DNA of 64,000 nucleotides from contig NZ_JAILWM010000002.1 in assembly GCF_025698945.1 (NCBI RefSeq), positions 1 through 64,000 of the forward strand. Direction: 5' to 3'. The notes under the pieces were generated by a model. The model was not told the DNA's origin. It was given only the letters and a program-made list of their open reading frames with translations, and did not search any database. This DNA is from Nitrosopumilus sp. (GTDB taxonomy: Archaea > Thermoproteota > Nitrososphaeria > Nitrososphaerales > Nitrosopumilaceae). Numbering within the stretch: position 1 is the first letter of the stretch; the number at the start of each line of letters is the position of its first letter. Positions 1 to 64,000 of the stretch are shown here, piece after piece. Both the position numbers and the translations under genes were made by a program.

Positions 1-13
1 AAAAAACGACAAT

Positions 14-748
14 ATGACAATCAGATACGAAGCAAATCCACCAAAAATTTTACCTGGAGTAAACACGGATGAATCAGTATCAAAATTTCTCGATAAAATA
101 AAAAGCATATCAAAAAAATGTGATGCAATACACCTTACAGAAAATGTACTTGGTCACCAAAGAGTATCACCAATTGAAGTTGGTAAAAAACTAAAAACAG
201 AAATTCCAAATATTCCTATTACTGTAAGTCTGAGAGTTAGAGACAAAAGTGAGAAAGAGATTTCAGAATATGTAAAAAAATGCATTGATGTAGGTTTTTC
301 TGGAATTTTAATCCTAATGGGAGATCCATCACAAACTGGAACTCCAGATTCAGGCCAATTCCCAAGTACAGTACTAAAGAGACTAAGAGATGAAAAAATA
401 GATTCTAAAATTGATTTGTACCTTTCCATTTCAAATAACCCAGATTTTACAAAAATTTCAAAAAAGTTAGATGCTAAACCCAAAGGATTCATGACTCAAG
501 TAATTCAAAAAATAGAACAAGTTCAAAATCTCGTAGATAATCTTAAAGGATTTTCAATAATTCCAATTATTTTATTTCCTTCAGAAAAAAATGAAAAATC
601 AGCAAAATTTTTGAATTTAGATTTTGCATCCTATAATCAAAATTTTGAAGAGTTTGTAAAAAAAATTCATGATTTGACGGGGGATGTTTTAATTACATCT
701 CCAAATGATTTTAATGGCTTGAATGAATTTTTGCAAAAAAATAGTTAG
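14..748 (+). CDS. Methylenetetrahydrofolate reductase-like protein (MetF family)
   Basis: A 244-residue TIM-barrel-like protein. The early segment HLTENVLGHQRVSP and the ILILMGDPSQTGTP segment near residue 100 resemble the folate/FAD-binding barrel of MetF, which has GD at the same place. MetF reduces methylene-tetrahydrofolate to methyl-tetrahydrofolate, the methyl donor for methionine synthase. It is shorter than bacterial MetF (about 290 residues). The neighbour supports the call: it ends convergently, with a 4-bp overlap, against the cobalamin-dependent methionine synthase gene. The physiological C1 carrier (folate or a pterin analogue) cannot be told from sequence. The start is the first ATG in the window, so an upstream start cannot be fully excluded. 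Confidence 0.68.
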   Translation: MTIRYEANPPKILPGVNTDESVSKFLDKIKSISKKCDAIHLTENVLGHQRVSPIEVGKKLKTEIPNIPITVSLRVRDKSEKEISEYVKKCIDVGFSGILILMGDPSQTGTPDSGQFPSTVLKRLRDEKIDSKIDLYLSISNNPDFTKISKKLDAKPKGFMTQVIQKIEQVQNLVDNLKGFSIIPIILFPSEKNEKSAKFLNLDFASYNQNFEEFVKKIHDLTGDVLITSPNDFNGLNEFLQKNS

Positions 749-3243
749 AGAACAAAATATTTTGCATCAGGATGATGAACAACTATTGCTGCAGTAGATT
801 GTTCAGGAATTATCTGTCCAGATTCAGTTAATGTCATTCCAGACTTTTCAGGTTGCAATAATTTCCATACCAAGTGATGTTGTGCAACATCAGGACAACT
901 GGGGAATCCCCAGCTATATCTTAAACCACCTTTTTCTAAATTCATTTCAGATTTTATTTTACGATTTACCCATTCTGCCAAAGCTTCTGCAACTTCTACG
1001 GCTAATCCATGCAGATAATATGCATCAGTATACTTGTCTTCCTTATTCCACTGTTCAATGATTTGTGCTACTTTATTCCCAACAGTTACAGATTGAAATG
1101 CAACAATATCATTTTCACCAAAATAATCTGTCAGACATAGGTGATCAGGTTTTGTAGAACGAGGAAATTCCAATTCCACATCCTCCCCGTGAGGATTCTC
1201 TACTAGTAATTTTCTATTTTTGTTATGACATTTGAAATAACCATAAACAATTTGGGGTTCAAAGAGTTTTTCTCTAATTATGCGCATCTTCCATTCTGTT
1301 AGAATCTGCTCATGATCATCTTCAGATGCAGAGCCTGCCTTTCCTCTCAACCCCCAAGATAATTTGAATAATGATTTTTTATCAATCATAGTCCAAACTT
1401 CTGCCATATTGATTTGATCGAATGTTAATCGAATTGGTTCTCCAATTGTTTTTAGAGTAGGGGCAGGTACAGGCTTTATATCACTTTTAGGAAGTGTGTC
1501 AGGATCTATGGATGCAGTAGATTTTTCTTTCCAATTTTCTAGTTTTATTTTCCAATCAGCTAAAAGTTTTGGTTTGTCATCTGAAATTAAAACATCCATT
1601 GTTTTTAGTCCTTCAAACATAGTATTACAATAAAAAACACCTGGCTCATAGATGCCACCATCTTTTGCGATTCGATTGATATAGTTGCTGTTAATTGCAG
1701 CACCTCCACAAAGAATAGGAATAGTCATTTTATTTTTCCTAGCATGTTCTACAAAAAACTGCATTTGTTTTGATGTAGAAACTAATAATGCAGATAAACC
1801 AATAGCGTCAGGTTTTACCTCATCAATTTTTTCTATGAATTTTTGTAATGGCACTTGTTTGCCTAGATCATATACTGAATAACCATTATTTTGAAAAATT
1901 GTTTTTACCAAATTTTTTCCAATATCATGAACATCACCATAAACTGTTCCCAGAACTAGTTTGCCTTTGCTAGTTCCTTCCTCTTTAACTAGATACTTTT
2001 CTAATTCTCCAACTGCAGCCTTCATACATTCAGCAGATTTGAGAACAAATGGCAAAATTAATTCCCCTGCACCAAACTTGTCACCAACTTCCTTCATTGC
2101 AGGAAGTAGATCTTCATTTAGAATTTTAATTGCCCCATCATGTGTTAATTCTTTAGGAGCATCAAGGGACAAAATACCATCATTATCTTTTATGATTTCA
2201 GGTTTTCCAATTTTATCAGCTATTGCCGCTACAACATCATTTTGAATTCCATCTTTTAGGCGATTTACGATTCTAAAATTTGCACGTTTTCCAGCAGGCC
2301 AAGAAGGATCAACATCTACTTTTTTAGATTCAGTAGTCCCTTGCGGACCTGTTTTTTCAAAATAGGAAATTAAATCAGATAATGCATTGGGATGAGTATT
2401 AAAGATCAGATCTTCTGCTAATTTTTTCTCTTTATCATCAATTTCACCATATGGAATTATTTCTTTGGCATTAACAATTGCAGAATCCAATCCAATTTTT
2501 ACAGCATGATACAAAAATACAGAGTTGAGAATCTTTCTAGCGTATGGGGCCAACCCAAAACTGATGTTACTTAAACCCAATGTTGTAAATGAATTTGGAA
2601 ATTTTTCTTTTACTAGTCGTATTCCTTCTAAAGTGTTTTTTCCTGCATCAAGAAATTCATCCTCACCAGTAGCTAAAGTAAATGTTAAAACATCAAAAAT
2701 AAATTGTTCAATCTTTAAACCATATTTTTTTCCTGTCTCATAAAGTAATTCTGCAGTTTCTACTTTTTGCTGAGGAGTCTTTGCCATTCCGTTTGGCCCA
2801 ATGCATAATGCAATTGCAGGTAAACCATATTTTGCCATTAAAGGTGCTAATTTTTTGAATCTACTCCCATCACCTTCAAGATTAATGGAATTAATTATGG
2901 GTCTTCCAGGAATTTGTTTTACAGCTGCTTCTATTACTTCAGGATCAGTTGAATCAATTACTAGAGGTGCATCAATTTCTAAACTTAATCGTTTTACAAG
3001 ATTTAACATGAATGTTAATTCATCAGATCTTTCAGTTGTTGCAACACACACATCAAGACAATGTGCTCCATCCTCAACTTGAGCACGAGCTAAATCAACT
3101 AGTCCATCATAATCATCATTCAAAACAAGTTGTTTGGCTTTACGTGAGCCTTGAGTGTTAATTCTTTCACCAATAATTAATGGTGCAGGAATTTGTTTTA
3201 ATTCAACTGCCTTTAATGCAGAACTAACTCTAGGAACATTCAA
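745..3243 (-). CDS. metH: Methionine synthase, pterin-, B12- and activation-domain subunit (split MetH)
   Basis: This 832-residue protein corresponds to MetH without its N-terminal homocysteine domain. In order it has a pterin-binding barrel (about residues 20-290, with VIDSTDPEVIEAA), a cobalamin cap, a B12-binding Rossmann domain with the DVHDIG motif whose His is the lower cobalt ligand, and a C-terminal SAM-binding activation domain (RYSWGFPSCPD). It transfers methyl from methyl-tetrahydrofolate through cobalamin to homocysteine, and the activation domain reactivates oxidised cobalamin. The homocysteine domain is the separate upstream gene, 32 bp away in the same operon. No in-frame ATG is near the start; TTG at 3243 is preceded by GGTGAT nine bases upstream, which supports it. 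Confidence 0.92.
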   Translation of the reverse strand: MNVPRVSSALKAVELKQIPAPLIIGERINTQGSRKAKQLVLNDDYDGLVDLARAQVEDGAHCLDVCVATTERSDELTFMLNLVKRLSLEIDAPLVIDSTDPEVIEAAVKQIPGRPIINSINLEGDGSRFKKLAPLMAKYGLPAIALCIGPNGMAKTPQQKVETAELLYETGKKYGLKIEQFIFDVLTFTLATGEDEFLDAGKNTLEGIRLVKEKFPNSFTTLGLSNISFGLAPYARKILNSVFLYHAVKIGLDSAIVNAKEIIPYGEIDDKEKKLAEDLIFNTHPNALSDLISYFEKTGPQGTTESKKVDVDPSWPAGKRANFRIVNRLKDGIQNDVVAAIADKIGKPEIIKDNDGILSLDAPKELTHDGAIKILNEDLLPAMKEVGDKFGAGELILPFVLKSAECMKAAVGELEKYLVKEEGTSKGKLVLGTVYGDVHDIGKNLVKTIFQNNGYSVYDLGKQVPLQKFIEKIDEVKPDAIGLSALLVSTSKQMQFFVEHARKNKMTIPILCGGAAINSNYINRIAKDGGIYEPGVFYCNTMFEGLKTMDVLISDDKPKLLADWKIKLENWKEKSTASIDPDTLPKSDIKPVPAPTLKTIGEPIRLTFDQINMAEVWTMIDKKSLFKLSWGLRGKAGSASEDDHEQILTEWKMRIIREKLFEPQIVYGYFKCHNKNRKLLVENPHGEDVELEFPRSTKPDHLCLTDYFGENDIVAFQSVTVGNKVAQIIEQWNKEDKYTDAYYLHGLAVEVAEALAEWVNRKIKSEMNLEKGGLRYSWGFPSCPDVAQHHLVWKLLQPEKSGMTLTESGQIIPEQSTAAIVVHHPDAKYFVL

Positions 3244-3275
3244 TATTATAAAATCACCACAGTTTTTCTAAATAC

Positions 3276-4238
3276 TTAACTCTCTATAGAGTTGGCTCTT
3301 TCGTCAATTACTTTTCGTAGTTCTTTAATGTGTTCAGGATTTGTACCGCAGCAGCCACCAATTATTCGAACTTTTTTGTACTGATCAAGAAAATCACTTA
3401 ATGCCTCACCCATCTTTTCAGGAGTCATTTTGTAAACTGCTTGTCCACCTTGATTTTCAGGCATACCAGCATTTGGAACAACTAGCAAATTATGTTCATT
3501 TTGCTCATTTAGCCACTGTACACTAGGATTCATCTCAATTGGACCAGTAGAGCAGTTCAGACCAAAAACATCAATCCCCATATCTGAAACCGTGGTATAT
3601 GCTGCTTGGATATTTGTTCCAAGTAACATTTTTCCGTATTGATCTAAAGTAGTGTTTGCAATAATCGGAACTTTCTTTCCTGTTTTCTCCATTGCATTAT
3701 GACATGCTTCAATTATCAGTTTTACTTCCAATATATCCTGACTAGTTTCAATTAGTAATGCATCCACTCCTCCAAGAATTAATCCTTCAGCTTGTAACTC
3801 AAATGCAATTCTTAATTCATCAAGGGGTTTTTGTCCCAAGTCAGGATCATTTGAGCTTGGCAAATATCCAGATGGGCCCATAGAACCTATTACATATCGA
3901 GGTTTGTCAGAATATTCTTCACAAACTTCACAAGCTAATTTTGCTATCTTTTTGTTAAATTCTACAGTTTGATCGCCAAAACCATATTCATCTAATTTTA
4001 TTTTATTTGAGCCAAAAGAATTTGTTTCAATACAATCAGCTCCTGCATCTAAATAATTTCTATGGATTTGTTTAATCCATTCAGGATGTGTAAGTATTAG
4101 ACCGTCATTAAAGCCATCTTGATTATTTGGAAAGTCTTCAGGTTTTGGATCATATTTTTGAATCTCAGTACCCATAGCACCATCAAAAAGTAAAATACGG
4201 TTTTTTAATGCATCATTAAATGGTTCTTTAGCAGACAA
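3276..4238 (-). CDS. Homocysteine S-methyltransferase domain protein (MetH N-terminal unit)
   Basis: A 320-residue homocysteine methyltransferase barrel. It opens with LLFDGAMGTEIQ, typical of the MetH N-terminus, and carries the zinc cysteines in GLNCSTGP and GGCCGTNP. In bacterial MetH this domain binds homocysteine through Zn and is fused to the rest of the enzyme. Here it is a separate gene immediately upstream of the remaining domains, with the same orientation and a 32-bp gap, so the two products probably form one methionine synthase. The divergent gene is an MFS transporter at 4351. A betaine or S-methylmethionine methyltransferase is a less likely reading given the neighbour. Confidence 0.9.
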   Translation of the reverse strand: MSAKEPFNDALKNRILLFDGAMGTEIQKYDPKPEDFPNNQDGFNDGLILTHPEWIKQIHRNYLDAGADCIETNSFGSNKIKLDEYGFGDQTVEFNKKIAKLACEVCEEYSDKPRYVIGSMGPSGYLPSSNDPDLGQKPLDELRIAFELQAEGLILGGVDALLIETSQDILEVKLIIEACHNAMEKTGKKVPIIANTTLDQYGKMLLGTNIQAAYTTVSDMGIDVFGLNCSTGPIEMNPSVQWLNEQNEHNLLVVPNAGMPENQGGQAVYKMTPEKMGEALSDFLDQYKKVRIIGGCCGTNPEHIKELRKVIDERANSIES

Positions 4239-4350
4239 TTAAATTTCAAAATGTTCTTGGAGAGTTTAACTCTTTTCAGAAAAATCCACAAAGATTCAGG
4301 TTAATGACACGTATATTGAAATTAGGTAAAAAGTAGATGCAGTTACATTT

Positions 4351-5448
4351 ATGCAAAAGATTCAAGTGAATAACCTAGTTCGTAGTGCAACCTTCTTTCA
4401 ACATGCAGGAATCTCAATAATTTTTGTTTTCATGCCTTTAATTGCAAAGGGAGTTACCGAATCCATATTTGAGATTGGGCTCTTAGTAGCATCATTTAGT
4501 TTTTCCCAAATTTTATCAGAAATTTACTTTGGAAGACATTCAGATAAGAGAGGAACCAGGCTCAAATTTATCAGACTAGGCTTCATTGGTTGTGCCATTG
4601 CATTTGGATTGCATTATTTTGCCGATGATCTTGGAATGTTCTTTCTTGTTAGAATAGCAGCAGGAATTGCTAGTGGAATTATGATTCCTGCAATGATTGC
4701 ATACACCTATGAGGCAAATATTGATAAAAAAAGAGCAGCAACGGTAATTTCATTTCATGCACTTGGATGGCTTGCAGGAATTGCAGCTGCAGGATTTGCT
4801 AACGATCTTAAATTAATTTTCATAATTAGTTCATTATCTTTTGTTATTGGATTTTTGTTTACAATAAAACTACCAAACCCTCAACAAGAAAAGGAATTAA
4901 CACCGGGAACTACAAAAAAAGTAATTTCTAAAAACAAGTATCTTTTTTCATCATTACTACTTCGACATATTGGTGCAGCTGCTGTTTGGACTATACTTCC
5001 AATATTATTAATGGAGAGACTAGGGGCAGAACTTTATCAAATATCAATTGTTTATGTTGCAAATACACTGACAGCATTTATTTTGATGAATGTCATGGCA
5101 AGTAAAATTAATCTCTCAAATGTAACAAAATTTAAAATTGGAATTGGGTGCACAACTTTCGTCTTTATTGGATTAGCATTTATTACAGATTGGTGGATGG
5201 CAATGCCATTTATGTCACTAGTGGGAGGAACATGGGCATTTTTATTCATTGGAGGAAATTTTCATCTAATGGAAAATAATCCTCGTTCCACATCAACTGG
5301 GATATTTAGTTCAACAATATCTATTGCTACAGTAGTTGGTCCTGTAGTTGCAGGAAGTATTGCATTTCTATTTGATTACACTGCAGTAATGTATTTTGCA
5401 ATTGCAATAATCATTTGTGCATTTGGCATTTCATTAAAAATCAAGTAG
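4351..5448 (+). CDS. MFS transporter
   Basis: A 365-residue, very hydrophobic protein with about 11-12 predicted membrane segments. The loop GRHSDKRGTRLKFIR near residue 65 matches the major facilitator signature between helices 2 and 3. The substrate is unknown. It is transcribed away from the methionine synthase operon and ends 11 bp from the convergent ABC permease gene. A second MFS gene of similar size lies at 30325. Confidence 0.85.
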   Translation: MQKIQVNNLVRSATFFQHAGISIIFVFMPLIAKGVTESIFEIGLLVASFSFSQILSEIYFGRHSDKRGTRLKFIRLGFIGCAIAFGLHYFADDLGMFFLVRIAAGIASGIMIPAMIAYTYEANIDKKRAATVISFHALGWLAGIAAAGFANDLKLIFIISSLSFVIGFLFTIKLPNPQQEKELTPGTTKKVISKNKYLFSSLLLRHIGAAAVWTILPILLMERLGAELYQISIVYVANTLTAFILMNVMASKINLSNVTKFKIGIGCTTFVFIGLAFITDWWMAMPFMSLVGGTWAFLFIGGNFHLMENNPRSTSTGIFSSTISIATVVGPVVAGSIAFLFDYTAVMYFAIAIIICAFGISLKIK

Positions 5449-5459
5449 AAGATAGAAGA

Positions 5460-6227
5460 TTATCTCAATCCCCATCGTGACATTACTTTATGTTCTAATC
5501 TCTTGAATATGAGACCATCAATTACAAGACCAATTCCCATAATCACAAGCATTATTGCAATTACCTGTGAGACATCAGTTAGAGAACGCCCAGCATTTAA
5601 CAAAAAGCCCAATCCTAGGAATGAAAATAGTAGTTCGGCACCTATCACACCTCTCCAGGCAAATGCCCATCCTTGCTTGAATCCTGAAATCATGTATGGA
5701 AATGCTGCTGGTATCAAAACAGCAGTAATCAATTGAGTGCCCTTAGCACCCATATTTCTTGCAGCCTCAATAAAGTGAGGATTAATGTTTTTGACACCAG
5801 TGTAGGTGTTAATAGTTACAGCAAAAATTGCACCAATTGCCGTAACAAAAATTATTCCACCATCAGTTAATCCAAACCAAAGTATTGCAAGTGGAACCCA
5901 TGCAATTGATGGAATTGATTGTAATCCCAATACAAGTGAACCAACAGTTTGATTTACAACTTCTACTCTTGCCATAAATATTCCCAACACAACACCACCT
6001 ACAATAGCTATAGCAAGTCCAATTGCTAATCGCCACATACTTGTTGCAATTCCATAAAATAAACTACCATCAGATGCACCATATGCTAAATCTTCAGCTA
6101 CCTCATATGGAGATGGAAAAATGTTATCAGGCCAAAGTCCAGACATAGAAATTACTTGCCAGACCACTATTATTCCAATGTAAAATGCAATTCTATGAGG
6201 AGTAAAATTTTTTGCCATCAGAATCAC
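5460..6227 (-). CDS. ABC transporter permease, NitT/TauT family
   Basis: A 255-residue inner-membrane permease with about six membrane segments. The cytoplasmic loop EAARNMGAKGTQLITAVLIPAAFP is the EAA motif that contacts the ATPase. The family (SsuC/TauC/NrtB) imports nitrate, sulfonates, taurine, cyanate, thiamine precursors or similar; the substrate cannot be read here. It is the last gene of a three-gene operon (binding protein, ATPase, permease) with 4-bp overlaps. The frame can begin at GTG 6227, overlapping the upstream stop, or at ATG 6218. GTGAT lies just before the ATG, so 6218 is also plausible. Confidence 0.88.
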   Translation of the reverse strand: MILMAKNFTPHRIAFYIGIIVVWQVISMSGLWPDNIFPSPYEVAEDLAYGASDGSLFYGIATSMWRLAIGLAIAIVGGVVLGIFMARVEVVNQTVGSLVLGLQSIPSIAWVPLAILWFGLTDGGIIFVTAIGAIFAVTINTYTGVKNINPHFIEAARNMGAKGTQLITAVLIPAAFPYMISGFKQGWAFAWRGVIGAELLFSFLGLGFLLNAGRSLTDVSQVIAIMLVIMGIGLVIDGLIFKRLEHKVMSRWGLR

Positions 6228-6988
6228 TCTTTACTTTTCTTTACCTCAGGTCGTAATTCTGCTAAAATGTCTTGTTGGAATTTTAATAATGATTCATCTT
6301 GAGTGACTCTGGGTCTTGGGAAATTATTTTCAACTTCTTTTTTAATTATTGACGGACGGTTAGTAAAAATTGCAACTTTAGTTCCAAGGACTGCAGCTTC
6401 TGCAACATTATGAGTTACAAATAGAATTGTTTTCTTTGTTTTTTCCCAAATCAATTGCATTTCAACTAACAATAAATCGCGAGTTTGTGCATCAAGTGCT
6501 GCAAATGGCTCATCCATTAACAGTACATCAGGATCCATTACAAGAGCTCTCGCAATAGCTACACGTTGTTTCATTCCAGTTGAAAGTTGAAATGTGTAAG
6601 AGTCTGCAAATTTGGTTAGCTGCATCATATCCAGATATCTATTGGATATCTTTGCTCGCTCATCTTTTGGAATTCCAGCCATCTTTAGTCCAAATTCTAC
6701 ATTATCCTGAACTTTGAGCCAAGGAAATAATGCACCTTCTTGGAAGACCATAATTCTCTCAGGACCGGTTTCACCAACTGGTCTACCATCAAATAGAATT
6801 TGGCCTTCATCAGGAGTTTCCAAGCCTGCAACGATTCGTAAAAAGGTAGATTTTCCACATCCTGATGGTCCAACTAAGCATACAAAATCACCAGCTTCTA
6901 CCTGTAGATTTACACCTCCAAGTGCCTTTAGTTTGTGTGAATCATGGGCAAAATATTTTACAATATTTTTTGCTTCAAGTTTAGTCAT
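6224..6988 (-). CDS. ABC transporter ATP-binding protein, NitT/TauT family
   Basis: A 254-residue ABC ATPase. Walker A is GPSGCGKST (about residue 40), Q-loop FQEGALFPW, signature LSTGMKQR, Walker B VLLMDEP and switch His in VTHN. The FQEGALFPW segment is typical of the SsuB/TauB/NrtD branch. It drives import through the permease encoded downstream. The start ATG overlaps the stop of the binding-protein gene and its own stop overlaps the permease start, so the three are translationally coupled. Confidence 0.92.
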   Translation of the reverse strand: MTKLEAKNIVKYFAHDSHKLKALGGVNLQVEAGDFVCLVGPSGCGKSTFLRIVAGLETPDEGQILFDGRPVGETGPERIMVFQEGALFPWLKVQDNVEFGLKMAGIPKDERAKISNRYLDMMQLTKFADSYTFQLSTGMKQRVAIARALVMDPDVLLMDEPFAALDAQTRDLLLVEMQLIWEKTKKTILFVTHNVAEAAVLGTKVAIFTNRPSIIKKEVENNFPRPRVTQDESLLKFQQDILAELRPEVKKSKE

Positions 6989-8010
6989 TTAGTTAAATTT
7001 ACCTCCAAAGTGTCAGTATCAAAATAATAAAAAATATTAGTCAAGTCATATCCATTTCGTCCCAAGTAACCAAGTGCATCTGCTTTTTCTGCAAACGAAT
7101 AAACAGAGTTTGGAAGGGGGTTAGAAGTAATTACCAAATTAGATAGAGCAGTATCAATTACTTCATCAGACATTGATTTTCCCAAATGTGATTTTATAAA
7201 ATCATTAAATATGATTCTTGTTTCAATAGGATTCTCATTAATCCACATTACAGTTTCTTGATGTGATTCTAAGAAATTAATTGCTAATGCAGGATTTTTT
7301 TTAACAAAATCAGTATTTGCAATTAAAAGAACAGTAGTAAATTCATTATTTGGCCATAAATCCTCTTCATAGAATAATCGTTTTCCATCAAGTTCAGTTT
7401 CTAAAATTGTGGCCCATGGTTCTGCAACCCAGGCACCATCAATTTCTCCTTTTACAAATAATGTATAGATGTCAGGGTTTGGAATATTATAGATTATTAC
7501 AGAACCTCCTTTTTCTGCAGGTTTTAATCCATGTTCAGAGATAAAAGTTCGCAAAGAAACATCTTGAGTATTACCAATTTGTGGAGCAGCTATTTTTTTA
7601 CCTCTAAAATCAGAAGCATTATTAATTTCTGAATTTGGATGAACAATAAAGCTGGCACCACCACTTGCAGCACCAGAAAGAATTCTGATGTTATGGTTTT
7701 CAGATTTTAAATATCCATTAATTGCAGGAATTGGTCCAACATATGCAAAATCAATTGAATTCGCAAATAATGATTCAATTACTTGTGGCCCACTATCAAA
7801 AACTCTAGTTTCAATTTTTATCTCATTACCAATTTTATTTGCAAAGAATCCTTTTTCAATTCCAACAATAGGTACTGCGTGTCCTATATTTGGAAAAAAA
7901 GCAATTCTAATCTTTTCAGTAGACGATTTATCAGAATTTTGAGAAATAATAAGCGCAGAAATCAATGCAACACCTACAATTCCTGCTACAAGTACCGATC
8001 TATTTTTCAT
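6985..8010 (-). CDS. ABC transporter substrate-binding protein, NMT1/TauA-like
   Basis: A 341-residue extracytoplasmic binding protein. Residues 1-25 form a single hydrophobic segment that could be a signal peptide or membrane anchor; there is no lipobox cysteine. The mature part begins with IRIAFFPNIGHAVPIVGIEKGFF and contains FVGPIPAIN- and AWVAEPWA-type stretches, typical of the NMT1/TauA fold for nitrate, sulfonate, taurine or aminopyrimidine ligands. First gene of the importer operon. The ligand remains unknown. Confidence 0.85.
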   Translation of the reverse strand: MKNRSVLVAGIVGVALISALIISQNSDKSSTEKIRIAFFPNIGHAVPIVGIEKGFFANKIGNEIKIETRVFDSGPQVIESLFANSIDFAYVGPIPAINGYLKSENHNIRILSGAASGGASFIVHPNSEINNASDFRGKKIAAPQIGNTQDVSLRTFISEHGLKPAEKGGSVIIYNIPNPDIYTLFVKGEIDGAWVAEPWATILETELDGKRLFYEEDLWPNNEFTTVLLIANTDFVKKNPALAINFLESHQETVMWINENPIETRIIFNDFIKSHLGKSMSDEVIDTALSNLVITSNPLPNSVYSFAEKADALGYLGRNGYDLTNIFYYFDTDTLEVNLTK

Positions 8011-8051
8011 AAAACAGCGTTATATTTGACCGTTAAATAATCATCGAATTT

Positions 8052-8063
8052 TAGCTTAAGCTA
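8052..8063. promoter_or_regulatory. Palindrome TAGCTTAAGCTA between divergent genes
   Basis: A perfect 12-bp palindrome sits 41 bp upstream of the ABC binding-protein start and 80 bp upstream of argG, in their divergent intergenic space. It has the same half-site (TAGCTTA/TAAGCTA) that recurs in the 54-64 kb intergenic regions. A regulator site is inferred; none has been shown. Confidence 0.4.
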
Positions 8064-8143
8064 GTCAAAGATGTTTCCAAATTAATTCAATTCCAGCCGT
8101 ATCACAAAAGATAAATTCCAAATTACGACGGAAAAGATGTTTT

Positions 8144-9343
8144 ATGACTCAAAAAGGAATTCTTGCATTTTCTGGTGGACTAGATACATCAGTTGTTGTA
8201 AAATATTTACAAGAAGAACATGACATGGATGTAATTACAGTTACAGTGGATGTTGGACAAGGAGATGATAATAAAAAAATTGCAGCAAAGGCAAAAAAGT
8301 TAGGTGTAAAAAAACATTACAACATTGATGCAAGAAAAGAATTTGTCAAAGACTATATTTTCCCATCAATTAAGGCAAATGCATTATATCAAAAAAAATA
8401 TTGTCTTGCAACAGCTCTTGCAAGACCATTGATTGCTGAAAAAGTTTTAGAGATTGCAAAAAAAGAAAAAGTCACATCACTTGCACATGGATGTTCGGGA
8501 AAAGGAAATGACCAAGTTCGTTTTGATATTACACTAAGGTCTGGATCTGATCTTCCAATCATTGCACCAATTCGAGATAAGAATTTGGATAGAGTTACAG
8601 AATTAAAGTTTGCAAAAAAACATGGAATAGAAATTGATTCTGTTGCAAAAAAATTCAGTATTGATCAAAATTTATGGGGACGTGCAATTGAAGGAGGAGT
8701 TTTAGAGGATCCATACAATGAACCACCAGATGATGCATTCATTTGGGTTAAAACAAAAAACTTACCTGATAAACCAACCTATCTAGAAATTAAATTTGAT
8801 AAAGGAATTCCAGTAGCAGTAGATGGTAAAATTATGGAATCACAAAAATTAATAGAGTATGTAAACAAAAAAGCAGGTTCTGCTGGGGTTGGAATAGTTG
8901 ATCATATTGAAGACAGAGTTGTCGGAATAAAATCAAGAGAAGTATATGAAACTCCTGCTGCAACTTGTCTAATTGAAGCACATCAAGATTTAGAAAAGAT
9001 GGTCCATACAAAACATGAAAACAAGTTCAAGTCCTTAATTGATGATGAATGGTCATATTTGGTATACTCAGGATTATGGCAAGATCCTCTAAAAACAGAT
9101 CTGGACGGATTTATTGAGGCATCACAAAAACCCGTATCAGGAACAGTCAAACTCAAGCTATACAAGGGCAGTCTCAGAGTAGTTGGAAGAAAATCAAAAA
9201 ATTCATTGTATAGTCACAATATTGCAACATATGGATCAGAATCAACTTTCGATCAAAGATTAGCTAAAGGATTTGTCGAATTGTGGGGAATGCAATCAAC
9301 AGAAGCTAATAAATTACAAAAGAAAAGGTCAACAAAAACATGA
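8144..9343 (+). CDS. argG: Argininosuccinate synthase
   Basis: A 399-residue ATP pyrophosphatase. The N-terminal SGGLDTS is the PP-loop, and the PYNEPPDDAFIW stretch is characteristic of the family. It condenses citrulline and aspartate with ATP to make argininosuccinate in arginine synthesis. It heads a tightly packed operon. Its stop overlaps the lysW start (ATGA), so it is linked directly to LysW-dependent ornithine synthesis. Full family length. argH is not in this window. Confidence 0.96.
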   Translation: MTQKGILAFSGGLDTSVVVKYLQEEHDMDVITVTVDVGQGDDNKKIAAKAKKLGVKKHYNIDARKEFVKDYIFPSIKANALYQKKYCLATALARPLIAEKVLEIAKKEKVTSLAHGCSGKGNDQVRFDITLRSGSDLPIIAPIRDKNLDRVTELKFAKKHGIEIDSVAKKFSIDQNLWGRAIEGGVLEDPYNEPPDDAFIWVKTKNLPDKPTYLEIKFDKGIPVAVDGKIMESQKLIEYVNKKAGSAGVGIVDHIEDRVVGIKSREVYETPAATCLIEAHQDLEKMVHTKHENKFKSLIDDEWSYLVYSGLWQDPLKTDLDGFIEASQKPVSGTVKLKLYKGSLRVVGRKSKNSLYSHNIATYGSESTFDQRLAKGFVELWGMQSTEANKLQKKRSTKT

Positions 9344-9507
9344 ACTGCCCAGAATGTGACGCAACACTAAACATCCCAGATGATGCCTCAGTTGGAGAAA
9401 TAGTCTCCTGTCCTGATTGTGGTGCCGACTTTGAAATCGCAAAAAAAGACGGATCAAATGTTGAGCTTAAACAAGCAGAAAGCGTAGGCGAAGACTGGGG
9501 AGAGTAA
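9340..9507 (+). CDS. lysW: LysW amino-group carrier protein, copy 1
   Basis: A 55-residue acidic carrier protein. It has a zinc ribbon from C3/C6 and C24/C27 and ends EDWGE. In known LysW systems the gamma-carboxyl of the final Glu is joined to the amino group of alpha-aminoadipate or glutamate, protecting and presenting it to later enzymes. It overlaps the end of argG (ATGA) and its stop overlaps the next start (TAATG). The neighbouring ArgX-like ligase and argG point to a main role in arginine synthesis. A second copy at 15131 differs at the last residue. Confidence 0.95.
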   Translation: MNCPECDATLNIPDDASVGEIVSCPDCGADFEIAKKDGSNVELKQAESVGEDWGE

Positions 9508-10364
9508 TGTCAAAAGTCTGTATTGTGTTTGACCGCTTAAGAGCGGAAGAAAAGATGCTCCAAAAGGAGGCATCAGAACTAGGACATGATACAGTGATGC
9601 TAGATGCAAAGATCACACAGATAAACACAGATAGTAAAAAAGCCGATTTTGATCTTGGAGATGTTGTTTTAGAGAGATGTGTTAGTTATTTTAGAGGTCT
9701 TCACTTTACTGCAAGTTTAGAATTCCTAGACATACCAGTTCTTAACAAATTTGAAGTTGCAAATATTTGTGGAAACAAAATGTTCATGACTTTACTTTTA
9801 AAGAAAAATAATATTCCTACTCCTAAAACATATTTTTCATTTTCAAGTGAGAGTGCAGCTGAGAATTTAGAAAAAGTTGGATTTCCATTAGTCATCAAAC
9901 CAGTAATTGGTAGTTGGGGAAGAGGAATAATGCCAATTAAGGATAAAGATACAATGGACGCAGTTTTTGAAATAAGAGATATCACAGATAGCCCACATGA
10001 TAGAATTTACTATTTGCAAGAAGTTATCAAAAGACCTCCAAGAGATATCCGAGTAATTACAATTGGAGATGAGCCTATTGCAGCCATGTATAGAAAATCT
10101 TCAGGTGGCTTTAAAACGAATATTGCATTAGGAGCAGATCCAGAACTTTGTGAGATCACAAAAGACATGGAAGATCTTGCCAGTAAAGCTTCCAAAGCCA
10201 TGGGGAGTGGCATTTTAGGAATAGACATGATGGAGGATGAGAAAAGAGGTTTAGTTGTTCATGAAGTAAATAATACTGTAGAATTCAAAGGATTAGCAAG
10301 AGTTGCCAAGCAAAATATACCAAAAAAAATGGTAGAATTTGCGCTAGACTACGTTAGGAAATAA
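9507..10364 (+). CDS. argX: LysW ligase, probably ArgX (glutamate-specific)
   Basis: A 285-residue ATP-grasp ligase of the LysX/ArgX/RimK type. It has YFRGLHFTASLE early, the PVIGSWGRG nucleotide loop and the metal-binding HEVNNTVEFK near the C-terminus. It joins an amino acid to the C-terminal carboxyl of LysW. The substrate segment here is SGGFKTN, whereas the paralogue at 15295 has GNWKTN. From memory, Thermus LysX has Trp at this place and glutamate-specific ArgX has Phe or similar. Together with its place between argG and argC, this favours glutamate. The assignment of the two copies is an inference. Confidence 0.82.
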   Translation: MSKVCIVFDRLRAEEKMLQKEASELGHDTVMLDAKITQINTDSKKADFDLGDVVLERCVSYFRGLHFTASLEFLDIPVLNKFEVANICGNKMFMTLLLKKNNIPTPKTYFSFSSESAAENLEKVGFPLVIKPVIGSWGRGIMPIKDKDTMDAVFEIRDITDSPHDRIYYLQEVIKRPPRDIRVITIGDEPIAAMYRKSSGGFKTNIALGADPELCEITKDMEDLASKASKAMGSGILGIDMMEDEKRGLVVHEVNNTVEFKGLARVAKQNIPKKMVEFALDYVRK

Positions 10365-10392
10365 ATTATACTTCATTACGAGGAGGTTTATC

Positions 10393-11439
10393 ATGAAAGT
10401 AGGTGTTGTAGGAGCATCAGGTTATGTAGGTGGAGAGACACTCCGTCTTCTTGTTAATCATCCAGATGTCGAGATATCCATGGTAACATCAAGACAACAT
10501 GTAGGAGAATATCTACACAGAGTTCAACCAAGCTTAAAGGGATTTACCGATCTAACATTTTCAGAATTAGACTATGACAAGTTAACGGACAAATGTGATC
10601 TTGTATTTACTGCAGTACCTCATGGAACTGCCACTGAAATAGTAAAAGCCCTCTACGACAGAGGCATAAAAATAATTGATTTGAGTGCAGATTATAGATT
10701 ACATGACCAGGATGCATACGATAAATGGTATGGATGGGAACACCCACATCCTGATTATTTAGCAAAATCAGTTTTTGGAGTTCCTGAATTACATAGAGAG
10801 GCAATTAAAAAAGCACAACTAGTTTCATGTCCAGGTTGTATGGCAGTAACATCAATGTTAGCCCTTGCACCATTAATTCGAAATGATATCATCGATACGG
10901 ATCATATTGTAGTGGATTCAAAAATTGGGTCCTCTGGAGCAGGGTCTGGTTCAGGAACAGCACATGCAATGAGAGCAGGGGTGATTAGACCATACAAACC
11001 AGCAAAGCATAGACACACAGGCGAAATAGAACAAGAACTAAGTGAAATTGCAGGAAAGAAAATACATGTTTCAATGAGTCCACATGCAGTAGATGTTGTT
11101 CGTGGAATTTTATGTACAAATCACACATTTATGAAAAAAGATATTGAAGAAAAAGAGCTGTGGAAATTATATCGTCAAGCTTATGGCGAAGAGAAGTTCA
11201 TTAGACTGATCAGAGATAAAAAAGGATTATACAAATTCCCAGATCCAAAGTTTTTGGTTGGTTCAAACTTTTGTGACATAGGATTTGATATTGACGAAGA
11301 CAATAATAGATTAATTGCACTATCTGCATCGGACAATCTGATGAAAGGTGCTGCAGGTTCTGCCATTCAAAACATGAATGTAATGTGTGGTTTTGATGAA
11401 ATGAATGGACTCAGATACACACCGTTAACTCCTGTTTAG
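10393..11439 (+). CDS. argC: LysW-glutamyl/aminoadipyl phosphate reductase (ArgC/LysY)
   Basis: A 348-residue NAD(P)-dependent semialdehyde dehydrogenase. The N-terminal GVVGASGYVGGETLRLL binds nucleotide, and the active-site Cys is in VSCPGCMAV. It reduces the LysW-linked acyl phosphate to the semialdehyde. With only one copy in the window, it probably serves both the arginine and lysine branches. It is preceded by a strong Shine-Dalgarno AGGAGGT six bases before ATG. Confidence 0.92.
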   Translation: MKVGVVGASGYVGGETLRLLVNHPDVEISMVTSRQHVGEYLHRVQPSLKGFTDLTFSELDYDKLTDKCDLVFTAVPHGTATEIVKALYDRGIKIIDLSADYRLHDQDAYDKWYGWEHPHPDYLAKSVFGVPELHREAIKKAQLVSCPGCMAVTSMLALAPLIRNDIIDTDHIVVDSKIGSSGAGSGSGTAHAMRAGVIRPYKPAKHRHTGEIEQELSEIAGKKIHVSMSPHAVDVVRGILCTNHTFMKKDIEEKELWKLYRQAYGEEKFIRLIRDKKGLYKFPDPKFLVGSNFCDIGFDIDEDNNRLIALSASDNLMKGAAGSAIQNMNVMCGFDEMNGLRYTPLTPV

Positions 11440-11441
11440 AA

Positions 11442-12245
11442 ATGATCACAATCAAAATTGGTGGAAGCGTTGTTGATAATTTACATCCATCTACAATTTC
11501 AGACATAAAAAAAGTTTCAGAAACTGAGGGAGTAATTTTAGTTCACGGTGGAGGAAAAGAAGTTACAAAAGTTTGCGAACAATTAGGAAAAGAACCAAAA
11601 TTTGTAACATCACCAAGTGGAATCAAAAGCAGATACACTGACAAAGAAACAGCAGAAATTTTTACAATGGTAATGTCTGGCAGAATCAACAAAACCATTG
11701 TTCAAATGCTTCAAAAAAATGGAATTAATGCAATTGGACTTTCCGGAGTAGATGCAAAAATAATAGAAGCAGATAGAAAAAAGAAACTTCTAATTGTAAA
11801 TGAAAAAGGCCGAAAACAAGCAATTGATGGCGGTTATACAGGTAAAATCAGAGATGTAAATGCGAAATTTATCAAGTTGCTCTTAGAGCAAGGGCTCACT
11901 CCAGTTATTTCACCAATAGCAATTAGCGAAGAATCAGAATTTCTAAATGTAGATGGAGATAGAGCAGCTGCATATGTCGCAGGGAAAGTAGGAAGTGACA
12001 AAGTATTGTTCATCACAAATGTAGATGGGCTTTTAATCGATGAGAAACTCGTTACTAATCTAACATTGGCTGAAGCAAAAGAGATCAGACCTAAAATTGG
12101 TCCTGGTATGGAGAAAAAAATACTTGCGTCAACTGAAGCCTTAGATATGGGGGTAAAAGAAGCATTAATTGCTAATGGTCAAAAAGAAAATCCAATATCA
12201 TCTGCAATTGCACATGATAATTGTACGGTGATCAAACATGAGTGA
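11442..12245 (+). CDS. argB: LysW-glutamate/aminoadipate kinase (ArgB/LysZ)
   Basis: A 267-residue amino acid kinase. It has the N-terminal IKIGGSV lysine motif and VHGGGKEV phosphate loop, and later ISPIAISEES and NVDGDRAAAYVA. It phosphorylates the side-chain carboxyl of the LysW-linked substrate before ArgC/LysY. It starts two bases after argC stops and overlaps argD by 8 bp. Probably bifunctional for arginine and lysine, as in other archaea with a single copy. Confidence 0.92.
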   Translation: MITIKIGGSVVDNLHPSTISDIKKVSETEGVILVHGGGKEVTKVCEQLGKEPKFVTSPSGIKSRYTDKETAEIFTMVMSGRINKTIVQMLQKNGINAIGLSGVDAKIIEADRKKKLLIVNEKGRKQAIDGGYTGKIRDVNAKFIKLLLEQGLTPVISPIAISEESEFLNVDGDRAAAYVAGKVGSDKVLFITNVDGLLIDEKLVTNLTLAEAKEIRPKIGPGMEKKILASTEALDMGVKEALIANGQKENPISSAIAHDNCTVIKHE

Positions 12246-13413
12246 AGATCAATTCATGGGAAATCTCTATCAGAGATTTCCAGTTACTATTGAAAAAGGA
12301 GTAGGAGCTCATGTTTGGGATATTGACGGAAAAGAATACATTGATTGTATGGGAGGATATGGTGTTTCATTAGTCGGTCATCAGAATCAAAGAGTAAATA
12401 ATGCAATAAAAGAACAAATCGATAAAATAATTACAGTGCACAGTTCACTGTACAATAAAACTAGAGAAGAATTTTTAAAATTACTAATAGGATTAGCTCC
12501 AAAAGGACTAACACAAGTTCATTTAAACAACAGCGGTGCAGAAGCAATTGAAGCTGCAATAAAGTTTGCAAGAAAATTTACAGGAAAAAAAGGAATGGTT
12601 GCAATGAAAGGATCCTATCATGGAAAATCATTTGGAGCTTTATCATTAACATTTAATCCAAAATACAAAAAAGCATTTGAACCACTTGTGGAGAAAGTTT
12701 CATTTGCATCATTTGGCGACATACAATCACTTCGTGAAGTGATTGATGATGATACAGCATTTGTGATTTTAGAACCAATTCAAGGAGAGAGTGGAATTAA
12801 TGTTGCACCAGATGGATTTTTGCAAGATGTTAGAAAACTCTGTGATGAAAAAGGAATTCTGTTAATTTTTGACGAAATACAAGCAGGATTGGGGAGAACA
12901 GGACGATTATGGGCATGTGACCATTGGAACACAGCACCAGATATTTTATGTCTTGCAAAAGGAATTGCAGGAGGAGTTCCAATGGGTGCAACACTAGTAA
13001 GACCAGATATACTTGCAGCAATGAGTAAAGGAGAGCATTCTTCAACATTTGGAGGCAATCCAATTTCATGCGCTGCAGGAATAGCAGCATTAAAAGCATT
13101 GACTGAAGATGGCTTGATTGAAAATTCTGAAAAGATGGGGAAATTATTCAGAGAGGGTTTAGAGAAACTAAAAGAAAAACACACCATGATTAGAGAAATT
13201 CGTGGAAAGGGATTAATGATTGGAGTTGAGATGAAATTTGAAGTCAGAGACATACTAATGGGTTTAATTAAAGAAGGAGTTCTAATGCTTTATTCAGGGC
13301 GAAATATACTAAGAATTTTACCACCATTAGTAATTACCGAAGATGACATAACAAAAGTTTTACATGCTCTAGATTCTGTATTAACAAAAGAGGAAGAAAA
13401 GAGAGATGTATAA
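12238..13413 (+). CDS. argD: LysW-semialdehyde aminotransferase (ArgD/LysJ)
   Basis: A 391-residue class III PLP aminotransferase. NNSGAEAIEAAIK binds the cofactor phosphate, IFDEIQAGLGRTG holds the PLP-contacting Asp, and CLAKGIAGG contains the Schiff-base Lys. It transaminates LysW-gamma-glutamate or -aminoadipate semialdehyde with glutamate. It overlaps both neighbours by 8 bp, so it is translationally coupled in the operon. A long antisense open frame inside it is a codon-bias shadow. Confidence 0.93.
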   Translation: MSEDQFMGNLYQRFPVTIEKGVGAHVWDIDGKEYIDCMGGYGVSLVGHQNQRVNNAIKEQIDKIITVHSSLYNKTREEFLKLLIGLAPKGLTQVHLNNSGAEAIEAAIKFARKFTGKKGMVAMKGSYHGKSFGALSLTFNPKYKKAFEPLVEKVSFASFGDIQSLREVIDDDTAFVILEPIQGESGINVAPDGFLQDVRKLCDEKGILLIFDEIQAGLGRTGRLWACDHWNTAPDILCLAKGIAGGVPMGATLVRPDILAAMSKGEHSSTFGGNPISCAAGIAALKALTEDGLIENSEKMGKLFREGLEKLKEKHTMIREIRGKGLMIGVEMKFEVRDILMGLIKEGVLMLYSGRNILRILPPLVITEDDITKVLHALDSVLTKEEEKRDV

Positions 13414-13825
13414 AGACAAAGTAGACGAAAAAATTATTGGATATCTGAAAGAAGATTCAAGAGAATCTTTTGTAGATATTGGAAAAAAATTAAAGCTATC
13501 AGAATCAGCAGTTAGAAGAAGAGTTAAAAATTTAGTTGATAGTGGAACAATTAAAAAATTCACACTTGAGTTAGGTGAAGAAAATACAACAAGTGCAATT
13601 GTTCTTGTTTCAGTAGACTCTGCAACAGATACGGCAAAAGTTTCATTGAAGCTGGCTAAACTTGAAGGAGTGAAAACAGTTTATGAAATTACTGGTCAGT
13701 ATGACATCACTACAATAATTAGTGCACCAAGTATTGCAGAAATCAATAGTAGTATTGATGCATTAAGAAAAATTACGGGTGTAGTCGATACAAACACAGT
13801 AATTATTTTAAGAAAAGTCATCTAA
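13406..13825 (+). CDS. Lrp/AsnC-family regulator (LysM-like)
   Basis: A 139-residue regulator. An N-terminal winged helix (about residues 5-55, with SESAVRRRVKNLVDSG as recognition region) is followed by a RAM ligand-binding domain (about 60-139). It is the last gene of the arg/lys operon, overlapping argD by 8 bp. In Sulfolobus an Lrp protein, LysM, regulates the lysine genes in response to lysine, so autoregulation of this operon or of the lys block starting at 13942 is a reasonable inference. Confidence 0.88.
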   Translation: MYKDKVDEKIIGYLKEDSRESFVDIGKKLKLSESAVRRRVKNLVDSGTIKKFTLELGEENTTSAIVLVSVDSATDTAKVSLKLAKLEGVKTVYEITGQYDITTIISAPSIAEINSSIDALRKITGVVDTNTVIILRKVI

Positions 13826-13907
13826 TGCGACTTTCGCTTAAATTATTTATTTTAAAACTAAATTAGGATCAAAAATAATTAAAAATAACGAAGATAGTAC
13901 GAATATG

Positions 13908-13915
13908 TTTATATC
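13908..13915 (+). promoter_or_regulatory. Probable TATA box of the homocitrate synthase operon
   Basis: TTTATATC lies 26 bp before the ATG of homocitrate synthase, in an AT-rich 116-bp gap after the Lrp gene. That spacing would give a very short or absent leader, common in archaea. It marks a second transcription unit separate from argG-lrp. Confidence 0.45.
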
Positions 13916-13941
13916 ATCTATTTTAGTTAGCGATATCAGTA

Positions 13942-15108
13942 ATGAAAGATCCGAATCACTATGCAAACATCTACAATGCATACGATAAAAATCCAAAGAA
14001 AATCAAGGTATTAGATAGTACCTTAAGAGAAGGAGAACAACATCCAGGTGTTTCTTTTACAAGTAAGCAAAGAATTCAGATTGCATGGATGTTAGATTAT
14101 TTTGGAGTTGATCAAATTGAAATTTCGCCTGTTGTATCTAGTGATCATAAAGAAGCAACTAAAACAATAATCAAACAAGGACTCAAGGCAGATATTGTTT
14201 CACATGGACGTGCACTCAAAGAAGATATTGATGTGTCATTGGATTGTGATGCAAAATGGTGTGCGGCATATTTAGGAATTTCAGATATTCATCTTAAAGA
14301 CAAATTAAGAATTTCTAGAGAGCAAGCACTTGAGAGAGCTGTTGAAACTGTAGAATATGCAAAATCACATGGACTAAAAATTAGATTCACAGTTGAAGAT
14401 GGAAGCAGAGCAGAGCCAGAATTTTTACTAAAAGTATGTAAAGCAATTGAAGAGGTAGGAGTCGATAGAATTAGTCTTCCAGATACTGTTGGTATTTTAC
14501 GACCTATTGGAATGTATAATTTTGTTAAAAAAGTCAGAGACGTAGTCGATGTACCCCTTGATGCACATGTTCATAATGATATTGGGTTTGCAGTAGCAAA
14601 TGCATTTTCTGCGTGTGATGCTGGAGTGGACCAAATCCATACAACAATTGATGGTATAGGGGAAAGAACTGGAATTCCACCACTTGCAGAAGTTGCAGTA
14701 GCATTAACATATTTGTACAAATCACCAAATGATTTCAGATTAGATATGCTACTAGATCTTTCAAGATTAATTGAAGATTATACATCAATAAAACCATATG
14801 ATTCAAAACCTATTGTAGGTTCATCGGCATACAAACACAAAGCAGGAACACATCTTGCCGCAATTCTTAGAAATCCAGCAGCATACGAGCCAATTCCTCC
14901 AAGAGCAGTGGGAAATAGGAGAAGAATTGTCTTTGGAGAATTAGCTGGTAAAACTGGTGCTGCCTACTTGATGTCATTATTGGGACTTGAAAAAGATGAT
15001 GAGGGTGCAAAGGCAGTAGCAGCCGGACTAAAGAGTCTCAGAATGGGGGATCTAATTGAAATACCATTGGAAGACAGACTTGAAAAAAGGATAATTAATG
15101 ATAAATAA
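13942..15108 (+). CDS. Homocitrate synthase (LysS type)
   Basis: A 388-residue DRE-TIM metallolyase. It begins KVLDSTLREGEQHPGV with the catalytic Arg and metal Asp. DAHVHNDIG supplies the metal-binding HxH, and GIGERTG follows. These motifs fit homocitrate synthase better than 2-isopropylmalate or citramalate synthase, and the genes that follow (lysW, lysX, lysK) confirm a lysine role. It condenses acetyl-CoA with 2-oxoglutarate, the first committed step of the aminoadipate pathway. Homoaconitase and homoisocitrate dehydrogenase are not in the window. Confidence 0.9.
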   Translation: MKDPNHYANIYNAYDKNPKKIKVLDSTLREGEQHPGVSFTSKQRIQIAWMLDYFGVDQIEISPVVSSDHKEATKTIIKQGLKADIVSHGRALKEDIDVSLDCDAKWCAAYLGISDIHLKDKLRISREQALERAVETVEYAKSHGLKIRFTVEDGSRAEPEFLLKVCKAIEEVGVDRISLPDTVGILRPIGMYNFVKKVRDVVDVPLDAHVHNDIGFAVANAFSACDAGVDQIHTTIDGIGERTGIPPLAEVAVALTYLYKSPNDFRLDMLLDLSRLIEDYTSIKPYDSKPIVGSSAYKHKAGTHLAAILRNPAAYEPIPPRAVGNRRRIVFGELAGKTGAAYLMSLLGLEKDDEGAKAVAAGLKSLRMGDLIEIPLEDRLEKRIINDK

Positions 15109-15130
15109 AGAGGATTAATGGAGAGAAGAT

Positions 15131-15298
15131 ATGTCAAAATGTGAAGAATGTGATGCAGAGATTTCCATACCAAGTGACGCACTTGAAGGAGAGATTGTAA
15201 CATGTCCGGAATGTGGCGCAAGTTTTGAATTAGCAAAAGGTTCAGACGGTTTCGATCTAAAGCCTGCCCAAACGGTTGGCGAGGATTGGGGGCAGTGA
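15131..15298 (+). CDS. lysW: LysW-like carrier protein, copy 2, ending in Gln
   Basis: A 55-residue protein, the same length as copy 1, with zinc-ribbon cysteines C4/C7 and C25/C28 and a conserved acidic tail. The last five residues are EDWGQ, read from codons gag gat tgg ggg cag before tga. In characterised LysW proteins the last residue is Glu and its gamma-carboxyl carries the substrate, so a genetically encoded Gln is unexpected. The gene lies between homocitrate synthase and a LysX-type ligase, whose GTG start overlaps the lysW stop (GTGA). It may be deamidated, be inactive as a carrier, or contain a sequence error. Confidence 0.88.
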   Translation: MSKCEECDAEISIPSDALEGEIVTCPECGASFELAKGSDGFDLKPAQTVGEDWGQ

Positions 15299-16143
15299 GT
15301 CCTGACGTTACGATTCTTTATGATACCATCCGTTGGGAAGAAAAAGCTCTATTAGAATCAGGTAAAAAAAACAACATAAACATCCAGATGGTAGATTGTA
15401 AGAAACTTGCATTAGATTTAGAAAAAAAACCAGAAGATTATGGAATAGTTATTCAAAGATGTGTTAGTTACTATAGAAATCTTCATTCAACTGCAGCTCT
15501 AGAGGGACTAGGAGTTAAAGTAATCAATTGTCTTAACACAGGAGTATTTGCAGGAAATAAATTATTTACACATATGCTTCTAAAAAAATTTGGTGTGCCA
15601 ACGCCTGATGCAACTGTTGCCTTTTCAAAAGATGCAGCGTTAGAAGCATTAGATGTGCATGGTTATCCTAAAGTCATCAAACCAACAGTTGGCAGTTGGG
15701 GAAGATTAATTTCAAAATTAAATGATCGAGATTCAGCTGAGGGAATTATTGAAAGCAGAGAAAACATGTATCCAATTTATCAAATTCATTATCTAGAAGA
15801 ATTTGTTCAAAGACCTCCAAGAGATATCCGAGCAATAATGGTAGGCGATAAGATTGTGGCTGCAATTTACAGGACATCAGGGAATGGGAATTGGAAAACA
15901 AATATGGCACTTGGTGGAATTGCAGAGCCATGCAAAGTTACATCAGAGATGGAAGAGATGTGTATTAAGGCTAAAAATGCAGTTCAGGGGGATATTGTAG
16001 GGGTGGATTTGATGGAAAGTGATGAAAAAGGATTAGTTGTTCATGAGGTTAACAATACTACAGAATACAAAAACACCGTTAGAGTATGTGAAGTTGATAT
16101 TCCTTCTTTAATGTTAGATTATGCAATAAAGGTAGACAAGTAA
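15295..16143 (+). CDS. lysX: LysW ligase, probably LysX (alpha-aminoadipate-specific)
   Basis: An ATP-grasp ligase paralogous to the 9507 gene, with YYRNLHSTAALE, PTVGSWGRL and the metal-binding HEVNNTTEYK. The substrate loop GNWKTN differs from GGFKTN in the other copy and resembles Thermus LysX as I remember it. It would link alpha-aminoadipate to LysW. I start it at GTG 15295 (overlapping the lysW stop) instead of the in-frame TTG at 15286; this gives 282 residues, like the paralogue. Confidence 0.85.
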   Translation: MSPDVTILYDTIRWEEKALLESGKKNNINIQMVDCKKLALDLEKKPEDYGIVIQRCVSYYRNLHSTAALEGLGVKVINCLNTGVFAGNKLFTHMLLKKFGVPTPDATVAFSKDAALEALDVHGYPKVIKPTVGSWGRLISKLNDRDSAEGIIESRENMYPIYQIHYLEEFVQRPPRDIRAIMVGDKIVAAIYRTSGNGNWKTNMALGGIAEPCKVTSEMEEMCIKAKNAVQGDIVGVDLMESDEKGLVVHEVNNTTEYKNTVRVCEVDIPSLMLDYAIKVDK

Positions 16144-16146
16144 AAA

Positions 16147-17274
16147 TTGGACACACATTTTACCGTCACACCAAGATATGCAGTAAAAATGCTTGAGAAA
16201 GCACTGAGATTGTATACACCGTCACTTAGTGAAAAGCCAATGGCAGAATTTTTAGCTGATAAATGCGATGATCTTGGATTTGAAGAAATTCAAATTGATG
16301 AAGTTGGAAATATTATTGCAAAGAAGGGGTCGGGTTCGCCAAAAATTATGTTATGTGGACATATGGATGTAGTTCCAGGAAAAGTAAAGGTAAGAAAAGA
16401 AGGAGATTCATTGTATGGTCGGGGTGCATCAGATGCTAAAGCACCACTAATGGCAATGTTATTTGCAGCAGCTTCTATTCAAAATAATAACGGAACCGTA
16501 TTTTTTGTAGGAGCAGTTGATGAAGAAGGCAATGCAACTGGAATTAAAAATTTAGTTAAAAAAAAGATAGGAATTGATTATGCAATTTTTGGAGAACCAA
16601 GTGGAATTAAACAAGTAACAATTGCATACAAAGGAAGACTGGCAATTAATCTAAAGATCAGTGTGGATGATAGTTCACATGCAAGTGCACCATGGCTCTC
16701 AAAAAACGCCATACAAGAATCAATAATTTTTGCAAAAGAACTCAAAGACAAATTAGAGGATGGACAAGATGAAAAATCAAAAGGAATGTTGTTAACAGCA
16801 ACAATGACTGAAATCAAGGGTGGAACAAGTCATAATGTAACCCCAAAAGATTGTGAAACTACTTTTGATATACGAATCCCAGTTGATATGGATTGTAAAA
16901 CTGTTGAACAAAAAATTGCAACGCTGGTTAAAGAGATAGCACAAAAAAGAGAAGTAGAGGCATTTTATTCAATTCTTGATGAAACTGAACCATTTGAGGC
17001 GCCTCATAATTCATCTCTAGTGAGGGCTTTCACGCTAGGAATAATGGAAGTTGAGAATTCAAGACCTTCATTAATAAGAAAAACAGGTACTGGAGACATG
17101 AATGTTCTAGGAAATCAATGGCACATTCCAGTTGTCACATACGGTCCAGGTGATCCTCACGAAGCACATACAATTGATGAAAAAGTATCAATTGATGAGT
17201 ATCTACGTGGAATTGAAATTCTCAAAAAAACTCTACAGCACTTAAAAAGACTACACGATAGAAAGATGCAGTAA
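16147..17274 (+). CDS. lysK: LysW-lysine/ornithine hydrolase (LysK/ArgE family)
   Basis: A 375-residue M20-family metallohydrolase. CGHMDVVPG holds the first zinc His and catalytic Asp, DEEGNATG holds the Glu pair, and a C-terminal GPGDPHEAH motif holds the last zinc His. It releases lysine (and probably ornithine) from the LysW carrier at the pathway end. The start is TTG, three bases after lysX stops; the next ATG would cut into the fold. The stop overlaps the dphB start (TAATG). Confidence 0.9.
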   Translation: MDTHFTVTPRYAVKMLEKALRLYTPSLSEKPMAEFLADKCDDLGFEEIQIDEVGNIIAKKGSGSPKIMLCGHMDVVPGKVKVRKEGDSLYGRGASDAKAPLMAMLFAAASIQNNNGTVFFVGAVDEEGNATGIKNLVKKKIGIDYAIFGEPSGIKQVTIAYKGRLAINLKISVDDSSHASAPWLSKNAIQESIIFAKELKDKLEDGQDEKSKGMLLTATMTEIKGGTSHNVTPKDCETTFDIRIPVDMDCKTVEQKIATLVKEIAQKREVEAFYSILDETEPFEAPHNSSLVRAFTLGIMEVENSRPSLIRKTGTGDMNVLGNQWHIPVVTYGPGDPHEAHTIDEKVSIDEYLRGIEILKKTLQHLKRLHDRKMQ

Positions 17275-18311
17275 TGCTTTGGTTTGTAGGTTTAGGTGTA
17301 TCTGGATTCAAATCAATTCCAATTGAAGCTCTAGATGTTTTATCTAAAGCAGACATTGTCTATTTGGAGCAATTTACAAGTCCAATTGGAAAATCAGATT
17401 TAAAAAAAATTAAAAATTCAACAAAAGCAGAATTCAAAGAAGCAAAAAGATGGTTAGTTGAAGACGGCAATGAGATTTTGAAAAATTCAAAGAAGAAAAA
17501 AGTTGTTTTATTATCATATGGAGATCCGTATATTGCTACAACCCATATCGAATTAAGAATAAGGGCAATTCAAGAAAAAATCAAAACATTCTCAATTCAT
17601 GCATCATCCTCATTAACATCTATGATTGGTGAATGTGGTTTACATTTTTACAAAGTTGGAAGAATTGCAACAATAATGAGTGAAATGAAATCACTTACTA
17701 CCCCATACTATGTAATTTACAAAAATATCATTGAAGGAAATCACACAATTCTGCTATTAGAATATAATCAAGATAAGGATTTTTTCTTAGAACCAAATAC
17801 TGCATTAAAGGGATTATTAGAAACAGAAAAAGGACAAATAAGAAATGTTATTGATTTATCAACATTTGTTATCGTTGCATCAAGAATCGGGTTCAAAGAT
17901 CAGACTATAATTTCAGGTAAAATTTCTAATCTAAGAAAAAAAGACTTTGGAAAACCACCACACACTATAATTATTCCAGGAAGGCTCCATTTTACTGAAT
18001 CAGATGCATTGAAGATATTAGGAGAGTGTATTGATGAACCATTTGACAATTCTGAAAAAACTAGTAAAATTTCTACCCAAATGATGAGAAAATATGTTCC
18101 AATGATAAGAGATGCATTAGAAGAAATCAAACCACTCTACAAAGATCAGAAGGAATTTCACATAATATTAGAAAATGCAGAATTATACATTCAAGATGCT
18201 GAGAAATTTTTAGAAGATGGGCAAGACGAGGTAGCTATTTTGAGTATCGGGTATGCTGATGGATTAATTGATGCATTGAGATTGGCAAAAGGCCTTGATC
18301 CAAAAATGTAG
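17274..18311 (+). CDS. dphB: Diphthine synthase DphB fused to a DUF357-like domain
   Basis: A 345-residue protein. Residues 1-260 match DphB, a tetrapyrrole-methylase-fold enzyme: LWFVGLGVSG at the start, LSYGDPYIATTH binding SAM, and HASSSLTSMIGECGLHFYKVGR. It trimethylates the modified histidine of elongation factor 2 in diphthamide synthesis. Usual DphB is about 260 residues. The extra 85 residues are helical, with AEKFLEDGQDEVAILSIGYADGLIDALR-type spacing recalling DUF357, which normally stands alone in archaea. It overlaps lysK by one base but is functionally unrelated to it. Confidence 0.9.
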   Translation: MLWFVGLGVSGFKSIPIEALDVLSKADIVYLEQFTSPIGKSDLKKIKNSTKAEFKEAKRWLVEDGNEILKNSKKKKVVLLSYGDPYIATTHIELRIRAIQEKIKTFSIHASSSLTSMIGECGLHFYKVGRIATIMSEMKSLTTPYYVIYKNIIEGNHTILLLEYNQDKDFFLEPNTALKGLLETEKGQIRNVIDLSTFVIVASRIGFKDQTIISGKISNLRKKDFGKPPHTIIIPGRLHFTESDALKILGECIDEPFDNSEKTSKISTQMMRKYVPMIRDALEEIKPLYKDQKEFHIILENAELYIQDAEKFLEDGQDEVAILSIGYADGLIDALRLAKGLDPKM

Positions 18312-18355
18312 TTTTTAGCGATGAATTAAAGAGAGGGTCTAAGTTAGGAAAAATA

Positions 18356-18973
18356 ATGGAGCAAAGTGAAAAGGTCATTCTTTCTTCAATGTATGTATCA
18401 GAAATTGAAGGAATATCACCATTTGAAATAATCAGTAAAAAAACTAGTCTGTCATTAAATGAAATTAATTCTAAAATTGATGAGTTGGTAAAAAAACAAT
18501 TAATCAATAAAGACAGAACAACTCTGACAGAAATTGGCCGTAATTCATTACGAGTTGTTTTAGCAGGGGGAGTTTTTGATATTATTCATCCAGGTCATAT
18601 TCATACTCTAAATGCTGCAAAGGCATTAGGAGATGTTCTGGTGGTGGTAGTTGCAACTGACAATACAGCAGTAAAGATGAAAAAAAGAAGGCCATTGCAT
18701 AGCCAAGAGCAAAGACAGGAATTAGTTCAATCATTATCCATAGTTGATCTTTGTTTAATTGGACAAGAAGATGATATCTTCAAGACAGTTAATCGTGTCA
18801 GACCCCAAATAATTGCACTTGGGTATGATCAAGTTCATCAAGAAAAATTCATCATTGATGGATGTAAAAAGATTGAACTTGAAGCGACTGTAGCAAGATT
18901 ACAGTCTCCAATGCCTGAGAGTTCTAGCTCAAAAATTGAAAAAGAATACGGGGAATCTATTCACGGAATTTAG
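18356..18973 (+). CDS. ribL: FAD synthetase RibL-type cytidylyltransferase with N-terminal helix-turn-helix
   Basis: A 205-residue protein. Residues 1-65 look like a winged helix (SLNEINSKIDELVKKQLI). Residues 66-205 are a nucleotidyltransferase with VFDIIHPGHIHTL containing the HxGH motif and a C-terminal SSSSKI. Archaeal RibL transfers AMP from ATP to FMN to make FAD and is about 150 residues, so the extra domain is the HTH. It ends convergently, with a 4-bp overlap, against an HTH-RibK gene, so both FMN and FAD formation are encoded here. Confidence 0.82.
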   Translation: MEQSEKVILSSMYVSEIEGISPFEIISKKTSLSLNEINSKIDELVKKQLINKDRTTLTEIGRNSLRVVLAGGVFDIIHPGHIHTLNAAKALGDVLVVVVATDNTAVKMKKRRPLHSQEQRQELVQSLSIVDLCLIGQEDDIFKTVNRVRPQIIALGYDQVHQEKFIIDGCKKIELEATVARLQSPMPESSSSKIEKEYGESIHGI

Positions 18974-19653
18974 GAATTTACTTGAATTCTGATTGATATT
19001 TTAGAGCCATCTTTGAGTTTTCCAGATTTCCTAATACATACTTTAGAAATTAATTCAATGATAGAATCATCATGATGAGTTCGCTCAAGAATAATTAATT
19101 CACAATTTATGGAATTGTTGATCTTAGCTTGAAAGCATTTAACCCAACCATATGTCCTTTTACCATCTGAAAAACTTTGAATTTTTACACCATTGAGAGT
19201 TTCAAATTGTTTTATAGCCTCTTGATGAATTTTTTTATCTAATCTTACATTTAGAGTTCCCGGAAATGGAATGTAACCAATTTTTGATTTGAATTGTTTT
19301 GTATAACCTTTAAGAGCCATGTAGTATGCACCTTCACCCATTCCTGAAACTAATGTTCCCTGAAGATCTACATGTGATGGTGATGAATCTAAGCTCTTTT
19401 GTAAAATGGATAATAGTTTAACCATTTCAGAATATCCTTTTGATGTAATTTTTACTGAGATATTTCTACCACTGATTATTCTTTCAATGAATTGATTTTG
19501 TTCTAACTCAAGTAGATGCTTTGATGCAGCTTGCTGAGATTTTTTAATATTTTTTCCAAGTGATGAGGTTGTAATGGTAACATAATTGTATTTTGCACCT
19601 TTTGATAGAAGATAAGATAGAGTTAGGATGTGCTGAATTTTTAGTTCAGTCAT
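18970..19653 (-). CDS. ribK: CTP-dependent riboflavin kinase with N-terminal winged helix
   Basis: A 227-residue protein. Residues 1-90 form a winged helix (KSQQAASKHLLELEQNQFIER). Residues 95-227 match archaeal RibK (DUF120): GTLVSGMGEGAYYM, then PFPGTLNVRL near the riboflavin site. It phosphorylates riboflavin to FMN using CTP. The HTH may allow flavin-responsive repression, as proposed for similar archaeal fusions. It is 8 bp downstream of dnaG in the same direction, so the two are probably co-transcribed. Confidence 0.87.
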   Translation of the reverse strand: MTELKIQHILTLSYLLSKGAKYNYVTITTSSLGKNIKKSQQAASKHLLELEQNQFIERIISGRNISVKITSKGYSEMVKLLSILQKSLDSSPSHVDLQGTLVSGMGEGAYYMALKGYTKQFKSKIGYIPFPGTLNVRLDKKIHQEAIKQFETLNGVKIQSFSDGKRTYGWVKCFQAKINNSINCELIILERTHHDDSIIELISKVCIRKSGKLKDGSKISIRIQVNS

Positions 19654-19661
19654 CTAGAATC

Positions 19662-20804
19662 CTATGCTACGCCTAGGTCACCGAATGTTTTTAGTGTCAT
19701 TCCATCAGAGTTGGAAAGTTTTGCAACTCTATGTCCTATTACATATTCAATTCCAGCATTTTTGGCGCCTTCTAAGAGTCTCTGAGTAATAATTCCATCA
19801 AGAAGGAGATATTTGATTCCTGATTGAGTCGAGAGTTTACTTACAACTTCACTAATAGGAACCTTGAATATTTCATTTTGATCACTATCTAGAGCAACAG
19901 CTTCCAAAGTTTCATTGAGATTTGGAAATATTTTGGATGCAACTTCTGCAAGTGGTTTATCATCTTCACTTTTTAGAGAAGCAGTTGGTTTTCCACTTTT
20001 AATCTCTTCAGCTATTGGACTTAGTATTTCATCAATTCTTTGTGGAGTTAATTCTTCAACTTCAACTCCAGAATCTGCTTGGAGTTCATAATCCAAAGTA
20101 ACAACAGATTTTAGCTCTTTGAGAATAAAGCCACCAGATCTATCACCATCTAAGAATGCAACAACTGTATCTTTAGAATTACATAGTTCTTTGATAGATT
20201 CATCAATTTTAGCACCTTCAATTGCCAATGCATTATCATAACCAGCTCTTAGAAGATTAATCACATCTGCACGTCCTTCAACTAGAATTACCCAGTTAGA
20301 ATCAAACAATCCAGAACTGCATGTGAGTTTGGATGGACCATAAGTGGATAGTTTTCCAGTATCACCTTGATGAACATCATTTAGCATACTTTCTCCTTCA
20401 CTTACAGTTTTAGTTGCCCATTTTTGCTTGATTTCTTTTGCACGTCTAACAATATCGTCTTTCTTTGCTGCTCTTACATCATCAATTGCTTCTAATCTAA
20501 ATTTACAATCAAATGGACCTACTTTGTCAATGCTTTCAATTCCTGCTGCAATTAATGCACAAGTATCAATATCAGTACTCATTGGAATTAATGCATCACC
20601 AGTCGTAGTGTTGGCAGTAGATTTTGCATTAACTTCAATGCGACCTACTTTAGAAACTCGTTGCAGTTCATTCAGATTCATCTCTGGACCTAACAGACCT
20701 TCGGTCTGTCCAAAGATAGCTCCGATTATATCTGCTCTTTCAACGAGCCCATCAACTTCATAGGAAAGTTTAACATGATATTTGACAATTCCTGATTGAG
20801 GCAT
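19662..20804 (-). CDS. dnaG: Archaeal DnaG-type primase/exosome subunit
   Basis: A 380-residue protein with the archaeal DnaG N-terminus (KYHVKLSYEVDGLVERADIIGAIFGQTEGLLG) and a central TOPRIM domain: VEGRADVINLL with the catalytic Glu, then FLDGDRSG with the DxD. In archaea it is found with the exosome and can synthesise primers. The start is supported by a strong AAGGAGATGA Shine-Dalgarno shortly upstream. Followed by ribK after 8 bp. Confidence 0.94.
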   Translation of the reverse strand: MPQSGIVKYHVKLSYEVDGLVERADIIGAIFGQTEGLLGPEMNLNELQRVSKVGRIEVNAKSTANTTTGDALIPMSTDIDTCALIAAGIESIDKVGPFDCKFRLEAIDDVRAAKKDDIVRRAKEIKQKWATKTVSEGESMLNDVHQGDTGKLSTYGPSKLTCSSGLFDSNWVILVEGRADVINLLRAGYDNALAIEGAKIDESIKELCNSKDTVVAFLDGDRSGGFILKELKSVVTLDYELQADSGVEVEELTPQRIDEILSPIAEEIKSGKPTASLKSEDDKPLAEVASKIFPNLNETLEAVALDSDQNEIFKVPISEVVSKLSTQSGIKYLLLDGIITQRLLEGAKNAGIEYVIGHRVAKLSNSDGMTLKTFGDLGVA

Positions 20805-20956
20805 AAATTATTCATCTCCTTAATTATCATATTTTGAGTTTCTACCTTCGATATATGAGGGTATCGCAATTTCTTCAAAAATATTTGAAATTTAATTAAA
20901 AATCGATTAACACCACGGGCTAATCGAAGATAAAAATGAAAAATAATGATTTTAGT

Positions 20957-21307
20957 TTATTCAGTGCTAAATGAGTGACCACATGAACAGGATTTTGTAA
21001 CATTTGGATTATTGATTTTAAATCCAGAGCCCATTAGGCTTTCAATATAGTCTACGTTAGCACCCTGTAGATGATCAACACTGTAGCTGTCAACTAGGAG
21101 TTTTACACCATTTTCTTCCATGACGATGTCATCTTCTTCTGGTGCTTTTTCGAAGCCCATTCCATAAGATAGACCAGAACAACCGCCACCTTGAACATAT
21201 ACTCTAAGGTATTCAGGGGCTTCTGCCTCTTCTTTCATGAATTCTTTGATTTTCTCAGCTGCTTTTGCTGAAACTGTGATCATCTTTTGTGTTTGTTCAG
21301 TTGCCAT
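20957..21307 (-). CDS. A-type iron-sulfur carrier (IscA/ErpA/HesB family)
   Basis: A 116-residue protein with the three conserved cysteines of A-type carriers: one in GGGCSGLSYG and two in NPNVTKSCSCGHSF near the C-terminus. Such proteins hold and deliver Fe-S clusters. No SUF or ISC partner is adjacent in this window. A single-gene unit between dnaG and a CBS protein. Confidence 0.92.
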   Translation of the reverse strand: MATEQTQKMITVSAKAAEKIKEFMKEEAEAPEYLRVYVQGGGCSGLSYGMGFEKAPEEDDIVMEENGVKLLVDSYSVDHLQGANVDYIESLMGSGFKINNPNVTKSCSCGHSFSTE

Positions 21308-21406
21308 TATAAGAGAAAATGGCTGTTCAAATTATAATAAGCTTTTGCAACTCTACAGAGTAGTACAATTCTAGTTTCAGGCTAATTTGTGAAGAAATTA
21401 GAGATT

Positions 21407-21808
21407 TCAGTGATCCGCAATATGTTGTACCAAATCACTTGTGGTAATTATTCCAACCACATTATCATCATCAATAACGGGTAATTTTCTAACTTTTCTT
21501 GTAGACATTAGATCAGAGGCAGTCCATAAATCAGAATCAGAATCAATAGAAATTAGAGGTGTCGACATTATTTGTTTTACAGGAATATCATTAGAATTAG
21601 AATGTGCAACTATTTTAATTGCAAAATCTCTGTCCGTTACAATTCCAATAGGAAGTTTATTTTCTAAAACAATCATTGCACCAACCCCAGTATCTTCCAT
21701 TATTTTTGCAGCATCATTGGCAGTAACAAATGAGTCAACAGAAACAACAAATCTATTCATAATTTCTCTAACACTAGTTTTTTGTTGGATTGGATCAGGT
21801 GGATTCAT
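21407..21808 (-). CDS. CBS-domain pair protein
   Basis: A 133-residue protein made of two CBS repeats (about residues 10-65 and 70-130; VTDRDFAIKIV and ITTSDLVQHI are the repeat ends). CBS pairs bind adenine nucleotides and act as energy sensors. Nothing else is attached, so it probably acts through an unknown partner. Similar stand-alone CBS protein at 41089. Confidence 0.88.
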   Translation of the reverse strand: MNPPDPIQQKTSVREIMNRFVVSVDSFVTANDAAKIMEDTGVGAMIVLENKLPIGIVTDRDFAIKIVAHSNSNDIPVKQIMSTPLISIDSDSDLWTASDLMSTRKVRKLPVIDDDNVVGIITTSDLVQHIADH

Positions 21809-21936
21809 TAGTGATTTTAAACCAAAGCCATATTTGAAACAGTGAATTGAATTTCAAAATTGATAATTAATTTTCAATCTAAAAATAAAATAAGAAACCA
21901 AATTGTGGGTAAATTAATCTAAAGAAAAATCAATGA

Positions 21937-22275
21937 TTAATTTATTCTAGAATTTGGAATTAATTCTACAGTTGTTTCTTCCAAATCACAATTGATAGAA
22001 ATGGACTTTACTTTACTTTTGTATAGAAAGTATTTTTTTCCATCTTGGCTAATCGAACCAGAGATTGAGAGCAATTTTGCATCATACAGAGTTTGCAATC
22101 TTCGATAGACAGTACTGATTGGGATCTTTTTTTCGCTTGAGATTTCCATGGCAGACTTTGGTTTTTCCAAAGTATTTTGAAGTATTTGCTTGCAGTATTT
22201 ATCAGCAAGGATTTCTAAAACTATCTGTTTTCTCTCTTCATCCATTATCTTTTGGGATTGAATTAGTTCTTGCAT
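21937..22275 (-). CDS. Winged-helix transcriptional regulator, paralogue of 42168
   Basis: A 112-residue protein. Residues 15-85 form an ArsR-like winged helix; SAMEISSEKKIPISTVYRRLQTL is the DNA-reading part. The C-terminus is a short beta-rich tail. The protein at 42168 is clearly paralogous (same YCKQIL/YCRAIL and STVYRR stretches). It is divergent from a secreted cupredoxin at 22371, with an inverted repeat ACTATA-N8-TATAGT in between, so it may regulate that copper gene. The effector is unknown; no obvious metal-binding cysteine cluster is present. Confidence 0.82.
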   Translation of the reverse strand: MQELIQSQKIMDEERKQIVLEILADKYCKQILQNTLEKPKSAMEISSEKKIPISTVYRRLQTLYDAKLLSISGSISQDGKKYFLYKSKVKSISINCDLEETTVELIPNSRIN

Positions 22276-22350
22276 ATACCATAAATATCAAAATTAGATA
22301 TAACAAAGCAGTATACAGTGCAAGACAAAGCAGACTCATTGAATAAATTC

Positions 22351-22370
22351 ACTATAGATGGCATTATAGT
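22351..22370. promoter_or_regulatory. Inverted repeat ACTATA-N8-TATAGT at the cupredoxin start
   Basis: The two 6-bp arms are exact complements, and the second arm ends at the base before the ATG of the cupredoxin gene. A regulator bound here would cover the transcription start of a probably leaderless mRNA. The same core appears as CACTATAGTG at 42118, upstream of the paralogous regulator. Confidence 0.45.
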
Positions 22371-22889
22371 ATGAAAAAGTTTGTGAAAATATGTCTTCCA
22401 TTATTGATGTTTTCAATAATTTTGGTTTCATTATCTGCCAATACTGTTAATGCTCAATCCATCCCCGAATGGGTTAAAAACAATGCATTATGGTATGGTC
22501 AAGGAATTATTTCAGAAACAGAGTTTCTTGATGCAATTAAATTTTTGATCGAAAATGACATCCTAATTGTAGAAATGGGTGAGTCACAACCAGAAATCAA
22601 ACACGCATCAGTGTTGATACCCAATGGAAACTCTGAAATTTCAAAGGCAGGATTTTATTCTCCATTAAATCTTCAAATTTCAACAGGCACTACAGTTTCA
22701 TGGGTAAATGAGGACTCAGTATTGCACAACATCCAAAGCTTAGACGATAAGGGAAAAGTTGTTGATTGGTTTAACAGTCCTCCATTAGATACTGGCGATG
22801 TATACGAATTTACTTTTGAAAAACCAGGAGTTTATCACTACTATTGTTCATTCCATCCATGGAGAGTCGGAACAGTAACCGTAGAATAG
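22371..22889 (+). CDS. Secreted plastocyanin-like copper protein without axial Met
   Basis: A 172-residue exported protein. Residues 1-28 form a signal peptide. Residues 30-65 (IPEWVKNNALWYGQGIISE) match a short module common in thaumarchaeal exported proteins. The rest is a cupredoxin: LHNIQS gives the first copper His, and YYCSFHPWRVG gives Cys and the second His. The paralogue at 54262 has HPWM where this has HPWR, so the likely axial Met is Arg here. Such proteins probably carry electrons in copper-based ammonia oxidation. Divergent from a winged-helix regulator. Confidence 0.88.
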   Translation: MKKFVKICLPLLMFSIILVSLSANTVNAQSIPEWVKNNALWYGQGIISETEFLDAIKFLIENDILIVEMGESQPEIKHASVLIPNGNSEISKAGFYSPLNLQISTGTTVSWVNEDSVLHNIQSLDDKGKVVDWFNSPPLDTGDVYEFTFEKPGVYHYYCSFHPWRVGTVTVE

Positions 22890-22948
22890 AATAAACGAAT
22901 TCAAATCCATTTTTTAATTTAATAAAATAATAAAGAAATTGGAGATAG

Positions 22949-25906
<2,958 letters not shown>

Positions 25907-26590
25907 TCAAAGATGAAATGAAGATTTGAAATTATTGTAAAAATTCTTCATATTTGTTTTCACAATTGAAATATTTTCATGGATATCAGATCTTATTTTT
26001 TGAGGATCAATGTATGGAATTTTTTGCAATTTTTCCTCAGTGTTATTTATCCAAAGATTCACCATTTCTTCATTAACCTCTAAATGAAATTGTAATCCAA
26101 CTGCACTCTTGTACTGAAATGCCTGATTAGGATAATATTCAGATGAGACCAAACGCGTAGCATTTTGTGGTAAATCAAACGTATCACCATGCCAATGAAA
26201 TACAGTAAATGGATTATCAAATCCTGAAAATAATGAATTGTTATTATGAATTATCAAATCATTGTAAAAACCAATTTCTTTTCTTGGACCACGATATACT
26301 TTAGCACCAAATGTTTTAGCAATCAATTGAGAACCTAAACAAATTCCTAAAACAGGAATATTTTTTTCAACATAATTTTTAATTAATTTTTGCTCAGCCT
26401 GTAAATATGGTAAATCATCATTTGCACTCTCAGGTGCACCTAAAATTATAGCTAAAGAGAATTTTTCGTTAGGAAGATCTTCATGTTTTGCATTAACTGA
26501 AGTGATGTCAAATCCATCATCTTGGAGTAATTCTCCTAAATATCCTGAACCTTCAATTTTTGTATTTTGTACAAGCAATACATTAGACAT
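25907..26590 (-). CDS. Class I glutamine amidotransferase-like protein
   Basis: A 227-residue protein with the catalytic triad of class I amidotransferases: Cys in LGICLGSQLIA (about residue 82) and His-x-Glu in GLQFHLEVNEE (about 167). It resembles the free-standing GMP-synthase-like subfamily, several members of which hydrolyse gamma-glutamyl compounds. No synthetase partner is adjacent. Divergent from a small TOPRIM gene. Confidence 0.86.
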   Translation of the reverse strand: MSNVLLVQNTKIEGSGYLGELLQDDGFDITSVNAKHEDLPNEKFSLAIILGAPESANDDLPYLQAEQKLIKNYVEKNIPVLGICLGSQLIAKTFGAKVYRGPRKEIGFYNDLIIHNNNSLFSGFDNPFTVFHWHGDTFDLPQNATRLVSSEYYPNQAFQYKSAVGLQFHLEVNEEMVNLWINNTEEKLQKIPYIDPQKIRSDIHENISIVKTNMKNFYNNFKSSFHL

Positions 26591-26625
26591 TATTCTATTA
26601 TAACAAAAGTGCTTAATATGTTAGA

Positions 26626-27018
26626 ATGAGTTTTAAAAATATGTTAGTTACAGAACAAGAAATTTTAGAATTAAAAGATTTCATATTAGAATTAAATTCC
26701 ATACAAGATAGTGTAGTAATAGTAGAAGGAAAAAGAGATTCAAATGCTCTAAAAAAACTTGGATATATAGGACAAATTTTAGAATTTCACAAATATGGTG
26801 GAATGGTTAATTTTACAGACTCGGTGGCAAAATATGAAAAGATCATTATTCTTTTTGACAGAGATAAGAAAGGAAGACAGCTTACAGGAAGAACATTGAA
26901 TTTACTACAAAGAAGAACTAATGTTGATCTTTCCTTCAAACGAAAGCTTCGATTAATTACAAAGGGAAAGATAATGTTTATCGAACAACTAGTTTGTTAT
27001 GAATCGTATCTTGCCTAA
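26626..27018 (+). CDS. Small TOPRIM-domain protein
   Basis: A 130-residue protein that is little more than a TOPRIM fold: VIVEGKRDSNALKKLG with the catalytic Glu and IILFDRDKKGRQL with the DxD motif. Stand-alone TOPRIM proteins of this size in archaea resemble RNase M5 and may cut or bind RNA or DNA; the exact role is unknown. It ends 2 bp from the convergent glutamate dehydrogenase gene. Confidence 0.85.
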   Translation: MSFKNMLVTEQEILELKDFILELNSIQDSVVIVEGKRDSNALKKLGYIGQILEFHKYGGMVNFTDSVAKYEKIIILFDRDKKGRQLTGRTLNLLQRRTNVDLSFKRKLRLITKGKIMFIEQLVCYESYLA

Positions 27019-27020
27019 GA

Positions 27021-28295
27021 TTATGGCCAAATGCCTTTCTGGTTAAAGGCCTCTAATACACGCCCTACTGCTAGAACCATAGTTGCTTTTCTCATATCGA
27101 TTTTGTGTTTCTTTGCAACGGCATAAGCATCCTTGAATCCTTTAGTGATATTTTCTTCCATCTTATTTGCAACTTCATCAAATGTCCAATAGTAGCCCAT
27201 GTTGTTTTGAACCCACTCTAAATACGATATACATACACCTCCAGAATTTGCCAAAATGTCTGGAATTACCAAAATTTTCTTTTGGAAGATAATTGGATCT
27301 GCTTCAGGCAATGTTGGACCATTTGCAGCTTCTGCAATAATTTTACACTTTAGATTCTTTGCGATTTCTGCATTAATTTGATTCTCAAGTGCACCAGGTA
27401 CTAGAATATCACATTTAGTAGTAAGTAATTCTTCAGTTGAGATTTTTTTGCTTCCAGGAAATCCAACTACAGAACCTGTTTTTTGTTTATGTTCAATAAT
27501 TTTGCTAACCTTTGCTCCATTTGGAATAGAGATAGAACCTTTAGAATCACTGACTGCAATTACTTTAGAACCCATCTTTTCAAGATATTCACCTGCAAAA
27601 GTAGATGCATTTCCAAATCCTTGTAATACTACTTTAGCTCCTTTCAAACTTAATTTCAATGCTTTAGCTGCTTCTCTAATTGTATATGCAGCGCCTAATC
27701 CAGTTGCAACGTTTCTTGCAAGAGAACCACCCATTGAAATTGGTTTTCCGGTAATTACTCCAGGAGAATATTGATTATCATTTAATTTGCTAAAAGTATC
27801 CATGATTTGTGTCATTTCTTTTCCTGTTGTGTAAACGTCAGGAGCTGGAATGTCTTTGTTAGGACCAATTATTTCAGAAATTTTATACGCAAATCCTCTT
27901 GTCAGTCTTTCAAGTTCGCCTTCACTAATCTTTTCAGTTTTTGGATTTACAAAAATTCCACCCTTTCCTCCACCAAGTGGAACATCAACTATTGCACATT
28001 TCCAAGTCATCCAAGAAGATAAAGCCATGACTTCACGTTCCATATACTCAACTCCACCTTCAGGATTAAAGTAACGAATACCACCTTTGTAAGGACCTCT
28101 GTCATTGTTATGTTGACTACGAAAACCTGTGAAAATTCTAATTTGACCATTGTCCATCTTTACTGGAATCTTTACTCTCAAAACTTTGTTTGGCATTGCC
28201 AAATATTCTCTAATGCCTTTGTCTTTAATTCCTAAAACATCACATGCATCATTAACTTGTTGAGTAGCATTTGCAAATGGGTCATGTTTAACCAA
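27021..28295 (-). CDS. gdhA: Glutamate dehydrogenase
   Basis: A 424-residue Glu/Leu dehydrogenase of usual archaeal length. PLGGGKGGIFVNP holds the catalytic Lys, and the NAD(P) fold carries VVLQGFGNAST (GxGxxxx variant). It interconverts glutamate with 2-oxoglutarate and ammonium, the main ammonium entry in an organism that lives on ammonia. Cofactor preference cannot be decided by eye. A separate promoter is likely; the upstream gene is an unrelated regulator. Confidence 0.93.
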   Translation of the reverse strand: MVKHDPFANATQQVNDACDVLGIKDKGIREYLAMPNKVLRVKIPVKMDNGQIRIFTGFRSQHNNDRGPYKGGIRYFNPEGGVEYMEREVMALSSWMTWKCAIVDVPLGGGKGGIFVNPKTEKISEGELERLTRGFAYKISEIIGPNKDIPAPDVYTTGKEMTQIMDTFSKLNDNQYSPGVITGKPISMGGSLARNVATGLGAAYTIREAAKALKLSLKGAKVVLQGFGNASTFAGEYLEKMGSKVIAVSDSKGSISIPNGAKVSKIIEHKQKTGSVVGFPGSKKISTEELLTTKCDILVPGALENQINAEIAKNLKCKIIAEAANGPTLPEADPIIFQKKILVIPDILANSGGVCISYLEWVQNNMGYYWTFDEVANKMEENITKGFKDAYAVAKKHKIDMRKATMVLAVGRVLEAFNQKGIWP

Positions 28296-28368
28296 GGTGA
28301 TCGTATTACAGAATATCAGATTATATAAGTTTGGTTTAAAATGGCTGATCGCAAATTAAGATTTAGGT

Positions 28369-28749
28369 TTAGAGATAGATCTTTTTGTGATTTAGTTTTC
28401 TATCTAATTTGTCAATGGCTTCTTCTAAGGTGTGGATATTAATTTCAAGAAAATTAGACAGATGAAAAATTGCGCCATATTTTTCGCCAATTTTAGAAAC
28501 CAAGTTGTTTTTCTCAAGAACATTCATGTGATGCTGAACTGCCTTGTAATCTATCTCTAGTTCTTGTGCTAATTGATGGGTATTGTATGGATGTTCTAGC
28601 AGATGCATCACTATACGTAACCTAGTAAATCCACCCCGAGTACTTGTAAACAAGTAAAGAAGAAGATTGCGAGTTTGTTTATCGACCTTTCTTTGTTGAC
28701 TTGGTTGAGATCTAAGAATTTCTTTGAATTGAACTAGTTGATTGGCCAT
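28369..28749 (-). CDS. ArsR-like winged-helix regulator
   Basis: A 126-residue protein. Residues 25-95 form a winged helix: TRLRIVMHLLEHPYNTHQLAQELEI, then YKAVQHHMNVLEKNNLV as recognition helix region. No metal-binding Cys cluster. It lies between gdhA and the divergent proteasome alpha gene; targets are unknown. Confidence 0.82.
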   Translation of the reverse strand: MANQLVQFKEILRSQPSQQRKVDKQTRNLLLYLFTSTRGGFTRLRIVMHLLEHPYNTHQLAQELEIDYKAVQHHMNVLEKNNLVSKIGEKYGAIFHLSNFLEINIHTLEEAIDKLDRKLNHKKIYL

Positions 28750-28867
28750 GTTAATTAAAAATTAGACAATTATGCTTAAAACCATATGTCCAGATCTTTT
28801 CCAAATTATGCATATTTCATATCAAGACAATTACCCTTAAATTGACTGAGAATAAACTCGTGATAAC

Positions 28868-29587
28868 ATGATGGCATCACGTGGTTACGATATGACACCT
28901 ACAATGTATTCTCCAGATGGCAGAATATACCAAGTAGAATATGCCATAGAGACTGTAAAAAGAGGAACATTAGCTTTAGGAATACTTAGCAAGGATGGAG
29001 TAATTTTAGCAGTAGAAGAGAAACCACGAGCACTACAGACTGCAAATGTAACTCAGAAGATTTTCCAAGTTGATTTTCATATCGGGGTTGCTGCAGCAGG
29101 ATATATTCCAGATGCACGAGTTCAAGTAGATAGTGCCAGATTCTTCTCACAGGGAAATAAAATGACATATGATGAATCTGTCGAAGTTGCAACAGTAGCT
29201 AAACATTTAGCAGATCAATCTCATCAATTTACTCAATATTCAGGAGTTCGTCCAAACGGTGTTGCATTGATAATTGCAGGAATTGATCAAAAAGGAGAAT
29301 CAATCTATGTAACTGATCCAAGTGGAACATATGTTCAGTATGCAGCAATTGCAATTGGTTCAGGATCTGATGAAGTAAATGCATTCTTGGAAAAACATTA
29401 CAATAATGAAATGAGTCTTGAGGATGCAGCAGCATTAGCAATTGCAGCAATTAATCTCAAAGCAGAAAACAAAGAAGGACTCAATCATGTAAAAATGGCA
29501 AAGATCACAGTTAAAGAAAAGATATTTGAAAAAATTTCGGAATCCGAGTTACAAAATTATTCTAAAAACTCATCAAAATTCAGCTGA
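28868..29587 (+). CDS. psmA: Proteasome subunit alpha
   Basis: A 239-residue alpha-type subunit. The N-terminal YDMTPTMYSPDGRIYQVEYA is the conserved gate and alpha signature. Alpha subunits form the outer rings of the 20S proteasome and have no catalytic Thr. The start may be ATG 28868 or the adjacent ATG 28871; a GTGAT element just upstream gives better spacing to the second. No beta subunit is in the window. Confidence 0.96.
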   Translation: MMASRGYDMTPTMYSPDGRIYQVEYAIETVKRGTLALGILSKDGVILAVEEKPRALQTANVTQKIFQVDFHIGVAAAGYIPDARVQVDSARFFSQGNKMTYDESVEVATVAKHLADQSHQFTQYSGVRPNGVALIIAGIDQKGESIYVTDPSGTYVQYAAIAIGSGSDEVNAFLEKHYNNEMSLEDAAALAIAAINLKAENKEGLNHVKMAKITVKEKIFEKISESELQNYSKNSSKFS

Positions 29588-29638
29588 ATAGAATTAGATT
29601 TGAAAACTATTCAAACTAGGATATAGAAGCGAAGTATA

Positions 29639-30328
29639 ATGGGATTAGGAAGTTACTGGGGAGAAGTAATGGAGGTACTTCGAGAGATAATTCCAGTTTA
29701 TGACAAAGTAAACTCAATCATATCATTAGGAAAAGACGGTGAACATAGAAACAGAGGAATTTCCAAGAGAGTTCTACCTGGAAATAAGATTCTGGATGCA
29801 GGTTCTGGATTTGGAAACATGTCAAAGACAGCACTAAAGCTAACAGATGGAAAAATCTCAATCACACTTTACGATCCTCTTGTGCCAATGCTCAAAAACA
29901 CTAGTTCGCACTTTGAAAAACTTCCAGATATGGCAAATGGAGTGTTTGAACACATTCCATTTAGAGACGAAGAGTTTGATGCAGTGCTATGTGGTTATTC
30001 ATTAAGAGATGCAATCAATCTTAGAATTGCAATCTCTGAGATTCATCGAGTTTTGAAAAAAGAAGGTAGATTTGTTATTGTGGATTTGGGAAAGCCAGAT
30101 AATGCATTCATTAGAGCAGGAGTTTCATTTTATCTAAGATGTATTTTGCCCATACTTGCATTTGCAGCTGGTGGAAGATTGGGATTAAAGTTTGGAACAC
30201 TATATGGTACTTTTAAAAGATGGCCACAAAATAAAAAACTTGAAGAGTTATTGTTAGAAAAATTTTCCAAAGTAGAATTTGAGAAAGATCTTATGGGTGG
30301 CGCAATAATGGTTGCAGCATACAAATGA
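29639..30328 (+). CDS. UbiE/MenG-like SAM methyltransferase
   Basis: A 229-residue class I methyltransferase with SAM motif ILDAGSGFGNMS (about residue 50) and CGYSLRDAINLRIAISEIHRVLKKEGRF, which resembles UbiE/MenG. It could methylate demethylmenaquinone, since thaumarchaea contain menaquinones. PILAFAAGG suggests membrane association. It overlaps the following MFS gene by 4 bp, so the two are coupled. Confidence 0.75.
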   Translation: MGLGSYWGEVMEVLREIIPVYDKVNSIISLGKDGEHRNRGISKRVLPGNKILDAGSGFGNMSKTALKLTDGKISITLYDPLVPMLKNTSSHFEKLPDMANGVFEHIPFRDEEFDAVLCGYSLRDAINLRIAISEIHRVLKKEGRFVIVDLGKPDNAFIRAGVSFYLRCILPILAFAAGGRLGLKFGTLYGTFKRWPQNKKLEELLLEKFSKVEFEKDLMGGAIMVAAYK

Positions 30329-31479
30329 ATAGAGTTCTGATACTAGTAAACATCACAGGTTTAATCATCGGTATTTCTTATGGATTACATGGACCTATAC
30401 TTCCAGTATTTGCAAAAAATGTAGTTGGTGCAACTTATTCTGAACTTGGATTTATCGGATTAGCCAATTTTATTCCATACATGTTCATTCCACTTTTTGT
30501 AGGAGTTCTTCTTGATAGAATCAATAATGGATTCTTACTTGCACTAGGTGTAGCAATCAACTCTGCATCAATTTTTCTTCTATCAATTGCACAATCAGCT
30601 CCTGAAATAATGGGCTTTAGAATAATGACAGGAATTGCACATGCATTCTTTTGGCCTCCATGTGAATCTATAATTTCAAATCAAAGTACAGAAAAAAACA
30701 GAGTCAAAAACATCTCTTGGTTTACAATGTTTTTTGTAATGGGATTCATGGTAGGACCATTATTAGGCACAGTATTTCTTGAAGGACTGGACATCACATA
30801 TAGAATTCTATTTCAGATTACGGCATTTATTCTTGCAACAGCAATAATTACAGCATTACTAGTCTCAAGAAAAAGAGTCAGAATTCATCATGATAGAATT
30901 TCGTTTTCATCAATAAAAGAAATGAAGAAATTTCCAGAAGTCATAGTTTTGTTGATTTTTTGTACATCATCATTTGGAATAATTCTGACTATCTATCCTG
31001 CATTCTTAAATGACAATGGAATGAGTGATACTGATATTTTGCTGTTGTTTTTTGTTTTTGGAATATCACGAGTTGTATCACTTGCGCTTGCAGGAAAATT
31101 AGCTAGAAAAACAAGTCAAACATTGATTGCAGCAACAATTTCAGTTTCGATTGGATTAGTAATCTCTGTTTTTGCCGATTCAATCATTACATTTGGAATA
31201 GCCTTGGTTCTAATGGGATTTGGATTTAGTATATTCTTTCCATTGACATTAGAGATCATTTTGAGTAGGACTTCAAAAGGAATTTCAGGTAAAATTATTG
31301 GAGCATATGAAACAATTTTTGGATTAGGTTGGGCAATTGGTCCAACAATTGGAGGCCCAATTACTCAATCATTTGGAAATCACACTCCATATTTGGTGTT
31401 TGGGGTTATTGGTATTGGAGTTACAATTCTTGCAATATTATCTAGAAGAAAATTAGAACCACAAAGAGTTCTAAATTGA
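30325..31479 (+). CDS. MFS transporter
   Basis: A 384-residue protein with about 12 membrane segments and the helix 2-3 loop LLDRINNGFLLALG. It overlaps the upstream methyltransferase gene (ATGA) and its end overlaps the convergent P-II gene by 9 bp. Substrate unknown; pairing with a quinone-type methyltransferase gives no clear clue. Confidence 0.85.
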   Translation: MNRVLILVNITGLIIGISYGLHGPILPVFAKNVVGATYSELGFIGLANFIPYMFIPLFVGVLLDRINNGFLLALGVAINSASIFLLSIAQSAPEIMGFRIMTGIAHAFFWPPCESIISNQSTEKNRVKNISWFTMFFVMGFMVGPLLGTVFLEGLDITYRILFQITAFILATAIITALLVSRKRVRIHHDRISFSSIKEMKKFPEVIVLLIFCTSSFGIILTIYPAFLNDNGMSDTDILLLFFVFGISRVVSLALAGKLARKTSQTLIAATISVSIGLVISVFADSIITFGIALVLMGFGFSIFFPLTLEIILSRTSKGISGKIIGAYETIFGLGWAIGPTIGGPITQSFGNHTPYLVFGVIGIGVTILAILSRRKLEPQRVLN

Positions 31480-31785
31480 TGTTGTTCCACGCTTTTTAGA
31501 ACAGATATCTAATGCATCACTTACTGCAGTTACAAACACTTTACCGTCTCCCTTGGTTCCAGTGCATGCAACATTAGCAATTGAATCTAAAACATCATCT
31601 AATTTTGGATCATCTACAACGCAAATTATCATATCTCGATTATAGTATTGACCAACTAAAGGAGGATCTTGTTTTCCTTGTCCTTGAACATGATGTATAG
31701 TAACACCACCAACTCCATGTTTTTTGATTGCAGCAACAACCTTGTCTCTTAATCCAGGTTGAATAATTGCTTCAATTTTTTTCAT
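31471..31785 (-). CDS. P-II family signal-transduction protein with short T-loop
   Basis: A 104-residue protein. MKKIEAIIQPGLRDKVVAAIKKHGVGGVTIHHVQG is the P-II N-terminus, and ACTGTKGDGKVFV is the P-II C-terminal signature. The T-loop between them (KQDPPLVGQYYNRD) is shorter than in GlnB/GlnK and lacks the usual uridylylated Tyr context. P-II proteins bind ATP/ADP and 2-oxoglutarate and control nitrogen metabolism. No amtB is adjacent, so the partner is unknown. Confidence 0.88.
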   Translation of the reverse strand: MKKIEAIIQPGLRDKVVAAIKKHGVGGVTIHHVQGQGKQDPPLVGQYYNRDMIICVVDDPKLDDVLDSIANVACTGTKGDGKVFVTAVSDALDICSKKRGTTSI

Positions 31786-31914
31786 AAAATCAGTGTAACG
31801 TGAATTTCTTTAAATCAATAAGTGGATTCTCAGGGATGATTTTCAAAGATGGAATTGAACACTCAGGCATAATCCAAACATTAGGTTTAATTTTAAATTA
31901 GAAAATATCTCATT

Positions 31915-32259
31915 ATGATTGATTATCCATTAAATGTTGGTGGTAGTGAATGGATAATCATAATTTTTGTTGCACTAGTTTTAATTTTGGGAACAGGAAA
32001 ACTTCCAGGGGCTGCAAAAAAACTGGGACAAGCAGTAAACGAATACAACAAAGCAAAAAATGATATCAAAGATCACATGAAGGAAACAACTGAAGAAACG
32101 CCCAAAATTTCAGGTCCTGTTGGTACTGAGCGAGAGAAATTAGAGATCATGGCAAAATCAATTGGAGTCAAAGTTCAAGACAAAACAGATGATGAACTTC
32201 GAGAGATAATCTCATCAAAATTAGGTCAGAAAAAAACAGACAAGCCTGATCAGAATTAA
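31915..32259 (+). CDS. tatA: Twin-arginine translocase component TatA
   Basis: A 114-residue protein. One N-terminal membrane helix (IIIIFVALVLILG) is followed by the FG-like hinge KLPGAAKKLG and an amphipathic helix, then a charged tail: the TatA/TatE plan. The tail is longer than minimal TatA. It forms the pore for exporting folded proteins. tatC is not in this window. The gene ends directly against a convergent methyltransferase gene. Confidence 0.88.
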   Translation: MIDYPLNVGGSEWIIIIFVALVLILGTGKLPGAAKKLGQAVNEYNKAKNDIKDHMKETTEETPKISGPVGTEREKLEIMAKSIGVKVQDKTDDELREIISSKLGQKKTDKPDQN

Positions 32260-33036
32260 CTATTTTGATTTTTTAATGCGATACAAATCTTCATCAAGTC
32301 GTTTTTTTGCAAATTTGTAATAGTCTGGAACAATTTCAAATCCAAGAAAATTTCTTTTGAGAGATTTACTGACTACTGCAACTTGACCAGAACCAAGAAA
32401 TGGATCTAAGACCAAGTCTTTTTTTTCACTAGAATAATGTAGAATTTTTTCAATAATTTCTGAAGGAAGTTTTGTAGGAGTCTTTTCATCGCCTGTCCAG
32501 TATTCTCGTTTTATTTCCCAAACATCTTCTTTATCCCTATAGTGTAGGCTTCTACCATCCTTTGTTTTAGAATCTTTTTTGAATCTAGAATATGGGAAAA
32601 ATTTTCTTTTCTTGTCATCTTTGCATACATAAAGACAATGATAATGAGATGTTACAAATTTGCGTTTAGTTACAACTCCAAATTGATACTTCCAAATAAT
32701 ATGATTTACAGTAGTAAAACCAACATCATTTAGAGCTTGTAAAATATCTTTGAGATTATTCCAACCAGAGAAAACATACATGCTCCCAGAATCTTTTAAA
32801 ATTCTAAAAACTTCACTCATCCATGCAAATGTAAAATCATAGTAATCCTCTGGTTTGATCTCATTATATCCAGAAAGAACTCGTGAAGATGTTCTGTTAT
32901 AATTTGCTTTTTTAGCCTTAAAGTTTATAGCAAAAGGAGGATCAGTAATTACAAGATCTACAAAATTTTTCTTAACTGAATTCATTCCATCAATGCAATT
33001 AACATTGTAAATGTTGTTGATTTGTATTTTTTTCAT
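32260..33036 (-). CDS. DNA methyltransferase (N6-adenine or N4-cytosine), no restriction partner
   Basis: A 258-residue beta-class DNA methyltransferase. The catalytic motif is LVITDPPFAINFK near residue 35, and the SAM motif is LDPFLGSGQVAVVSKSLKRNFLGFE at the C-terminus; this order defines the beta class. A target recognition region lies between (about 120-200). No nuclease gene is near. It is divergent from a DUF1998-type helicase across 92 bp. DPPF occurs in both m6A and m4C enzymes, so the product is undecided. Confidence 0.87.
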   Translation of the reverse strand: MKKIQINNIYNVNCIDGMNSVKKNFVDLVITDPPFAINFKAKKANYNRTSSRVLSGYNEIKPEDYYDFTFAWMSEVFRILKDSGSMYVFSGWNNLKDILQALNDVGFTTVNHIIWKYQFGVVTKRKFVTSHYHCLYVCKDDKKRKFFPYSRFKKDSKTKDGRSLHYRDKEDVWEIKREYWTGDEKTPTKLPSEIIEKILHYSSEKKDLVLDPFLGSGQVAVVSKSLKRNFLGFEIVPDYYKFAKKRLDEDLYRIKKSK

Positions 33037-33128
33037 TTTTAAATTGAAGACTATCCCCTATCTTAATAATGTCATGGGTAAATTGGAGTGATTAAACAAT
33101 AAATCACCTAGAATGACTAATCGATTAG

Positions 33129-35639
33129 ATGAAATTTTCATGTCCAAAGTGCAATTCTAAGATCGAGATTCAAAGAACATTCAATAAAAAAATGCATGTC
33201 TCATGTGTGAAATGTGGAATTGAGGATATTTTAGAATATTCTAAAAACATTGATGAAGTTTTCTTGGAATTTCTCTCAAGATTTGATCAAGGACTAGTTT
33301 CAGAGACTGGAATTTCAGAAGGCCTTCAAGATCAAGGAATTGTCAGAGCAGAAAGTGAAATCAAAAATATGATTGGAAAAAACAATCCAGACAAGATAAC
33401 TGAAGATATTTTGTTTACAAAAAAAGACTATGTATCTGATTACAAAGTTTTGAAAAATCCTGAGCCTAAAATGGGTTCAAAAATAGAAGATTTTGGTTTA
33501 GATGATTCAATTTCAGATTACCTAAAAGAGATAAAAATTGAGCAACTCTATCAATTTCAAGAAGAGTCAATTCAGGAAATATTATTTGGAAAAAATATAG
33601 TAATTGAAGCTCCAACAGCATCAGGAAAAACTGAAGCTTTTTTGATTCCAGTAATTCAAAGAATAAAAAAAGATTCTGTAAATGGAAGTGTTTTTGCAAT
33701 TTTTGTGTATCCAACCAAAGCATTATCAAGAGATCAATATCCTAAAATTCAAAATTTTGCAGAGAAAATCAATGTCAATGTTAAGATTTTTGATGGGGAT
33801 ACAAATCAAATAGATAGAAGAGACATTATTGATAACCCACCTCAGATCCTAGTTACGAATTTTGATGTAATTCATTATCATTTATGGCATCAAACAAAAT
33901 TTTCATCATTGCTTGCATCAACTAGAATCTTAGTTGTGGATGAGGCTCATGTTTATTCAGGAATTTTTGGATCAAATGTTCATTACATAATTAAAAGACT
34001 CAAAAGAATCTGCAATAATAAATTACAATTTGTGGCAGCTTCTGCAACGCTAGATGATGCAAAAGAGTTTTGTCAGAAACTGTTTGGAGAGAAAATGCAA
34101 ATCATTCATGGTTCAGGTAAAAAAGGCCAAACTGACTTTGTGATGTTATTTCCATCTCTGAGAACTCAAAGAGCACTAATGGTTGATTTGACAAAAAAAT
34201 TAACTGAAAAAAATCACAAGACAATGGTTTTTAATAATTCACATCTGAATTCTGAACTTTTGGCAATTCAGGCAAAAAAACAAAAAGTAAACATCAAAGT
34301 TCACAGAGCCGGACTGATGGCAAATTATCGAACATCAGTTGAGAAGCAATTCAAAGAGGACAAACTGCAGGCAATATCATGCACTCCTACGCTTGAATTA
34401 GGCATAGATGTGGGAAATGTGGATTGCGTTATCTCATCTACCATTCCAGTAAATCGACTTGTTCAAAGAATTGGCAGGGCAGCAAGAAAAGGGCAAAGAG
34501 GATATGCATTTTTAGCATTAGGTAATGATCCTATTTCACAATACTACAAAAATCATCCAGATGACTATTTTGAAGACATTGAAAAAACATACATTGATCC
34601 AAAAAACCCCTTTGTAGAAGAATTTCAAGTATTAGCGATGGCATGTGATAGACCAATATCAAAGCACGAGTTAAAAGAACATCAAGAAGTAATTGAGCAT
34701 CACATAATCAAAGAAAATCTTGTAGAAAAAAATAACAGAATTGTTCCTAATTTTGAGAAAATTAATTCACTACTAAATGACTATAGTATTAGAGGAATTG
34801 GAAACTCTGTTGATATTTTCTTAAATGATAGAAAAGTCGGAGACAGGGTATTACCAATTGCCTTAGAAGAATTGCATAAAGATGCAATTTATTTTTTAGC
34901 TGGAATACGTTACAAAGTAAAGGAGTTTGATTATCCTAAAAAAAATCATGCAAAACTAGAGAAAATTCCAAGAGATTATCCTTACTACACCAAATCATTA
35001 ACTGAAGAATGGCCAACAATCGAAACAGTTTATGACAGACGAAAGGCAAGAGGTGTGGAAGTAGCGTTTTGCAAATTACATATACAAAAGAAGGTTTACG
35101 GATATGTCAACATTGAGCTCGGACAAGAGGTCACTCAGGGAGAAAAAGTATTACTTGATGATCCCTTGGAATATGATTTTGTAACAAAGGGAATCGTATT
35201 TCATGCACCAAGACCACTCAAAATTATTGAAGAATCAGAAGATGAAGAGTATACAGAAGCTAGTGGATATCACGCAACAGAACATGTGGTAATTGAGGGG
35301 AGTAACATGATTACAGGTGGAGTTTCACAAGATTTAGGTGGAATTTCACTAGGAACTTCAGGCTTGATTTTCATCTATGATGGTGCAATAGGTGGAAGTG
35401 GTGCAAGTAAAGCACTCTATGACAGATTTGAAAAAGCCCTTGAGCGAAGTATGCATATCGTAAAAGAATGTCCATGTCAAAATGAATCAGGGTGTCCAAG
35501 ATGTACTTTCTCATATAGATGTGGAAATAACAACGAGTATCTACACAAGTATTCATCCTTAGAAATTCTTGAGAGAATCAATAATGGGGAAGAGACAGAA
35601 CTAATAGATCCCTCTGAGGGAGACCGACCATTAGTATAG
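33129..35639 (+). CDS. DEAD/DEAH-box helicase with N-terminal zinc ribbon and C-terminal DUF1998/MZB (Hrq1/YprA-like)
   Basis: An 836-residue superfamily 2 helicase. A zinc ribbon (CPKC and CVKC, residues 4-30) leads. Then Walker A APTASGKTEAF, DEAH box VVDEAHVYSG, SAT, and motif VI QRIGRAARKGQRG. The C-terminus has the four-cysteine MZB module (CPCQN, CPRC, CGNN). This plan matches Hrq1/MrfA-type helicases acting on damaged DNA, and is related to helicase-DUF1998 units in some defence systems. The divergent neighbour is a DNA methyltransferase. Confidence 0.88.
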   Translation: MKFSCPKCNSKIEIQRTFNKKMHVSCVKCGIEDILEYSKNIDEVFLEFLSRFDQGLVSETGISEGLQDQGIVRAESEIKNMIGKNNPDKITEDILFTKKDYVSDYKVLKNPEPKMGSKIEDFGLDDSISDYLKEIKIEQLYQFQEESIQEILFGKNIVIEAPTASGKTEAFLIPVIQRIKKDSVNGSVFAIFVYPTKALSRDQYPKIQNFAEKINVNVKIFDGDTNQIDRRDIIDNPPQILVTNFDVIHYHLWHQTKFSSLLASTRILVVDEAHVYSGIFGSNVHYIIKRLKRICNNKLQFVAASATLDDAKEFCQKLFGEKMQIIHGSGKKGQTDFVMLFPSLRTQRALMVDLTKKLTEKNHKTMVFNNSHLNSELLAIQAKKQKVNIKVHRAGLMANYRTSVEKQFKEDKLQAISCTPTLELGIDVGNVDCVISSTIPVNRLVQRIGRAARKGQRGYAFLALGNDPISQYYKNHPDDYFEDIEKTYIDPKNPFVEEFQVLAMACDRPISKHELKEHQEVIEHHIIKENLVEKNNRIVPNFEKINSLLNDYSIRGIGNSVDIFLNDRKVGDRVLPIALEELHKDAIYFLAGIRYKVKEFDYPKKNHAKLEKIPRDYPYYTKSLTEEWPTIETVYDRRKARGVEVAFCKLHIQKKVYGYVNIELGQEVTQGEKVLLDDPLEYDFVTKGIVFHAPRPLKIIEESEDEEYTEASGYHATEHVVIEGSNMITGGVSQDLGGISLGTSGLIFIYDGAIGGSGASKALYDRFEKALERSMHIVKECPCQNESGCPRCTFSYRCGNNNEYLHKYSSLEILERINNGEETELIDPSEGDRPLV

Positions 35640-35682
35640 AAAAATCAAAATGGGATAAATATGCCACAAGTATAGCAACAAT

Positions 35683-36513
35683 ATGGAAAAAGTGGCTCTA
35701 ATTACAGGAAGTTCTTCAGGAATTGGATTGGAGACTTCGCTTGCATTAGCAAGAGAAGGATATGTAACATTTGCAAGTATGAGGGACACAAAAAAGGCAG
35801 CAGAATTAGAGCATGCTGCAAAAAAAGAAAATCTATCAATTGAAGTTTTAGAATTAGATGTCGATAAAGAAGAATCAATTGTTTCAGCTGTAAAAAAAAT
35901 CAAAACTCAATGTGGGAGACTTGATGTACTAGTTAACAACGCAGGGTATGGTCAGTTTGGATGTACAGAAGATGTGAGTGTTGATGATTTTAGAAAACAG
36001 TTTGAAACAAATTTTTTCAGTATTGTTCGAATCATTCAAGAAGTTGCACCTATTATGAGAGAACAGAACTCAGGAATTATTGTAAACATTAGTTCTGTTG
36101 TTGGAAGACTAGGATTGCCTGGATCTCCGGCTTATATCAGTACAAAATTTGCATTGGAAGGGTTAAGTGAATGTTTAAGATACGAGTTAGGTCAGTTTGG
36201 AATTAAAACCACTCTAATTGAACCCGGGGTGATAAAGACCAACTTTTTTAATTCAATGAAAGTTCCAGAATCAAAAACAGATCCTAAATACAAATCACTT
36301 ACAGAGAACATTTTGGCAGGACTAAAAATGATGGTTGAGATGGGAACACCACCTTCAGAGGTAGCAAAAGTGATTATCAAGGCAATTAATGACAAGGAGA
36401 TTTTGCCAAGATATACTGTTGGGACTGATGCTGCCATGTTTTTGGAAGCAAAAAAGATGAAAACAGACCTAGAATTTGAAAAATACATGAGTAAAGAGCT
36501 TTTTCCCAGCTGA
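35683..36513 (+). CDS. Short-chain dehydrogenase/reductase
   Basis: A 276-residue classical SDR. TGSSSGIG binds the nucleotide, VLVNNAGYG stabilises the fold, and Ser (NISSV), Tyr and Lys (PAYISTK) form the active site. Oxidises or reduces an alcohol or ketone; substrate unknown. It lies between the helicase and topoisomerase IB genes without overlap. Confidence 0.9.
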   Translation: MEKVALITGSSSGIGLETSLALAREGYVTFASMRDTKKAAELEHAAKKENLSIEVLELDVDKEESIVSAVKKIKTQCGRLDVLVNNAGYGQFGCTEDVSVDDFRKQFETNFFSIVRIIQEVAPIMREQNSGIIVNISSVVGRLGLPGSPAYISTKFALEGLSECLRYELGQFGIKTTLIEPGVIKTNFFNSMKVPESKTDPKYKSLTENILAGLKMMVEMGTPPSEVAKVIIKAINDKEILPRYTVGTDAAMFLEAKKMKTDLEFEKYMSKELFPS

Positions 36514-36590
36514 CATCGTACTTGTACGTTAAATTGATATACACATAGAATAGAGTTTTTGTCAAAGTCCTCAATTTTAAAGTGATAAGA

Positions 36591-38252
36591 ATGAAATGGA
36601 AAACTCTGCAACATAATGGAATCTTATTCCCCCCTGAATATGAGGCTCAAGGAATTAAGATAAAGATCAAAGGAGAGACAGTCAATCTTGATCTGAATCA
36701 GGAAGAGATGGTATACCAGTGGGCAAAAAAGAAAGACACTCCATATGCTCAAGATAAAGTATTTCAAAAAAACTTTACAGCAGATTTTGCTAAAACTCTA
36801 GATCCAAAATTTAGAAAAATTTCATACGAAGATATTGATTTTTCAAATGCCTTCAAAATAGTTGACAAGGAAAAAGATCTACGTGAGATGATGACAAAGG
36901 AGGAGAAAAAAGCTCTGGCAGCAAAAAGAAAAGAACTTCGTGAGAAGCTAAAGGCAAAATACGGAGTAGCAATCATGGATGGAAAAGAAGTAGAAGTTGG
37001 AAATTACATGGCAGAGCCTCCAGGAATTTTCATTGGAAGAGGCGAGCATCCACTTAGAGGAAAATGGAAACCACGTGTCACCCCAAAAGATGTAACACTA
37101 AACCTTGGAAAAGAGGCAAAAGTCCCAGAGGGAGATTGGGGAAAAATTATTCACGATAAAGATTCTATGTGGCTTGCCAGCTGGATGGACTTTCTTACTC
37201 AAAAGAGAAAATATGTGTGGCTAGCTGATACTGCAGGATTAAAACAAGATAGAGACAAGGAAAAGTACGAAAAAGCAGTAAAGCTTGCAAAAGAGATTGA
37301 AAAAATCAAAGACAGAATTGTAAAAGATATGAAAAGCAGTGATCCAAAGATTAGCAGGATTGCTACTGCATGTTATTTAATTTATAGAACTGCTATGAGA
37401 GTAGGAGACGAAAAGGATCCTGATGAGGCAGACACAGTTGGTGCTACGACACTACGAAAAGAGCATGTCAAAATTACTTCAAATGCAATTGAGTTTGACT
37501 TTCTAGGTAAAGACAGTGTAAGATGGCAAGAAACAGTAGTTGCTCAAGGACACGATAAACAATTTCAGGAAAATCTAAAAAAATTAATTGAAAAGAAACA
37601 ACCAAAAGATGAGATTTTCGATGGTATTACATCAAGACATGTAAATGCATATTACTCTAGCATTGTCAAGGGATTAACTGCAAAGGTGTTTAGAACATAC
37701 CTTGCAACAAATGTTGTTAAAGACTATCTAGTAAAACATGACGATATCAAATCAAAGACTGCAAATGAGAAATTATATCATGCAAAATTGGCAAATCTTG
37801 AAGCTGCCATAATGTGTAATCATAAAAGAACCATCCCTAAAACATTTGAGCAATCACTAGAAAAGAAGAGAGAGACTCTCAAAAAAGTAGAAAAAGATCA
37901 ACCTTGGAAAAAGACACAGGAGACTCTCAAAAAAGTAGAGGCAACAAATCCAAAGACTGATGCTCAAAAGAAGACCAAAGAGAAAAGAATCAAGACATTA
38001 AATGAGCAAATAAAAAAACAGAAAAAGAAACACAAAGAGAGATTAGAGAAATTAGAATTACAGATTGATTTGTCAGAAAAGACAAAGGATTACAACATTG
38101 GAACATCTCTGAGAAATTACATAGATCCACGAGTTTTCAAAGCATGGACTGATGAAGTGGGTGCAGAATGGGAAAAATTGTACACATCAGCATTACAAAA
38201 GAAATTCCTCTGGGTAAAAAATGAAAATGTCAAATGGCAAGAATTAAAGTAA
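36591..38252 (+). CDS. DNA topoisomerase IB (eukaryote-like)
   Basis: A 553-residue type IB topoisomerase. It begins KWKTLQHNGILFPPEYE, as in the eukaryotic Top1 core, and continues through KYVWLADTAGLKQDRDKEKYE. TAMRVGDEKD holds a catalytic Arg, a Lys-rich coiled-coil linker spans about residues 420-500, and the nucleophilic Tyr is in SLRNYIDPR. It nicks and relaxes supercoils through a 3'-phosphotyrosine. Among archaea this enzyme is a known thaumarchaeal marker. An in-frame GTG at 36582 exists, but ATG 36591 has GTGAT just upstream. Confidence 0.95.
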   Translation: MKWKTLQHNGILFPPEYEAQGIKIKIKGETVNLDLNQEEMVYQWAKKKDTPYAQDKVFQKNFTADFAKTLDPKFRKISYEDIDFSNAFKIVDKEKDLREMMTKEEKKALAAKRKELREKLKAKYGVAIMDGKEVEVGNYMAEPPGIFIGRGEHPLRGKWKPRVTPKDVTLNLGKEAKVPEGDWGKIIHDKDSMWLASWMDFLTQKRKYVWLADTAGLKQDRDKEKYEKAVKLAKEIEKIKDRIVKDMKSSDPKISRIATACYLIYRTAMRVGDEKDPDEADTVGATTLRKEHVKITSNAIEFDFLGKDSVRWQETVVAQGHDKQFQENLKKLIEKKQPKDEIFDGITSRHVNAYYSSIVKGLTAKVFRTYLATNVVKDYLVKHDDIKSKTANEKLYHAKLANLEAAIMCNHKRTIPKTFEQSLEKKRETLKKVEKDQPWKKTQETLKKVEATNPKTDAQKKTKEKRIKTLNEQIKKQKKKHKERLEKLELQIDLSEKTKDYNIGTSLRNYIDPRVFKAWTDEVGAEWEKLYTSALQKKFLWVKNENVKWQELK

Positions 38253-38321
38253 ATTTTTCATTAAAAAGCAAAAAATTATTTTAGAATCATTTAATTTCCC
38301 AAATTTTCAGGCTAATACTAT

Positions 38322-38436
38322 GCCGGGGTAGCTCAGCCTGGTTAGAGTGCCAGTTCAATTGGTAGACTCTAACGGTTCTCCAACTAAGGCAATACTCATA
38401 ATCTGGAGGTCGCGAGTTCGAAACTCGCCCCCGGCA
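38322..38436 (+). tRNA. tRNA with CAT anticodon (elongator Met, or Ile2) containing a 40-nt intron
   Basis: The 7-bp acceptor stem GCCGGGG/CCCCGGC is perfect with discriminator A. D arm GCTC/GAGT, T arm GCGAG-TTCGAAA-CTCGC. Removing 38354-38393 restores a 5-bp anticodon stem CCAGA/TCTGG and loop CTCATAA, giving a 75-nt tRNA with anticodon CAT. It resembles archaeal elongator tRNA-Met; tRNA-Ile2, whose C34 is modified, has the same anticodon. No 3' CCA is encoded. The region downstream holds degenerate sequence and repeats. Confidence 0.92.
38354..38393 (+). other. Non-canonical tRNA intron (position 30/31) with bulge-helix-bulge
   Basis: The precursor folds into a standard splicing motif. 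Central helix TGCC (38348-38351) pairs with GGCA (38388-38391). Bulges AG|T (38352-38354) and AT|A (38392-38394) are each 3 nt and cleaved after the second base. GAG/CTC forms the outer helix, and TTGG/CCAA (38359-38362/38380-38383) closes the intron. Only these boundaries restore the mature stem. The intron is at tRNA position 30/31, not the common 37/38. Confidence 0.88.
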
Positions 38437-38502
38437 CACATAATTTAGTTACAAGCTCAGTACCACACGCTCATAACTATGCAGAACTAGGCAGTTTTTG
38501 GA

Positions 38503-38539
38503 GAGTATCAAACTAAAACATAAAACCGCAGTGGAGTTC
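38503..38539. repeat. Dispersed intergenic repeat, copy A
   Basis: GAGTATCAAACTA followed by ACCGCAGTGGAGTT, separated by a short A-rich stretch. The same two blocks, with few changes and no A-rich insert, occur at 45774-45802. Downstream CCGC and GCGG can form a hairpin. It lies in the 300-bp gap after the tRNA. Confidence 0.5.
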
Positions 38540-38593
38540 AACTTCGCGGGGGATTCGTATACCATTTTGGGATCAAAATAAGACGCAAATAGG

Positions 38594-38749
38594 TTAAAGA
38601 CAAGTGCCTACTGGAGGATTACCAGAAATTGTTTCAATAATTGTTCCATGACATGTATTGTTAATTGATCCAGAAGTATTGTTGAAAATACCTAAAGTAT
38701 CTAGCTTTGTCAAACATACTTGCGCACAAAAATTGAAAAAGTATCTAAT
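38594..38749 (-). pseudogene. Degenerate open frame continuing past the DUF151 gene stop
   Basis: Fifty-one codons stay open in the frame of the DUF151 gene immediately after its TAG, ending TAA at 38594. The reading contains several Cys and Thr/Asn-rich stretches (for example NNTSGSINNTCHGT and GNPPVGTCL), which look like the end of an exported protein and not random DNA. There is no good start codon. A fossil C-terminal fragment is my best reading; chance openness is possible. Confidence 0.35.
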
Positions 38750-39199
38750 CTATTCTAGTTCTTCATTTGATTCTGAATCGTTGTTACTTTGAATTTTTTT
38801 TAGCATTGATTTTCTTACAAGAATTGGGATGTTATAGTATGTTGCTAATGCTATGGCATCAGAGGCCCTGAAATTTCTAAACACCATGTCTTTTTTTCCA
38901 GTAAAATACAGATTTGCTCTAAAGACTCCTCCACTTTCATAGATTTTTACCTTGACTAAAAGAATCTCATTTTCCTCACAAATTTGCTCAATAAGGCGAT
39001 AGACAGTTGGAGGGTCTTCACGCTTTCCATCCATAAAACCTGAAATGATACTTGCTACTTCAGATGAAAAACCAGACATAAGAAACTCTACTTTTTCATC
39101 TTTGAAGAGAACTGCACCTGTAAGTGGATCTAAAATTCCAATTTGATCTATCTTGACTGTCTCATAGTCTGTGTCAATTTCATCAATTTTCATTGGCAA
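38750..39199 (-). CDS. Bifunctional-nuclease domain protein (DUF151)
   Basis: A 149-residue protein. VGILDPLTGAVLF, then GRE/KRED-type turn, VYRLIEQICEENEILLVKVKIYE, and RASDAIALATYYNIPILV are typical of the DUF151/BNS fold, linked in plants and bacteria to DNase/RNase activity. Its start overlaps the preceding 72-residue gene by 17 bp, so the two form an operon. A second in-frame ATG two codons in is an alternative start. Confidence 0.85.
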   Translation of the reverse strand: MPMKIDEIDTDYETVKIDQIGILDPLTGAVLFKDEKVEFLMSGFSSEVASIISGFMDGKREDPPTVYRLIEQICEENEILLVKVKIYESGGVFRANLYFTGKKDMVFRNFRASDAIALATYYNIPILVRKSMLKKIQSNNDSESNEELE

Positions 39200-39401
39200 T
39201 ATTCATCACTTTTTTGATTTTTTCATCCTCTTCTAGCATTACTTTTTCAAATTTTTCTCGCAGTACATCACATTTTGCCTGCTTTTCACCTTCATCCATT
39301 TTTGAGAATCGTATGGCTCTAATTTCATTAACAAGTGCAGAAACTATTTCATTTGTTTCATACATGATAGCATCAATTTGTTTTTGTGATTTGGGATCCA
39401 T
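39183..39401 (-). CDS. Small helical protein upstream of DUF151 nuclease
   Basis: A 72-residue, highly charged, probably all-helical protein (EKQAKCDVLREKFEKVMLEEDEKIKKV). I do not recognise the family. It overlaps the DUF151 start by 17 bp and shares its direction, so it may be a partner. A near-palindrome around a TATA-like TTTAAA (39421-39447) lies upstream. Confidence 0.7.
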   Translation of the reverse strand: MDPKSQKQIDAIMYETNEIVSALVNEIRAIRFSKMDEGEKQAKCDVLREKFEKVMLEEDEKIKKVMNIANEN

Positions 39402-39540
39402 GTTTTTAAAATAATACTTTGATAGTTAAACTTAGTTTAAAGTTATCATGTTTAAAAATTCAACATTGAGAATCATACCACTTGTTTAATTAGGATTTTC
39501 CCGTATGGTATACTGTATTGAACTTTGGTTTGATACAACA

Positions 39541-39605
39541 CATGGAAACGCAGGGTTTTAACCCAATACGTTGTACTCAGGTATGCCGTATCATACGTTT
39601 CCATG
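39541..39605. other. Structured intergenic element with 10-bp inverted repeat and internal hairpins
   Basis: CATGGAAACG (39541-39550) pairs exactly with CGTTTCCATG (39596-39605). Inside, GGGTT-TT-AACCC (39553-39564) and ATACG/CGTAT (39566-39570/39587-39591) can form two hairpins, giving a three-way junction. TGATACAAC (39531-39539) can pair instead with GTTGTACTCA (39570-39579) with one bulged base. It lies in a 355-bp gene-free gap. It could be an RNA gene, a regulatory leader or a mobile-element remnant. Confidence 0.5.
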
Positions 39606-39691
39606 AATCATATTACAAGTAAATATCAGTCAAGAAAATCAGATCTTTTCTTTTAATTCAAAAACAGATAAAAAATATTGTGAGAATCAAA

Positions 39692-39724
39692 CCCACAATC
39701 TAAAGAAAACATATTGATTGTGGG
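39692..39724 (-). terminator. Hairpin terminator after the MscS-like gene
   Basis: CCCACAATC and GATTGTGGG are exact 9-bp complements with a 15-nt loop, beginning 33 bp beyond the MscS-like stop. On the minus strand a T-rich run (ATATTTTTTATC) follows, so it can act as a terminator. Confidence 0.5.
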
Positions 39725-39756
39725 ATTTCCCAGTAACAGGCTTGTAGGTACTGCTT

Positions 39757-40218
39757 TTACTTGTTAGTAAGAATTGAAACTTCTTCAGAGAATTTTAGGT
39801 TTGGAATGAATATCTTGCGACCATCATCAGCGATTGCAATGGTTTTCATCAAGTGTATTTCAGAAATCTTTCCTTTCGCATCTCCAATCTGAATAATATC
39901 GCCTATGTTTATTTCAGGATTTAGATACAAGCCTATTCCAGATACAATGTTTTTCAAATGATTAAAGAGTGCAAATGTAAACAATGCAAATGCCAATCCC
40001 ATAGAGGCTATCATTTCCGAGGCAAGATCAAAGAAGCCAAATACAAATCCAAGATAAGATGCCTCAATTACTATAATTATTAACGAGAAAAGTCCAGTTA
40101 GTTTTTGAACACCAATTAGATTGCTTAATTTTTTGTTGATGATTATTCGGATTGTCAGAAAAGCCAGCACTGAAATTATTAGTGAGATTATTACATACAT
40201 TAGTTCTTGGTAATCCAT
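39757..40218 (-). CDS. MscS-like mechanosensitive channel domain protein
   Basis: A 153-residue membrane protein. Three or so membrane helices are followed by FNHLKNIVSGIGLYLNPEINIGDIIQIGDAKGKISEIHL, which matches the MscS pore-lining helix and beta domain. It is a minimal version, lacking the C-terminal cage of full MscS. A paralogue with the same plan is at 60978. It probably gates ions under osmotic stress. Confidence 0.82.
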   Translation of the reverse strand: MDYQELMYVIISLIISVLAFLTIRIIINKKLSNLIGVQKLTGLFSLIIIVIEASYLGFVFGFFDLASEMIASMGLAFALFTFALFNHLKNIVSGIGLYLNPEINIGDIIQIGDAKGKISEIHLMKTIAIADDGRKIFIPNLKFSEEVSILTNK

Positions 40219-40356
40219 AGTCTAAAATCTACGACATATAAAATAAAGAAGATCCTAATTATCAAGTTCAATGAATGACTAATGCAAAAACATGGCATCA
40301 TTTTCATAAGTGAGAATTGCCAATTTATTGATAAATCATAAAAAGTTCTTAAATTA

Positions 40357-40827
40357 ATGGCTAAAAAACCTGCAAACAAACCAACATCATTTCCTACACT
40401 GTCAAATCTTTCAGATTTTGACAGGGCAATAGATAATTTCAAAAGAGATCTTGAAAAATCATTTTGGTCTTTTCCAAGAATGGATTTTTCATTTCCCAAA
40501 ATGCCTGAAGCTGGATATGACATAATTGATGAAGGAAAACAATTCCGAATGAAGATGGATGTTCCAGGATTGAAGAAAAACGAGATAAATCTCAACGTTA
40601 CAGACAATTCAATTGAGGTTACTGGAGAACACAAAGAAGAAGAAAAAAAGAAAAACTATTTGAGAAAAGAAAGACACAGCATGTCATACTATCAGACCAT
40701 TCCATTGTCTGAAAAAGTAGTTCCTGGAAAGGTCAAGGCAAAACTAACTGACGGTGTATTGGATATAACTCTGCCAAAAATCAAACCAACCCTTGTACCA
40801 AAGAAAAGATCTGTAAAAGTACAATAA
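40357..40827 (+). CDS. Small heat shock protein (HSP20)
   Basis: A 156-residue protein. Residues 55-145 form an alpha-crystallin domain (FRMKMDVPGLKKNEINLNVTDNSIEVTGEHKEE, later LTDGVLDITLPKI) and the tail ends PTLVPKKRSVKVQ. It is an ATP-independent holdase against protein aggregation. A 144-codon antisense open frame across it is a shadow. Confidence 0.93.
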   Translation: MAKKPANKPTSFPTLSNLSDFDRAIDNFKRDLEKSFWSFPRMDFSFPKMPEAGYDIIDEGKQFRMKMDVPGLKKNEINLNVTDNSIEVTGEHKEEEKKKNYLRKERHSMSYYQTIPLSEKVVPGKVKAKLTDGVLDITLPKIKPTLVPKKRSVKVQ

Positions 40828-41088
40828 TCTTTTCTGCTTATTTTTTAAATCCAATAATTTGTAATTTTGGGTTTTATTTTCGATCTTGAAAATAATTAAT
40901 CTGTTTTTGACTAAAGTTATGTGTAAAAGAAACATAAAAGAAACATAAAATAATCATAACAAAATTCACAAGTAAAAGATTAATCTCTTTGAATAGTAAG
41001 TATTATCATAGCTCCAAGGAAATTCTTTATTTACAAATCAGATGGGTGTAGAGTCCAATTTAATGAAAACAAAATACTTAGTACGTGT

Positions 41089-41640
41089 ATGAGAGCAGGT
41101 GCAAGTAGAAAGACTGCAAAGATTATTTCTGATTACAGAACTCGTGAAGTGCCAGTAGTGGAAAATAATGAGATCATCGGAATAGTTACTGCAAAAAGAA
41201 TCTTGGAGTTGCTTTCAACTAAAGGCAACAAATCGATCAAAGCTAAGATGATTTACACTAAAAACCCCATAATAATATCTTCAGAAAAACCTCTTAGTAA
41301 CGCTAAGAAAATCATGACTTCAAAAAGATTAGATCATTTACCTGTTGTGGATGGTGGAAAAATCAAACAGACTCTCACTCCTGCACATGTAATTGAATAT
41401 GTTTTACCTCAAGAACGTCAGGGAAACAGATCAGTTGGAATGCGAACTGCACATAAATTGGATTTTAAAATTGGCGATATTGGTAGAACACGAGTTCCTC
41501 AATGCGCTCCTGATGATGATCTTGATAAGATTCTAAGTTTAATGCTAAAAACTGACACTACTTGTTGTTTAGTTAATCTCGGAGATACTCTTGAAGGAAT
41601 CATTACGTTTAGAGATATTCTAGGATTAATATCAAAATAA
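41089..41640 (+). CDS. CBS-domain protein, possibly 5'-frameshifted
   Basis: A 183-residue protein. CBS repeats cover about residues 1-50 and 55-110, and a further CBS-like half is at the end (CAPDDDLDKILSLMLKTDTTCCLVNLGD). The first CBS lacks its opening strand. In another frame, ATG 41042 encodes MGVESNLMKTKYLVRV and then stops at TGA overlapping ATG 41089. Joined, the two frames give a normal CBS start, suggesting a frameshift or sequence error. Nucleotide sensing is the likely role. Confidence 0.72.
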   Translation: MRAGASRKTAKIISDYRTREVPVVENNEIIGIVTAKRILELLSTKGNKSIKAKMIYTKNPIIISSEKPLSNAKKIMTSKRLDHLPVVDGGKIKQTLTPAHVIEYVLPQERQGNRSVGMRTAHKLDFKIGDIGRTRVPQCAPDDDLDKILSLMLKTDTTCCLVNLGDTLEGIITFRDILGLISK

Positions 41641-41759
41641 AATAAATCCAAAATTCTTAATGATAATAAAGTAGAATTAGCCATTAGAAAAATACTTCAC
41701 ATATGATTTGAACGCCAAATGTGGTTTTCCTAATATTGGTTTGATTAAAAAATCAAAAG

Positions 41760-42062
41760 TTAGTTTGTGGGATTCATCAGTGCTGCTCTTTCTTTGGTTT
41801 TTTGATCAACTAAAGCATCAACATATTGACCTGGTTTTGCATCACATTTACCTATATTTACTGCATATCCATCAAGGGTTTCAGCAACACATCCATTATC
41901 AGTGACTGCGATCACTTTTACCATTTCCACATTTTCTTGTGGTGTAGTGTATGCCATCAGATATACAAAAAGTAGACCTGCAGCTGCCAAAATAATCCCT
42001 CCTATCATAAGAGTAGAGTTTTTTGATGATTTTTTGTTTGGCTGTCTCTTTATTGCAGACAT
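41760..42062 (-). CDS. Membrane-anchored small protein, unknown function
   Basis: A 100-residue protein with a Lys-rich N-terminus, one membrane helix (about residues 16-38, LMIGGIILAAAGLLFVYLMAY) and a small extracytoplasmic domain with two Cys (DNGCVAETLDG, GKCDAKPG). Family not recognised. Divergent from a winged-helix regulator at 42168. Confidence 0.72.
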   Translation of the reverse strand: MSAIKRQPNKKSSKNSTLMIGGIILAAAGLLFVYLMAYTTPQENVEMVKVIAVTDNGCVAETLDGYAVNIGKCDAKPGQYVDALVDQKTKERAALMNPTN

Positions 42063-42117
42063 GATTCTACTAGGTAAAAATTGGATATAATATAGAAGTA
42101 TACGTTGTATGACAATG

Positions 42118-42127
42118 CACTATAGTG
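42118..42127. promoter_or_regulatory. Palindrome CACTATAGTG upstream of winged-helix gene
   Basis: A perfect 10-bp palindrome 40 bp before the ATG of the regulator at 42168 and 56 bp from the divergent gene. A TATA-like GTTATAT follows 13 bp later. Its ACTATAG core matches the repeat at 22351, which fits autoregulation by this regulator family. Confidence 0.42.
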
Positions 42128-42167
42128 TTGACTAAGTCGTTATATGCAATAATATCAAAATCTATTC

Positions 42168-42494
42168 ATGCAAACACTCCAACTATCCAGAATACAAGAT
42201 TCTGAAAGAAAAAATTGTATGTTAGAAGTTGTATCGGACAAATACTGTAGAGCAATACTAGAAATAATAAAATCTCAACCAAAGTCTGCAATAGAGATTA
42301 CGAATGAGACTAAAATACCAATAAGTACAGTCTACAGAAGAATCCAAATGCTTCATGATAACAAATTGCTTGTAACATCTGGGATGATAAGTGAAGATGG
42401 TAAGAGATTGTTCATGTACAAAAGCAAAATCCAAGGAATGAAGTGCAATTTCAATGAGGGCAACGTAGAAGTTGAGTTAATTCTCAACAATTAA
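42168..42494 (+). CDS. Winged-helix transcriptional regulator, paralogue of 21937
   Basis: A 108-residue ArsR-like protein. SAIEITNETKIPISTVYRRIQML is the DNA-reading region, and a beta-rich tail follows (KRLFMYKSKI). It matches the 21937 protein along its whole length. Upstream palindromes near TATA boxes of both genes are similar. Effector unknown. Confidence 0.82.
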   Translation: MQTLQLSRIQDSERKNCMLEVVSDKYCRAILEIIKSQPKSAIEITNETKIPISTVYRRIQMLHDNKLLVTSGMISEDGKRLFMYKSKIQGMKCNFNEGNVEVELILNN

Positions 42495-42501
42495 TTCTTT
42501 T

Positions 42502-43074
42502 TTAATATTCATGTTCGTCAAAATCTGCCCCTAAAGATATTGTAGTTATGATAGTGGATTCTGTCGTTTCAGTCTTGATCTTTTTTTCTGGTAGAAATTC
42601 GTGAAATATCTCAGCTAGTAATTGTTCGGTAAATAGCGACCAAGATGCTCCTAGATTATGTTGGATTATAAAATGATGTAAAGACCCTTCTACTCTGTGA
42701 TCTGATTTCATCCCAGAAGCACGCATATACTCTTCTAAAGTTTCTATACAACGTTTTAGATCATACTTTCCTTTCATAAACAGGACATTGTCTTTGATTA
42801 TTGGTTTTAGCAGATCAACTATAATGTTTATGTCCTGGTTTTCCAAATTTACCCCTAGTGATTGTAAAATATCTTTAGGAACTGGAATCATTCCAATTTT
42901 GTCTCCAAACCTATCCCATTGAATATATTTTTCAAGAATTTGTCTAACCAATACATTTTGAGAGATTCCTTGTTGCATTGCATCAGTCTCTAAAGCCTCA
43001 ACCAGTTTTACTGGAAGCCTATAAGTTACAGTCCTAGTTTTTTCTTTTTTTGTTAGATGTGTTTTGACATCCAT
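42502..43074 (-). CDS. Ribbon-helix-helix regulator with C-terminal sensing region
   Basis: A 190-residue protein. TRTVTYRLPVKLVEALETDAMQQGISQNVLVRQILEKYI (residues 13-52) is a ribbon-helix-helix DNA-binding unit. The remaining 135 residues are mostly helical, with conserved-looking His and Cys residues, and unrecognised. It ends 7 bp from the convergent winged-helix gene. Probably a transcription factor. Confidence 0.75.
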   Translation of the reverse strand: MDVKTHLTKKEKTRTVTYRLPVKLVEALETDAMQQGISQNVLVRQILEKYIQWDRFGDKIGMIPVPKDILQSLGVNLENQDINIIVDLLKPIIKDNVLFMKGKYDLKRCIETLEEYMRASGMKSDHRVEGSLHHFIIQHNLGASWSLFTEQLLAEIFHEFLPEKKIKTETTESTIITTISLGADFDEHEY

Positions 43075-43196
43075 TAACTAACAATTTTCATAAGATATGA
43101 TAATTATTAAACCAAGATCAACCAAGTATTAAATATCACAATAACAGTTTTGAGAATCAACGAATTTAGTTTATTTGAAAATAAACAATCGTGCAT

Positions 43197-43325
43197 ATGG
43201 GAAAGTTCTACAAAAAATGTGGAAAGATTATGAGAAATTCTGAAACTAGTCATTGTTATGACGAATGTCTTTTTACAGAGGTCAAAAAAAGCAAATCACT
43301 AGAAGATTCTAAAGGTGCAGAATAG
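43197..43325 (+). CDS. Small Cys-containing protein
   Basis: A 42-residue open frame starting ATG. Three cysteines and a histidine are spaced as KKCGKIM and SHCYDEC, suggesting zinc binding. It occupies an otherwise empty divergent gap between two minus-strand genes. Supported only by composition and an intact frame, so moderate confidence. Confidence 0.45.
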   Translation: MGKFYKKCGKIMRNSETSHCYDECLFTEVKKSKSLEDSKGAE

Positions 43326-43529
43326 GGGATGAAGAAACATATCCTTGGAAAAAACCTTTATGCAGTTTCTAATTGTATCACTAACAACTCTGGATAGGCT
43401 GACATGTCTTGGAGATTTTTTGATCAGTGTTGCTTGTTTAAGATTGTCTTCATCAGTGTTTATTGTAATTCGTTTTGGTATGAAAAACGAGGCAGATTCT
43501 ATATTTTATACCGTCGGTAAAAATGAAAA

Positions 43530-44933
43530 TTATGTTCCTGCAATACTGCATCTGTTTGGACCAAGTTCTAAATCAGGAATGTCTGCTAGAGTCAACGGAA
43601 TTGTTCCCTTGTTTATCTGTATTATTCTCTGATAGTTCATTGGTCTTGGAACCGTAATGCTAACTATATGTTTTACAAATTCGTCTTTTGATAGTTGCAA
43701 TACATCATGTTGCTTTGCCTTCTCTATTGTAGTTGAATATACTCCATTTTCAGGCTTTACAGTTACCCCATGATGGGTTGGAAATACCAAAGTTTCAGGC
43801 AATAAAGTCAATATCTTGTTGTGCAATGAGTCGTAAAGATGATTTGCAAATTCTTCGGCCTGGTCTCGAAGATCTGGCCTTCCTATGCTTTCAATAAACA
43901 AGATATCGCCAGTAAAGACATACTTTTGATCAATTAGATAACAAAGACTTCCAGGAGTATGGCCTGGAGTATGAATTACTTTAATTTTTGAATCTCCAAA
44001 TAATATTTCGTCTCCATCTTTTAGAAGATTTGTATTTCTATCCCATATTTCATGTCCACTTTCAAACATTGTAGCACCTGTAAGCTCTGAGAGTTGTTGA
44101 GCTGATGAGACATGGTCTGCATGTTGATGTGTATCTAGTATCTTGACTATCTTTGCGTTTTGTTGTTGTACAATCTCTTGGTATTTTTTTGGTGGAAACA
44201 AGGGATCAATTACAACTGCTTCTCCTTTTGATATGATCATGTGTGAAAGACAACCTTTTCCGACTTTTTCAATTTGAATCACATCTGGGTTTTGTGCTAC
44301 TGTTTTTGAATTAAGAACTTGACTCCATCCAGCAAGACCACCTTCAAGTACATGTGATTGTAGGCCATTTCTTGCCAACGCAAATGTTGCAATCATAGCT
44401 CTGTTCCCATGTGGACATATAGTTATGATTTCTTTGTCTTGGGGAATCTTTGAAATGTTTTCAGAAATAAATACATCTGGAAGTGGAATATTCACACTAC
44501 CAGGTATTTGAAAATCAGAAAACTCATCCTTGTCTCTTACATCTAGTAAGAATACATTATCATCAGAGAGTTTATTCCATAAATCCTCAGGTTTGATAGT
44601 AACGGGGGGATGACCTTTAACAAGTTCTTTATCCCATCCTTTCATTCCATCTTTTAGAAAATATGCATCTAATCCAAATGAACGCATCATTGAAGAAATC
44701 TCTGATGACATTGATCCATCTTCATCAATAAGAATAATTTTCACATTTTTTGGAATCTTTGGCATTATGGTTTCTTTTGACTTTGCATCACATACTGCAT
44801 GAACTGAACCCTCAATATGTCCAGAACTATATGTTTCCAATAATCTTAGATCAAACAATAACAAAGGTTCTTTTTTTTGAAGAGATGAATACAGTTCATC
44901 TGATGTAATTGAGTATTGCTTATCTAATTTCAT
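43530..44933 (-). CDS. Rhodanese-rhodanese-metallo-beta-lactamase protein
   Basis: A 467-residue protein. Two rhodanese domains (about residues 10-105 and 115-205) precede a metallo-beta-lactamase domain (about 220-400; THQHADHV, HTPGHTPGS, FTGDILF). The second rhodanese has the active-site Cys (TICPHGNRA); the first has Asp there (LIDEDGS) and is probably inactive. Such enzymes resemble persulfide dioxygenase/sulfurtransferase fusions, but the usual order is lactamase first. It likely handles sulfane sulfur in the cytoplasm. Confidence 0.87.
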   Translation of the reverse strand: MKLDKQYSITSDELYSSLQKKEPLLLFDLRLLETYSSGHIEGSVHAVCDAKSKETIMPKIPKNVKIILIDEDGSMSSEISSMMRSFGLDAYFLKDGMKGWDKELVKGHPPVTIKPEDLWNKLSDDNVFLLDVRDKDEFSDFQIPGSVNIPLPDVFISENISKIPQDKEIITICPHGNRAMIATFALARNGLQSHVLEGGLAGWSQVLNSKTVAQNPDVIQIEKVGKGCLSHMIISKGEAVVIDPLFPPKKYQEIVQQQNAKIVKILDTHQHADHVSSAQQLSELTGATMFESGHEIWDRNTNLLKDGDEILFGDSKIKVIHTPGHTPGSLCYLIDQKYVFTGDILFIESIGRPDLRDQAEEFANHLYDSLHNKILTLLPETLVFPTHHGVTVKPENGVYSTTIEKAKQHDVLQLSKDEFVKHIVSITVPRPMNYQRIIQINKGTIPLTLADIPDLELGPNRCSIAGT

Positions 44934-44982
44934 ATTCTATATCACAGGATTTAACATATCTATTTTATTGATATTTCTCAAA

Positions 44983-45585
44983 TTATGGATTTGATGATTG
45001 AATATGTTTTTCAATTTTTTCTAATAATTGTTGTTTTAATTCTGGATCATCAATAGCATGTTCAAGCAAGTCTTTCATTAGTAAATGATGTCTATCCATT
45101 TCGTTAATTACTTGTTGTTTCATCATAGGATCACTTATTCCTAACATCATCATATCATGCATTGATTGGTGTTGAGCCATACCTGTAGCGTTGCCCATCA
45201 TCATTCCAGAACCCATCATGTTCATCATGTCTTGATTGTTCATCATTGAACTCATCATACCTTGATGGTTCATCATATGACTCATCATCTGTTGTTGCAT
45301 TTGAGGATCATTCATCATAGTATTCATCATAGGACCCATCATCTGATTCATGTGTTGAGGATTTGACATCATCATATCATGCATTTGTTGCATTAATTGT
45401 GGATCATTCATCATAGTATTCATCCATTGATTCATCTGTTGAGGATCATTCATCATTTGTTGCATCTGTTGAGAATTCATCATTGGTGTTATAGGAGTAG
45501 TTGATTGTAAAGCAGCGTATCCTATTCCTAGTCCTGCAAAAAATACTCCAACTGCGACTCCAATTAGAATCCCCTGACTAACCAA
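44983..45585 (-). CDS. Methionine/glutamine-rich membrane-anchored protein
   Basis: A 200-residue protein. A membrane helix (ILIGVAVGVFFAGLGIGYAAL) is followed by about 110 residues dominated by Met, Asn, Gln, Asp and His in loose repeats such as MMNDPQQMNQWMN. The C-terminus is charged and helical (KQQVINEMDRHHLLMKDLLEHA). Met/His-rich repeats often bind Cu(I), so an extracytoplasmic copper role is plausible but unproven. The start is TTG 45585; no ATG is near. A 49-bp gap separates it from the rhodanese gene downstream. Confidence 0.82.
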   Translation of the reverse strand: MVSQGILIGVAVGVFFAGLGIGYAALQSTTPITPMMNSQQMQQMMNDPQQMNQWMNTMMNDPQLMQQMHDMMMSNPQHMNQMMGPMMNTMMNDPQMQQQMMSHMMNHQGMMSSMMNNQDMMNMMGSGMMMGNATGMAQHQSMHDMMMLGISDPMMKQQVINEMDRHHLLMKDLLEHAIDDPELKQQLLEKIEKHIQSSNP

Positions 45586-45702
45586 TACAGAATTTCATAA
45601 TTTTTTTACATATTAGTATATTTTACAAAATCAAAGATGATTCTAAAAATTGATAATCAGTATTCCTAAATTCTCTATTTTAAAAACATAAAATGAATCC
45701 AC

Positions 45703-45721
45703 AAAGGCCTGGGCCTTTTTT
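45703..45721 (+). terminator. Terminator-like hairpin followed by T run
   Basis: AAAGGCC-TG-GGCCTTT is a perfect stem with a two-base loop, followed by further T residues on the plus strand. No plus-strand gene is recognised upstream in the gap, so it may end an unannotated small RNA or be a leftover. Confidence 0.4.
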
Positions 45722-45722
45722 A

Positions 45723-45802
45723 GGTATCAAACTAATTTTACAAAACAGGCCAGCAGTATTTTCAGAATAACTAGAGTACCAAACTACACCGCAATGGAGT
45801 TT
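45723..45802. repeat. Dispersed intergenic repeats, copies B and C
   Basis: 45723-45746 (GGTATCAAACTAA...ACAAAAC) matches 50872-50895 at 21 of 24 positions. 45774-45802 (GAGTACCAAACTA then ACCGCAATGGAGTT) matches the two blocks at 38503-38539. Apart from these, the 390-bp gap 45586-45975 holds no gene I can support. Confidence 0.5.
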
Positions 45803-45975
45803 TAGATAGGAATAAGAGATAGAGTCTAATCATCATCAATTACAATCCATGACAAGCCCAGTAATTGCTCCCATGATTCATCATTTGACATATTACAGTA
45901 ATGGTAAAATTTGCTTATAACGTTCATGAATCATTTGTTCAGATCAATGATCTATGTCATGGGATAATCTAGTTT

Positions 45976-46488
45976 TCATTTTCTTTTCTTCTTTTTTATG
46001 GCATAAATTACGATAAACAGTATAATCAGTCCTGCACCAAGGCTCTGAATCATCATAACAACCTCAGGATTAGATATTGTCTCGCCTGTCTGCAAGTCAC
46101 GAAAATCAGAAGGTTTTGGGTTTTGTTTTTCTATCTCAAGTGTTGCCACATAGTCAGGCTTTTCAGTGCTGATTGGATATGGCTGGATGTCTGTCAGAGT
46201 AATCACATAAGGTGGAAAGGACTTTTCTACATTTCCAATGTTTCTAGAACCACCAATATCAAGAGTTGCGTTGCTAATTCTAATCATTGCCAAGACTTTG
46301 CCCTCCCAAATACACGTTACATCAGATGGACAACGAGAGTCCTCAATGTCATAAAAATAAAATTTCAAATGTTCATAAGATACAGTTTCTCCAAACTTTA
46401 CTTTGATTTGCTCAGCGAAGGATGCAGAGATCATTGGAACAAGCACAAGTGCGCCAACTACTGCAAAAACAATGTATCTAGATTTCAA
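45976..46488 (-). CDS. Exported protein with C-terminal membrane anchor, unknown function
   Basis: A 170-residue protein with an N-terminal signal peptide (IVFAVVGALVLVPMISASFA), an extracytoplasmic beta-rich domain with two Cys (SRCPSDVTCIWEG), and a C-terminal membrane helix followed by KKKKRK. The Cys-rich turn occurs in other exported proteins but gives no function. The start is TTG 46488. It lies opposite and apart from its neighbours. Confidence 0.75.
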   Translation of the reverse strand: MKSRYIVFAVVGALVLVPMISASFAEQIKVKFGETVSYEHLKFYFYDIEDSRCPSDVTCIWEGKVLAMIRISNATLDIGGSRNIGNVEKSFPPYVITLTDIQPYPISTEKPDYVATLEIEKQNPKPSDFRDLQTGETISNPEVVMMIQSLGAGLIILFIVIYAIKKKKRK

Positions 46489-46700
46489 GTAAGCAAGCTA
46501 AAATTTATGGATTCATAAGTACTTCGAATCTTTTGTTAAGAAAAAAGAATGAAAATTCAGAAAATGGAGCGAAAATTAAAAAAATTATTTAACCACTTAA
46601 GTTTATTTTTTCTTTTTATCCAAAATTCTCACTCCACAATTAATTAGGATGGTTTGATAAAACCTGTATTTTTTTTGAATTAGTTTGGATTATTCATAAC

Positions 46701-46781
46701 TAGTTGATGAAAAAGGTACATGAAATCAATTGATTTGTAAAAAGTACGTTTATTGTTAATTACCGTATTATTTATCAACTA
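46701..46781. repeat. Inverted repeat and 14-bp palindrome in a gene-poor gap
   Basis: TAGTTGAT (46701-46708) and ATCAACTA (46774-46781) are exact complements. Between them AAATCAATTGATTT (46723-46736) is a perfect palindrome flanked by two GTAC. It lies just before a 29-residue acidic open frame. The rest of the gap 46489-46799 shows only A/T-rich sequence. Confidence 0.4.
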
Positions 46782-46799
46782 ATACGAAAATGCCTCTTT

Positions 46800-46889
46800 A
46801 TGACTTTAGATCGAATAAAGGCATCAGATGAAGACACCTTTGATGATGATTATGAAAATGAATCTGATGAAGACTATGATTATGATTAG
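46800..46889 (+). CDS. Small acidic protein (29 residues)
   Basis: A short open frame starting ATG whose second half is nearly all Asp, Glu and Tyr (DDDYENESDEDYDYD). Strong amino-acid bias suggests real coding, but there is no recognisable family. A competing ATG at 46789 in another frame gives only a 13-residue product. Confidence 0.35.
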   Translation: MTLDRIKASDEDTFDDDYENESDEDYDYD

Positions 46890-46968
46890 GTTCTAACTAA
46901 TCCTTTTTTATTATTCCATTTTAATCTACAAGTTTTTATCTAAGATCTGTGTTGCACGTCTGTCCTTC

Positions 46969-48231
46969 ATGACACTTTCATCTTCTGTAATTTCAGCCCT
47001 AAAGTTACTAAAACCCGATTCAATTAATACAGTATTTTTATCCTTTTTTGAGTACCTAAAATATGATTCAGATGAAATTCGAGCACAGCGAATTATTTTA
47101 AAAGAAAACATTCTTGAACAATTTAAAAAATCAGACAGGCAAAAAATCAAAACTCTTCCAAAGACGCTCTTAGAAGATTTTGATGAATTCGTAAAGATCT
47201 TATCAAAACTTAGATTACTTGAAGATGATGGTGATGTTTTACAAAATATCAAATGGGAGAAAATAATAGACATATGTAACATTCTTAGAAAAATTGAATC
47301 TAGTGATGAGAAAAAAGTCAGATGGGGTTTATTGTATTTACTTTCCAACGATAAAGATGAAATTAATATCAACGAACTAAAATTATTGTTAAAAAATTTC
47401 AAATTAACTAATATTGATAAAATTCTTCAAAAAATTATTAAAATTGAATCAAATTCAGGTTTGATGGTTGTAATTGATAATAATCAAATAAAATTTGAAA
47501 CTGAACACAAGATAACAGAACACTACATAGCTGATGCAATTGAAGAAAAATCAAGAAGATCTCCTGGTGAAATTGAGAAAGATGTTTTGGAATTGCTAGA
47601 TGAGGGGTCATACTCAAATCAAGAAATATCTCGAATTTTAGAACTTGATGAAGCTGTTGTTTCTAGGGTGATGACTAAATTAAGAAATCAAAATAAACTA
47701 GTATTATCAAATTTTGGCAACAAGGGATTTAGATATTACACAACAAATTGTCAGAACTGCCCATTTGGAAAAACCATATCTTCATGTAGAAAAGATGCTA
47801 TTTCTTATATTGTTTCAGCATTCAAAGAAGCCTATGATGTAGAATTGACATCTCAGCATTTTGATGATGTTGAATCTAATCAGGCATTGTTAAGTATTAA
47901 GCGAATTACTAAAATGTCCAAAAAATACTTCATGACAAAACTTGAATCTAATCTATATGACAATTATGAAAAACTATTGCAAATTGTAATTAAAAATTCA
48001 ACTAGCCAAAAAACTATGAACTATGGAAGTAATGATGAAATTGCTGTTCTACCTAACTTGTCTAAATTACCAAAAATATTCCAAATTGGATTTAAATCTG
48101 GAATGCAGTATGAAGTACAATTGATGAAGAAAATGCTCAATGATCCTAAAAAGAAACAATCAGACTTTGGCTCATTTCTATCTAAATTGATTCAAGATAG
48201 CAACAAAATGCTTCAGTTGTTTGATCACTAA
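46969..48231 (+). CDS. Uncharacterised winged-helix protein with Cys cluster
   Basis: A 420-residue, mostly helical protein. A winged helix lies near residues 200-250 (DVLELLDEGSYSNQEISRILELDEAVVSRVMTKLRNQNKL). A CQNCPFGKTISSC cluster follows at about 263 and could bind zinc or an iron-sulfur centre. The rest is unrecognised. It may be a DNA-binding regulator. It ends 24 bp from the convergent CdvB-like gene. A 158-codon antisense frame overlaps its start and is a shadow. Confidence 0.8.
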   Translation: MTLSSSVISALKLLKPDSINTVFLSFFEYLKYDSDEIRAQRIILKENILEQFKKSDRQKIKTLPKTLLEDFDEFVKILSKLRLLEDDGDVLQNIKWEKIIDICNILRKIESSDEKKVRWGLLYLLSNDKDEININELKLLLKNFKLTNIDKILQKIIKIESNSGLMVVIDNNQIKFETEHKITEHYIADAIEEKSRRSPGEIEKDVLELLDEGSYSNQEISRILELDEAVVSRVMTKLRNQNKLVLSNFGNKGFRYYTTNCQNCPFGKTISSCRKDAISYIVSAFKEAYDVELTSQHFDDVESNQALLSIKRITKMSKKYFMTKLESNLYDNYEKLLQIVIKNSTSQKTMNYGSNDEIAVLPNLSKLPKIFQIGFKSGMQYEVQLMKKMLNDPKKKQSDFGSFLSKLIQDSNKMLQLFDH

Positions 48232-48255
48232 TTATTCTAGTTGACTTTTTTGAAT

Positions 48256-48897
48256 TTAGAGTCGATTTATTCTTGATTCTATCTTAGAATAAGTTGCAGT
48301 GGGAGATGATGGAAATTTCTCTCCAACTCTATTTCCTGCAATTACTGCTGCTTCTTTTAAAATAGAATCTGTTTCTTCATTTGAAATGCTATTCAATTCA
48401 AAGTCTCCTCCAAATGAGTCACTAGTTATTTCGCTCAATAGTCCTGACATTACTTCAAACTCTCCACCTGCTTGTGGAATGAATTTACTTAATGCGGGCC
48501 CCATTGAACGTAGAATTGTAATTGCGGGTCCAATTGAAACCATAGCATCTCCAAGTTCATTCATAGTGGATAATCTGATCTGAATTTGTTCAAGTGCTAG
48601 TTTGACATTTTTTATTACGTTTTCATTTTTTCTAATTTCAATTAATTCATTTGCTAAAACTTTACTTGTGTATCTATCATGTCTTTGTTGAGATTCAACA
48701 ATTCTCTTGAAAATCTTTTTGTCTTTTTCTTGTAATTTTTTAAACATATAATCCATTTTTGAAATTGTTTGATTTAGTTTTCCTACTGATTGCTGTATCC
48801 GAGGTTTTAGGGGGGGTTCTTTTTTAACGGTGTTAAGAATATGTTGATTTAATCCAACAGTTGGAGGTTTGTTCCAATTATCTTGAAATGTTGGCAT
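48256..48897 (-). CDS. ESCRT-III/CdvB-like protein
   Basis: A 213-residue protein. A basic N-terminal helical core (about residues 30-160; VGKLNQTISKMDYMFKKLQEKDKKIF, then ALEQIQIRLSTMNELGDAM) and an acidic C-terminal region (EITSDSFGGDFELNSISNEETDSILKEAAVIAG) follow the Snf7/CdvB plan. ESCRT-III filaments constrict membranes in archaeal division. Thaumarchaea have several CdvB paralogues, and without cdvA or cdvC next to it this is probably an accessory one. Confidence 0.8.
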   Translation of the reverse strand: MPTFQDNWNKPPTVGLNQHILNTVKKEPPLKPRIQQSVGKLNQTISKMDYMFKKLQEKDKKIFKRIVESQQRHDRYTSKVLANELIEIRKNENVIKNVKLALEQIQIRLSTMNELGDAMVSIGPAITILRSMGPALSKFIPQAGGEFEVMSGLLSEITSDSFGGDFELNSISNEETDSILKEAAVIAGNRVGEKFPSSPTATYSKIESRINRL

Positions 48898-49092
48898 TAA
48901 TTACATTTCAAAATTTTTCTCAAATGATCCACAGTATACAAAATTACACTAACAGAATAAACATTTTGAAACAGATTTTTTTATTTATATTTCTAATTGA
49001 TCTACTTTGCACATTTAATCAACTAGTTATTGTAAAATGAATCGTATTCAAATGAACTCTAGTTAATTAGTAAAATTGACATTTTACAGTTT

Positions 49093-49332
49093 ATGATAAA
49101 TAAAAAAATTACCAAGTCAGATCTTGCAGTTGTTGCATCTGTAATATTTTTCTCATCAGTATTATTTGGAAACAATGTATCCTTTGGTGATACAACACAA
49201 CCTCCATCAAAAGCTCAGATTGCAAAACAACAGGCATAACTAAAGGCAGAAACAGAATATTCAAACTCTGTTGCTGTAGCAAAAGTCCAATATTCAAAAG
49301 CAAAAAATGCGTTGAATAAAAATACCAAATAA
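49093..49332 (+). pseudogene. Small exported protein interrupted by in-frame stop
   Basis: ATG 49093 opens a frame with a signal-like segment (VVASVIFFSSVLFGNNVSFG). It meets TAA at 49237 after 48 codons, then continues in the same frame for 30 codons (KAETEYSNSVAVAKVQYSKAKNALNKN) to TAA 49330. Both halves read as one helical exported protein; CAA to TAA would explain the break. Either a recent pseudogene, a sequencing error, or a 48-residue product. Confidence 0.6.
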
Positions 49333-49376
49333 TCAATTTTGAATTTTAATTCAATATCCAAGTTGCCTGATGTTTC

Positions 49377-49733
49377 CTATTTCTTTTTTATTTTCTCTTT
49401 TCTATGTTTTAAAACCCACTCTTCTAATTGAACTAAAATTTTTCCGAGGCTTTTTGCTTGAGTTGTTAAACTATATTCTACTCTAATTGGCACTTCTGCA
49501 TATACCTTTTTTTTAATCAAATTATGTTCTTCAAGTTCTCTTAATCTGTCAGAAAGAACAGTGTTGCTAATCTGAGGAATTGCTTTTTTTATTTCATTGA
49601 ATCTTGTTACATCTTTTTTTGATATTTTCTTTAAAATTAATAATGCCCAAGCTCTTCCAAGTACACTCCATATTTCTTCTGCATCACATTCAATTAGACT
49701 TTTCATATCTTCTTTATTTCGTTGTAATGTCAT
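49377..49733 (-). CDS. HxlR-family transcriptional regulator
   Basis: A 118-residue winged-helix protein. The family pattern is clear: AEEIWSVLGRAWALLILKKI, then ISNTVLSDRLRELEEHNLIKKKVYAEVPIRVEYSLT. HxlR proteins answer to redox or electrophiles. It is downstream of, and in the same direction as, a pirin gene (66-bp gap), and may regulate it. Confidence 0.9.
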   Translation of the reverse strand: MTLQRNKEDMKSLIECDAEEIWSVLGRAWALLILKKISKKDVTRFNEIKKAIPQISNTVLSDRLRELEEHNLIKKKVYAEVPIRVEYSLTTQAKSLGKILVQLEEWVLKHRKEKIKKK

Positions 49734-49799
49734 ACATAGTAGTAAAACCCTACTTAGTTATAAAAAAATAGATTAGATGGTTGATGAAAATATATCATT

Positions 49800-50717
49800 T
49801 TAAAAATCAATTTTTCCCATCTTCCCATTGTTATAATCTAGTATTGCTTGTTTGATTTCACCTTCAGTATTCATCACAAATGGGCCATAGCGTGCAACAG
49901 GTTCTTCAAGTGGTACACCTGCAATCAGTAAAACTTGAAGAGGCGAATCTGAATTTTTGCTTGCTTCAATTTGTACTTCATTACCATCTTTTTCAAAAAA
50001 CACGGATTGTTCTTTGTATACAGATTTTTGTTCTTGCCCAAATAATCCATTACCATCAATCACATATGCAAAAACATTGTAATTTTTTGGAACTTTTTGT
50101 ACTGTCTTTGCACCAGGTTGTATGGTATAATGGAGATACATAATTGGTGTTCTAGTATCAATCACTGCTTGTTTTCCCATAGCTTCACCAGCAATTATTT
50201 TGACTTTGACTCCGTTGTCTTCTACTGTTGGGATTTTGTTTGAGGGCACATCTTGATACCTAGGATTCATCATCTTATCTTTTCTTGGAAGGTTTACCCA
50301 CAATTGAAATCCATGTAATGTTCCTCCTCTTTTTGAAAATTCTTTTTCTGGCATTTCTGAATGTATAACTCCAGAACCTGCAGTCATCCATTGTACATCT
50401 CCAGATTTTAGAATACCAGAGTTGCCTTGAGAATCTTTGTGTTCAAATACACCTTCAATCATGTATGTTACTGTTTCAAATCCCCTATGAGGATGATCAG
50501 GTGCTCCTTTTGCCTCACCAGATGAAACTGCAAATGGTCCCATTTCATCTACCAAGAGAAATGGATCAAACTCTCTAACAGTTTCATTTGGAAACGCTCT
50601 ATGTACAACAAATCCTTCTCCCTCTGTAGTGGTTTTTGCATTTACAACAGATGACACTGAACGTTGTTGGTTTGTTTCACTTACTAGATTTTGTTTATTG
50701 TTTGTATTTGCTTTCAC
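49800..50717 (-). CDS. Pirin-family bicupin
   Basis: A 305-residue protein. DHPHRGFETVTYMIEG holds two metal His, and HSEMPEKE-type sequence holds the third His and Glu, as in pirin. The C-terminal cupin follows. Some pirins oxidise quercetin or act as iron-dependent regulators; the role here is unknown. The start codon is GTG 50717. Directly upstream of the HxlR regulator. Confidence 0.9.
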   Translation of the reverse strand: MKANTNNKQNLVSETNQQRSVSSVVNAKTTTEGEGFVVHRAFPNETVREFDPFLLVDEMGPFAVSSGEAKGAPDHPHRGFETVTYMIEGVFEHKDSQGNSGILKSGDVQWMTAGSGVIHSEMPEKEFSKRGGTLHGFQLWVNLPRKDKMMNPRYQDVPSNKIPTVEDNGVKVKIIAGEAMGKQAVIDTRTPIMYLHYTIQPGAKTVQKVPKNYNVFAYVIDGNGLFGQEQKSVYKEQSVFFEKDGNEVQIEASKNSDSPLQVLLIAGVPLEEPVARYGPFVMNTEGEIKQAILDYNNGKMGKIDF

Positions 50718-50871
50718 AATATAGTATACTCAATATGTTATTTAAAGTAAGTAGTAATTACTTACTTAGTTAGATATAATTATCATACCAAGTAAGAAAA
50801 AAATTACTGGGTATTTTTTCTTTTTTATGAATCATAAAGATTTGAAGCGTTTTTGGGCATCAGAATAGGTA

Positions 50872-50895
50872 GGCATCAAACTAAATTCACAAAAC
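50872..50895. repeat. Dispersed intergenic repeat, copy D
   Basis: A 24-bp block matching 45723-45746 at 21 positions (GGCATCAAACTAA then ACAAAAC). It lies after the dicarboxylate symporter gene in a 215-bp gap with no gene. Confidence 0.5.
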
Positions 50896-50932
50896 TTCCA
50901 GATACAAAAATAAAATTGAATCAAATCTCAGA

Positions 50933-52258
50933 CTAGCCTGATTTTTCAATATCTATTTCATCTGCATTAATTCGATTATCAAAGAACAGACAAGCAGTAA
51001 GATCTCCAGTAACATTTACCATTGTTCTAGTCATGTCCAAAACTCTATCAACCCCAAGTAGAAGAACTATGCCTACTGGAGGAATACCGGCTGCGATTAA
51101 AATGGTGGACAGAATTACAATTCCTGTTCCCGGAGCTGATGGAGCACCAATGGATGCTGCAAGAGCAGTTACTGTGATTAGAAGAATTGTAGTAAATCCC
51201 AAATCAATGCTAAAAAACTGTGCAAGGAAAAACACAGCTACAATTTGGTATAGTGCTGTTCCATCCATATTAATTGTTGCACCTAATGGAATAATGAATT
51301 GTGAAACTTTTGGTTTTATTTTCATTTTTTCTTCAGCAGTTTTAATGGATAATGGCATTACTGCAGCAGAGCTAGATGTAGAGAATGCAAGGAGTTGAGG
51401 ATCTTTCATCATTGCAAATGTGGATGTTAAAGGTCTCTTTGCAAAAAATTTGATTATAATCATATAGACAACCAACATTACAAACAAACCAATAATGACT
51501 GTAATCATGTATGCACCAAGTACTGCTAATGCAGAAAGACCAAGTTTTGATGTGATACTTGCCATCAAACCGAATGCTGCAAAAGGAGCTAATCGCATTG
51601 CCCACGAAACTACTTTCATTGTGATATTTTGAATAGATTCTAGTAAGTCAAGTATTGGTTGAGAGCTCTTCTTTGGCAAGGAAATCATGGAAACTCCAAC
51701 AATTAATGCAAAAATGATTATACTCAACATTTCTCCAGACATAAAAGATGCCAATGGATTACTTGGAATTACACCCACTATACTTTGGGGGATATCCATT
51801 ATTGATAACTCAGTTTTTTCAACAGGTAGTACATCTTCTAGACCAAAACTTTCTCGAATCAAAGTGCTGTCTATAAAATTTCCAGGAGATATGGCAGTAA
51901 CGACAACAATCCCAATTGTTAAAGCAATCAGAGTTGTAATCACAAAATATACAGCTACTCCCAAACCTAATTTTTGTAATTGTTCTAAACTTCCAGACGA
52001 TGTGAGTCCTCTGATAATAGATGCAAAGATTAACGGTACAATTATCATTTGAATGATTTTTAGAAATAGATTAGCAGGAATTGATAACCATTCAGTGATT
52101 ACTTCAGCAGTATTTTTTTCAAATATTCCAACTTCAGGACCTAAAATGATGCCTAGAGCCAACCCTAAAAATAGCGCAACTATGACTTGTGCCCATAATT
52201 TTTTTTTAATCAGATAAGTGACTTGGGGAGTGGTGATTTTGAAGGATCTTATTACCAT
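50933..52258 (-). CDS. Sodium/proton-dependent dicarboxylate/amino acid symporter (DAACS family)
   Basis: A 441-residue membrane transporter. STSSSAAVMPLS is the re-entrant loop serine motif, GATINMDGTALYQ is the NMDGT sodium site, and GAPSAPGTGIV plus DRVLDMTRTMVNVTGD complete the family signature. It imports glutamate, aspartate or C4-dicarboxylates. The conserved Arg of TM8 (MTRTMVN) that binds the acidic side chain is present. Single-gene unit. Confidence 0.93.
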   Translation of the reverse strand: MVIRSFKITTPQVTYLIKKKLWAQVIVALFLGLALGIILGPEVGIFEKNTAEVITEWLSIPANLFLKIIQMIIVPLIFASIIRGLTSSGSLEQLQKLGLGVAVYFVITTLIALTIGIVVVTAISPGNFIDSTLIRESFGLEDVLPVEKTELSIMDIPQSIVGVIPSNPLASFMSGEMLSIIIFALIVGVSMISLPKKSSQPILDLLESIQNITMKVVSWAMRLAPFAAFGLMASITSKLGLSALAVLGAYMITVIIGLFVMLVVYMIIIKFFAKRPLTSTFAMMKDPQLLAFSTSSSAAVMPLSIKTAEEKMKIKPKVSQFIIPLGATINMDGTALYQIVAVFFLAQFFSIDLGFTTILLITVTALAASIGAPSAPGTGIVILSTILIAAGIPPVGIVLLLGVDRVLDMTRTMVNVTGDLTACLFFDNRINADEIDIEKSG

Positions 52259-52349
52259 GAATAGTCATCCCACACTTTTCTCATATATTATAAAACAGTG
52301 TGATTCTCATTGATGATTATAGGTGTGATTTTGATTGTTTCTAGAAATA

Positions 52350-53342
52350 TCATCGAGTAACTTCTCCATCAATATCACCTACTATTTCTTCTAGAAGATC
52401 CTCGATGGTAATTATTCCTTGCAAGTTTTCATCATCATCTAAAACAACTGCAATATGGCTTTCATTTTTTTTAATTTCTACAAGTAAATTACTGATTTTT
52501 TCACTCGAATATACAAATAATGGCTTTCTAGAAATTTTTCCAATTCTGGTAGTTTCATATTTCTTTTCAGGTATTTTTGCAATATCCCATATGTGTAATA
52601 TGCCAACAATGTTTTCAATGGCTTTAGAATATACAGGAATCCTAGAAAATCCTTTTGCCTTAATGGATGAAAAAACATTTGATAACTTACTATTGCCATC
52701 TAATGCAAAAATATCTTCTTTGGGAGTCATTACATCAATAATTGGCTTATCATCAAATTCCAAAGCTTTTCGAACTAAACTATGTTCTTCTTTTTCAATA
52801 GCTTTTTCTGTTAAACCTAAATCAACAACTTCTTTGATATCTTCTTCAGTGATTGGTTTTGGGTAATTACTACCTCCCACTAGTTTCAAAAAGGATTTTG
52901 TTAAATGTTCCAAGAACCAAACAAATGGATACATAGCATATGTAAATGCAAGAAGAAACGGACTAAATCGTAAAGCCATTTTTTCAGATTGAATGTATGA
53001 GTATGTTTTTGGAAATATCTCTCCAAATATCAAAATGACAAATGTCATTATTCCAATAGTAATCCCCACTCCTTGATTGTCCAATAGTTTGATTGCTACA
53101 TCGGCAGCAAGAACCGAAGATGCAACATTTACCAACGTATTTCCAAGGTTAACACTAGATGTCATCATACTTGGATTTAATTTTAATTTGTAAAGAGCCC
53201 TAGCACCAGATACTTTTTTTCGATAAAGTCGCATTACTTTTGAGCGTCTAGTTCCAACTATGGCAATTTCAAGACCGCTAAAAAGAGCATAAAATCCTAT
53301 GAGAATTACAATTATACCTATCTCAATTGCAATAAAATCCAA
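52350..53342 (-). CDS. CNNM/CorC-type membrane protein with CBS pair
   Basis: A 330-residue protein. A DUF21 membrane domain (about residues 1-180; four helices, GEIFPKTYSYIQSEKMA) precedes two CBS repeats (VMTPKEDIFALDG and EKISNLLVEIKKNESHIAVVLDDDENLQGIITIEDLLEEIVGDI). The CorC/HlyC C-terminal domain is absent. Family members export or sense magnesium. The start is TTG 53342. Confidence 0.9.
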   Translation of the reverse strand: MDFIAIEIGIIVILIGFYALFSGLEIAIVGTRRSKVMRLYRKKVSGARALYKLKLNPSMMTSSVNLGNTLVNVASSVLAADVAIKLLDNQGVGITIGIMTFVILIFGEIFPKTYSYIQSEKMALRFSPFLLAFTYAMYPFVWFLEHLTKSFLKLVGGSNYPKPITEEDIKEVVDLGLTEKAIEKEEHSLVRKALEFDDKPIIDVMTPKEDIFALDGNSKLSNVFSSIKAKGFSRIPVYSKAIENIVGILHIWDIAKIPEKKYETTRIGKISRKPLFVYSSEKISNLLVEIKKNESHIAVVLDDDENLQGIITIEDLLEEIVGDIDGEVTR

Positions 53343-53474
53343 TTTAAAATCAATGCTCTTCTGAGAAATTAAATGGTATTTAGAATATCACATGTGAGAA
53401 TTTCAGGAGATACAAAAACACCTAAAAAATTTACGACTAGATTAAAAATAAAAAAATAGATCACATTATCAAAA

Positions 53475-53783
53475 TCATTGAGTTTTTGATGCTCTTTTCA
53501 ATGCTTTTTGATAAGATGTTTTCTTTTTTCTAGCTGATTTTTCTGCGGTTCTAAGAGCCTTCTTCATGCTTTTGATTTTGTTATTTGCTTGTTGAAGTTC
53601 TCTTTTTCTTTTGTTTGCTACCAAAGTTGCTCGTTTCTTTGCCTTACTTACTGTGCGTTTGACTTTTCGAGTAGCTTTTTTTGCTTTTGTGGCAGTTCTT
53701 TTTGCTTTTCTAGCAGTTTTTCTTACAGCTTTCTTTATACGTCTTACAGGTTTTCTTTTAGACGTACGTTTTTTTGTTGCCAT
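53475..53783 (-). CDS. Lys/Arg/Ala-rich histone-H1-like basic protein
   Basis: A 102-residue, extremely basic protein built of degenerate K/R/A/T blocks (RKAKRTATKAKKATRKVKR), with a slightly less biased C-terminal helix. It resembles histone H1 tails and bacterial Hc1-like proteins and probably coats DNA or RNA. No folded domain is evident. Confidence 0.82.
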   Translation of the reverse strand: MATKKRTSKRKPVRRIKKAVRKTARKAKRTATKAKKATRKVKRTVSKAKKRATLVANKRKRELQQANNKIKSMKKALRTAEKSARKKKTSYQKALKRASKTQ

Positions 53784-53891
53784 GGAAAAGTTGTAATTTT
53801 ATATTGTAAATAACATACACATCAGGAATTTTTTATGTAAACTCAAATAATTTTACTAAATTACTACATTTTAGAAAAAAATAAAAAAGAA

Positions 53892-54107
53892 TTACTCTTC
53901 TTTTGCCTTGTTGTGTGTCCAGCAATACGAAATTTTTGATGGCAACAGCCAAAATTTTTTTGCATCACCGTCAATTTCTACTAGATCGGAGGATTTGTCA
54001 AATTTGACGTTGTGTTTGTGGAGTTCAAATTTTTCTCCAGTGTCAGACATGACCATGACTTCACCTTTTTCCTCAACTAGTTGTTGTAGTTGTTCGAGTT
54101 TTAACAT
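53892..54107 (-). CDS. Small conserved-looking protein, unknown function
   Basis: Seventy-one residues from ATG 54107. LKLEQLQQLVEEKGEVMVMSDTGEKFELHKHNVKF reads as a helix then beta strands; one Cys and paired His near the end. The frame is open back to TTG 54170, but that part overlies the TTTTTAAAA TATA-like box, so the later ATG is preferred. A TAAGCTA inverted repeat frames that box. Confidence 0.7.
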   Translation of the reverse strand: MLKLEQLQQLVEEKGEVMVMSDTGEKFELHKHNVKFDKSSDLVEIDGDAKKFWLLPSKISYCWTHNKAKEE

Positions 54108-54149
54108 GAGATTACTTTGTTCTAAATTCACATTAACATTGATAAAAGA

Positions 54150-54178
54150 ATAAGCTAATTTTAAAAACAATAGCTTAT
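54150..54178. promoter_or_regulatory. Inverted repeat ATAAGCTA/TAGCTTAT flanking a TATA box
   Basis: Two 8-bp arms (54150-54157 and 54171-54178) are exact complements and surround TTTTAAAAA, the probable TATA box of the gene starting at 54107. Binding here would directly block TBP. The strongest example of the recurring TAAGCTA motif. Confidence 0.5.
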
Positions 54179-54261
54179 GAAATTACTTATAATTTTGGAT
54201 AGTGTGTTGAAGATTCAATATTTTAGAAAAATTATTTGAACATAATTAAAAAAAGAATGGA

Positions 54262-54912
54262 TTACTTTACAGAAATGCTACCTTGCATCCATGGATGTAC
54301 CAGACAGAAATAGTCGTATTCAAAGGCCAGATCTAGTTTAATTGAGTATGTATCTCCAGCCATTATCAATCCACTATCAAATAGCCCATCAGGACCATCA
54401 TGAGGATTGCCAGAAGTAACAGTATGTGGAATAGAGTCATGATTTGTCCATATTACCTCACCGCCTTTTTTCATAACTGCTTTGGATGGAATGTAGCAGG
54501 CATCAGATATTTCACATCCAGGAGTGCCTGTCTCAAGAGGAATGCTTACAGTTTCAAGTAATTTTCCTTCAGATTGTTTTACTACCTTTGGTACATCAGG
54601 TAATACATCAACTATCACATCAGATGTTTTATCCAAGACTTCAGAAGGGGTTTCAGATTCTTCTAAAATTTCATCAGTAATTTGAGGTATGTCAGTTACC
54701 AAATTTTCTGTTTTTTCTAGTACGTTTGATGATACATCATCAAACACATCAGGAGCATTTTGTAGTTCTGATACGGTTCTATCAATTACAGAGGTTCCTT
54801 GTTGCTGAATTGAATTGTTTGCAGCAAATTCAAAACCAGCAACAACACCTATTGCAATAGCAGTCACAGCAATCGCGACTAGAACGCCAAATTTGTCATT
54901 AATGTTCTGCAT
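54262..54912 (-). CDS. Membrane-anchored plastocyanin-like copper protein
   Basis: A 216-residue protein. A membrane helix (residues 10-30), an acidic Ser/Thr/Val-rich linker (to about 125) and a cupredoxin domain. Copper ligands are His in IPHTVTSG, and Cys, His and Met in YFCLVHPWMQG. Two extra Cys (GCEISDACYIPS) may form a disulfide. It is probably an electron carrier on the cell surface in copper-based respiration. Compare the 22371 protein, which lacks the Met. Confidence 0.9.
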   Translation of the reverse strand: MQNINDKFGVLVAIAVTAIAIGVVAGFEFAANNSIQQQGTSVIDRTVSELQNAPDVFDDVSSNVLEKTENLVTDIPQITDEILEESETPSEVLDKTSDVIVDVLPDVPKVVKQSEGKLLETVSIPLETGTPGCEISDACYIPSKAVMKKGGEVIWTNHDSIPHTVTSGNPHDGPDGLFDSGLIMAGDTYSIKLDLAFEYDYFCLVHPWMQGSISVK

Positions 54913-54966
54913 AAAATATAATAAAAAAACATAGTATATGATTTTGCATAAGCAAGAATTATGAAA

Positions 54967-55782
54967 TTAAGCTTCTTTTGTATTTGATTTTCTTGAGTGA
55001 TGCCTAGAAATCTTTTTTGCCTTTTTCCAGTAATGCTCAAAATAATCCATACACCACTCATGAAACATACTAGTTTTTCCATAAAACATGTGTCGAAGAT
55101 CTGGTTCGCCATCAGAAGTTGAAAAAATTATTCCAGCTTCTTTTTCATTTAAAATTAGAATTGTTCCAATATTGCCAATCTCTTTGCGTTCGATTTTATT
55201 TTTCTTAATTAAATCATAATATCCAAGCTTTTGCAAGTCTTCTTCTCTTCCTTCATGCTCCTTGAGATCCTTGCGAAAAATGTGGCGATACTTAACATCA
55301 TTTTTTATTCTTTTTAAAAGTGCATCATCCATTCCAGGGGGAGATTCATTTACGATATCACAGATGAATTCTTTGGAGTTTTTGTAAATTTTCTTCCATG
55401 TATCCAATACCAAAGTCACACCTTTGATGTGTTCACAGTTTTCAAGAACACCCAATCTTCGAGCAAATTTTACAGGTAGTTGTCCTATATCATGAGATAA
55501 GAAATATTTTTGATTGGTGGAAACAAACAACATCAAAGGCATTTGACTTAGCATCAATTGCCCAACAGTAGTAATGTGAAAGTGTTCATCTGTACCTTTT
55601 TTGACAAATCCAGAATTTGAGAGGCGCTCAAGATTTCTATGGATTTCTTGAGATGTAACATTTAGTTTTTTAGCCATCTGAGAGACTCTATGAGGTCTGA
55701 TGGTAAGATTTGAGAGAATTCGGAGTCTCTGCTCGCTTGCCAGCTCCAAAAAATTTGAAGATACGATTTCAAATTTATCCAT
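54967..55782 (-). CDS. Winged-helix regulator with FilR1-like C-terminal domain
   Basis: A 271-residue protein. Residues 10-75 form a winged helix (QRLRILSNLTIRPHRVSQMAKKLNVTSQEIHRNLERLSNSGFV). The rest (about 90-260) resembles the FilR1/DUF1724 ligand-sensing domain found in archaeal regulators, ending FSTSDGEPDLRHMFYG. It is 54 bp upstream of the cupredoxin, in the same direction, so may control it or other genes nearby. Confidence 0.8.
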   Translation of the reverse strand: MDKFEIVSSNFLELASEQRLRILSNLTIRPHRVSQMAKKLNVTSQEIHRNLERLSNSGFVKKGTDEHFHITTVGQLMLSQMPLMLFVSTNQKYFLSHDIGQLPVKFARRLGVLENCEHIKGVTLVLDTWKKIYKNSKEFICDIVNESPPGMDDALLKRIKNDVKYRHIFRKDLKEHEGREEDLQKLGYYDLIKKNKIERKEIGNIGTILILNEKEAGIIFSTSDGEPDLRHMFYGKTSMFHEWCMDYFEHYWKKAKKISRHHSRKSNTKEA

Positions 55783-55835
55783 TACAAAAAATATTATATA
55801 TTTCCTCTTAAAATCTTTCCAATTATTTTATGGAT

Positions 55836-56015
55836 TTATTTTTTAGTTTTTTTAAATCGTTTAGAGTATTCTTGAGCCAAGAGTACAGGAAAAGTAGTGA
55901 ATTCGATCATATCATAATATGATTTTACTTGCGCATCAGATAACCTTTGAAGATATTTTTTAACATTTTCTTCAGTTTTTAAATAATCATTGTTTGGATC
56001 TAATAGATTTTTCAT
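55836..56015 (-). CDS. Small helical protein, partner of 56035 gene
   Basis: A 59-residue protein from ATG 56015; a TTG five codons earlier is less likely. NVKKYLQRLSDAQVKSYYDMIEFTTFPVLLAQEY is helical. It follows the 133-residue gene by 19 bp. Unrecognised; together they resemble phasin or PhaE-like helical proteins, a weak suggestion. Confidence 0.6.
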   Translation of the reverse strand: MKNLLDPNNDYLKTEENVKKYLQRLSDAQVKSYYDMIEFTTFPVLLAQEYSKRFKKTKK

Positions 56016-56034
56016 AATAACACAACACAAATCA

Positions 56035-56436
56035 TTAGTTTGGCCACATCTCCTTCCATGTTTTATAAAAAGCCCGAAGTGTTACATGATAAGCATCCAA
56101 CTTTGAAATGGAGTCTTTTTGTAATTTTTCTTGTATTTTAAATCCTAAATCTTGAAGAGATTTTTCAGTAGGATCAGATATTATTTTCTCATAATCTTCC
56201 TTAATAACAGGCATCAATTCAATATAATCAGTATCAATTTTTTTAATCCAAGAATGAATAAATTGTTTCGTAGTTTCTGGAGAGCTAGTTTTTGACTTTC
56301 TAATTACTTCAGAGTAAAGTCGTGTTAATTCAATAGATGAATTATGTACTACAGTAATTGCAGTCTGTAAAGTTTTCAAATTATGAAAATAATGACTTTT
56401 AAGATCAGACCAACTATCAGTAGAGTTTTTCAGCAT
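56035..56436 (-). CDS. Helical protein, possibly PhaE/phasin-like
   Basis: A 133-residue all-helical protein (HNLKTLQTAITVVHNSSIELTRLY, then ALRAFYKTWKEMW at the end). The composition and the terminal WKEMW recall PhaE, the partner of PhaC in polyhydroxyalkanoate synthesis, which some thaumarchaea have, but no phaC is here. A TAAGCTA motif lies 35 bp upstream of its start. Confidence 0.6.
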   Translation of the reverse strand: MLKNSTDSWSDLKSHYFHNLKTLQTAITVVHNSSIELTRLYSEVIRKSKTSSPETTKQFIHSWIKKIDTDYIELMPVIKEDYEKIISDPTEKSLQDLGFKIQEKLQKDSISKLDAYHVTLRAFYKTWKEMWPN

Positions 56437-56470
56437 GTGAATAATTAGTCATGATATTACTTAGATTGTT

Positions 56471-56557
56471 GTAAGCTAATTTTTCTAATTTAAGCAAGAT
56501 ATATGAAAAAATATCTACAATCAAAAACGCATAGCTTAAAATAAAAATTATAGCTTA
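56471..56557. promoter_or_regulatory. Three TAAGCTA/TAGCTTA motifs between divergent genes
   Basis: GTAAGCTAA at 56471, TAGCTTA at 56532 and TAGCTTA at 56551 (start-to-start 19 bp). They lie between the PhaE-like gene and the sodium symporter gene, upstream of both. An AGATAT/ATATCT inverted repeat separates them. Confidence 0.42.
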
Positions 56558-56615
56558 GAATATTCTATTTGTAATAAATTTTTATTTGTAATAATGCAAG
56601 TTTTCACTCAAAAAA

Positions 56616-57929
56616 ATGAGTAATGAAAATATAAAATCTGAAAAATGGGGTTCAGGGTTAGGTTTTGTACTTGCTTGTGTAGGATCTGCAGTAGGAATAG
56701 GAAACATTTGGAGATTTCCATACATAGTTGGAGAAAATGGAGGGGGTGCTTTTTTAATTCCATTTTTAATTATTGTTGCAAGTTTTGGTTTTCTTTTAAT
56801 GCTTTTAGAATTCGGGATTGGACGTAGATACAAACTGTCAATTGTATCAGCATTGGAAAATATTTCAAAAAAATTCAGATGGGGAGGCGTATTAATTGCA
56901 CTAGTCTCATTTGCAATGCTAAGTTATTATCTTGTAATATTAGGATGGATTCTTTCATTTTTTATTTCAAATTTAGGTCAATCGTTTCTAGAATTTGAAG
57001 AATTTACACAATCTTACTATCCAATAATTTCATTTATTGCAATTTCACTAGTTGTGTACATAATTGTTAATCGTGGAATTACATCAGGAATTGAAATTTT
57101 CAACAAAGTAGGGATTTTGTGCCTAATTGGAATAATCATACCATTAATGCTTTATGCTATTTCACTTCCTGGTGCAGACCAAGGAATATCATATTTTTTG
57201 GAACCAGACTTTACTAAGATAAATGAGCCTGAGATTTGGTCAATAGCTCTCGGTCAAGCATTTTTCTCCTTATCCCTAGGTTCTGGATCACTTTTGACAT
57301 ATGGGAGTTATCTACGTGGAAAACATTCTTTGATTAGATCATCGTCAATAATAATTGGGGCAAATACAGCAGTTTCCATAATTTCAGGATTGTTAATTTT
57401 TGCATTAGTGTTTTCTTTTGGAATGAGCCCTCAAGGTGGAATTCCTTTAATCTTTGAAGTTTTACCAAATATTTTTTCAAATATTAATTTTGGATTTTTT
57501 ATTGGTGCAATATTCTTCTTTTTGTTATTGATTGCGGGTTTAACATCTGCAGTAGGATTATTTCAAGTACCTAATGCATCTTTACAAGATGTATTCAAAA
57601 TATCAAATAAAAAATCAAGCAAGATCATAATTATAGGTATAATCATAATAGGTTTACCATCTGCATTAAGCTACAGTAGTACCAATTTGGAAATTTTTAA
57701 TACAAAATTCTTAGATGGTATGGATTATATTTTTGGGACATATGGAATTACATTATCTGAGTTGATTTTTGTGGTCATAGTTACATGGTTTGTAGACAAA
57801 AAGAAAATTCTTGAAAATATCAATGCATCATCAAGATTCAACATTCCACATCATGCAATTTCATTTATAAAATATGCCACACCAATTGTAATAATTTTAA
57901 TTTTAATTACAACAATTATTTCAAATTAG
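56616..57929 (+). CDS. Neurotransmitter:sodium symporter (NSS/SNF) family transporter
   Basis: A 437-residue membrane protein. WGSGLGFVLACVGSAVGIGNIWRFPYIVGENGGGAFLIPF is the TM1 signature including the sodium and substrate sites. About 11-12 helices follow, with the ALGQAFFSLSLGSGSLLTYGSYL stretch of TM6. The family imports amino acids with sodium; bacterial members with 11 helices are typical. Substrate unknown. Confidence 0.93.
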   Translation: MSNENIKSEKWGSGLGFVLACVGSAVGIGNIWRFPYIVGENGGGAFLIPFLIIVASFGFLLMLLEFGIGRRYKLSIVSALENISKKFRWGGVLIALVSFAMLSYYLVILGWILSFFISNLGQSFLEFEEFTQSYYPIISFIAISLVVYIIVNRGITSGIEIFNKVGILCLIGIIIPLMLYAISLPGADQGISYFLEPDFTKINEPEIWSIALGQAFFSLSLGSGSLLTYGSYLRGKHSLIRSSSIIIGANTAVSIISGLLIFALVFSFGMSPQGGIPLIFEVLPNIFSNINFGFFIGAIFFFLLLIAGLTSAVGLFQVPNASLQDVFKISNKKSSKIIIIGIIIIGLPSALSYSSTNLEIFNTKFLDGMDYIFGTYGITLSELIFVVIVTWFVDKKKILENINASSRFNIPHHAISFIKYATPIVIILILITTIISN

Positions 57930-57950
57930 ATTTTATAAAAATGTAAATTT

Positions 57951-58628
57951 TTAATTGAGACCTGCTCGTTTTTTCATCACAGACAATGGAATTCCACTTC
58001 CATGTCTTCCTGATTCCTTTGAGTGCTTTGATTTTGGTAATTTTTTATCAATTTTTGTGCCTAATTTTTTTGAAGTCTCTTTTACAATCATGACAGGAAT
58101 TCGTGAATTTTGTAATACATAATTGGAAATACTACCAAAAACCAATTCTTTTAAAACGCCTTTTCCAGAGGAACCCATAATTATTAGGTCGTGATGATAT
58201 TTTTTTGCAGTTTTAATTATTTCTTCAGCCTCATCACCTTTAACAATGATTTGTTTTGCGATGACATTTTTATTTTCACAGTATGTTTTGGCATAATTAA
58301 TAGAGGATTCAGCAGTGTCTTGTAATTCTTTGAGAACATCCTTAATCACAAGAGATCTCCCAAAATTTATTTCAGGAATAACTTGCATTACAGTAACAGA
58401 TGAGCCAAGGTGTTTAGTAAAATATATTGCAGCATCTAGTGCTCTAGTCGATTTTTTTGTCAAATCTACAGGTACAAGAATGCTAGATATACCATTTCTA
58501 ATGATTCGTTTTTCTTTTTTTGTGCATATACTGCATAATGGAAAGATAAGACTTGAGCCAACATCTAATTCACCAATAAATTTTCCACAATTTGAGCAGT
58601 CTATCTGTTCTTTATCATAAATATTCAT
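57951..58628 (-). CDS. Universal stress protein with N-terminal zinc ribbon
   Basis: A 225-residue protein. Residues 10-40 hold CSNCGKFIG and CSICTKKE, a zinc ribbon. Residues 48-185 form a Usp domain ending in MGSSGKGVLKELVFGSISNYVL, with the GxxG-N9-GS/T ATP-binding motif. The C-terminus is basic. Start has GGTGAG three bases upstream. Two TAAGCT motifs lie 58-84 bp upstream. Likely stress-induced. Confidence 0.88.
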   Translation of the reverse strand: MNIYDKEQIDCSNCGKFIGELDVGSSLIFPLCSICTKKEKRIIRNGISSILVPVDLTKKSTRALDAAIYFTKHLGSSVTVMQVIPEINFGRSLVIKDVLKELQDTAESSINYAKTYCENKNVIAKQIIVKGDEAEEIIKTAKKYHHDLIIMGSSGKGVLKELVFGSISNYVLQNSRIPVMIVKETSKKLGTKIDKKLPKSKHSKESGRHGSGIPLSVMKKRAGLN

Positions 58629-58685
58629 TTTCTCACCATTGTTTTCATCATGAATTTAATAAGACATAAGGCAAGATAATTTTTT

Positions 58686-58712
58686 GTAAGCTTGATTATG
58701 AAAAATAAGCTA
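58686..58712. promoter_or_regulatory. Paired TAAGCT motifs upstream of the Usp gene
   Basis: GTAAGCTT (58686) and TAAGCTA (58706) lie about 20 bp apart, two helical turns, next to an A/T-rich TATA-like stretch of the Usp gene promoter. Same motif as at 54150 and 56532. Confidence 0.42.
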
Positions 58713-58722
58713 GCGATATAGA

Positions 58723-58887
58723 TTATTGTAATAGTTCATCTAGTTTTCCTTTTTTTATCATGTTTAAAACGAACATCTCTATTTTAGTCATGTTACATCT
58801 AGGAAAATGTTTTTCCATTCCATTTTGATTTTTGACAACAATTACATCATCAAAAACATGAATGGAAAGATGACTGTTATCGTACAT
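58723..58887 (-). CDS. Small protein (54 residues) overlapping Lrp RAM gene
   Basis: ATG 58887 to TAA 58723. It reads SHLSIHVFDDVIVVKNQNG then KIEMFVLNMIKKGKLDELL: short beta then helix. It overlaps the end of the RAM gene by 11 bp in the same direction, so it is translated with it. Unrecognised family, but composition and coupling suggest a real gene. Confidence 0.62.
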   Translation of the reverse strand: MYDNSHLSIHVFDDVIVVKNQNGMEKHFPRCNMTKIEMFVLNMIKKGKLDELLQ

Positions 58888-59134
58888 GAGGATTCGATAT
58901 TACTGGTGGCGAGGAATAGAGGGGAAGCACGCTAATAACATCATCAAGCGGACGTATACTTGATACTATGAGTTGCATGACATTATCAGAAGTCATTTTG
59001 TCAGTTTTTACGACACAGTCAAACGATCCAAACACGGGAATTGCTTCCTTTACTCCATCTAAATGACGAAGTTTTTCTGCTACAATCTGATTTTTGTGAA
59101 TCGTGCAAGAAAGCAACAGAAAGGAATGATCCAT
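58877..59134 (-). CDS. Stand-alone Lrp/AsnC ligand-binding (RAM) domain protein
   Basis: An 85-residue protein that matches only the effector domain of Lrp regulators (KLRHLDGVKEAIPVFGSFDCVVKTDKMTSDNVMQLIVSSIRPLDDVISVLPL). No DNA-binding domain. Such proteins can bind amino acids and mix with full Lrp proteins. Overlaps the 54-residue gene. TAAGCTTA lies 37 bp upstream of its start. Confidence 0.88.
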   Translation of the reverse strand: MDHSFLLLSCTIHKNQIVAEKLRHLDGVKEAIPVFGSFDCVVKTDKMTSDNVMQLIVSSIRPLDDVISVLPLYSSPPVISNPHVR

Positions 59135-59169
59135 AATCTAGGATAACAGAAAATAGTTTTTATTATTTT

Positions 59170-59178
59170 GTAAGCTTA
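59170..59178. promoter_or_regulatory. TAAGCTTA palindrome upstream of RAM gene
   Basis: GTAAGCTTA contains the 8-bp palindrome TAAGCTTA, at about -37 from the ATG of the RAM gene, close to the expected TATA position. Confidence 0.38.
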
Positions 59179-59240
59179 TTACTTTAAAATAAATAAATTA
59201 TTTTATAATATTTTATATCTTTTTTTCACTAATTTACAAT

Positions 59241-59321
59241 ATGACGAAAAATAGAGATCTTGAAGATTATGAAAGAAAAAGATTGGAGAAGTGGCGTTTT
59301 GGTAGGAAGAATTTTTCCTGA
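59241..59321 (+). CDS. Possible 26-residue peptide
   Basis: ATG to TGA open frame of charged residues (LEDYERKRLEKWRFGRKN). Possible small protein; support is weak. With the next open frame, it is all I see in the 389-bp gap 59135-59523. Confidence 0.25.
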   Translation: MTKNRDLEDYERKRLEKWRFGRKNFS

Positions 59322-59380
59322 ATAAATAATACAATAAAGATTTTAACACCTATATTGTTTTTTGATAAAAATTTAGAATT

Positions 59381-59485
59381 ATGATTATGAGTATTAAATC
59401 AGGATTAAAAATTGTTCGACGTAGTATAGTATTATTCTTACCATCATATCTACATCAACATGGAGAGAAGTTACAGAAATTCTAG
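59381..59485 (+). CDS. Possible 34-residue peptide
   Basis: ATG to TAG open frame, basic with one hydrophobic run (KSGLKIVRRSIVLFLPSYL). Could be a small membrane or RNA-binding peptide, or chance. Confidence 0.22.
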   Translation: MIMSIKSGLKIVRRSIVLFLPSYLHQHGEKLQKF

Positions 59486-59492
59486 ATAAACC

Positions 59493-59522
59493 ATTACATT
59501 GAAGAATATTTCTTAATGTAAT
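59493..59522 (-). repeat. Inverted repeat after the TFB gene
   Basis: ATTACATT and AATGTAAT are exact complements, with AAGAA/TTCTT pairing inside after a one-base bulge. It begins one base past the TFB stop and could help end transcription, though no T run follows. Confidence 0.4.
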
Positions 59523-59523
59523 T

Positions 59524-60417
59524 TCAAATTAATTTTTTGAGTGTCTTACATCGATTTCTTACAGTAACTTCTGTTATTCCTGCTGCATCAGCAATTTCTT
59601 TTTGAGTTCTATTCTCTTCTAAATTAATACTTGCAAGGTACAAAGCCGATGCAGCAACACCCATCGGATGTTTTCCAGCCAACAAGTTTTGTTTTTTTGC
59701 TTTTTTTAGAATATTAATGGCAAATCGCTTAGTTTTTTCAGAAATTTCAGCATTGCTTGCAATTTTTGAAATACACAAAACTGAATCAACTACAGGCACT
59801 TTAAGCTCAAGCTCTTTGAAAATAAGCCTATAACTAGCCGTAATTTCTTTGAGTTTTATCCCCATGGAGGTAGCAACTTCACGAATTGTTCTAGGAGTCT
59901 CAGATTCACGGCATGCAGCATAAAGAGATGCAGCAGCAATGGCAGATATTGAACGGCCTCTAATGAGTTTTTTTTCTAGGGCTTTTCTATAAACATAAGA
60001 TGCTTTTTCAATTACAGCATTAGGCAACGATAATTTTTCTTTTACCTTTAGCATTTCAGAAAGTGCAAATTGAAGATTACTTTCATCATGTCTTTTAATA
60101 CTGCTTCTAGAATCCCATTTTCTGAGTCTTTTCATAGAGGATTTCATTGGTGTGGATAAGAGATTTCCCGCAGAGTCTTTATCAAAAGGATTGATCATTG
60201 TTCTAAGACCACGATCATGTTTTGCTAATGATATTTTTCCACCTGTGTGAGATTTGTTTGTAGGAGAATTTGCAAATGTTCTTTCAGCTCTTCGATCATT
60301 TACTCTTTCCTCAATTACCATCCCACAATTTGAACAAAATATTTCATGTGACTCTACATCTGTGACAACAGAATTTTTTCCACATCTTTGACAAACGGTT
60401 TCTTGTAAACTCATCAT
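59524..60417 (-). CDS. tfb: Transcription initiation factor IIB (TFB)
   Basis: A 297-residue TFB. Zinc ribbon CQRCGKNS and CSNCGMVI (residues 8-32), B-reader region, then two cyclin repeats (AIAAASLYAACRESETPRTIREVA and GVAASALYLASINLEENRTQKEIADAAGITEVTVRNRCKTL) with the BRE-reading HTH in the second. It recruits RNA polymerase to TBP-bound promoters. Thaumarchaea have several TFBs; this may be one of many. Confidence 0.96.
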   Translation of the reverse strand: MMSLQETVCQRCGKNSVVTDVESHEIFCSNCGMVIEERVNDRRAERTFANSPTNKSHTGGKISLAKHDRGLRTMINPFDKDSAGNLLSTPMKSSMKRLRKWDSRSSIKRHDESNLQFALSEMLKVKEKLSLPNAVIEKASYVYRKALEKKLIRGRSISAIAAASLYAACRESETPRTIREVATSMGIKLKEITASYRLIFKELELKVPVVDSVLCISKIASNAEISEKTKRFAINILKKAKKQNLLAGKHPMGVAASALYLASINLEENRTQKEIADAAGITEVTVRNRCKTLKKLI

Positions 60418-60707
60418 AACAAAATATTCGTTATCAGAATCCCAGATATTTGTTTAAAAAGATATTTTTGAAATTACAATTACAAATACTAGAATTATTT
60501 TTTTGATCATTTAACACTGTCATGTTGTCAGAATATTATCATTTCACATTTTATAAAACTATCTAATATTTTTTAATTATAAAATGATACGTGTGATTTT
60601 GTAATGTAAAGATAAATGCAATTGGTTTCATACAAGTAAAATTATCATTCATAATTAGTTCAAATTAATGAAAACTACTATAAAGGATAACTACATAGTT
60701 ATTTGCC

Positions 60708-60863
60708 ATGATGAATGCACCATCCAAACAATCATCGGGAGACGAAAATTGTCCAATGTGTAGAAGACCAAAAGGTAAGCATACCGATGAAGAGCTTCTT
60801 GCATGTTCAAGAAAATTGCAAGAATTTAGTAAAAATACCACAGGCGGAGCAGGAATAGATTAA
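60708..60863 (+). CDS. Small Cys-containing protein (51 residues)
   Basis: ATG ATG start (60708 or 60711). NCPMCRRPKGKHTDEELLACSRKLQEF has a CxxC and a later Cys, like a small zinc knuckle. Alone in the gap between tfb and the MscS-like operon; the 290 bp before it contain no other gene. Moderate support. Confidence 0.5.
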   Translation: MMNAPSKQSSGDENCPMCRRPKGKHTDEELLACSRKLQEFSKNTTGGAGID

Positions 60864-60977
60864 ATAAAATTTATGATGCAGATTCCATAGTGGAAAAAAC
60901 CTAATCATTGTAATTTCTGTGAGCGTAGTAATAGGAGTTGTAATGACATTAGTAATTAGATTTTTTTCACTATCAGA

Positions 60978-61436
60978 CTAATGTTTTGGAAAAACTAACA
61001 CCATTTCCTCACTGAATTTATGATTAGGAATAATCATCTTAATCCCATCTTCAGTCACTGCAATTGTTTTTGTTAAATGCAATCCCATAATTTTTGCCTT
61101 TACATAATCAAATTCAATAGTGTCACCAACGTTGATTTGGGAATTTAGAAATATGCTAATTCCAGAAATTGCATTTTTTAATTGATTTTGAAGCGCTATT
61201 CCAAGCACCACTGCTGCAGCACCTATTGATGCAATTACCTCTAATGCAAGATTAAACAATCCAAAGGACGTACCTAAGTAAATTAACTCTCCAACAATGA
61301 TTCCAATAGATACCATCCCTAGAAGTTTATCAGATCCTTGCAGATCTTGTAATTTTTTATTAATTATCTGTCTAGAAATAAAATAAAAAATAATTGTGAT
61401 TATTACAGACAGAAAACCATAAAATAATTCGGACAT
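60978..61436 (-). CDS. MscS-like mechanosensitive channel domain protein, paralogue of 39757
   Basis: A 152-residue membrane protein with three helices and ALQNQLKNAISGISIFLNSQINVGDTIEFDYVKAKIMGLHLTKTIAV, the MscS pore and beta domain. Same length and plan as the 39757 protein. It is 6 bp downstream of a 78-residue gene, so co-transcribed. Confidence 0.83.
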   Translation of the reverse strand: MSELFYGFLSVIITIIFYFISRQIINKKLQDLQGSDKLLGMVSIGIIVGELIYLGTSFGLFNLALEVIASIGAAAVVLGIALQNQLKNAISGISIFLNSQINVGDTIEFDYVKAKIMGLHLTKTIAVTEDGIKMIIPNHKFSEEMVLVFPKH

Positions 61437-61442
61437 TTGCAG

Positions 61443-61679
61443 CTACAGTAAATCCTGATCATAGTATTGGATTAAATCTCCTTTTATGAAAACGTCTGCT
61501 CCTTTTTTAAAAGAAAGAGTTTCAGTCAAACCTCCCTGTAAAGTTAATGTTATCGAAGAACCATTTTCTTTAGATCTGAAATTCTGACTTTTGTCTTTTT
61601 GTTTCCAACTACCTTTTAGTTTGCATGTACTGAATATTTTATCTTGTTTTACACGCATATTCATTTGTTGTTTAATCAT
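61443..61679 (-). CDS. Small beta-rich protein, unknown
   Basis: A 78-residue protein (NGSSITLTLQGGLTETLSFKKGADVFIKGDLIQYYDQDLL) that may fold as an OB-like barrel. Not recognised. First gene of an operon with the MscS-like gene. Confidence 0.6.
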   Translation of the reverse strand: MIKQQMNMRVKQDKIFSTCKLKGSWKQKDKSQNFRSKENGSSITLTLQGGLTETLSFKKGADVFIKGDLIQYYDQDLL

Positions 61680-62016
61680 TAGAAATTCATCTCAACAAAT
61701 ATAATATTTTTAAATCTAGAATGTTAGAAACTTTAGAAAGTGTTTTATTTTTAATCATGTGCAAATTTCGCTTAAAACATTAATTAATTCATTTAATCAA
61801 CATAGCTGAATTTTACTATTTCAGCTTAAGGTCTCCAACAATAACGATTACATCATATTGAAATTAATTACACAACAAATATTGAAAATTCCAAAGATTT
61901 TATCATGTTCTGATCTAATTTTGTAAATTGTTTGGCCATATAGCATTATAATAATGAAGATTATCCAGTATTCTAATTAATGTAAATGCTGTTTAAAAAA
62001 TTCAAATCATTCTTTC
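61680..62016. other. Gene-free gap with one inverted repeat
   Basis: In 337 bp I see no gene. AGCTGAA (61804-61810) and TTCAGCT (61820-61826) are exact complements separated by 9 bp, 125 bp upstream of the gene starting at 61679. The right arm is followed by TAAGG, so the TAGCTTA-like half-site recurs loosely. Confidence 0.5.
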
Positions 62017-62595
62017 TTACGAGGAATAGAGTTTCTGTAAAAGTTTGGTCAAATCAATTCCAATACTTTTCACTTTTTCTTCTTGTTTAGGATCTTTTAG
62101 AGAATTGTCAGGATTAAAGACTTCGTGAGCTTTTGATACTGCGATTTGATTTGGAATTACTAAAACTCCCATATTTTCAAGAATTGCTCTAACATGAACC
62201 AAACCTCTCAACCCACCTAAACCTCCAGGAGATGCACTCATCAATCCTGCAACTTTATCTTTGTAGCAGGATAACTGATGCTCATCATCACCTTGTCTAG
62301 ATGTCCAATCTATTGTATTTTTTAAAACTCCAGAAATTGAGCTGTTATATTCAGGAGATGAAATTAAAAATCCCTGATGAGACGACATGAGTTCTTTTAA
62401 TCTATTTGCATTAGATGGTATTCCTTCATTTTTTTCCAAATCCTCATCAAACAGAGGCAAAGGGTAATCTCGAAGATCAATCACAGTTACATCTGCTCCT
62501 GATTCATTTGCTCCTTGAGCAGCAACTTTGACTAGTTTTTTGTTAAATGAATCAGTACGAGTACTTCCAGCAAAAGCGAGGATCTTTGGTTTCAT
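62017..62595 (-). CDS. NADPH-dependent FMN reductase-family flavoprotein
   Basis: A 192-residue flavodoxin-like protein. FAGSTRTDSFNKKLV binds FMN phosphate, and SPEYNSSISGVLKNTIDW is the family signature. ArsH/quinone or azo reductases share it. It probably reduces quinones or flavins with NADPH. Single gene. Confidence 0.9.
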   Translation of the reverse strand: MKPKILAFAGSTRTDSFNKKLVKVAAQGANESGADVTVIDLRDYPLPLFDEDLEKNEGIPSNANRLKELMSSHQGFLISSPEYNSSISGVLKNTIDWTSRQGDDEHQLSCYKDKVAGLMSASPGGLGGLRGLVHVRAILENMGVLVIPNQIAVSKAHEVFNPDNSLKDPKQEEKVKSIGIDLTKLLQKLYSS

Positions 62596-62656
62596 TTTCT
62601 CTTCTCAATAGAGAGTCATAAATGGTTCTAATTATCTATTTTTGAAAGATAAAAAA

Positions 62657-63028
62657 TCATTCTTTAATTTCAAACCCTTTTTCTTTGAGATCATTTCGAA
62701 TGTCTTGCTTGATTTGATCAAGTTCTGTTTTTGGAATATCAAAACTAATCATCTTTCGAATTTGGTTTAACATTACTCGACCATCCTGGTCATCAGTTAA
62801 TTTTTGCCCTGACTCTTCAAATGTATAATATGCCTTCATGATTTCTAAGCGTTGATCTAGATCATTTCTATCCGAGTTATTCATCCAATCATCTATCATC
62901 AATCTAAGATCTTGCTGAGTAACAGGAGGAATTGGCTTAGAATCATATGAATACAAACCCACCACTAAAATCAAAATACTGATTCCAACTACAGAAATGA
63001 TAGGAATGAATCTATTCAAGACATTCAC
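62657..63028 (-). CDS. Membrane-anchored small protein, unknown
   Basis: About 123 residues from GTG 63028 (TTG 63040 is an alternative). One membrane helix (IISVVGISILILVVGLYSY), then a hydrophilic helical domain (LRLMIDDWMNNSDRNDLDQRLEIM). It overlaps the end of the Kazal-domain gene by 17 bp in the same direction, so it may be its partner. Confidence 0.68.
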   Translation of the reverse strand: MNVLNRFIPIISVVGISILILVVGLYSYDSKPIPPVTQQDLRLMIDDWMNNSDRNDLDQRLEIMKAYYTFEESGQKLTDDQDGRVMLNQIRKMISFDIPKTELDQIKQDIRNDLKEKGFEIKE

Positions 63029-63755
63029 CAGTATGATCAATTGTAATGTGTTGAGAATTAATCATGCATTTGTTGCCGTATGTTATTCCATCAATTCCAC
63101 AAACAGGTGCATATTCTAGGGTACATGCAAAAACTGGAAAACTCTTCTGCCAGCCTCTCTCAACCAGATTCTCCATTGCATGATTGCTAACACATGCAGG
63201 AGACCCATCATGAGATTTGAAGATAAGATTCAAGTTTTCTGCACATATAACATCAGATGCTGCAATTCCTGCATTTCCTTGAAGCGATGGTCTAAGGTAG
63301 GGTTGTTTCATTCCATCCATAATGCATACCTTACCAGGATATATTCCAGGTCCACATCGGTCATTTAGAACACAAATTTCACCTAGGGAAATAAACCCTG
63401 GAGCACACAAGTTATTGTATGGAATATGTTTAGAGTATGATTTTTGGTCAAGAATTTCTATCTGAGTGTATTTTTTACTTGAAGAGTCTGCAGGTGGATT
63501 ATTTACATCGGTGATTTTGACAGATATAGTGTAAGATTTTCCTTGGACATAATCAAATCCTTCAATTGAATTATAGAAATTCTGCCATCGAGAATCTTCA
63601 TCTTCTCTGACTTGCATGCACTTTTGGGGTGCAACACCAACACAATCAACCAGATTAGGACTTATGAATAATATTTTTGTCTCATCTGCAAAAGAATATT
63701 GTAACACTGTAAAACTCAAGAAAAACAATACAATGACTGTTAAGAAAACTTTCAT
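63012..63755 (-). CDS. Secreted Kazal-domain protein
   Basis: A 247-residue exported protein. Signal peptide at residues 1-24 (FLTVIVLFFLSFTVLQYSFA). A Cys-rich middle region (CAPGFISLGEICVLNDRC) precedes a C-terminal Kazal domain (CTLEYAPVCGIDGITYGNKC, with the VCGxDGxTYxNxC core). Kazal domains inhibit serine proteases and are usually eukaryotic or bacterial. Downstream membrane gene overlaps it. Confidence 0.85.
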   Translation of the reverse strand: MKVFLTVIVLFFLSFTVLQYSFADETKILFISPNLVDCVGVAPQKCMQVREDEDSRWQNFYNSIEGFDYVQGKSYTISVKITDVNNPPADSSSKKYTQIEILDQKSYSKHIPYNNLCAPGFISLGEICVLNDRCGPGIYPGKVCIMDGMKQPYLRPSLQGNAGIAASDVICAENLNLIFKSHDGSPACVSNHAMENLVERGWQKSFPVFACTLEYAPVCGIDGITYGNKCMINSQHITIDHTGECLE

Positions 63756-63823
63756 AACATTTCTACAAAATTATTCTTTAAAGCCTTTGATGAAAATGAA
63801 ATTTTACTGATAATGGAGTAATA

Positions 63824-63938
63824 GCGAGAACATTGTGAAAAAAGTTCACAAATTTGTTCTGGTCTAGGGAAACATTGTTCTCGCATGCATTTGATAGATA
63901 ATTAATTATCATATATGATAGTAAGCTAATAAGCTTAC
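63824..63938. repeat. Cluster of nested inverted repeats near the window edge
   Basis: Long arms GCGAGAACATTGT (63824-63836) and ACATTGTTCTCGC (63872-63884) pair at 12 of 13 positions. Inside, TTGTGAA/TTCACAA (63833-63839/63845-63851) forms a 7-bp hairpin. Further on, TATCATATATGATA (63907-63920) is a perfect 14-bp palindrome, and GTAAGCT-AATA-AGCTTAC (63921-63938) a perfect hairpin carrying the TAAGCT motif. Upstream of the Kazal gene; the other neighbour is beyond the window. Confidence 0.5.
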
Positions 63939-64000
63939 CAGTAATCTAAGAAAGATAGTACTTGCTATGTGTGACAAATCTTAATCACAATCATGAAAAC

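Follow-up and report, generated by a model that had tools for sequence, protein, structure and literature searches.

The lysW2 gene and its terminal codon

LysW2, the predicted carrier for lysine building in ammonia-oxidizing archaea, is a glutamine-ended variant of LysW rather than an ordinary LysW, and by analogy with the Pup of Actinobacteria the terminal Gln is probably deamidated to Glu before the carrier is loaded. In the window, by which we mean the whole 64,000-nt stretch of Nitrosopumilus DNA that was analyzed, EDWG-type ends occur at two positions only, 9490–9507 (with Glu) and 15281–15298 (with Gln), the chance expectation for the pattern being 0.13 at 2 mismatches. The latter bases read GAG GAT TGG GGG CAG TGA and close the 55-codon lysW2 reading frame, which reading bears out the statement of an earlier note on this DNA that the product ends in EDWGQ. 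The description of the gene in that note as intact, with the zinc cysteines kept and a coupling to a LysX-type ligase, was confirmed as well: LysW2 scored 88.2 bits against the curated LysW/ArgW profile NF041070 (cut-off 75) and matched the Pfam family Zn_ribbon_LysW (PF21344); both CxxC pairs are kept in the translation, as CEEC and CPEC; and the GTG start of lysX2, at 15295, overlaps the lysW2 stop by four bases (GTGA). The EDWG motif is likewise present, but the residue that the gene encodes after it is Gln instead of Glu. The expected partners, a LysX-type ligase together with LysZ, LysY, LysJ, and LysK, are all found, and the features concerned are the following:

9340..9507, + strand: lysW1/argW, the paralogous carrier ending EDWGE (NF041070, 92.9 bits)
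9507..10364, + strand: lysX1, probably argX (glutamate-specific; EFKGL motif; TIGR02144, 290.1 bits; aligned to StArgX, 3VPB)
10393..13413, + strand: lysY, lysZ, and lysJ, the reductase, kinase, and aminotransferase common to both branches (argC, [LysW]-aminoadipate/glutamate kinase, and argD/LysJ models)
13942..15108, + strand: homocitrate/isopropylmalate synthase-like gene (TIGR02146, 380.5 bits, below the cut-off of 413.55; HCS_D2 domain)
15131..15298, + strand: lysW2, 55-aa zinc-ribbon amino-group carrier ending EDWGQ (NF041070, PF21344, dN/dS)
15293..15295, + strand: terminal CAG (Gln) codon of lysW2, Glu in characterized LysW (sequence and conservation)
15295..16143, + strand: lysX2, ATP-grasp LysX (TIGR02144, 321.5 bits; aligned to Thermus LysX, 3VPD)
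16147..17274, + strand: lysK, M20-family [LysW]-lysine/ornithine hydrolase (TIGR01902, 280.8 bits; aligns to Thermus LysK, 5XOY)

Gene neighborhood and ligase specificity

The genes form two clusters, the first running argG, lysW1, lysX1, lysY, lysZ, lysJ, and the second, beyond an Lrp-type regulator, comprising the homocitrate/isopropylmalate synthase-like gene, which lies immediately upstream of lysW2, followed by lysW2, lysX2, and lysK, the last of which begins three bases downstream of lysX2 and was found as a single copy in the genome. In PMC10433800, SaLysX was shifted from aminoadipate toward glutamate by an Asn-Thr to Gly-Phe change; and from the alignments to 3VPD and 3VPB we infer that the specificity pair described there lies within the motif EYKNT of LysX2, which has Asn-Thr as in SaLysX, and within EFKGL of LysX1, the corresponding motif of StArgX being EFKGF. 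Because of the Asn-Thr in the one ligase versus the Gly-Leu in the other, the motifs suggest alpha-aminoadipate as the substrate of LysX2 and glutamate as that of LysX1.

Conservation of the terminal Gln among relatives

The EDWGQ-stop pattern was found in 62 of 63 genomes sampled from the same family—27/28 of the same genus and 35/35 of the other family members—and also in 4/4 genomes of family f2 and 6/6 of family f3, while being absent from the single f4 genome; one further match, in G209, was set aside since there the pattern is followed by TGG and not by a stop. Among the relatives with named public records (n = 78), the codon was CAG in 74 and GAG in 4. A sequencing error or a recent decay in this genome, for which the earlier note had proposed the comparison with relatives as a check, is therefore refuted and retains a practically negligible probability, the same codon occurring in scores of independently sequenced genomes. 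The dN/dS of lysW2, taken as mean dN over mean dS for a sample of pairs from 79 sequences, was ~0.12, a value indicating that the gene is under purifying selection. The four GAG-bearing relatives along with G257 look like a single reversal when judged by their common sequence context, not by a tree. In those four (L174, L181, L182, and L186) CCG-ATG or CTG-ATG comes after the lysW2 TGA, which arrangement suggests a shifted lysX2 start; the TGACCG context is also present in five Gln-ended relatives.

Interchange of Glu and Gln across lineages

In a tree built from 69 LysX proteins, the Glu or Gln label requires at least six changes, all forced by well-supported branches, and in a second tree Glu-ended and Gln-ended LysW are intermixed within families f12 and f17. 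Outside the 69-protein tree, both LysW copies of G082 end in Gln; and G141 (L115/L227) carries EDYGQ amid relatives with EDYGE, which, to judge by the sequences, is an additional Glu-to-Gln case on a different motif background. Two Streptomyces plasmid homologs end in DWGQ and a Rhodococcus relative in DWGE. As read from these trees and endings, Glu and Gln have been swapped repeatedly at the LysW end across the Thermoproteota. With respect to sampling, the 60-locus set was chosen partly by the Glu/Gln patterns, whereas the named-record and the Streptomyces/Rhodococcus sets were not picked by terminal residue; nor was the set containing G141, although genomes with neither EDWG pattern were favored there.

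No terminal residue other than Glu or Gln was found among the clear LysW orthologs of the sets examined, a survey that left out the euryarchaea and most bacteria. Other single-base changes from GAG would yield Lys, Ala, Gly, Val, or Asp; that only Gln occurs besides Glu points to selection for the gamma-carbonyl, and a side chain bearing that group seems to be required at the LysW terminus. A pattern match in G032 was discarded as a chance one, lying outside any LysW reading frame, and the divergent f28 proteins with Glu-rich tails were left uncounted as LysW. Among the other loci, L123–L125 (G133, G062, and G157) encode zinc ribbons resembling LysW, whose long tails are rich in Glu and contain EEW repeatedly; L053 (G319) and L045 (G307) have Glu-ended LysW genes with no further lys/arg gene detected in the fetched stretch.

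Genomes with Gln-ended LysW only

In 19 sampled genomes the Gln-ended LysW was the sole kind found, although drafts may miss a copy (G082, G209, G221, G322, G350, G386, G137, G141, G017, G049, G134, G009, G025, G033, G041, G057, G122, G128, and G152). Of those whose locus was fetched, all have LysK, and most keep the ligase, kinase, reductase, and aminotransferase genes, the set of pathway genes checked differing from genome to genome so that not each gene was covered in every one. Three single-contig f3 genomes (G209, G322, and G350; L062, L065, and L066) possess LysX1, LysX2, and LysK. In these three, lysX1 adjoins argG without a lysW1, and one Gln-ended LysW was found per genome; by their gene content, that single carrier probably serves both ligases.

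Proposed mechanism

Since the terminal Gln is conserved and recurrent, the cell must either convert it or load LysW2 in another way. We propose that LysW2 would be the working amino-group carrier of the lysine branch, made as a Gln-ended pro-form whose last residue an amidase would turn into Glu with the release of ammonia; LysX2 would then join alpha-aminoadipate to the new gamma-carboxyl; LysZ, LysY, and LysJ would transform the bound substrate; and LysK would free the lysine. An ATP-grasp ligase needs a free carboxylate to activate, and since the Gln amide offers none, deamidation would be the simplest route. As to the amidase, the likeliest enzyme would be LysK, an assignment that we hold tentatively and at somewhat less than even chances: LysK cuts the gamma-glutamyl amide at the terminal residue of LysW, and the deamidation would be its usual cut at that same residue, with ammonia as the leaving group. 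To our knowledge, no deamidase activity of LysK has been described. LysK scored above the cut-off in 29/29 of the tested genomes that bear a Gln-ended LysW. The two controls with Glu only have it as well, and since LysK also accompanies a Glu-ended LysW, its presence does not by itself mark it as the deamidase.

In the haloarchaeon Natrinema gari, the argW E54A mutation results in arginine auxotrophy (PMC10433800), so that the terminal side chain of ArgW is needed; and in Actinobacteria Dop deamidates Pup-Gln, presumably by means of its depupylase activity (PMC12288473). If the Gln brought no benefit, the family-wide 62/63 would be hard to square with free interchangeability; as ideas for so strict a Gln, we consider a pro-form that prevents premature loading, or a tie to nitrogen status.

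Alternative explanations

The deamidation could be the work of a separate amidase encoded elsewhere (e.g., a class I glutaminase, a nitrilase, or an asparaginase-like enzyme), which alternative opposes the LysK step only—its probability thus overlapping with our confidence in deamidation as such—and which we regard as possible, though on balance unlikely. In Streptomyces and Rhodococcus, clusters whose LysW ends in Gln or in Glu have a gene annotated as one of the gamma-glutamyl-GABA hydrolase family, so that other amidases can go with such carriers. Yet among the 60 fetched loci no gene family beyond the lys/arg genes goes with Gln rather than with Glu, so that no extra family tracks the Gln-ended copies; a profile search for Dop/PafA (Pup_ligase family, PF03136) gave no match in this genome; and the frequent swaps between Glu and Gln among close relatives fit an amidase present in every LysW organism. 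A loading of Gln-ended LysW without any Glu stage, either through a ligase or hydrolase that puts the amino group of the substrate in place of the amide or with an ammonia release that gates lysine synthesis by nitrogen sensing, appears to us improbable. The narrower form, in which LysX2 or a partner would use the Gln directly, exchanging its amide for the aminoadipate amino group and freeing ammonia with no free Glu being formed, we consider more doubtful still: the Gln-only genomes retain LysX, LysX2 keeps the GSWGR motif in 9/9 aligned sequences, and PafA is reported to move Pup between substrates, but that same enzyme is unable to deamidate Pup-Gln (PMC12288473), and the ligases that go with Glu-ended copies are close relatives of those that go with Gln-ended ones (G137 versus G095, G128 versus G104). 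The requirement of ATP-grasp ligases for a free carboxylate likewise speaks against direct use of the amide.

That LysW2 is uncharged, being inactive or regulatory, with LysW1 serving both pathways, would have a precedent in Sulfolobus, where one LysW is paired with both ArgX and LysX (PMC10433800). Against that proposal stand the Gln-only genomes, with the three single-contig f3 genomes among them, the purifying selection, and the overlap with a ligase gene bearing an aminoadipate-type motif; we therefore deem it highly unlikely. Since the 19 genomes keep the arginine and lysine machinery examined, service of both branches by LysW1 fails as a general answer, and the inactive copy that the earlier note had offered as one option is contradicted to that extent, while its other option, deamidation before loading, stands as the best-supported reading. 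Finally, the CAG might be kept for the start or translation signal of lysX2 rather than for the protein: the lysX2 GTG does overlap the lysW2 stop, and the four GAG reversions sit where TGA precedes CCG-ATG or CTG-ATG. The C of the CAG falls outside lysX2, however, and in f2, f3, f12, and f17 the Gln codon is either CAA or CAG, the stop after it is TAA, TAG, or TGA, and in several cases there is no such overlap; these non-overlapping Gln-ended genes contradict a retention for the lysX2 start and leave that explanation with only a very slight probability.

Significance and comparison with known systems

Within the open-access literature, subscription papers being outside the search, we found no paper containing "EDWGQ" and none joining LysW with Pup (and ubiquitin); a Nitrosopumilus model paper, in the portion available, handles LysW as ordinary (PMC6038301). 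LysW works through its terminal Glu, and a Gln conserved at that position predicts that the Pup logic, by which a carrier is produced blocked and then switched on by deamidation, exists a second time and independently, in archaea that are abundant and in the biosynthesis of amino acids; it also points to a testable candidate enzyme, LysK. Pathway models that load LysW directly may omit a step; and the direct loading of a Gln-ended LysW, if true, would constitute new carrier-loading chemistry.

The LysW/ArgW proteins of Thermus, Sulfolobus, Thermococcus, and Natrinema share with LysW2 their size, the zinc ribbon, and the EDWG motif and are likewise coupled to LysX and to the LysZ/Y/J/K pathway, but they end in Glu, whose gamma-carboxyl bears the substrate in the characterized cases listed in PMC10433800, whereas LysW2 ends in Gln. 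The LysW-like clusters of Streptomyces and Rhodococcus plasmids, predicted to be biosynthetic, contain LysW, RimK-type ligase, ArgC, and kinase genes as here, with carriers distant in sequence from LysW2; in L220, L221, and L222 the gamma-glutamyl-GABA hydrolase family is annotated, and the stretch shown has no gene annotated as an M20 LysK. Pup, for its part, is like LysW a small protein whose terminal residue is Gln or Glu according to the species, being Gln in mycobacteria and Glu in many others (PMC12288473), and such an alternation between species is present in LysW as well, as seen in the trees and the named-record relatives. The two systems differ in ligase family and cargo, and the parallel is one of logic and not of homology because the search of this genome turned up no Dop-type enzyme. 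In the Pup system the Gln must turn into Glu before ligation, and the isopeptide hydrolase doubles as the deamidase; for LysW2, that same deamidation is what we propose.
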